DNA of 35,373 nucleotides. Origin: Allomuricauda sp. GTDB lineage: Bacteria > Bacteroidota > Bacteroidia > Flavobacteriales > Flavobacteriaceae. The stretch spans positions 1 to 35,373 of the forward strand of contig NZ_JANQIH010000189.1 in NCBI RefSeq assembly GCF_028282265.1. The letters are read 5' to 3'. Shown piece by piece: positions 1 to 35,373 of the stretch. Positions within the stretch are counted from its first letter, which is position 1. Each line of letters begins with the position of its first letter. Under the pieces are notes generated by a model, which worked only from the letters and a program-made list of their open reading frames with translations, did no database searches and was not told where the DNA came from. The position numbers and the translations under genes were made by a program.

Positions 1-345
1 AGTTCTAGAGTCAATTAGAGTTGCATAGGGTTCACTTTCCAAACGTTTTCTTTTGTAAAGCAAAACATCTTTTCCATTTATTACTTCTCCAAACACAAAT
101 CCATCTTTTTCATAAAAATTCAGCTCAATGTCCATTAATTTAGCGTGAGTGAATTCCAGCTTTATTTTTTTAATTTCTCCAGCTTTATATTCTGTCGTTG
201 TAGATTTTCCTTCTTTTTCTTCAACTACTTTAGAGTTAATTAAAACAGCGTTTTCATCAGTTTCAGATATCGATTTTTTAGTTTCATTTAGCCAGTCAGT
301 TTGAAGTCCAAAAACGACAAATATTAAAATTAAAAATTTGTTCAT
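1..345 (-). CDS. hypothetical secreted protein, 3' end truncated by the window edge
   Basis: Manual reverse-strand translation from ATG at 345 stays open to position 1 (MNKFLILIFVVFGLQTDWLNETKKSISETDENAVLINSKVVEEKEGKST...). Signal-peptide-like N-terminus. Not in the ORF track because no stop lies in the window. Confidence 0.6.
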   Translation of the reverse strand, partial: MNKFLILIFVVFGLQTDWLNETKKSISETDENAVLINSKVVEEKEGKSTTTEYKAGEIKKIKLEFTHAKLMDIELNFYEKDGFVFGEVINGKDVLLYKRKRLESEPYATLIDSRT

Positions 346-367
346 AATGCTGGTTTTAAAATACCTA

Positions 368-566
368 CAACGGTTGAGCTATGAACAGTACGGGAGTAAA
401 AAAGCGTTTGCTTTCCGCCACGCAAGTAGCGAAATCTTTTTGTTTCGATTTATTTTTTCCTATTCAGAGCAAAATCCAAAAGATTTTGCGAACTTTATGA
501 AAATACGCAAACCTTGTGATAAAACCTGAAGCCCTTATTGTTTATAGGTTTTGTTGCCATTAGTAG
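368..566. repeat. hairpin-rich intergenic element A (cassette-junction-like)
   Basis: Starts CAACGGTTGAGCTATGA, ends TTATAGGTTTTGTTGCC; internal perfect hairpins GCAAAATC-CAAAA-GATTTTGC and CGAAA-N8-TTTCG. Ends resemble those of element B. Confidence 0.5.
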
Positions 567-634
567 TTTAACACAATTGTTCATCCCCCAATGTTTAGGA
601 CAGCTTTTGATATAAAACTAGCTTAAATAGACAT

Positions 635-1531
635 TTATAACTCGTCGAATAAAATATTTCCATCAGCATCATATTTCAAATTCCATTCTCTATAGGTTGA
701 ACTGAAGCTTGAACTTCTTGGAGTCGTAGTAAAAACTTCAAACCAATAAAGCGAATAATTGTTTTTTGAAAGAGACCGATAAAATAATTCTTCAAAAATT
801 AAAAATTCCCTAATGGGATTTTCTGCAGAGTCATAATTCTTAAATCTTTCACGAGTTTTTATGGTTTTATCTAATTCTTCGTCGTATTCTACGGTCACAA
901 TACTATCTAAGTTTTCATTATTGTTATAATAGAAAGAAGATTCTTTTGGAATAGTTAATGTTTTGTAAAGAATCTTTGAAATCTTTCCGTTCAAGTTATA
1001 CTCAAAATCCAAGGTGTCAGTTTTAACTGGGTCAGAAGTTTCAATTATCTTTTGAACTATGTTATTATTTGAATCGAGGATAAAAGTTCTCTTAAAAACG
1101 GGAATATCTAATTCTAGATTATTACTTAATTTTTCTATAATAATTTTATTTTCATCATAAATGACTTCATCTGAAATTGAGTCATCATAAAAATATCTAA
1201 TTCCGGTTTCTGGAGCTACATTAGGATTATATATGCCTCCAGTTCTTTTAGTTATTTGTCCGTCTTTATTATGAAAAATACTTATTTTTTTAGAGAGGTC
1301 GGGGAAAGGTATTCCATTGGGATAATTCATGTAAGAGATAATGTAATTAAAGATATTTTGCCTATCCTCGCTTTCTTCCATTACCTCCGGTTCCTCATTT
1401 ATACCTTCAATTTCCGACGTCGGCATGTCGTCTGAAGTTGAACAACTTAGAGTTTGAAAAAAGATGCTTAGCATAAGTATTCTTAAAATTGCGTTTGACT
1501 TGGTAAATCGCATAGGATTATTTTTAGGCAT
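635..1531 (-). CDS. hypothetical lipoprotein
   Basis: 298 aa ORF, N-terminal hydrophobic segment followed by lipobox-like LSCS; no recognised domain. Confidence 0.75.
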   Translation of the reverse strand: MPKNNPMRFTKSNAILRILMLSIFFQTLSCSTSDDMPTSEIEGINEEPEVMEESEDRQNIFNYIISYMNYPNGIPFPDLSKKISIFHNKDGQITKRTGGIYNPNVAPETGIRYFYDDSISDEVIYDENKIIIEKLSNNLELDIPVFKRTFILDSNNNIVQKIIETSDPVKTDTLDFEYNLNGKISKILYKTLTIPKESSFYYNNNENLDSIVTVEYDEELDKTIKTRERFKNYDSAENPIREFLIFEELFYRSLSKNNYSLYWFEVFTTTPRSSSFSSTYREWNLKYDADGNILFDEL

Positions 1532-1579
1532 ATTTAAAATTAGTTGATTTCAAGTTTAAAAAATGAAAATATTTTTAGA

Positions 1580-1723
1580 CTATTAATGCCAACGGCCACG
1601 GCTATGATTTGTGGTGGCCTTGGAAATCGTTAGATTTCCAGTCGAGGCAAACCCAGCCGTTGCTAGTTTCTAAATTTGAAAGTAACGAATTGCAGCTATA
1701 AATTATAGCCCTTGTTAGCTGCA
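1580..1723. repeat. hairpin-rich intergenic element B (cassette-junction-like)
   Basis: CAACGGCCACGGCTATGA ... GCTATAAATTATAGCCCTTGTTAGCTGCA; internal hairpin GGAAATC-GTTA-GATTTCC and palindrome GCTATAAATTATAGC; about 126 bp between the outer AAC and GTT. Confidence 0.5.
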
Positions 1724-1734
1724 GTTTTTGAATT

Positions 1735-2454
1735 TTATAGTATATCAATTTTCCTGTTGTCCATTGGATAAAAATGGTCAGACCAATATTCATTGCTCAA
1801 TCCTAGTTGGTTATTTTCATCAACGAGTTTCCATCGTTTTCCGTTAAATTGATACAACCTATAAGATTGTTTACAATAACTCGGGGTCATTTCGAAAACC
1901 GCATGTTGGACCGTTCTATTATTTCGTGTAGTAATTTTTATTTCTAGGTGTTTTCTTTTTTCGCTGGTTGTTAAATTATAATTAGGAAAATGTGATGACC
2001 TCGTTGGAATTCCAGGGATTTTGTCTGCTTTCGTGTTTTCATAAAAACAATCATGGTCAATTATAAATTTGCCATTTACATTTTTAGTTTTGCATTTCCG
2101 TATTTTATCTGCGTCGGTGACAAGTAAGCTTAAATCATAAATATTATAATCGCTTATACTTTGCAGTGTTCCATAATACTTTGATTTTTCAGTTCTTCCG
2201 ACAAGTCCAAATATTGCAAATCCATCACCCATTACTGATTTGTTCAGCTCCAAAGAAGTTTTGGTTAGCTTTTCGGATAGAATTTGATTGTCCTCTGTTA
2301 AGGTGCCTATTTTACCTTCAAGAGTTTCAATTTTTGATTTATTCTTAAGCTGATTTCCGCTGTGAATTAGCAGAGTCCCTATAAGTATAAACAAAGCGCC
2401 TAGTACCGTAAAGAGGTGTAATCCGAATATCGATATATCTGTCATTTTTGGCAT
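1735..2454 (-). CDS. hypothetical membrane-anchored protein
   Basis: 239 aa ORF with an N-terminal transmembrane segment (LHLFTVLGALFILIGTLLIHSG) followed by a coiled-coil-like stretch. Confidence 0.7.
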   Translation of the reverse strand: MPKMTDISIFGLHLFTVLGALFILIGTLLIHSGNQLKNKSKIETLEGKIGTLTEDNQILSEKLTKTSLELNKSVMGDGFAIFGLVGRTEKSKYYGTLQSISDYNIYDLSLLVTDADKIRKCKTKNVNGKFIIDHDCFYENTKADKIPGIPTRSSHFPNYNLTTSEKRKHLEIKITTRNNRTVQHAVFEMTPSYCKQSYRLYQFNGKRWKLVDENNQLGLSNEYWSDHFYPMDNRKIDIL

Positions 2455-2464
2455 TTGTTCAATT

Positions 2465-2640
2465 TGCAGCTAACACGTGTATATAAACAACCCCCTAAAT
2501 TTCCATAAATTCCAAAGGAAATCCAACAAGAATGCCCGTAAAGAGCGATGTACTTGTTTGTAACCAAGTATAAGCGTATACAAACGTTTCTTTTTTCTTA
2601 AACGCTTACAAACGGGTCTGATAAGTATGCTGTTTTTTAT
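2465..2640. repeat. intergenic element C next to radC, no convincing ORF
   Basis: Starts TGCAGCTAACACGTGTATATAAAC; contains near-repeats AAGCGTATACAAACG and AACGCTTACAAACG. Right boundary is approximate. Confidence 0.35.
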
Positions 2641-2707
2641 CTTCAATTTTTGACCTTCCAATCCCGCCCAATCCTTATTTATTTGCGGAAACCCCTATAT
2701 TTAGACC

Positions 2708-3406
2708 ATGCAACCAAAAACCGAATCTTTATCCATTAAAAACTGGGCCGACGACGACAAACCTCGTGAAAAACTTTTGCAAAAGGGGCGAGCCATACTT
2801 TCCGATTCCGAACTTATCGCTATTTTAATCGGGTCGGGCAACCGGTCCGAAAGTGCTGTGCAACTTTCGCAACGCATTTTGGCCTCGGTAAATCATAATC
2901 TTAACGATCTAGGCAGGTTGTCCGTAAGCCAACTGATGAAGTTCAAGGGTATCGGCGATGCCAAGGCTGTCACCATTGCAGCCGCGCTAGAGATCGGAAG
3001 GCGAAGAAGGGGGGAAGAGCTCAAAAAACTAGAAAAGATAAATAGCAGCCAAGATGCCTTTGAACTGCTGTATCCGCAAATAGGGGAACTTGAACATGAA
3101 GAATTTTGGATTGTTTATCTCAATAATTCGAACAAAGTGATGCACAAGTCCCAATTGAGCAAAGGGGGCATTACGGGTACTTTGGTCGATGTGAGGTTGG
3201 TATTGAAACAGGCCCTTGAACTTGGCGCTGTGGCCCTGATATTGGCCCATAACCATCCCTCGGGAACCTTAAAGCCCAGTAGTGCCGATAAACAACTGAC
3301 GCAAAAACTCAAAATCGCCGCAGAGGCATTGGATATTAAAGTTCTGGACCATTTGATTTTGGCTCAAGACAATTATCTGAGCTTTGCCGATGCTGGAATT
3401 TTATAA
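2708..3406 (+). CDS. radC: RadC family protein (JAB/MPN domain)
   Basis: 232 aa; N-terminal HhH-like region (LMKFKGIGDAKAVTIAAALEIGRR) and JAB motif ALILAHNHPSGTLKPSSADKQLT. Confidence 0.95.
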   Translation: MQPKTESLSIKNWADDDKPREKLLQKGRAILSDSELIAILIGSGNRSESAVQLSQRILASVNHNLNDLGRLSVSQLMKFKGIGDAKAVTIAAALEIGRRRRGEELKKLEKINSSQDAFELLYPQIGELEHEEFWIVYLNNSNKVMHKSQLSKGGITGTLVDVRLVLKQALELGAVALILAHNHPSGTLKPSSADKQLTQKLKIAAEALDIKVLDHLILAQDNYLSFADAGIL

Positions 3407-3411
3407 TTAAC

Positions 3412-4707
3412 ATGCTACTCGTCTATACCCATAAAATCACAAATCGGCTTTCCTACACGGCGAAGCAGATTTTTGATGGTATTCTGGGTATAGAGACCTC
3501 CTTTACCACCAAGGTTGAGGATTTCATCAAACATAAGGGACCTAAAATTACCTATTCCAAACAACCCCTACAGAACGAATTCTTTATTCGTAGCAACGAC
3601 CTGCTGTTCGAACAGGGGATAAACGATTTTTCAATCAGTGTAGAGCATTGGGACGGAATTCCTTGCTTTTTCGCTTGTGATGAAAAAAGTTCAATACCCT
3701 ACGATGTTTTATCGGCAAGTTTCTTTTTGCTAAGCCGCTACGAGGAATATTTGCCCCACGTAAAGGATAGTTTTGGGCGATTTCCCGCTAAGGAGAGTTT
3801 GGCGCACCAAAACGGTTTTTTGGAGCTACCGGTGGTTGATTTATGGGCGTATAAGCTGTTCAGAAAGCTTAAGGAACGTTTTCCCGACATGGAGCGTAAA
3901 AAAAGAAAATATCGCTTCTCATCCATTGTCAATGTCACCACTTCCCATGCGTATGCCTACCGAGGGATATCGCGCTCCCTAGGAGGTTTTTTACTCGATT
4001 TGGGTAATTTCCGATTGAGACGTGTGGCTGAAAGAACAGCTGTTCTGTTGGGCCTATCAAAGGATCCTTACGATAACTTTGAAACCTTGGTAGGCATTCA
4101 TAAGGGGTTCCCAATTAGAACCATGTTCTTTTTTCAGTTTGCCGAGTATTCGGCCCATGATAAGAACATTTCTACAAACAATAACAAGTTTAGATATCTC
4201 ATTAAATCAATGGCCGATTACAGTAAGGTGTCACTGAGTACCTCTTATTTGTCGTCGACCAACACCGAGGTTCTTGAAGAGGAAAAAAGACGCCTGGGCG
4301 ACCTGATTCATCGCCCCATCACCTATTCTAGGTTAAGATACAATCGGGTCAATGTGCCAATTACCTATCGCAACCTAGTCGATGTTGAGTTCACCGACGA
4401 TTTTTCTATGGGGTATACTCACGAAATAGGGTTTCGGGCCGGGACCTGCACTCCTTTCTATTTTTATGATATCCCACTGGAAACAAAACAGCCCCTAAAA
4501 GTGCATCCTTTTGCAGGATTTGACTACGCCTTTATGAAATACAAAAAGGCCAATGAGGTCTTTGCGAAAATGGATACGGTATTTCGGTCGGTGAAGGAGG
4601 TAAATGGGGAGCTTGTTGTGGTTTTCTCAAATGAGTTGCTTGGCAGCCCCCACAAAATCAATTGGATGGAACTTTATAAAGCCCTTTTAAAGAGATACTA
4701 TGTTTAA
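3412..4707 (+). CDS. polysaccharide deacetylase family-like protein
   Basis: 431 aa; resembles the flavobacterial family beginning MLLxYTHKIT with FEQGxxDF and ...HPFAGFDYAFMKYKK... segments. Confidence 0.65.
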   Translation: MLLVYTHKITNRLSYTAKQIFDGILGIETSFTTKVEDFIKHKGPKITYSKQPLQNEFFIRSNDLLFEQGINDFSISVEHWDGIPCFFACDEKSSIPYDVLSASFFLLSRYEEYLPHVKDSFGRFPAKESLAHQNGFLELPVVDLWAYKLFRKLKERFPDMERKKRKYRFSSIVNVTTSHAYAYRGISRSLGGFLLDLGNFRLRRVAERTAVLLGLSKDPYDNFETLVGIHKGFPIRTMFFFQFAEYSAHDKNISTNNNKFRYLIKSMADYSKVSLSTSYLSSTNTEVLEEEKRRLGDLIHRPITYSRLRYNRVNVPITYRNLVDVEFTDDFSMGYTHEIGFRAGTCTPFYFYDIPLETKQPLKVHPFAGFDYAFMKYKKANEVFAKMDTVFRSVKEVNGELVVVFSNELLGSPHKINWMELYKALLKRYYV

Positions 4708-5389
4708 AGGATTGGTTACCGATGTCTTTTTTGATTTGGACCACACTCTGTGGGATTTTGAAAAAAACTCCAAACTCACCTTCGATAAAATACTTAATTC
4801 AAATAAGGTTGAAGTGAACCTTGAGGAATTCATGTCGGTGTACCGACCGATTAATTTAGAATTCTGGAAATTGTATCGCGAAAATCGCATTGAAAAATCT
4901 GAGCTTCGTTATCAAAGGCTCAAAAGAACTTTTGATTCTTTAAATGTACCTGTATCGGACCGGACCATTAATACGCTGGCTGAGGAATATATTGACCTTC
5001 TATCTTCATTCAACCATTTGATTCCCAATGCTGTTGAGGTGTTGAGGTACCTCTCACCCAAATATCGATTACACATTATCACCAACGGGTTTGAGGAAAT
5101 TCAGGAAAAAAAACTGAGAAACTCAAATATTCATCATTTTTTTGGTCAGATTATCGATTCTGAGACAGCAGGGGTAAAAAAACCCCATCCCCGTATTTTT
5201 CAAATGGCTCTTGAAAAGGCCCAAGTGGCTGCCGATAAGTCAGTTATGATAGGTGATAATTTGGAAGCCGATGTGATGGGAGCGAAACAATTGGGCTTCC
5301 ATGCCGTGCATTTCAACGTACATAATGACCCAGAGCACGATTTGTGCAAAACAATAGATGACCTTCTTGAAATAAAAAGCATTTTGTAG
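4700..5389 (+). CDS. YjjG family noncanonical pyrimidine nucleotidase (HAD superfamily)
   Basis: 229 aa; HAD motifs DVFFDLDHTLWDFEKN, ITNGF, KKPHPRIF, MIGDNLEADVMGA. Overlaps the upstream CDS by 8 bp. Confidence 0.92.
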   Translation: MFKGLVTDVFFDLDHTLWDFEKNSKLTFDKILNSNKVEVNLEEFMSVYRPINLEFWKLYRENRIEKSELRYQRLKRTFDSLNVPVSDRTINTLAEEYIDLLSSFNHLIPNAVEVLRYLSPKYRLHIITNGFEEIQEKKLRNSNIHHFFGQIIDSETAGVKKPHPRIFQMALEKAQVAADKSVMIGDNLEADVMGAKQLGFHAVHFNVHNDPEHDLCKTIDDLLEIKSIL

Positions 5390-5446
5390 AGTTATAGTAG
5401 GGTATACCGACCTCGTCATTGTTTCATCTAAAAAAGTAAGATTGCT

Positions 5447-5998
5447 ATGAAAGCATTTTTCAAGTGCTTATGTACACTTATCCTTTTATCGACAGGGGTG
5501 TGGTCTTGTTCTGAAGAACAGGATTTTGACCAGTTTGATGATCTCTCCATAACCCCAACACTGGCGTCAAGTCTTTTTTCGGTGGAAGCCGAGGAGAGCT
5601 TTATCAACTCGGTTCCTGTTGTAAATACGTTTTACAGCAACACTTTTAATTTTGACCCATTCAACGAGAATTTTGTAGCTGAAAGGTTGTTGGAAGGTAC
5701 GATCAACTATGAGTTTGTGAATTCCACAAGCAAACCTATAGCTATTACTATTGAATTTTTGGATGAAGCAGGGAATATTCTGGATACAGAGATATTTGAT
5801 ATTGCTGCCGGTCCAGGATTTACAGCAACCCGTGATGTGACCTATGGTACTGGTGGAAAACCTTTGGCAATCTTAACCACAACTTCTCAGATAAGGGTGA
5901 ATGGATTCAATCTGGGAGATAACATGAGCGTATCTTCTGAATCCGACCCAAGAATAATTATGAACTCTGCCGCTGAATTCTTATTTCGATTAGAATGA
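5447..5998 (+). CDS. hypothetical lipoprotein
   Basis: 183 aa, signal peptide with lipobox-like VWSC; stop overlaps the next start (ATGA). Confidence 0.75.
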   Translation: MKAFFKCLCTLILLSTGVWSCSEEQDFDQFDDLSITPTLASSLFSVEAEESFINSVPVVNTFYSNTFNFDPFNENFVAERLLEGTINYEFVNSTSKPIAITIEFLDEAGNILDTEIFDIAAGPGFTATRDVTYGTGGKPLAILTTTSQIRVNGFNLGDNMSVSSESDPRIIMNSAAEFLFRLE

Positions 5999-7449
5999 GG
6001 TTCAAATTCATAGTGTTGTTTCCCATCATTTTGATGGTATTTGGCCTGCATTCCCAAAATAAGCAGTTGCTCTATGATTTCTATGAAATTCCACAGTCAT
6101 TGATGGTGAACCCTGGGGTCAATGCCCAAGAAAGATGGCATGTGGGAGTTCCCGTAATATCAGGACTTTCACTTCAAGCAGCTACTAGCGGGGTCACGGT
6201 AAACGACCTTTTCGCCAATGACGGAATCGATTTCAATGTTAAGGTAAGGGAACGGGTCTTGGATGCCATGGGCAGAAGGGACGATTTTAGCACAACCACC
6301 CAAATTGAAGTAATTAGCTTTGGGTATCGAGGTAGAAATAGGCCCGATGATTATTATTCATTCGGTATGTACGGTGAGACCGATGTTATTGTCTATTGGC
6401 CGAGAGATTTAGCAATATTGGCCTTTGAAGGCAATGGGGGTGCCAATATTGGAAGAGGTTTTGACCTTGGCCACTTGAATGTAAGGGGTGAAATGGTCAA
6501 CGTTTTTCATTTCGGAGTCAACCGGAAAATGAACGATGCCCTTACTCTTGGCGTTAGGGCCAAACTATACTCAAGTATTTTCAATTTTAAATCGGTCAAC
6601 AATTCAGGAACTTTTAGTACCGTACCAGGGGAGAACAATACACTGGCCAATACAATAACAGCAGATATGCAACTTCAAACGGCCGGGGTGGAAGGGTTTA
6701 TTGATATTCTTGAACAGGATGGAGGTAGAAGAGATGATTTAGAGCGATTATTTGCCCAAAGAGTGCTATTGGGAGGAAATCTGGGAGTTGGTTTTGACGC
6801 GGGTTTCACATACAAACTGAATCCGCAGACCACTATTACCGGAAGCATTCTTGATGTCGGGTTCATCTATAACACCAAGGATATCAAAAACTATACGCTA
6901 CAGGGAAGTGCGAGCAATGAAGGAATCAATATTTTCTTGCCTGAGGATATTGACGATTTGGGTGCTGATTTATGGCAAGAATTGGTTGATGAAATAGAAG
7001 CAGCCGTTCCCTTTGAGGATAACAGCGACGGTTTTATAAGCTTTAGACCGCTAAAGGTGTACGGCTCAATTCGGTATGATTTTGGTCAAGGAGGGAAAAC
7101 ACTTTCTCGGGAATGTGGTTGTGCCATAAATGTAACAGAGAGCACCACTACCGATTATTACAAAAACAGCGTAGGCGGGCAGTTGTTTGTGATAAAAAGA
7201 CCTTTAGGGTTCCAGCCAGCACTTACCGGATTCTATCAAAGAAGATTTGGCCGGACTTTTACATTGAAAACTACCTACACAGTAGATAAATACTCCTTTT
7301 CCAATGTGGGATTGGGCATCAATCTTCAAGCCGGTCCCATTAATTTTTATCTTCTAGGAGATAATCTTTTGGCCTATCGCAACATAGCCGACAGTCATTA
7401 CGCTTCTTTACAGTTCGGAATTAATATTCTATCTTGGAACGATAATTGA
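5995..7449 (+). CDS. DUF5723-like outer-membrane protein
   Basis: 484 aa; signal peptide, beta-strand-rich, N-terminus MVNPGVNAQERWHVGVPVISGLSLQ typical of this Bacteroidota family. Confidence 0.7.
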   Translation: MRFKFIVLFPIILMVFGLHSQNKQLLYDFYEIPQSLMVNPGVNAQERWHVGVPVISGLSLQAATSGVTVNDLFANDGIDFNVKVRERVLDAMGRRDDFSTTTQIEVISFGYRGRNRPDDYYSFGMYGETDVIVYWPRDLAILAFEGNGGANIGRGFDLGHLNVRGEMVNVFHFGVNRKMNDALTLGVRAKLYSSIFNFKSVNNSGTFSTVPGENNTLANTITADMQLQTAGVEGFIDILEQDGGRRDDLERLFAQRVLLGGNLGVGFDAGFTYKLNPQTTITGSILDVGFIYNTKDIKNYTLQGSASNEGINIFLPEDIDDLGADLWQELVDEIEAAVPFEDNSDGFISFRPLKVYGSIRYDFGQGGKTLSRECGCAINVTESTTTDYYKNSVGGQLFVIKRPLGFQPALTGFYQRRFGRTFTLKTTYTVDKYSFSNVGLGINLQAGPINFYLLGDNLLAYRNIADSHYASLQFGINILSWNDN

Positions 7450-7462
7450 TTCTAAACAATAC

Positions 7463-8305
7463 ATGAGATCAAGAGTATTATTTTTTTTAATGATAGCCTT
7501 ATTGGGCACCCAATTGGGTATGGCACAATTCAATCAATACAAATATATCGTGGTACCTAAAAAGTTTGATGCTTTTAAAGATTCCAATCAGCATCAAACA
7601 AGCACTATGCTAAAGTATATGCTTGCCCAAAGGGGTTTTAATGTGGTCTATGATGATGCTATGCCCGAAGAACTTTTTAAAAACAGATGTTTAGGGTTGT
7701 ATACAGATATTGATGATGTTTCTGGAATGTTTACCACGAAACTTTCCGTAGTTTTTAATGATTGCCAATCAAAAGAGGTCTTTAGAACTATTGAGGGTAG
7801 AAGCAAGATTAAAGACTATAAGGAAGCTTACAAAGACGCAATGCAAAAGGCTTTTGTTTCCTTTGATGGAATCGAATACAGTTATCAGCCTGTTGAGGCA
7901 AAAGAGGAAACGGCAAAGGAAGAAACTCTTACCATTAGTTTTAGAAATGATGTAAAGACCCTGGAAGAAAAAAAAGATACTAAGCTGATAGAGCAGGTTG
8001 CGACTCCAGAAAATCAAACGTACAAAAATCTTGAGCCGACACCATCGGACTACGTTAAGGCCGGAAAAGATTCCGAAGGCGATATGATGGAATTGCTCTA
8101 CGCGCAGCCTACTGAAAATGGATACCAACTTGTGGATAGTACACCAGAAATAAGATTAAGACTGGTTCGCAGTTCTTTGGATAACCTTTATTTTGTGGGT
8201 GGCGACAAGGGCAACGGTATTGTTTTTCAAAAAGATGGTTCTTGGTGGTTGGAGAAGATTGAAAATGGAGAAAAGAGTACCAAAAAACTGAATCTCAAAT
8301 TTTAG
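7463..8305 (+). CDS. hypothetical secreted protein
   Basis: 280 aa; signal peptide MRSRVLFFLMIALLGTQLGMAQ; 13 bp after the upstream CDS. Confidence 0.7.
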   Translation: MRSRVLFFLMIALLGTQLGMAQFNQYKYIVVPKKFDAFKDSNQHQTSTMLKYMLAQRGFNVVYDDAMPEELFKNRCLGLYTDIDDVSGMFTTKLSVVFNDCQSKEVFRTIEGRSKIKDYKEAYKDAMQKAFVSFDGIEYSYQPVEAKEETAKEETLTISFRNDVKTLEEKKDTKLIEQVATPENQTYKNLEPTPSDYVKAGKDSEGDMMELLYAQPTENGYQLVDSTPEIRLRLVRSSLDNLYFVGGDKGNGIVFQKDGSWWLEKIENGEKSTKKLNLKF

Positions 8306-9579
8306 AACTCATATTTTCCCTTCCAGCGCTTTTTTAAAAAGTCTTTCATGGCTTTTTCCCTGCTGTTTTCGCCTGGCCTGTAAAAAGTAGTCCCTGAAAT
8401 CTCTTCCGGTAAAAATTCCATATCGGCAAAATTATCGGTATGATCATGTGCATAAAGATACCCCGAACCATAACCAAGTTCCTTCATAAGCTTTGTCGGG
8501 GCATTTCTAATTTCCAAAGGCACGGATAAATCCCCGGTCTCTTTTACTTTGCTTTGCGCTTCTTGTATGGCAAGATAACTGGCATTACTCTTGGGAGAAC
8601 TGGCTAAATAGGTGGCACATTGACTTAATATGATTCTCGCTTCTGGGTACCCGATGGTGTTAACCGCCTGAAAAGTTGTATTGGCCAGTACCAGTGCCGT
8701 AGGATTTGCATTACCGATATCCTCAGAAGCCAATATCACCATTCTACGGGCAATGAATTTTACGTCCTCACCGCCTTCAATCATTCTTGCCAACCAATAG
8801 ACAGCGGCATTAGGGTCACTGCCCCTGATTGATTTAATGAAAGCAGAAATAATATCGTAATGCTGTTCCCCTGTTTTATCGTAAAGCACCGTATTTTTCT
8901 GAACCTTGTTCAAAACCAGTTCGTTGGTTATGGAAATTTTTTTGGATTCATCTACTCCAACGATTAATTCAAAAATGTTCAAAAGCTTTCTGCCATCTCC
9001 CCCAGATAGTCTAAAGAGCGCTTCGGTTTCCTTTAGCTCAATCTTCCTCTTTTTCAGTATTGGGTCGGTTTCCATTGCCCTTTTCAATAGGGCTTGTAAG
9101 TCGTCTTTCCCAAAAGGGTTCAACACATAGACCTGACATCGGGATAAGAGGGCCGGAATTACCTCAAAACTAGGATTTTCGGTGGTTGCGCCAATCAAGG
9201 TCACCCAACCTTTTTCTACGGCACCCAAAAGTGAGTCTTGCTGCGACTTACTGAACCTATGAATTTCATCAATGAACAAAATCGGATTTTTGGTAGTAAA
9301 GAGGCCGCCACTTTGCTTGGCCTTTTCAATCACTTCCCTAACGTCTTTCACCCCACTGCTTATGGCACTTAGTGTGTAGAATGGCCGTTGACTTTCTTCA
9401 GCAATGATTTGGGCCAAAGTGGTCTTCCCGGTACCTGGGGGACCCCAAAAGATAAGCGATGGAATATTGCCACTTTTTATTTGTTGTGTCAAAGCCCCAT
9501 TTTTCCCAACCAGGTGAAGTTGGCTCACGTAATCTTCTAGCGTTTTCGGGCGAACGCGCTCTGCCAAGGGTACATTCAT
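8302..9579 (-). CDS. rarA: replication-associated recombination protein A (AAA+ ATPase, RarA/MgsA)
   Basis: 425 aa; Walker [13 protein letters not shown], Walker [17 protein letters not shown], RarA-type C-terminal region. Confidence 0.95.
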
Positions 9580-9711
9580 AAGACTAAATGTACTATAAAT
9601 TAAAATGAATTTTTCATTTGTTGAGGAGACAAAATGCTGAGTCCATATTCTTGGGAACCTGACAATTTGCCTAAATTGTAAATGTGGTTAGATTGTTGTT
9701 TTTCATTCCAT

Positions 9712-10452
9712 ATGTCTAGAAAAGGCCAATTTGAATTATCTGATAAGATTTTACTGGTTCCGCTTTTTGCTGTTCTCAGTATATGGATCGTTTTTTGGAT
9801 TGAGGTAAAGTTTGGGTTCAACTTTAACGAATATGGTATTTATCCAAGAAAGCCAATAGGTTTGCGAGGTGTCTTTTTCAGTCCGTTTATCCATGGTTCA
9901 GTGGAACACCTTTACAACAATACCATTCCATTGGCAGTTCTCACCGCATTTCTGTTTTATTTCTATAGGAAGGTGGCCTTTAAAACGCTGATATGGGGAG
10001 TTCTGCTATCTGGTTTGCTCACTTGGCTTATTGGGAGACCATCATATCATATCGGTGCAAGCGGTATTATCTACGTCCTTGCCAGTTTTATTTTCTTCAA
10101 GGGAATCATTGCCAAACACTTTAGATGGATAGCGTTGTCACTGATTGTCGTTTTCATCTATGGAAGCATGATATGGTATATTTTCCCGGTTAAGGATGGT
10201 ATTTCATGGGAAGGACACCTTTCCGGTTTTTTAACTGGTTTGGTTTTGGCATTCTTGCTAAGGATAGAAACTCCATTAGAAAAGCGCTTTGATTGGGAAA
10301 AGGAAGATTATAATGAGCAAGATGACCCTTTTCTAAAGCATTTTGATGAAGATGGAAATTTTATTGAGCATCACGACGAGGAAGAAGATTCGAATAAAAT
10401 CCAGATTAGATATCATTACAAATCAAAAAGCGATGATAGTTCCTCAGCTTAA
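9712..10452 (+). CDS. rhomboid family intramembrane serine protease
   Basis: GASGIIYVL (catalytic GxSG), HLYNNT, EGHLSGFLTG. ATG at 9712 (MSRKGQFELSD) preferred over 9682. Confidence 0.9.
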   Translation: MSRKGQFELSDKILLVPLFAVLSIWIVFWIEVKFGFNFNEYGIYPRKPIGLRGVFFSPFIHGSVEHLYNNTIPLAVLTAFLFYFYRKVAFKTLIWGVLLSGLLTWLIGRPSYHIGASGIIYVLASFIFFKGIIAKHFRWIALSLIVVFIYGSMIWYIFPVKDGISWEGHLSGFLTGLVLAFLLRIETPLEKRFDWEKEDYNEQDDPFLKHFDEDGNFIEHHDEEEDSNKIQIRYHYKSKSDDSSSA

Positions 10453-11181
10453 TCGCTGCCTCACCACTTCATAGAGAAATACACCGCAGGCCACAGATAC
10501 ATTTAGGGAACCGATTTTGCCCATAAGCGGAAGTTTTGCGATTTCATCTACTGATTTGAGTACAGATGCTGAAATACCTTTTCCCTCAGAACCCATCACT
10601 ACAGCTACGGGATAGTTCAGTTGAATGTCAAAAACGGATTTTTCACCTTTTTCGGAAGCTGCGATTAACTTTACTCCTAAAGATTGCAAATAGTAAATGG
10701 CATCCTTTAAATGATCGACCTTTGAAATAGGGACATTGAAAGCTGCCCCAGCAGAGGTTTTAACGGTGTCCTCGGTTATTGGAGCTGCTCCGTTTTTTGG
10801 AATTATAATACCATCCACCCCACAGCACTCCGCCGTTCTGATAATGGCACCAAAATTCCTAACATCGGTTATGTGGTCCAAAAGCAAAAAGAAAGGCATT
10901 TTCTTTTGAGAGCTAATAGACTCGACCAGTGTGCTGAAATCATGAAACTCGATAGGGGAAACATTTGCCACAGCACCTTGATGGTTGTTTTTTGTCATGC
11001 GGTTCAATTTCTCAAAAGGAACATATGAACTGCTTATTCCTTTTTTTCTTATCAATGACTCAAGTTCCTTAAACAGGTCACCTTTTAGCCCTTGTTGTAG
11101 AAAGATTTTGTTTATGGGTTTCTCGGCTTCAATAGCTTCAATTACGGCACGCAAACCATATATGTGAGGGGTTTTTTGCAT
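10444..11181 (-). CDS. rlmB: 23S rRNA (guanosine(2251)-2'-O)-methyltransferase RlmB (SpoU family)
   Basis: Motifs DHITDVRNFGAIIRTAECCGVDGIIIP, VMGSEGKGIS, LNVSVACGVFLYEVVRQR. Start moved to MQKTPHIYGLRAV at 11181; the track ORF runs to 11259. Confidence 0.92.
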   Translation of the reverse strand: MQKTPHIYGLRAVIEAIEAEKPINKIFLQQGLKGDLFKELESLIRKKGISSSYVPFEKLNRMTKNNHQGAVANVSPIEFHDFSTLVESISSQKKMPFFLLLDHITDVRNFGAIIRTAECCGVDGIIIPKNGAAPITEDTVKTSAGAAFNVPISKVDHLKDAIYYLQSLGVKLIAASEKGEKSVFDIQLNYPVAVVMGSEGKGISASVLKSVDEIAKLPLMGKIGSLNVSVACGVFLYEVVRQRLS

Positions 11182-11190
11182 GCGGCTAAA

Positions 11191-11224
11191 ATAAAAAAAA
11201 CTATCCACCGGTGATGGATAGTTT
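11191..11224 (-). terminator. intrinsic terminator T2 downstream of the RiPP precursors
   Basis: Perfect 10-bp stem AAACTATCCA/TGGATAGTTT (11198-11207/11215-11224), 7-nt loop, T-tract on the minus strand. Confidence 0.85.
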
Positions 11225-11232
11225 ACTGATTG

Positions 11233-11260
11233 AAAAAAAACGATTGAATTACTATTCAAT
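11233..11260 (-). terminator. intrinsic terminator T1 directly after the first RiPP precursor stop
   Basis: Minus strand ATTGAAT-AGTA-ATTCAAT followed by CG and eight Ts. Confidence 0.6.
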
Positions 11261-11421
11261 TAGTTGCAGGCTAAGGGACATTGATGGTTATCAAGGCTGG
11301 AGTTACAGGCACCAGAGGTAATTGTGCAACCTAAAGTACTACCGCCCAAAACTTGAGTGGTTTTGAAAGTTGAGATCACTTTCTTGTTCAATGATAGACT
11401 AATTCTACGGGCTTTTTTCAT
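11260..11421 (-). CDS. putative RiPP precursor peptide (class I lanthipeptide-type leader), 53 aa
   Basis: MKKARRISLSLNKKVISTFKTTQVLGGSTLGCTITSGACNSSLDNHQCPLACN; leader motif LSLNKKVIS, GG site, Ser/Thr/Cys-rich core. Below the ORF-track length cutoff. Confidence 0.75.
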   Translation of the reverse strand: MKKARRISLSLNKKVISTFKTTQVLGGSTLGCTITSGACNSSLDNHQCPLACN

Positions 11422-11458
11422 TATATAGGAATTTAAGGAGTTACTTATTTTTCAAAGA

Positions 11459-11650
11459 TTAGCAACAACCGCATGGCCTGGATTCATGGGTAGGATGCAT
11501 GGGAACGGTAGGGTCTGGTGGTAAACTTGCTCTAGTTTCCCATTGGCACCCAGAGACAAGGGTCAATCCGTTGCCACCAATTTTTTGTTGTTTCAGTTCA
11601 GAAATTACTTTTTTGTTAAGCGATAGCTTGATTTTTTTTGATTTTTTCAT
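11459..11650 (-). CDS. putative RiPP precursor peptide (class I lanthipeptide-type leader), 63 aa
   Basis: MKKSKKIKLSLNKKVISELKQQKIGGNGLTLVSGCQWETRASLPPDPTVPMHPTHESRPCGCC; shared leader, GG site, CGCC C-terminus. Confidence 0.78.
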   Translation of the reverse strand: MKKSKKIKLSLNKKVISELKQQKIGGNGLTLVSGCQWETRASLPPDPTVPMHPTHESRPCGCC

Positions 11651-12216
11651 AGGTGCTAATTTTAAAGATTTGTAGGAAAATACTTTAAATATGATTGAGT
11701 ATAGTGCTGTTTAAAATATAATTAACTATTTATATAATTCATTATTTACATAAAATAAGTAAATAGATTGTTGAGTGCCCAAACTCTTTTTTGGTTAGCT
11801 TGAATGAAGTCCTCTTTTAGTGTATCCAAACTAAATTTTAGTTCGTATAATTTGGATTACATGGAATAAGGTTTCCTCCCTCTAATTGAATTCCTACAGA
11901 GAAACCGATGGCTAATCATCTTATTTAGTATGTTTTTAGATTTGAACAAACTAGTCACTAGTGCTTAGATATGACTTTCGGTTACATCATTAGGTGGAGC
12001 AAAGGATTGTTATCGCTGGTTTGCTGCGGGATTTTTATCGTAATAAGAATTTTTTGTTTCTTCTCTTAATGCTAAGAATGTGAGCAAAGTGAGGTTCATC
12101 CATTTCGTTAAACTTTATGAGATTGGTTATCGTTCTATGCTACTCGCTGACCTGTGTATCAATACAAATTGATGGTTAATTCCTATATTTAATGAAGCAA
12201 AACCTAAAGCAATAAA

Positions 12217-12960
12217 ATGAGAAAATATATAGCCTGTATAACTATAGGTCAGTTGATTGGACAATCGATTCTGGCTCAGGTTCCAGCCAATTATAATGCA
12301 GATAACGAATCTTTCGGAATGCTACCTATGTTGCAATACGCATTTCAGCAACTAAATAGCAAAAGTATGGAAGCTTTGGACAAAAAAGTGAATTACAAGG
12401 GATCGCCATATGTAATAAGAACTTTTGTTAAAGGTAGAATTTACAGTGGAGATGGTCTTGAAGGAGAGGCTTATTTAAGGTACGATGGGTATAACGATGA
12501 AGTTCAACTTAAATCAAGTGTGGAGGACTCGATTATACTTAAGCTTACCCAGAATGATGACATTTATTGCGTTTTGGGAAGGGAAAAGGTTTTTTTTAAA
12601 GAGTATTATGATAAAAATGATGAAGTAAATCAGGGCCATCTGTTTCAACTAGCCGAAATTGATGAAATGGTTCTTTTTGAAAGGAGAAGGAAAATCTACA
12701 AAGAAGGTAAGGAGGCCACTACCTCTTTTGAGCTTCCGGTGGCAAACAGATTTGTTTTGGAAAGACAATTATATTGCTCTAACAAAGAAGATGGAAAAAT
12801 CAAGTTTTTTAAACCTTCGAAAAAAAGCTTGCTCAACTTGTTGGCAAGTGAGGATAAGGAGAAAAACAATAAGATGAAAAGCTTTTTATCTAAAAGTAGA
12901 TTAAACCTTAAAGACCCCAAGGATGTGGTACAAGTCTTTTATTATTACAACACTCTATGA
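12217..12960 (+). CDS. hypothetical secreted protein
   Basis: 247 aa with signal peptide MRKYIACITIGQLIGQSILAQ. Confidence 0.75.
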   Translation: MRKYIACITIGQLIGQSILAQVPANYNADNESFGMLPMLQYAFQQLNSKSMEALDKKVNYKGSPYVIRTFVKGRIYSGDGLEGEAYLRYDGYNDEVQLKSSVEDSIILKLTQNDDIYCVLGREKVFFKEYYDKNDEVNQGHLFQLAEIDEMVLFERRRKIYKEGKEATTSFELPVANRFVLERQLYCSNKEDGKIKFFKPSKKSLLNLLASEDKEKNNKMKSFLSKSRLNLKDPKDVVQVFYYYNTL

Positions 12961-12978
12961 AGCAATAATTATCATTAC

Positions 12979-13012
12979 AAAAAAGGCCACGCTACTCAGC
13001 GTGGCCTTTTTT
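12979..13012. terminator. bidirectional intrinsic terminator between convergent genes
   Basis: AAAAAAGGCCACGC-TACTCA-GCGTGGCCTTTTTT, perfect 14-bp stem including A/T tracts on both strands. Confidence 0.93.
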
Positions 13013-13030
13013 AAGTTAAGATAAACTGTA

Positions 13031-14092
13031 TTATGGATTATTTGATAAGAAAATATCTGGCCAGTCCACACCACCTTCTCTTGTAAGAACTACAGTCCCT
13101 GAATCACCAAGTGCGTTAGAAAACTCTATGGTCATTTCAGCTCCTACAACACTTGTAATTGAGTACCCATATGCAAAAGCTCTGTCTTCATCATCATCAT
13201 CGGGGATAACAATACTGTCCTTTATGTATACTTCTCCATCTGGAGTTAACGAAGTACAATCCCATACAATGGTAATATCGTTGCCAGTTGCAGGTCCTCT
13301 ACCAGGATAACAGCTGTCGAACTGACCAAAGCCCATGTCCGTTGAGGTATATTCTCCAGGAGTGCCATCTACCGTTGTCCAGGTAACATCACCCATCACG
13401 ACCGTTGTTCCTGGGTCACAGCCCAAAGGAACATTATCACCAGGAGGATTTTGTCCCGGAGCGGTAGTTGTGATGGTAGTTACATAAGAGTGTGTCCCTG
13501 ACAAATCATCAGTGATAGAGCAAGCTATAACTGGGAAGTACTCAAAAGGAGCCGAGAAATAAGCTCCACCACTTACGGGTCCTCCCACATCGTCGTTAGA
13601 ATACTCCTCTCCATTGGTCAGGGTCAGTACCAAACGAAACTCGAAACGATCTTTACCCACAATCATGGATTCGTCAATGCCCGTGGCAGCAACTAATTCA
13701 CCTGAAGTATAAGAAATGGTTGTTATGGGGAGTCCCCTTTCTCCGGCACTAAAATCACTTGCCGCCAATGTCTGCAGAAGTACCTCATCAGTATCCATAT
13801 CTGTACCTCCAGCTGACCTGTCATCAAAGTTGACAAATACTTGGACACTTTCCAAAAGGGCACCACCTTCTGCATCTTGTTCTTCCAAATCTATAGTATA
13901 AGAAGAACCAGCATCAAATGCATTGGTATCAAAATTGTACACCAAATTATTGTCCTCGTCTATGGTTCTTAAAACCGCTCCTGTTCCCACGGTCGCTAAA
14001 ATCTCATCGACAACTTTGTCCTCGTCATCACAAGCAAATAGGGTAGCGATGGCTAGACCTAAAATTGCAATTCTTTTGTTATATGTTTTCAT
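13031..14092 (-). CDS. hypothetical lipoprotein, third gene of the SusC/SusD operon
   Basis: Start MKTYNKRIAILGLAIATLFACDDED (lipobox FAC) at 14092, 17 bp after the susD-like stop; the track ORF extends to 14155. Confidence 0.75.
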   Translation of the reverse strand: MKTYNKRIAILGLAIATLFACDDEDKVVDEILATVGTGAVLRTIDEDNNLVYNFDTNAFDAGSSYTIDLEEQDAEGGALLESVQVFVNFDDRSAGGTDMDTDEVLLQTLAASDFSAGERGLPITTISYTSGELVAATGIDESMIVGKDRFEFRLVLTLTNGEEYSNDDVGGPVSGGAYFSAPFEYFPVIACSITDDLSGTHSYVTTITTTAPGQNPPGDNVPLGCDPGTTVVMGDVTWTTVDGTPGEYTSTDMGFGQFDSCYPGRGPATGNDITIVWDCTSLTPDGEVYIKDSIVIPDDDDEDRAFAYGYSITSVVGAEMTIEFSNALGDSGTVVLTREGGVDWPDIFLSNNP

Positions 14093-14109
14093 CTCTGTAT
14101 ATCTATTTT

Positions 14110-15825
14110 TTAGTTTGATATTGGGAATGCTGGAAACGGCGGATTCGTATCCCAAAAGACCTGAGTAGTTTGATCTTGTTTCGGACTAACTGAAGAGTTG
14201 TTATTAACAAAATCTGCAGGATAGTTCAAAGAACGGATAAATGCACCTGGTTCTGGTTCCAGATTAGGTTGTAATGTTGTTGGAAAACCAGTTCTTCTAT
14301 AGAAATTATAACCATCAATACCATTACCAAAAAGGGTTACAAAATATTGTTCCGCCAATAAATTCCACTTGCCATCATCATCCGCTGCGGTAAAATCTGC
14401 TTCGACCACATTTAGGAAATTTGTGATTGCTCCAGCGGTTGGGGCAAAAGATTGGTCTGCTGAACTATCTAAAGGACCAAATGAAGTAACCTTTGCAATA
14501 GACTTATCAAGCCCCGACCTAACAAAATTACCGGCAGTAACAAAGTCGTTAGATAACATGGCAACTTCAGCTTGCATGAAATCCACCCAAGATGCTAAAA
14601 GTATTGGTGTGATTCCTGCACCACCGCCACCCGAACCAACGGATAGACCTGTGAAACTACTGTCGTCAAATTTACCTCCAGATGGGTAGACACCGTAAAC
14701 TGTTCTAGTAAAACCATCGGGTGGAATACCGGCATTTTGACCGTGGTCCCTACCCCAGAAGCCGTTTGGCAAAAAGCAGAACGTGAATCCTGCATAATGT
14801 GCAGGGAAAGGCTCTAGCGAACACGCTAATGTTTCTTCATTAGGTGGAGCTTCTGCACCAGGAGTTGCCGATACCTGTCGATAAAAATAATAACGAAGTC
14901 TTGGATCATCGCTCTCGTTCATGTAGTTCATGAGCCAGTTTGGTAAATAATCTGCGCCTCCGGAAGGAGTATAATTGTCGGCATACCTTGGGTGCCTTGC
15001 GTCAGGTTGAACTGGATTGGTTCCCCACTGGAATTGAAAATCTTCTGAACTAGTGGTAATATAATCTCCAGATGTTACAATATCGTTAAAGCTGGAAATG
15101 GCATTTGAATCAACCAATCTTCTTTGAAGATAGATTTTCATTTTAAGTGTATTGGCAGCTTTTATCCAATTACCCCAATTTCCATTATAGAAAAAATCAT
15201 TTGCAGGTTCAACTTCAGGATCCAATCCAAAGTTTACAATTGCAGCGTCCAGAAGGGCCAAGGCAGCATCATAAATGCTAGCTCCTGAATCTACGGCAGG
15301 GTTTAAGATTGGGGGCTCTCCCTCACCCTGAATTGCTTCTGAGTATGGAACATCACCAAAGAGGTCAACTAAAGTAACAATGGTATAGGCCTCAATAACT
15401 TGGCCCATTGCGGTGTGGTGGAATAACCCACCTTCCACAGCTTCCGGAGCCATAGCTCTTATGTCTGCCAAAATTCCATTTACTTCCAAACCACTATCAA
15501 GAGACTGGTTAGCATCTGCTTGATAAGCCAATTGCCATTCCAAATTCAACAGGGCTGGAGCGAAGTTGGCTATATTTTGATAGTTACGTCCATTCAAATA
15601 GCTTATTCGCACCATATCTCCAGCATTCCAACTCATCAACTCGGTAAATGTTGCAAAATCAACCTGAACAGAATTCAAAAACAAATCTGCACTGGATTGA
15701 TCTGGTCTCAAAAAGTTTGGGTTTTCTGCAAGGTCCAGCTCTGTAGATTCACAGGAGGTCATCAAGAAACTACCTGACAGCAAGACCAAACCTAAAAATT
15801 TATATATGTTTTTCATTGTCTTCAT
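14110..15825 (-). CDS. SusD/RagB family outer-membrane lipoprotein
   Basis: 571 aa; lipobox MTSC, SusD-like helical region (WIKAANTLKMKIYLQRR, ADNYTPSGGADYLPNWLMNYMNESDDPRLRYYF), immediately after a susC homolog. Confidence 0.92.
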   Translation of the reverse strand: MKTMKNIYKFLGLVLLSGSFLMTSCESTELDLAENPNFLRPDQSSADLFLNSVQVDFATFTELMSWNAGDMVRISYLNGRNYQNIANFAPALLNLEWQLAYQADANQSLDSGLEVNGILADIRAMAPEAVEGGLFHHTAMGQVIEAYTIVTLVDLFGDVPYSEAIQGEGEPPILNPAVDSGASIYDAALALLDAAIVNFGLDPEVEPANDFFYNGNWGNWIKAANTLKMKIYLQRRLVDSNAISSFNDIVTSGDYITTSSEDFQFQWGTNPVQPDARHPRYADNYTPSGGADYLPNWLMNYMNESDDPRLRYYFYRQVSATPGAEAPPNEETLACSLEPFPAHYAGFTFCFLPNGFWGRDHGQNAGIPPDGFTRTVYGVYPSGGKFDDSSFTGLSVGSGGGGAGITPILLASWVDFMQAEVAMLSNDFVTAGNFVRSGLDKSIAKVTSFGPLDSSADQSFAPTAGAITNFLNVVEADFTAADDDGKWNLLAEQYFVTLFGNGIDGYNFYRRTGFPTTLQPNLEPEPGAFIRSLNYPADFVNNNSSVSPKQDQTTQVFWDTNPPFPAFPISN

Positions 15826-15842
15826 TTTTTACTTTAATACGA

Positions 15843-18800
15843 TTAAAAGGTAGCTTTAATACTCACTCCGTATCTTCTGCCACTAGGTCCAGCTAAATAA
15901 TCAAAACCTCTACCGTTACCTACACCTAGACCAGCTTGATTTGGATCAAAGTTGGTTCCATCTGGCACGTTAAGAGCATCAAAGTAAAGGTTCTGACCGG
16001 ACAATGTAACTGTTAAAGAACCGAAAGGTGTCTTATCCAAAAACTTGGAAGGTAAGGTGTAACCGAGGGCAACTTCCTGCAAACGGATTACAGTACCATC
16101 GTATACCCCAAGTTCATCTGGACCAAACAATACATTATTGAAGTAGAAGGTAGAGTTGTTGATTTGTTTTGTGTTTGGACTTCCATCAGAGTCCTGAACA
16201 CCTGGAAGTATAAAGGTATTGATACGGTCAACAGTATCAGTAGTCAAACCTCTACCTAACAGCGTAGAAACTGTTCTCGAATATATATCTCCACCCTGAG
16301 TGTAGTTTAACAAGAATGAAAAGTTGAATCCTTTCCATGAGAAGTTATTGTTGACGTTAAGAATCCAATCAGGATTCGGATCTCCAATTACAAACTGACC
16401 TTGCTCTTCAACAAAGTCTCCAGCACTATCAACCAAAAATTCTCCTGCTTCGTTTCTAGCAATACGGCTACCTACTATTACACCTAGTTGCTCTCCTTCA
16501 ATTGCGGCATTACCTAGGTTACCATTCGCTCCCGCAAATACAATAAGATCAGCATCTTGTCCCAAATCTTCCACTACAGAATTGTTCGTAGTAAAGTTTC
16601 CATTAACGGACCAGTTGACACCTCTATCATCATTTCTAAAAATATCGACACCTAAGTCAATCTCTAAACCATCTCCGGAAATTTCACCAACATTGGTCTG
16701 TTGTGCGGTAAATCCAGTTGAAGGATCAAGTGGACGGTCTATAATAAGGTCTGTAGTTGTTCTGTTATAGTATGAGGCCTCTAGTCGTACTCGATTGTTA
16801 AAAAATCTTGATTCGATACCTACTTCAAACTCGGCTAACAGCTCAGGTTTCAAATTCGGATTACCAAGTCTAGTACCCACAGAATTGGTTACAATATCAA
16901 CACCTTCATCTTGGAAGAATTGGGTATTAATGTCCAAAGTAGATACAGTTGGGTATCCAACAGGAAAGTTAGCGGAAGTTCCATAACCCGCTCTAACCTT
17001 TAAGTAGTTAAGACCTCCCTCACTTTTGAGCTCTTCGAATACTGTTGTAGGGATAAACGATAGACTCGCACTAGGATAAAAAGCTGATCTGTTTTCAGTA
17101 TCCAAATTGGAAACCCAGTCATTCCTAGCGGCCAAGGTTACATAAAACCATCTGTTGTAATCAAAATCTGCTTGAGCAAATACCCCTGCAATATTTCTTT
17201 CCTGGAAGAATTGAATCTCATTCTGGTTTGCAAAGTTAACATGACGTAAAACGTTGAATACTTGTTGCCCATTACTGGCAACACCATTTCTATCCAATAT
17301 TTCTCTTCTGGAAGTAGCACCAAGGTTGAAGGTCATGCCTATTTCCTCTGACAAATCATAATCACCATTCAAGATAAAGTCATGGTTTTGAATAGTATTG
17401 GTATTGTTCCAAGTCTGATAAATTCCACTGACTAGAGCAGCATCTTCCTGACCTCGCCCTCCCTTGTTCTGGAAGTTAACATTGTTCTCGCTAAAGACAT
17501 CAAGTCCGAAACGATAAAGAATATTTAGATTGTCGTTAAAGTTATACGTGACTGAAGATTGTCCAAAAACCCTATTAGTGTTTTGGCTAAATCTTGCATT
17601 CTCAACCGTCCACAAAGGGTGCTGAATACTATTGTTCTGGCGATAGTATGTACTGGAACCATCAATAGGGTTTTGAAAGGGAAGCCCAATCAAATCAACA
17701 CTACGAGGTGTGAAAAAGAGTTCTCCAAATATGGAAGAACCTGTTCCAAATGCTCCGTTACCTGTACTTGCGGCAACAGGAGGTGATCTGAAGTTAGTGT
17801 TTGAGAAATTAAGGGTCCCCGAAACTGTAAACTTGTTAGATAATATTGCACGTCCACCTACACCTAATGTATAGCGACGCAAGTTGTTTCCTGGTGTAAA
17901 TCCTTGATCATTAAGATGGCCGAAGTTTGCATTATAAGAAACTTTGCCATCATCTGATGAACCCCGTACGTTCACAGAGTTGGAAGAGACCGTGCCAGTT
18001 CTGAAAAAACGACCAACGCTGTCATAAGGTCTCCACTCGTAACGTGCTCCATCAAATTCAGGGAACGCCTGTGGAATCCCAGTGGCGCTTGAAGCTGTAT
18101 CATAAGGGTGTGCCAAAGTTCCGTTTTCATCGAAACCTACGTTAGGTCTGGAATCAATTCCATTGCCCCAACCGGCAACCCCATCTCTATCGAAACTTGG
18201 ACCCCAGTTACTAAAGAACCATCCAAATGCTTGGTCAAAACCATTTCCAAATTCGTTTTGATAATCTGGAAGTGAGGCTATCTCATTGAAAAATAGAGAA
18301 GAATTTACTGTAATTTCTGTTTTCTTGACTGCTCCCGCAGAAGAACCATTTTTGGTGGTGATTAAAATTACCCCATTACGTCCTTGCGTACCATATAACG
18401 TGGCGGCAGCTAGACCTTTAAGAATGTTTACACTTTCTATATTGTTGGGGTCTAGGTCCAAAAATCTACTAGAACCTGAGTTACCATTTATAAAATCATC
18501 ATCGGCATTACCCGTCGCAACACCAGAAGAGTTGGTCTCACTAGAAAAAGGTACTCCATCGACAATAAAAAGAGGTTGGTTACTTCCACTAAATGAACTA
18601 AAACCTCTAATGATGATGTTCGTTCCAGATCCGGAAAGGCCACTTTGTTGGGTGATGTTAAGTCCAGACGCCTTACCTGTGAGCACCCTTCCTACATCAC
18701 CTTCTGGACGTTGTTCTAGAGCCTCGCTGCCCACCTCAGAAACCGCATATCCCAATGCTTGTTTCTCACGACGAATACCTTGAGCTGTGACAATTACCTC

Positions 18801-19109
18801 TTCCAAAGCTTCGGCATCTTCCTGCATTTGGACATTGATTGTACTACCTGCACCTACAGTTCGTCTTTCTTCTCTTTGACCTATGTAAGTAAAAAGAAGG
18901 GTTTGACCCGTGCTGGCCGAAATTGAATAGTTACCATCAAAATCAGTTTGAGTACCGGTGGTCGTACCTTCAACGACAATGTTGACACCAGGAAGCGGCA
19001 GACCGTCGGAATCTGTAACTGTACCTGAAATCGTCTTGTCTTGTGCAAAGGATAGATGCACAACAAACGCCAATAGCAGCGTTAACAATCCATTAAGTTT
19101 TGTTCTCAT
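15843..19109 (-). CDS. SusC/RagA family TonB-linked outer-membrane protein
   Basis: 1088 aa; carboxypeptidase-like domain (ISGTVTDSDGLPLPGVNIVVEGTTTGTQTDFDGNYSI), plug domain, C-terminal beta-barrel. Confidence 0.96.
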   Translation of the reverse strand: MRTKLNGLLTLLLAFVVHLSFAQDKTISGTVTDSDGLPLPGVNIVVEGTTTGTQTDFDGNYSISASTGQTLLFTYIGQREERRTVGAGSTINVQMQEDAEALEEVIVTAQGIRREKQALGYAVSEVGSEALEQRPEGDVGRVLTGKASGLNITQQSGLSGSGTNIIIRGFSSFSGSNQPLFIVDGVPFSSETNSSGVATGNADDDFINGNSGSSRFLDLDPNNIESVNILKGLAAATLYGTQGRNGVILITTKNGSSAGAVKKTEITVNSSLFFNEIASLPDYQNEFGNGFDQAFGWFFSNWGPSFDRDGVAGWGNGIDSRPNVGFDENGTLAHPYDTASSATGIPQAFPEFDGARYEWRPYDSVGRFFRTGTVSSNSVNVRGSSDDGKVSYNANFGHLNDQGFTPGNNLRRYTLGVGGRAILSNKFTVSGTLNFSNTNFRSPPVAASTGNGAFGTGSSIFGELFFTPRSVDLIGLPFQNPIDGSSTYYRQNNSIQHPLWTVENARFSQNTNRVFGQSSVTYNFNDNLNILYRFGLDVFSENNVNFQNKGGRGQEDAALVSGIYQTWNNTNTIQNHDFILNGDYDLSEEIGMTFNLGATSRREILDRNGVASNGQQVFNVLRHVNFANQNEIQFFQERNIAGVFAQADFDYNRWFYVTLAARNDWVSNLDTENRSAFYPSASLSFIPTTVFEELKSEGGLNYLKVRAGYGTSANFPVGYPTVSTLDINTQFFQDEGVDIVTNSVGTRLGNPNLKPELLAEFEVGIESRFFNNRVRLEASYYNRTTTDLIIDRPLDPSTGFTAQQTNVGEISGDGLEIDLGVDIFRNDDRGVNWSVNGNFTTNNSVVEDLGQDADLIVFAGANGNLGNAAIEGEQLGVIVGSRIARNEAGEFLVDSAGDFVEEQGQFVIGDPNPDWILNVNNNFSWKGFNFSFLLNYTQGGDIYSRTVSTLLGRGLTTDTVDRINTFILPGVQDSDGSPNTKQINNSTFYFNNVLFGPDELGVYDGTVIRLQEVALGYTLPSKFLDKTPFGSLTVTLSGQNLYFDALNVPDGTNFDPNQAGLGVGNGRGFDYLAGPSGRRYGVSIKATF

Positions 19110-19484
19110 TTTTTAATTATTTGAATTAGCTAGCCCCTAAAGTCATAATTTCATGTTAATAATCCAAAGGAATTTTCAGAAAATTTTAGGATTCGTTAAG
19201 AATTTGGAAAGGTTTTAAAAAAGAATCTGCTGATTGCAAAAAAGTTAGTATTAATTCTAATTTTTGAGGATATGATAATAATCCGGTAATGTCAAAAGTC
19301 GTCCATGTATACCTTAATATATACATAAGTTTAGAAAGAGGTGAATTTAGACTATTCAGTAAATAGCTTTAGAATATTTCAACTCAAATGCAAAAAACAG
19401 GTTTCAAAAAGTATTAATTAGAATGATGTCCTTTGGGTATGTTTCCCTTCCGTTAAATTATGATACAAAAAAAATGCTACGCAT

Positions 19485-19514
19485 TTGATTTATTCCTATT
19501 TATCACTACATTTG
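19485..19514 (+). promoter_or_regulatory. Bacteroidota-type promoter for the rpsL operon
   Basis: TTG at 19485-19487, 19-nt spacer, TACATTTG at 19507-19514, matching the TTG-N17-20-TAnnTTTG consensus. Confidence 0.8.
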
Positions 19515-19558
19515 CACCCCTCAAAACGAGGGTTGTTTTGATTTAAAAGGAAATTTTA

Positions 19559-19933
19559 ATGCCAACAATTTCACAATTAGTACGAAAAGGAAGAGTCACA
19601 ATTACCAAGAAGAGTAAATCGGCTGCTTTGGATTCGTGCCCTCAACGAAGAGGGGTTTGTACCCGTGTCTACACCACTACACCTAAAAAACCAAATTCTG
19701 CAATGCGAAAAGTTGCCAGGGTTAGGTTGACCAATGGTAAAGAGGTGAACGCGTACATCCCCGGTGAAGGACACAATCTCCAGGAGCACTCGATAGTATT
19801 GGTAAGAGGTGGAAGAGTAAAGGACTTGCCAGGTGTAAGGTACCACATTGTTCGTGGTGCATTGGATACAGCTGGTGTAGCAGGTAGAACACAACGTAGA
19901 TCTAAATACGGTGCAAAACGTCCTAAAAAGTAA
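19559..19933 (+). CDS. rpsL: 30S ribosomal protein S12
   Basis: 124 aa; S12 core including [24 protein letters not shown]. Confidence 0.99.
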
Positions 19934-19939
19934 GAAGCG

Positions 19940-20416
19940 ATGAGAAAAAAGCAAGCAAAGAAAAGGCCGTTATTGCCAGATCCAAGATTTAATGATCAGT
20001 TGGTGACCCGTTTTGTCAACATGATGATGTGGGACGGTAAGAAATCAGTAGCCTTCAAGATTTTCTATGATGCCATTGACATTGTGGATGAAAAGAACAA
20101 TGACGAAGAAAAGACTGCTTTGGAGCTTTGGAAAGATGCCCTTTCCAATGTGATGCCCCATGTTGAGGTAAGAAGTAGAAGAGTTGGAGGTGCCACTTTT
20201 CAGATTCCAATGCAAATCCGCCCAGATAGAAAGATTTCAACAGCGATGAAGTGGTTGATCAGTTATGCTAGAAAGCGTAATGAAAAATCAATGGCTCAAA
20301 AATTGGCTGCAGAGATTTTAGCTGCTTCCAAGGAAGAAGGTGCAGCGGTTAAGAAAAGAGTCGATACACACAAAATGGCCGAGGCCAATAAAGCATTCTC
20401 ACACTTTAGATTCTAG
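19940..20416 (+). CDS. rpsG: 30S ribosomal protein S7
   Basis: 158 aa, [19 protein letters not shown]; gene order. Confidence 0.99.
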
Positions 20417-20424
20417 TTGGTAAA

Positions 20425-22554
20425 ATGTCAAGAGATTTAAAATATACAAGGAATATAGGTATTGCCGCCCACATTGATGCAGGTAAGACCACGACTACAG
20501 AGCGTATTCTTTTTTATACAGGTGTAAGTCACAAAATTGGTGAGGTGCACGATGGAGCGGCTACCATGGACTGGATGGAGCAAGAGCAAGAGCGGGGTAT
20601 TACCATTACCTCTGCCGCTACTACTTGTACCTGGCAGTTTCCTACAGAGCAGGGCAAGCCTACCTCTGACGCCAAAGATTATCACTTTAACATTATTGAC
20701 ACTCCCGGGCACGTTGACTTTACTGTTGAGGTAAACCGTTCTCTTCGTGTTCTGGATGGGTTGGTTTTCTTGTTCAGTGCTGTTGACGGTGTTGAGCCTC
20801 AATCAGAGACCAACTGGAGATTGGCCGATAACTACAAGGTGCCTCGAATTGGGTTTGTAAACAAAATGGACCGTCAAGGTTCCAACTTCTTGAATGTTTG
20901 TAAGCAAGTTCGCGAAATGTTGGGTTCCAACGCAGTTCCAATTGTATTGCCAATTGGTGAGGAAGCAGATTTTAAAGGAATTGTTGACTTGGCGAAAAAC
21001 CGAGCAATTGTATGGCACGATGAGAATTTCGGTTCTACGTTTGATGTTATCGATATTCCTGCGGAGATGGAAGCTGAGGTTAAAGAATATAGAGCAGCCT
21101 TGATTGAAGCAGTGGCGGAGTATGATGAAGCTTTGATGGAGAAATTCTTCGAAGATGAGGATTCAATCACTGAAGAAGAAGTTCATGCTGCACTAAGAGC
21201 CGCCGTTATGGACAGGGCTATCATCCCAATGATATGTGGTTCTTCATTTAAAAATAAAGGGGTACAATTTCTGTTGGATGCAGTTTGTCGTTACTTGCCT
21301 TCTCCTTTGGACAAGGATGATATTGTAGGTACTGACCCTGACACTGGAAACGAAATTACAAGAAAGCCAGACCCAAAAGAACCTTTTGCTGCTTTGGCTT
21401 TTAAGATTGCTACCGACCCGTTCGTAGGTCGTTTGGCCTTCTTTAGAGCTTATTCAGGGAGACTAGACGCAGGTTCTTATATATTGAACAACCGTTCTGG
21501 TAAAAAAGAACGTATCTCTCGAATCTATCAAATGCACTCCAATAAACAGAATGCCATCGAGTACATCGAGGCTGGAGATATTGGAGCAGCAGTTGGATTT
21601 AAGGACATCAAGACTGGTGATACCATGTCTTCTGAAAAACATCCTATCGTTTTGGAGAGTATGGATTTCCCCGATCCCGTAATCGGTATCGCGGTTGAAC
21701 CAAAAACCAAAGCTGACGTTGATAAATTGGGGATGTCTTTAGCGAAATTGGCTGAGGAAGATCCGACGTTCCAAGTTAAAACGGACGAAGCTTCAGGACA
21801 AACCATTATCTCAGGTATGGGAGAGCTTCACTTGGATATCATTGTTGACCGTCTAAGACGTGAGTTTAAGGTGGAAGTGAATCAAGGTCAACCACAAGTG
21901 GAGTACAAAGAAGCTCTTACTGCCACAGCCAATCACAGAGAGGTTTACAAAAAGCAAACTGGTGGTCGTGGTAAATTCGCTGATATTGTCTTCACTATGG
22001 AGCCAGCAAGCGAAGAAGCTGGAGCAGGCTTAGAATTCATAAATGAAATCAAAGGAGGTAACATTCCTAAAGAATATATCCCATCTGTTGAAAAAGGATT
22101 TAAGGAAGCCATGAAAAATGGTCCTTTGGCCGGATTTGAGATGGATAGTATGAAGATTACCCTTAAAGACGGTTCGTTCCACCCTGTGGATTCTGATTCT
22201 CTTTCGTTTGAACTTGCTGCCAAGCTTGGATACAAGGAAGCTGCAAGAGCTGCAAGGGCCGTATTGATGGAGCCCATTATGAAATTGGAGGTATTGACTC
22301 CAGAGGAAAACATGGGTGATATCGTCGGGGATTTGAACCGAAGAAGAGGTCAAGTTAACAACATGGATGACAGAGCTGGTTCCAAAGTGGTTAAAGCTGA
22401 GGTTCCACTTTCAGAAATGTTCGGTTACGTAACCGCGTTGAGGACGTTGTCTTCTGGTAGGGCCACTTCAACCATGGAATTTTCACATTACGCGGAAACT
22501 CCTTCCAATATCGCAGAGGAAGTAATCAAATCTGTAAAAGGGGTAACTGCATAA
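20425..22554 (+). CDS. fusA: elongation factor G
   Basis: 709 aa; [25 protein letters not shown] GTPase motifs. Confidence 0.99.
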
Positions 22555-22566
22555 ACTTTCAGCAAG

Positions 22567-22872
22567 ATGAGTCAAAAAATTAGAATAAAGCTTAAGTCTT
22601 ACGATCACAATTTAGTGGATAAGTCTGCTGAGAAGATAGTGAAGACGGTAAAAACAACAGGTGCTGTGGTTACAGGTCCAATCCCGTTGCCAACGCATAA
22701 AAAGATATTTACGGTTTTGCGTTCACCTCACGTGAACAAGAAATCGAGAGAGCAATTCCAGCTAAGTTCTTACAAGAGATTACTGGATATTTACAGCTCT
22801 TCTTCAAAAACCATTGATGCTTTAATGAAATTAGAGCTTCCAAGTGGTGTTGAAGTCGAAATAAAAGTGTAA
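22567..22872 (+). CDS. rpsJ: 30S ribosomal protein S10
   Basis: 101 aa; [25 protein letters not shown]. Confidence 0.99.
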
Positions 22873-22877
22873 ATTTG
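22850..22877 (+). promoter_or_regulatory. putative internal promoter at the end of rpsJ
   Basis: TTG 22850-22852, 17-nt spacer, TAAATTTG 22870-22877, matching the Bacteroidota consensus. Confidence 0.55.
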
Positions 22878-22905
22878 CGCGCCTTTTGAGATAAAGGTGA
22901 ACATG

Positions 22906-22926
22906 TCCTGAGCTGCGAGCGAAGGA
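22906..22926 (+). promoter_or_regulatory. small leader hairpin with tandem G-A mismatches
   Basis: TCCT-GA-GCT-GCG-AGC-GA-AGGA. Confidence 0.4.
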
Positions 22927-22948
22927 AAAACGGGAAAAAGAAAAAATC

Positions 22949-22985
22949 TGGGTCACAGAATTATTTTCTTTGACCCAATTTTTTT
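22949..22985 (+). terminator. intrinsic terminator/attenuator upstream of rplC
   Basis: TGGGTCACAGAA-TTATT-TTCTTTGACCCA (12-bp stem with one C-T mismatch), then A and seven Ts. Confidence 0.75.
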
Positions 22986-23099
22986 GCCGGGAAACTGGCT
23001 TGAAATATTGTAATTAAAATGTCCCCTTGAGAGGACTTCAGAAGTGTTTCAAATAGGACACCTTTTGGAATTGAATTTAATATATAATTAGTAATACAT

Positions 23100-23717
23100 A
23101 TGTCTGGGTTAATAGGAAGAAAAATCGGCATGACCAGCATCTTTGACGAGAATGGGAAGAACATCCCATGTACTGTGCTTGAAGCTGGACCATGCGTGGT
23201 TACCCAAGTCAGAACCGAAGAGGTAGACGGGTACAGTGCCCTTCAACTCGGTTTCGATGACAAGGCAGAAAAACGTGCTAATAAGGCTGAATCAGGTCAT
23301 TATAAGAAAGCAGGTGCTTCTCCAAAGAAGAAAGTCGTTGAATTCCGTGATTTTGAAGGAGAATACAAATTAGGTGACACTTTGGGTGTAGACCTTTTTG
23401 TGGAAGGAGAATTTGTTGATGTGATAGGTACATCAAAAGGAAAAGGATTTCAAGGTGTTGTAAAGCGACATGGCTTTGGCGGTGTCGGACAGGCTACCCA
23501 CGGTCAGCACAATAGACTGAGAGCTCCTGGTTCCATTGGTGCTGCATCATATCCAGCTCGCGTTTTCAAAGGAATGAAGATGGCCGGTAGAATGGGTGGA
23601 GAAAGAGTTACAGTTCAAAACTTGAGAGTATTGAAAGTGGTTCCTGAGAAAAACCTTATCGTAGTAAAAGGTGCCGTTCCAGGTCATAAAAATGCTTACG
23701 TAACAATTGAGAAGTAA
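23100..23717 (+). CDS. rplC: 50S ribosomal protein L3
   Basis: 205 aa; [20 protein letters not shown]. Confidence 0.99.
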
Positions 23718-24346
23718 TGAAGGTTGCAGTTTTAGACGTTAAAGGAAAAGAAACAGGAAGAAAGGTTGACCTTTCTGACGATGTTTTCGCAATAGAGCCA
23801 AATGAGCATGCCATCTATTTAGATGTAAAGCAATATTTAGCCCACCAAAGACAAGGTACGCACAAGGCGAAGGAAAGAGCGGAGATTGTAGGGAGTACCA
23901 GAAAAATCAAAAAGCAGAAAGGTACGGGTACCGCAAGGGCCGGTAGCATTAAGTCACCTATTTTCAGAGGAGGTGGTAGAATTTTTGGTCCAAGACCTAA
24001 GGATTATACCCAAAAATTGAACAAAAACGTTAAGCGTTTGGCCAGAAAATCTGCCTTAAGCTTAAAGTCTAAAGAGAAGGCTTTGGTAGTAGTGGAAGAC
24101 TTCAATTTTGAGGCTCCAAAAACCAAGGATTTTGTTGCGTTCTTAAGCTCACTTGGAATAGAAAACAAAAAGTCTCTCATAGTATTGGGCAACGCGAATA
24201 ATAACGTATATTTGTCGTCGCGCAATTTGGAGCGTTCCGAAGTTATAACTAACTCAGAATTAAGTACTTACAAGATAGTTAACGCTAAGAACTTGGTATT
24301 GACTGAGAGTGCTTTGGAAGGAATTGAATCGAACCTAAAGAAATAA
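23717..24346 (+). CDS. rplD: 50S ribosomal protein L4
   Basis: 209 aa; [29 protein letters not shown]. Confidence 0.99.
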
Positions 24347-24353
24347 GAAAACC

Positions 24354-24644
24354 ATGGGTGTGTTGATAAAGCCAATCATTACGGAAAAAATGACCGCGGA
24401 CAGCGAGCTTTTCAATCGTTACGGATTCTATGTTGACCCAAAGGCGAACAAGCTCCAAATCAAGGAAGCGGTTGAAGCTACCTACGGTGTTTCTGTAGAA
24501 AAGGTACGAACCATGAATTATGGTCCGAACCGTAGGACGAGATATACAAAAACAGGTATCCAGCACGGTAAAACAAATGCGCTTAAAAAAGCCATTGTTG
24601 ACGTAGCTGAAGGAGATATCATTGATTTTTACAGCAATCTATAA
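24354..24644 (+). CDS. rplW: 50S ribosomal protein L23
   Basis: 96 aa; LIKPIITEKMTADSELFNRYGFYVDPKANK. Confidence 0.99.
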   Translation: MGVLIKPIITEKMTADSELFNRYGFYVDPKANKLQIKEAVEATYGVSVEKVRTMNYGPNRRTRYTKTGIQHGKTNALKKAIVDVAEGDIIDFYSNL

Positions 24645-24653
24645 GGACAAGAA

Positions 24654-25478
24654 ATGTCAGTTAGAAAATTAAAACCGATAACCCCCGGGCAGCGTTTTAG
24701 AGTAGTAAACGGATTTGACGCGATTACTACTGATAAGCCGGAAAAAAGCTTGCTTGCTCCGTTAAAAAAGTCCGGAGGTAGGAACAGTCAAGGAAAGATG
24801 ACCATGCGCCATAGAGGTGGAGGTCATAAAAGAAGGTATCGTCTTATCGATTTCAAAAGAGATAAGCAAGATATGAAAGCCACTGTGCTTTCCATTCAGT
24901 ACGATCCCAACAGAACGGCATTCATCGCCTTAGTTGAATACAAGGATGGTGAAAAAAGATACATCATTGCCCAAAACGGATTGCAAGTAGGTCAGAAGAT
25001 TTCTTCTGGGGCTAAATCAGCGCCAGAAATTGGAAATGCATTGCCTTTGAGTGAAATTCCATTGGGAACCATCATTTCTTGTATCGAATTACGTCCTGGT
25101 CAAGGTGCGGTTATGGCACGAAGTGCTGGAACATTCGCGCAATTGATGGCTAAGGATGGAAAGTTTGTGACCATCAAACTACCTTCAGGTGAAACTCGTA
25201 TGATTTTGGCCAATTGTTTGGCTACTATTGGTGCGGTTTCTAACTCAGACCACCAATTGTTGGTATCTGGAAAGGCAGGTAGAAGTAGATGGTTGGGCAG
25301 AAGACCAAGAACAAGGCCTGTAGCTATGAACCCTGTCGATCACCCAATGGGTGGTGGGGAAGGAAGAGCTTCCGGAGGTCACCCAAGATCGAAGAACGGT
25401 ATTCCTGCAAAAGGATTCAGAACCCGTTCCAAGACCAAGGATTCCAATAGGTACATTGTAGAACGTAGAAAGAAATAA
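24654..25478 (+). CDS. rplB: 50S ribosomal protein L2
   Basis: 274 aa; [24 protein letters not shown]. Confidence 0.99.
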
Positions 25479-25490
25479 AAGAAAAGACAA

Positions 25491-25769
25491 ATGGCACGTT
25501 CATTAAAAAAAGGACCATACGTTCATCATAGTCTGGAAAAGAAAGTCCAGAACAATATAGAATCAGGAAAGAAGACCGTGATTAAGACTTGGTCTCGAGC
25601 TTCAATGATAACTCCTGATTTCGTAGGACAAACCATTGCGGTTCATAACGGAAGGCAATTTGTTCCTGTTTATGTAACGGAGAACATGGTAGGTCACAAG
25701 CTAGGGGAATTTTCACCTACACGATCTTTTAGAGGTCATGCAGGAGCTAAAAACAAAGGTAAAAAGTAA
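25491..25769 (+). CDS. rpsS: 30S ribosomal protein S19
   Basis: 92 aa; [15 protein letters not shown]. Confidence 0.99.
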
Positions 25770-25776
25770 GTAAGCT

Positions 25777-26184
25777 ATGGGAGTTCGAAAAAGACAAATG
25801 GCCGAGAGGCTTAAAGCTGAAAAGAAGCAACTTGCTTTTGCTAAGCTCAACAACTGCCCAACTTCACCGCGGAAAATGAGGTTGGTCGCAGATTTGATCA
25901 GAGGAAAACAGATTGAAATGGCTTTGGCTATTTTGAGGTTCAACCAAAAAGAAGCTTCCAGAAGATTGGAGAAGTTGTTATTGTCAGCTATCGCTAACTG
26001 GGAAGCAAAAAATGAGGATGCCAGCATTGAGGATGCAGACCTTTTCATTAAAGAGATTCGAGTAGATGGTGGAACCATGTTGAAAAGATTGCGTCCAGCG
26101 CCTCAGGGTAGGGCACATAGAATTAGAAAACGCTCCAACCATGTAACGTTGGTTTTGGAAGCTAACAATAACGTTCAAAGCTAG
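25777..26184 (+). CDS. rplV: 50S ribosomal protein L22
   Basis: 135 aa; [15 protein letters not shown] and C-terminal [17 protein letters not shown]. Confidence 0.99.
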
Positions 26185-26193
26185 AACAGAAAT

Positions 26194-26913
26194 ATGGGAC
26201 AGAAGACCAATCCGATAGGAAATCGCTTAGGAATCATCAGAGGATGGGAATCCAACTGGTACGGCGGAAACGATTACGGTGATAAGCTGGCTGAGGATGA
26301 TAAAATCAGAAAATATATCCATGCACGTTTGGCGAAGGCCAGTGTGTCAAGGGTAATTATAGAAAGAACCCTAAAATTGATAACCATTACCATTACCACG
26401 GCTCGACCAGGTATCATTATTGGTAAGGGAGGTCAAGAGGTAGACAAGCTTAAGGAAGAGCTTAAGAAAATTACCAATAAAGAGGTTCAAATCAATATTC
26501 ACGAAATCAAGCGACCTGAATTGGATGCCAACTTGGTAGCTGCAAGTGTTGCAAGGCAAATTGAGAGTAGAATCTCTTACCGTAGAGCCATCAAAATGGC
26601 AATCGCGGCTGCAATGCGAATGAATGCTGAGGGAATCAAAATTCAGATTTCTGGACGTTTGAACGGTGCTGAGATGGCGCGTTCTGAATCGTACAAGGAA
26701 GGTAGAATTCCATTGTCTACATTCCGTGCCGATGTGGATTATGCACTTGTGGAAGCTCACACTACCTATGGTAGATTAGGAATCAAGGTGTGGATCATGA
26801 AAGGTGAGGTATACGGAAAAAGAGAGCTTTCTCCATTGGTAGGATTGTCCAAGAGCCAAGGAAAAGGTGGTAAGCAAGAAGGTGGTAAGCGACAACAACG
26901 TCGTAGAAAGTAA
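26194..26913 (+). CDS. rpsC: 30S ribosomal protein S3
   Basis: 239 aa; [22 protein letters not shown] domain [14 protein letters not shown]. Confidence 0.99.
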
Positions 26914-26932
26914 TAAGATAAAGTAAAGGAAG

Positions 26933-27352
26933 ATGTTACAGCCCAAAAGAACTAAATTTCGTAAAGCCCAGAAGGGTAGAATGAAGGGGAATTCACAAAG
27001 AGGTCACCAACTTTCCAACGGAATGTTTGGTATCAAATCCTTGGATTCCCATTTTATCACTTCCCGCCAAATCGAGGCTGCGCGTATTGCTGCGACAAGA
27101 TATATGAAAAGGCAAGGTCAGTTGTGGATCAAAATTTTCCCAGACAAGCCTATCACCAAAAAACCACTTGAGGTACGTATGGGTAAGGGTAAGGGTGCTC
27201 CAGAATATTGGGTTGCCGTTGTAAAACCTGGCCGTATTATGTTCGAGGTGGCCGGAGTTCCGCATGACATTGCCAAAGAAGCACTTCGTCTTGCTGCTCA
27301 AAAGTTACCAGTTAAAACCAAATTCGTTGTAGCAAGGGATTATTCCGCTTAA
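26933..27352 (+). CDS. rplP: 50S ribosomal protein L16
   Basis: 139 aa; [24 protein letters not shown]. Confidence 0.99.
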
Positions 27353-27371
27353 TGCTTAATTGGAAAGAAAG

Positions 27372-27563
27372 ATGAAACAGTCAGAAATAAAAGAGCTTTC
27401 GGTTGAAGAGCTAAGAGAAAGATTGGCCGATTATAAAAAACAGCACGAAGATCTAAAAATGGCACATTCCGTTACACCATTGGAAAATCCTATGCAAATA
27501 AGAAGTACCAGAAGAACGGTAGCACGATTGGCAACAGAATTAACAAAAAGGGAATTACAATAA
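27372..27563 (+). CDS. rpmC: 50S ribosomal protein L29
   Basis: [21 protein letters not shown] at 27372 preferred over the track's TTG at 27360. Confidence 0.97.
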
Positions 27564-27576
27564 TTGGTTTTGCCTT

Positions 27577-27834
27577 ATGGAAAAAAGAAACTTAAGAAAA
27601 GAAAGAATAGGGGTAGTTACCAGTAACAAAATGGAAAAGTCCATTGTGGTTTCTGAGGTAAAGCGAGTGAAGCACCCCATGTATGGAAAATTCGTTTTGA
27701 AGACCAAGAAGTATGTTGCCCATGATGAGAAAAACGATTGCAACGAAGGCGATACTGTAAGAATAATGGAAACCAGACCATTGAGCAAGACAAAATGTTG
27801 GAGGCTGGTCGAAATCCTTGAAAGAGCTAAATAA
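27577..27834 (+). CDS. rpsQ: 30S ribosomal protein S17
   Basis: 85 aa; [19 protein letters not shown]. Confidence 0.99.
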
Positions 27835-27836
27835 TC

Positions 27837-28205
27837 ATGGTACAACAAGAGTCTAGATTAAAAGTTGCGGACAACACTGGTGCAAAAGAGGTTTTGACCA
27901 TCCGCGTATTGGGAGGAACAAAAAGAAGATATGCTTCTTTGGGTGATAAGATAGTGGTTACCGTAAAAGAAGCCACTCCTAACGGAACTGTAAAAAAAGG
28001 TTCGGTTTCTACCGCCGTAGTGGTACGAACCAAAAAGGAAGTTAGAAGACCTGACGGTTCTTACATCCGATTCGATGATAACGCTTGCGTATTGTTGAAT
28101 CCAACTGGAGAGATGAGAGGAACCCGTGTTTTTGGCCCTGTTGCCAGAGAGCTTAGGGATAAGCAGTTCATGAAGATTGTTTCATTGGCCCCAGAGGTAC
28201 TATAA
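27837..28205 (+). CDS. rplN: 50S ribosomal protein L14
   Basis: 122 aa; [27 protein letters not shown]. Confidence 0.99.
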
Positions 28206-28219
28206 AGCAGTAAGTAGAG

Positions 28220-28531
28220 ATGAAATTAAAGATAAAAGCAGGGGATACGGTTAGAGTCATTACTGGAGACCATAAAGGTTCTGAAGGTAAGGTCGTAAAA
28301 GTTGACCGTGAGAAGAACAAGGCCATCGTGGAAGGTATCAATATGGTATCTAAACATGAGAAACCCAGTGCGAAAAATCCTCAGGGAGGAATTGTAAAAA
28401 AAGAAGCTCCTATCCATATTTCCAACCTTTCGTTGTTAGACCCAAAATCTGGGGATGCCACTAGAGTGGGATACGAAGTAAGGGATGGTAAAAAAGTGAG
28501 AGTCTCTAAAAAATCGAATGAAGTCCTATAG
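28220..28531 (+). CDS. rplX: 50S ribosomal protein L24
   Basis: 103 aa; KOW motif [22 protein letters not shown]. Confidence 0.99.
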
Positions 28532-28533
28532 TT

Positions 28534-29085
28534 ATGAGTTACATTCCTAGACTTAAGCAAGAATATAAGGAGCGTGTGATGAAGGCTCTATCCGAAGAGT
28601 TTGGATATAAGAACATCATGCAAGTTCCTAAATTGGAAAAGATTGTAGTGAGCCGAGGTGTAGGTGCTGCGGTTTCTGACAAGAAACTGATTGACCATGC
28701 GGTTGAGGAATTGACCAATATTACAGGTCAAAAGGCCGTGGCCACCCTTTCTAAAAAGGATGTGGCTTCCTTTAAATTGAGAAAAGGAATGCCAATCGGT
28801 GCCAAGGTGACCCTTCGAGGAGAGCGTATGTACGAATTCTTGGACCGTTTGATTACAACAGCTTTGCCAAGGGTTCGTGATTTCCAAGGGGTGAAAGCCA
28901 ATGGATTTGATGGAAGAGGAAACTATAACCTAGGTATAACAGAACAAATCATATTCCCAGAGATCAATATTGACAAAATCAATAGAATCAACGGAATGGA
29001 TATCACCTTTGTAACGTCTGCACAGACCGACAAAGAAGCAAAATCATTATTAAGCGAATTGGGAGTACCCTTTAAAAAGAATTAA
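28534..29085 (+). CDS. rplE: 50S ribosomal protein L5
   Basis: 183 aa; L5 C-terminal [19 protein letters not shown]. Confidence 0.99.
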
Positions 29086-29086
29086 T

Positions 29087-29356
29087 ATGGCCAAGGAATC
29101 AATGAAAGCCCGCGAAAGAAAAAGGGCAAAAATGGTAGCCAAGTATGCTGAAAAGCGTAAAGCTTTGAAAGAGGCCGGTGATTATGAGGCCCTTCAAAAA
29201 CTTCCTAAGAATGCATCGCCAGTACGTATGCGTAACCGTTGCAAACTAACGGGAAGACCCAGAGGCTACATGAGAACCTTTGGAATTTCAAGGGTAACTT
29301 TTAGAGAAATGGCCAATCAAGGCTTGATTCCAGGAGTTAAAAAGGCTAGTTGGTAA
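29087..29356 (+). CDS. rpsN: 30S ribosomal protein S14
   Basis: 89 aa; [28 protein letters not shown] (long zinc-free form). Confidence 0.99.
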
Positions 29357-29375
29357 ACGATTTTAAAGAAAAGAA

Positions 29376-29774
29376 ATGCTTACAGATCCAATTTCAGATT
29401 ATCTGACCAGAATTAGAAATGCCAGCAAGGCAGGTCACAGGGTAGTGAACATTCCAGCTTCCAATTTGAAGAAGCAGATGACCAAGATCCTTTTTGACCA
29501 AGGGTACATATTGAGCTACAAGTTTGAGGAGGATAAGGTTCAAGGGAACATTAAAATCGCTTTGAAATACGATAAGTTTACCAAAGAGCCCATCATCAAA
29601 AAAATTCAAAGAGTAAGTAAGCCAGGTCTTCGTAAGTATACGGGTTCAGGTGAATTGCCAAGAGTATTGAACGGATTGGGAATTGCGATAGTTTCAACTT
29701 CCCATGGTGTTATGACTAGTAAACAAGCCAAGCAAGAAAACGTTGGCGGCGAAGTATTGTGCTACGTTTATTAA
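29376..29774 (+). CDS. rpsH: 30S ribosomal protein S8
   Basis: 132 aa; MLTDPISDYLTRIRNA, STSHGVMTSKQAKQENVGGEVLCYVY. Confidence 0.99.
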   Translation: MLTDPISDYLTRIRNASKAGHRVVNIPASNLKKQMTKILFDQGYILSYKFEEDKVQGNIKIALKYDKFTKEPIIKKIQRVSKPGLRKYTGSGELPRVLNGLGIAIVSTSHGVMTSKQAKQENVGGEVLCYVY

Positions 29775-29793
29775 TTGAAAAAAGTAAAGAGAA

Positions 29794-30336
29794 ATGTCAA
29801 GAATAGGTAACAGTCCGGTAGCAATTACAGAAGGAGTTACTGTAGAGGTGAACGACAACACCATCACAGTGAAAGGAAAGCTTGGGGAATTGACCCAAGA
29901 CTTTTCAGGAGTTGAGATTGAGGTTGAGGAAGGTAATGTGATTGTTAAACGACCTTCAGATTCCAAAGAGCTTAAAGCAAAGCATGGTCTGTACCGTGCC
30001 CTGATTGCTAATATGATTGACGGAGTTTCTAAAGGATGGACCAAGGAATTGGAATTGGTTGGGGTTGGATACCGAGCCAGTAACCAAGGACAGAAATTGG
30101 ACTTGGCTTTGGGATTCTCTCACAATATTGTAATGGACATTGCTCCCGAAATCAAAATTGAGACGGTTTCCGAAAAAGGAAAGAACCCTATCGTGAAGTT
30201 GACATCGCACGATAAGCAGTTGGTCGGACAGGTTGCGGCAAAGATTCGCTCTTTCCGTAAACCAGAGCCTTACAAAGGAAAAGGTATCAAGTTCGTAGGA
30301 GAGCAATTAAGAAGAAAAGCAGGTAAATCAGCGTAA
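29794..30336 (+). CDS. rplF: 50S ribosomal protein L6
   Basis: 180 aa; [36 protein letters not shown]. Confidence 0.99.
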
Positions 30337-30347
30337 TAAGCCGTACC

Positions 30348-30701
30348 ATGAAATTATCTAAGACTGACAGAAAGTTACGAATACGTAGAAGGATACGTAA
30401 GATTTCCTTCGGAACTGAAGCAAGACCAAGATTGTCTATTTTCCGAAGCAACAAAGAAATCTACGCCCAATTGATAGATGACAATAAAGGCGTTACATTG
30501 GCCTCTGCATCTTCAAGGGATAAAGAAATTGAAGCCAAAGGCACAAAAACCGAGGTTGCCGCTTTGGTTGGAAAAGCAATTGCTGAAAAAGCTCAAAAAT
30601 TAGGTGTTGAAACCGTAGCTTTTGACAGAGGCGGAAACCTTTATCACGGAAGAGTAAAATCATTGGCTGAGGGAGCTAGGGAAGCTGGACTAAAATTTTA
30701 A
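30348..30701 (+). CDS. rplR: 50S ribosomal protein L18
   Basis: 117 aa; [44 protein letters not shown]. Confidence 0.99.
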
Positions 30702-30708
30702 TAAGACT

Positions 30709-31233
30709 ATGTACCAAAAGTATAAGAACGTAGAGATAGTTAAGCCAGGAGGACTTGAGTTGAAAGACCGTTTGGTTGGTGTACAAAGAGTTACCAAAGT
30801 GACCAAGGGTGGTCGTGCTTTCGGTTTTTCAGCCATCGTTGTTGTGGGTGATGAAAACGGGGTTGTAGGACATGGTCTTGGGAAATCCAAAGAAGTGGCC
30901 ACAGCTATTGCAAAAGCCATTGAGGATGCCAAAAAGAACTTGGTTCGCATTCCTTTGAACAAGGGAACACTGCCACACCAACAAAAAGGAAAATACGGTG
31001 GTGCTAGGGTATATATCCAACCAGCATCACAGGGTACTGGGGTTATCGCCGGAGGTGCCGTTCGTGCAGTATTGGAAGCCGTTGGGGTACACGACGTATT
31101 GTCAAAATCACAAGGTTCTTCCAACCCTCACAACGTAGTAAAGGCCACGTTTGATGCACTTCTTCAGTTGAGGGGTGCCCAAACTATCGCTAATCAGAGA
31201 GGTATTTCTTTGGAAAAAGTCTTTAAAGGATAA
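30709..31233 (+). CDS. rpsE: 30S ribosomal protein S5
   Basis: 174 aa; [39 protein letters not shown]. Confidence 0.99.
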
Positions 31234-31331
31234 CATAGTAGTTGATAGTCGACAGAAATCAGAAAATAACGATTGAGTTTCAACAAAATAGGATACTGAT
31301 AACTGAGAACTAACAACTGAAAACTGATAAA
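31234..31331 (+). repeat. degenerate (A)ACTGATAACTGA-type short-repeat spacer in the rpsE-rpmD gap
   Basis: ATACTGATAACTGAGAACTAACAACTGAAAACTGATAAA. Confidence 0.55.
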
Positions 31332-31511
31332 ATGGCAAAGATTAAAGTTAAGCAGATACGAAGCAGCATCAAGCGTCCACAGAATCAGAAAAGAACACTT
31401 GAGGCATTGGGACTTCGAAAAATAGGCCAGGTAGTTGAGCATGAAGACACGCCCAATATCCTTGGAATGATCAATAAGGTAAAACACTTGGTTTCCACTG
31501 AGGAAGCTTAA
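31332..31511 (+). CDS. rpmD: 50S ribosomal protein L30
   Basis: Manual translation MAKIKVKQIRSSIKRPQNQKRTLEALGLRKIGQVVEHEDTPNILGMINKVKHLVSTEEA (59 aa); missed by the ORF track cutoff. Confidence 0.98.
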   Translation: MAKIKVKQIRSSIKRPQNQKRTLEALGLRKIGQVVEHEDTPNILGMINKVKHLVSTEEA

Positions 31512-31523
31512 AAATATATTGTA

Positions 31524-31976
31524 ATGGAATTACATAATCTTAAACCGGCAGAAGGCGCTGTACATAAAGAGGGAAAACGTGTAGGAAGAGGAGAAGGCTC
31601 TGGAAAAGGAGGTACTTCCACACGAGGACACAAAGGTGCCAAGTCAAGATCCGGATACTCCAAGAAAATTGGTTTCGAAGGTGGACAAATGCCCTTGCAA
31701 AGACGTGTGCCCAAGTTTGGTTTTAAGAACATCAACAGAAAAGAGTACCAAGGTGTTAATTTGAGCAAGCTTCAAGAGTTGGTTGACAAAGGAGCTGTTA
31801 AGAAAGAGGTGACCCTTGAAACTTTGGTTGAAAATCGTTTGGCACACAAAAACGACTTGGTAAAAATATTGGGTAATGGTGAGCTTAAAGCTCCTCTAAA
31901 AGTATCCGTACATAAATTTACTGCTTCTGCAAAAGCGGCAATAGAAGCTGCAGGAGGTGAGGCAATAAGTTTATAA
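31524..31976 (+). CDS. rplO: 50S ribosomal protein L15
   Basis: 150 aa; [27 protein letters not shown]. Confidence 0.99.
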
Positions 31977-31985
31977 GAAAGTAGT

Positions 31986-33329
31986 ATGAAGAAATTTGTT
32001 GAGACCATATCGAATATTTGGAAGATAGAAGAGCTAAGGCAACGAATCATCGTTACTTTGGGTCTTCTCTTGGTATACCGTTTCGGTGCCCAAGTAGTTC
32101 TTCCAGGTATTGATACAGCCCAATTGGCTGAGCTATCATCAAATACCGAGCAGGGTATTTTGGGTATTCTGAACGCGTTCACAGGAGGGGCTTTTGCCAA
32201 CGCTTCTGTTTTTGCATTGGGAATTATGCCATACATCTCCGCTTCCATTGTGGTTCAATTGATGGGTATTGCCATTCCGTATCTTCAAAAATTACAGAAG
32301 GAAGGAGAAAGTGGTAGAAAGACCATCAATCAAATCACCCGATGGTTGACCATAGGTATCTGTATTGTTCAAGCACCAGCCTATCTTTACGGTTTGAGTG
32401 CTTTGGGCGTACCGGAAAGTGCCTTTATTTTGGGCAAGGGTCTTGATTTCATCATTCCCTCAGTAATCATTTTGGTTACTGGAACCATTTTCGCCATGTG
32501 GTTGGGTGAGAAAATAACCGACAAAGGTATCGGAAACGGAATCTCTTTGTTGATTATGATCGGTATTATTGCCACCATGCCCCAATCCTTTGTTCAGGAG
32601 TTTATTTCAAGAACCACGAACAACACAGGAGGCATCATGTTTATGTTGATTGAGGTGATTATCTGGTTCTTGGTGATTTTGGCCAGTGTTCTTTTGGTAA
32701 TGGCTATTCGTCAGGTACCTGTTCAATATGCACGAAGAACAGCATCAGGAGGATATGAAAAGAATATGATGGGTACACGGCAGTACATTCCCTTAAAGTT
32801 GAATGCTTCTGGGGTAATGCCAATCATTTTTGCCCAAGCAATCATGTTCGCTCCAAATTTGATTGGTAGAACATTCAATAATACAGCTGTGGGGCAATGG
32901 ATGGAAGTACAGTTTGCTGATATCTTCGGATTGGCCTACAACATTTTGTTCGGTGTTTTGATCATCATCTTTACCTATTTCTATACAGCGATTACGGTTC
33001 CGACCAACAAAATGGCTGATGATTTAAAACGAAGTGGAGGTTTCATACCGGGAATCCGTCCAGGTAAGGAAACCGGAGATTATTTAGATAAAATTATGTC
33101 GTTGATAACCTTCCCAGGGTCTGTCTTCTTGGCACTGTTGGCGGTATTGCCCGCAGTAGTAGTTAAGTTGATGGACGTACAGGCAGGTTGGGCCCTTTTC
33201 TACGGTGGTACATCACTGTTGATTATGGTAGGTGTGGCTATTGATACGGTACAACAAGTAAATTCATATCTGTTGAACAGACATTATGATGGTCTTATGA
33301 AAACAGGTAAAAATAGAAAAGTAGCATAA
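31986..33329 (+). CDS. secY: preprotein translocase subunit SecY
   Basis: 447 aa, polytopic; FALGIMPYISASIVVQL, PVQYARRTASGG, LPLKLN-like IPLKLNASGVMPIIFA. Confidence 0.99.
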   Translation: MKKFVETISNIWKIEELRQRIIVTLGLLLVYRFGAQVVLPGIDTAQLAELSSNTEQGILGILNAFTGGAFANASVFALGIMPYISASIVVQLMGIAIPYLQKLQKEGESGRKTINQITRWLTIGICIVQAPAYLYGLSALGVPESAFILGKGLDFIIPSVIILVTGTIFAMWLGEKITDKGIGNGISLLIMIGIIATMPQSFVQEFISRTTNNTGGIMFMLIEVIIWFLVILASVLLVMAIRQVPVQYARRTASGGYEKNMMGTRQYIPLKLNASGVMPIIFAQAIMFAPNLIGRTFNNTAVGQWMEVQFADIFGLAYNILFGVLIIIFTYFYTAITVPTNKMADDLKRSGGFIPGIRPGKETGDYLDKIMSLITFPGSVFLALLAVLPAVVVKLMDVQAGWALFYGGTSLLIMVGVAIDTVQQVNSYLLNRHYDGLMKTGKNRKVA

Positions 33330-33434
33330 AATTAGAAGTTAGAAGCAAGAGGTTAGAAGTTAGATGGGCTAAATTGACAGAGTACTGAGAAGGGAACAAC
33401 TGATAACTTATAACTGAAAACTAATAACTAAAAT
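33330..33434 (+). repeat. degenerate short-repeat spacer in the secY-infA gap
   Basis: AGAAGTTAGAAGCAAGAGGTTAGAAGTTAG and AACAACTGATAACTTATAACTGAAAACTAATAACTAAAA. Confidence 0.6.
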
Positions 33435-33650
33435 ATGGCGAAACAAGCGGCAATAGAACAAGACGGAACCATCATCGAAGCATTGTCAAATGCGATGTTT
33501 CGTGTGGAATTGGAAAATGGACACGTGGTAACAGCCCACATCTCTGGAAAGATGCGTATGCACTACATTAAGTTACTTCCAGGGGATAAAGTGAAGCTGG
33601 AGATGAGTCCATATGATTTAACAAAAGCAAGAATTACTTACAGATACTAA
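33435..33650 (+). CDS. infA: translation initiation factor IF-1
   Basis: 71 aa; [41 protein letters not shown]. Confidence 0.99.
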
Positions 33651-33653
33651 AAG

Positions 33654-33770
33654 ATGAAAGTAAGAGCATCCATAAAAAAGAGAAGCGCCGAATGCAAAAT
33701 AGTTCGCAGGAAGGGCAGATTGTATGTGATCAACAAGAAGAATCCTAGATTTAAACAAAGACAAGGGTAA
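33654..33770 (+). CDS. rpmJ: 50S ribosomal protein L36
   Basis: Manual translation [38 protein letters not shown] (38 aa); missed by the ORF track. Confidence 0.98.
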
Positions 33771-33772
33771 TT

Positions 33773-34147
33773 ATGGCAAGAATTGCAGGTGTAGACATAC
33801 CAAAACACAAGCGTGGCGTTATTTCGCTTACCTATATCTACGGAGTTGGTAAAAGTAGGGCCAAAGAAATTTTGGAAACAGCCAAGGTAAGTGAAGATAC
33901 CAAGGTTTCCGATTGGAACGATGATGAAATCGGTCGAATCAGGGAAGCAGTATCCAGTTTTACCATTGAGGGGGAGCTTCGGTCAGAGACCCAATTGAAC
34001 ATCAAGCGATTGATGGACATCGGGTGCTACCGAGGAATTCGTCACAGATCAGGATTACCGCTTAGAGGTCAGCGTACCAAGAACAACTCTAGGACAAGAA
34101 AAGGAAAGCGTAAAACGGTTGCCAACAAAAAGAAAGCAACTAAATAA
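33773..34147 (+). CDS. rpsM: 30S ribosomal protein S13
   Basis: 124 aa; [26 protein letters not shown]. Confidence 0.99.
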
Positions 34148-34158
34148 TAGATAGGTAT

Positions 34159-34551
34159 ATGGCAAAGGCAAATACTAAGTCGACAAAAAAGCGTAAAGTA
34201 GTTGTAGAATCTACTGGTGAAGCGCACGTAGTTGCTTCTTTCAACAATATCATCATCTCCTTGACCAACAAAAAAGGGGATGTGATTTCTTGGTCTTCAG
34301 CCGGTAAAATGGGTTTTAGGGGATCTAAGAAGAACACTCCTTACGCCGCCCAAGTTGCTGCAGAAGATTGCGCCAAGGTTGCTCATGAAGCAGGTCTTCG
34401 CAAAGTAAAGGTTTTTGTAAAAGGACCAGGCAACGGTAGGGAATCCGCAATTAGAACCATCCATAATTCGGGTATCGAGGTAACTGAAATTGTTGATGTT
34501 ACCCCAATGCCGCACAACGGATGTCGACCTCCAAAAAGAAGAAGAGTTTAA
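34159..34551 (+). CDS. rpsK: 30S ribosomal protein S11
   Basis: 130 aa; C-terminal [16 protein letters not shown]. Confidence 0.99.
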
Positions 34552-34565
34552 TTTTTAATCATAAT

Positions 34566-34638
34566 GGCCCAAAAGGGTCTTCACGAAAGTGCATTGAAGA
34601 TTATCGAAGGATAAGCCTTAATTCATAATCGCACTTTC
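34566..34638 (+). promoter_or_regulatory. structured element upstream of rpsD, candidate S4-responsive leader
   Basis: GGCCC-AAAA-GGGTC hairpin (34566-34579) and nested helices GAAAGTGC/GCACTTTC, GATTAT/ATAATC, AAGG/CCTT (34585-34638). Confidence 0.6.
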
Positions 34639-34651
34639 AAAAACAGAGAAG

Positions 34652-35257
34652 ATGGCAAGATACACAGGACCAAAATCAAAAATCGCTAGAAAGTTTGGAG
34701 AAGCGATTTTCGGGGACGATAAGTCTTTCGAGAAAAAAAATTACCCTCCAGGACAACACGGTAATAACAGACGCCGTGGAAAAAAATCAGAATACGCTAT
34801 TCAGTTGATGGAAAAGCAAAAAGCGAAGTACACCTACGGTATTCTGGAAAGACAATTTAGAAACCTATTTACCGAAGCCAAAAGACGTGACGGTGTTACT
34901 GGTGAGGTTTTGCTACAACTATGTGAGTCCCGTTTGGACAATGTAGTGTACAGAATGGGAATCTCTCCTTCAAGACGAGGAGCGCGACAATTGGTTTCGC
35001 ACAGACACATTACCGTTAATGGTAGCGTAGTTAACATACCTTCCTATTCCTTGAGACCAGGGGATGTGGTAGGTGTTCGTGAAAAATCTAAATCCGTTCA
35101 ATCCATTCAAGATTCCTTGGCTGCCAATAGCAGTGTTTACGAATGGATTACCTGGAATTCGGAAAAGAAGGAAGGTACGTTTGTTACCACTCCTGAAAGA
35201 ATTCAAATTCCAGAGAACATCAAGGAACAATTAATCGTCGAGTTATACTCAAAATAA
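34652..35257 (+). CDS. rpsD: 30S ribosomal protein S4
   Basis: 201 aa; [44 protein letters not shown]. Confidence 0.99.
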
Positions 35258-35275
35258 ATCAACATTAGTCCAAAT

Positions 35276-35373
35276 ATGGCATTACTTAATTTTCAGAAGC
35301 CCGATAAAGTTATAATGATCGATTCAACAGATTTCGAAGGGAAATTTGAATTTCGCCCTTTGGAGCCTGGTTA
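35276..35373 (+). CDS. rpoA: DNA-directed RNA polymerase subunit alpha (partial, runs off the window)
   Basis: [33 protein letters not shown]; position after rpsD. Confidence 0.97.

Follow-up and report, generated by a model that had tools for sequence, protein, structure and literature searches.

A probable integron-type gene cassette cluster without an integrase in an Allomuricauda draft genome, with related arrays in other Bacteroidota

The sedentary chromosomal integrons of the Vibrio superintegron type are the closest described counterpart of the cassette arrays analysed here. Both have an integrase gene adjoining an attI-like site, long co-oriented arrays of mostly single-gene cassettes, a site at the 3′ end of each cassette with GTT/AAC cores and cassette-own inverted ends, and a bottom strand that folds better; in both, one cassette is repeated within an array. 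The arrays described here differ in a Xer-like integrase that lacks the α-I2 insertion, usually carries an extra N-terminal domain and is co-oriented with the cassettes, in private ends of ∼10 bp that rarely follow RYYYAAC/GTTRRRY, in a conserved helix (GGCTATGATTTCGTTGCGG/CCGCAATGAATTATAGCC), in an attI with ATATAACNA directly before GTT, and in their host group, the Bacteroidota. Genes also lie between inverted sequences in transposons, the ends of which are common to all copies, and in the pdif modules of Acinetobacter plasmids, where the inverted sites are Xer-type recombination sites with conserved double-stranded ends.

According to published work on IntI, α-I2 is needed for single-strand recombination and occurs in no other protein (PMC7790495), and integrons cannot function without the insertion (PMC8138268). 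Integron surveys use IntI with α-I2 and a canonical attC model, few integrons have been reported in Bacteroidetes, and classical integrons are rare in Bacteroidota (PMC9024848). A search restricted to open journal papers found no description of the present system.

The window, the whole stretch of 35,373 nucleotides that was analysed, is an entire contig (G000:C250) of a 3.87-Mb draft genome in 312 contigs, and its base 1 is a contig end. It very probably holds the 5′ part of a cassette cluster that lacks an integrase and is part of a Bacteroidota integron-type system, the mechanism of which we infer. Three minus-strand genes (1-345, open; 635-1531; 1735-2454) stand to the left of a ribosomal-protein region, with two hairpin-rich stretches between them. 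The features of this region are as follows.

1-345, minus strand: gene of the third cassette, an open reading frame truncated by the contig end, with a signal-peptide-like N-terminus
364-371, minus strand (371-364): private start GTTGTAGG of the third, incomplete cassette, visible in the sequence; its partner (predicted CCTACAAC) lies beyond the contig end
369-555, plus strand: attC-like element E1, from AAC (369-371) to GTT (553-555); DNA fold z −2.3
372-1593, minus strand: cassette 2, complete; start GTTGGCATTAATAG (1593-1580), gene (1531-635), end CTACTAATGGCAAC (566-553), then E1
553-566, no strand assigned: private end of cassette 2, GTTGCCATTAGTAG, pairing with 1580-1593
635-1531, minus strand: gene of cassette 2, an open reading frame for a lipoprotein-like protein of 298 aa
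1580-1593, no strand assigned: private start of cassette 2, CTATTAATGCCAAC, inverted partner of 553-566
1591-1716, plus strand: attC-like element E2, with arms GGCTATGATT/AATTATAGCC and AAC...GTT; DNA fold z −4.3
1594-2474, minus strand: cassette 1 (5′-most), complete; start GTTAGCTGCA (2474-2465), gene (2454-1735), end CTGCAGCTAAC (1724-1714), then E2
1713-1723, no strand assigned: private end of cassette 1, TGTTAGCTGCA, partner of 2465-2475
1735-2454, minus strand: gene of cassette 1, an open reading frame for a membrane-anchored protein of 239 aa
2465-2475, no strand assigned: private start of cassette 1, TGCAGCTAACA, partner of 1713-1723
2475-2500, minus strand: 5′ boundary of the array, GTTTATATACACGT then GTT, with weak likeness to attI and no integrase beyond; upstream of radC (2708-3406)

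E1 was modelled in its plus-strand reading, which is the bottom strand relative to the cassette genes. The inverted ends reported in the preliminary description were recovered at the same coordinates, 553-566 matching 1580-1593 at 12/14 positions and 1713-1723 forming a perfect 11-bp inverted repeat with 2465-2475. The two complete cassette genes (298 aa and 239 aa) gave no match in a Pfam search, and the window's cassette proteins had no homologue among the retrieved loci. Rfam returned nothing for the cassette region; its sole match in the window was an S4-Flavobacteria ribosomal protein leader at 34599-34630 (RF03141, 52.5 bits).

A cassette begins with GTT followed by a private sequence and ends with the inverse of that sequence, closing in AAC; the outermost AAC/GTT is near universal, and in complete arrays the inverse of a gene's cassette start is found at its cassette end. 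For 13 cassettes of the window's own genome, the private part outside GTT/AAC matched its own partner at 6.2/8 positions compared with 2.4 after swapping, and none of 200,000 permutations was as good. The 162 cassettes from other genomes matched their own partners at 5.81/7 positions and cross-pairs at 2.55/7; 92 were perfect, and the observed match sum was 942 against a maximum of 495 among 20,000 permutations. A wider set of 472 cassettes held 358 that matched at 5/7 or better, a level reached by ∼10% of the cross-pairs in the 162-cassette histogram. The claim that each unit has an end sequence of its own thus holds beyond chance. The preliminary description had also named two outcomes that would count against it, neighbouring units without private ends and end matches no better than shuffled sequence; what we found were hundreds of cassettes with private ends, and own partners far above swapped ones. 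Its remark that the ends depart from the canonical consensus was equally borne out, as RYYYAAC fits 26 of the 358 cassette ends and GTTRRRY 27 of the 358 starts (∼7%).

The elements between the cassettes form one structural family. More than 150 were collected from the arrays of seven genomes; the folded sites are about 50-190 nt, and their central lengths group near 85, 92-96, 141-143 and 157-160. Their arms covary (GGCTATGA/TTATAGCC, GTGTATGG/TTATACAC, GTATAAGA/TTTTATAC, GGCTAAAA/TTTTAGCC, GTATAACC/GGTTATAC), and the long conserved helix showed 92.4% standard pairs across 30 diverse elements, compared with 34-48% in slid versions. Among these 30 elements, 16 of the 18 inner pairs had changed on both sides, with 113 double-changed cells against 37.1 after shuffling. 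Two pairs of the helix are mostly G.U (24/30 and 27/30) on the strand opposite the genes, where the other strand would have C.A. In some elements of set A4, one column (18) is bulged, on the 5′ arm when folded. Of the 471 circular sites reconstructed, 433 had a lower folding energy on the strand opposite the genes (Wilcoxon p 1e-72), and the same asymmetry is known for attC bottom strands (PMC3053210).

Covariance-model attC searches had been proposed as a check. The model used here, R1, was built from 30 elements, all from genomes other than the window's, and it picked exactly E1 (39.7 bits, E 4e-8) and E2 (61.3 bits, E 1e-13), both significant; over the whole window up to E=1, the only further match was one of 11 bits (E 0.8). 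A simpler half-site search with one mismatch was mostly noise within the window's own genome (21 matches, 15 in the reversed control). At the family level a 16-base pattern is clean, and the covariance model is better still: the half-site AACGGTCTCGGCTATG, with up to one mismatch allowed, occurred in 87 of 151 Flavobacteriaceae genomes, and the reversed control in four genomes among the matches listed.

Inverted unit ends with hairpin repeats on either side would also be expected of non-autonomous inverted-repeat transposons, MITE-like or IS-derived, that carry genes between the repeats by chance. Such an origin would not predict conserved strand-specific folding, and here every unit differs from the others in its ends (cross-pairs 2.55/7), and the units follow a tyrosine recombinase and an attI-like site, head to tail with one common orientation; we regard it as extremely unlikely.

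R1 also recovered elements on two other contigs of the window's genome, C99 and C150, and marked ∼20 places across it. About 20 elements of the family are present in this genome, including an array of ∼10 cassettes on contig C99 (L024, minus strand) joined by elements AACGGTCTCGGCTATGATT...AATTATAGCCATTGTT. The genes of this array include a RibD_C/DHFR-like protein, an alpha/beta hydrolase and a penicillin amidase, and its private end pairs, for example GTTGGCGCATC/ATGCGCCAAC, GTTAGCGGTAG/TTGCCGCTAAC and GTTGGTGGTAG/TACCACCAAC, lose their match when partners are swapped. Contig C150 carries a lone cassette of one element and one gene (L025:3880-5722). Its 5′ boundary, GTTTATATATACCAACA followed by TTGG, is similar to that of the window, which hints at a secondary-site preference.

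The same organisation was observed on a larger scale in relatives, where a cassette consists of one gene, rarely two, and a folded attC-like site. In a wider cassette set, the longest gene pointed in the same direction in 283 of 288 cassettes (283 vs 5), and the median cassette length was 793 bp. The arrays of Altibacter lentus comprise ∼80 co-oriented cassettes over some 80 kb, and another genome (G014) has two array blocks of comparable length; a cassette inside one of its arrays has as its gene (L225:10493-11773) a tyrosine recombinase of a different type, 426 aa long. Of 41 genomes from the window's genus, 40 contained elements and 22 contained the integrase; clusters that lack an integrase are therefore frequent in this genus.

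The absence of an integrase from the window, noted from the sequence at the outset, was confirmed: the contig carries none. The further proposal to search the genome for the element family and for a tyrosine recombinase succeeded in its first part, with the elements described above, and failed in its second, as no cognate integrase was found on any of the 312 contigs of the draft (95% complete). The integron integrase model TIGR02249 found only a host Xer-like gene there (84.8 bits), as it did in 14 control genomes, and in none of the 151 Flavobacteriaceae genomes was its cut-off of 265 bits passed. Below the cut-off, a protein of commonly 370-420 aa adjoins arrays on their 5′ side in many genomes, co-oriented with the cassette genes; four such array integrases scored 186-205 bits, in two matching stretches. 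For an unbiased test of the linkage, 20 integrase regions were chosen by score alone, without regard to elements. Where at least 1.7 kb of downstream sequence was available, 16 of 17 loci contained elements; 55 lay on the expected strand and 2 on the other, and a 33-kb control and shuffled sequences contained none. The integrase family occurs in 80 of 248 Bacteroidota genomes.

In the array-linked recombinases the Arg-Lys-His-Arg-His-Tyr set is complete, and there is usually an additional N-terminal domain of about 90 aa. By sequence and fold, their nearest relatives are XerA (5hxy, 4a8e), then VchIntI (2a3v); the best curated match was the XerA-like model NF040815 and the best fold match XerA, the predicted structure being used for family placement only, at its low pTM of 0.49. 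Almost all recombinases measured have 64 aa between the catalytic Lys and the His, compared with 107 in VchIntI and about 66 in 4a8e (both counted from alignments), and residues 181-243 of VchIntI correspond to only 20 residues in the array recombinase. The integron-specific α-I2 insertion, which in IntI lies near patch III, is therefore absent.

These properties bear on the possibility of a degraded classical integron, that is, an IntI-type system with attC sites and integrase that have drifted. It would account for the shared plan of integrase, attI, array, bottom-strand folding site and GTT/AAC cores, and for the two stretches in which the recombinase matches TIGR02249. On the other side stand the absence of any score above the TIGR02249 cut-off in the 151 Flavobacteriaceae genomes, the Lys-to-His distance (64 aa vs 107 in VchIntI), the XerA-like top matches, the few canonical cores (GTTRRRY at 27/358 starts, RYYYAAC at 26/358 ends) and the co-orientation of the integrase, where classical intI is usually divergent; the arrays are also too large and intact for relics. 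We consider a degraded integron unlikely. The features by which classical integrons are recognised were found in part, namely a recombinase gene at the array and an attI site (both in relatives), complementary own ends and a bottom-strand hairpin. Since the α-I2 insertion and a TIGR02249 score over the cut-off are lacking and RYYYAAC/GTTRRRY cores are rare, the system falls outside classical IntI integrons.

The array recombinases share with archaeal XerA and bacterial XerC/XerD (5hxy, 4a8e, 1a0p) the recombinase fold, the catalytic residues and the Lys-to-His spacing (64 aa; ∼66 in 4a8e), but differ in the usual extra N-terminal domain of ∼90 aa, in their location at arrays and in forming a clade apart from the Xer proteins of the same genomes, which group separately in the tree (100/100). 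A profile of 19 array-linked recombinases (A2) scored the integrases at about 280-570 bits and other Xer-like proteins at about 190-207 bits. Could the units instead be Xer-dependent, pdif-like modules, moved between inverted dif-like sites by the host XerC/XerD? The recombinase family is indeed Xer-like, and pdif plasmids are known to hold gene modules with inverted ends. However, pdif sites are ∼28 bp with conserved XerC/XerD arms, unlike the folded sites of ∼50-190 nt with private ends observed here, and the array enzyme is distinct from the genomes' own Xer both on the tree and by A2 score. This explanation is very unlikely.

Two further observations concern recombinase genes. In about eight loci (L240:15660-16073, L230:1913-2308, L209:933-1337, L210:702-1079, L205, L206, L130:4620-5003, L233:2390-2779), the gene immediately upstream of the integrase is divergent and encodes a small zinc-ribbon-like protein (∼130 aa, C..C...C..C near the start); it is possibly an accessory factor, or part of a shared insertion neighbourhood. 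Eight near-identical copies of a 304-aa Xer-like recombinase related to the array integrases were observed on one contig (G101:C1), with others in G126 and L353, and this multi-copy gene looks like a separate transposon family.

The attI-like site, like the integrase family and its Xer-like type, was seen through relatives, outside the window. In 18 loci, a conserved sequence located 27-206 bp past the end of the integrase gene immediately precedes the GTT with which the first cassette opens, and in 17 of the 18 the first cassette start matches its own end at 8-10/10 positions. The flank tracks the integrase subclade, with ATATAACNA before GTT in clade A, ATATAAACAA before GTT in clade B and ATATTCAATT before GTT in clade C; about 50 bp upstream, 17 clade A sites have tTATCC. 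We considered a Bacteroidetes-type promoter within attI (TATATTTG) and rejected it, as the distance between it and a TTG box is unsuitable.

Comparison between loci revealed cassettes that imply past movement, as read from their sequences. The same metal-efflux cassette, with a 264-aa cation-efflux gene, occurs in several genera at 84-93% DNA identity; the similarity begins at the GTT and stops at the site, with unrelated neighbours and flanks at a background of 58-70%, and the two private ends of the Altibacter copy have changed together. Of 47 stretches shared between loci, 20 began within 30 bp of a cassette start, where 8.5% would be expected, and 40 ended within a site, where 21% would be expected. 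At the window's own position, a divergently oriented gene of 150 aa adjoins radC in same-genus relatives, and no cassettes separate the two, in all 10 loci that show this side (of 11), the relatives compared being distant, at about 70-72% DNA identity. When the window's genome was searched for this flanking gene, the one match was a protein of 28% identity at a different location. Conserved synteny without gain or loss, which would have spoken against cassettes, was thus not what we observed: the array stands where relatives have a cassette-free radC side, and cassettes cross genera with exact borders. As its boundary has a loose likeness to attI and no integrase, the best reading is that the window's cassettes were inserted at a secondary (attG-like) site upstream of radC.

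Intergenic hairpins are common, and plain ones (bidirectional terminators or REP-like) in a conserved neighbourhood would involve no recombination. The probability of this explanation is close to nil, given the private ends, the attI-like site, the integrase linkage, the shared cassettes with exact borders and the cassette-free radC in relatives. The private ends and the integrase linkage were the grounds for rejecting the MITE, pdif and terminator readings. They also support, together with the element model and the relatives' recombinase, the initial suggestion of a non-canonical attC-like folded system or a CALIN-like array. The window copy is CALIN-like, with cassettes and no integrase on the contig or in the draft genome. 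The term CALIN refers to canonical attC sites, at least two of them less than 4 kb apart with no integrase nearby; E1 and E2 lie 1.0 kb apart and belong to another, new site family.

From these comparisons we infer that the system works like an integron. The recombinase would cut the folded bottom strand at the AAC/GTT core, between G and TT, and cassettes would be excised as circles in which pairing of a cassette's own two ends completes the site. Insertion would take place at attI, at the sites of other cassettes or at loosely matching genomic sites such as the one beside radC. Because the paired ends differ between cassettes, recognition is probably mainly structural, through the bottom-strand helix with its conserved G.U pairs and fixed spacers, together with the GTT/AAC core. 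Either another part of the enzyme replaces α-I2, or the chemistry differs. Whether integrons arose twice, a XerA-like recombinase without α-I2 having come independently of IntI to folded single-stranded sites and founded a Bacteroidota class of its own, is in our judgement evenly balanced. An apparent integron without α-I2 also makes testable the published view that this helix is what permits the safe use of single-stranded folded sites (PMC7790495).

The system is common in marine Flavobacteriaceae. If the integron-type reading is right, surveys of a dominant marine phylum have missed a common gene-capture route, which includes arrays as large as superintegrons. If integrons did arise twice, the Bacteroidota have a large unrecognised integron class of their own, with its integrase family in about a third of the sampled genomes. 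Exact half-site matches were also filed under distant taxa, namely MAGs of Anaerotignum (L077), Candidatus Abyssobacteria (L139) and Balneola (L124), and Membranihabitans (L101); these are either binning errors or real spread. The half-site was further found, exact, in 27 viral or proviral IMG/VR contigs (L176-L202), and phages may therefore carry cassettes or arrays.
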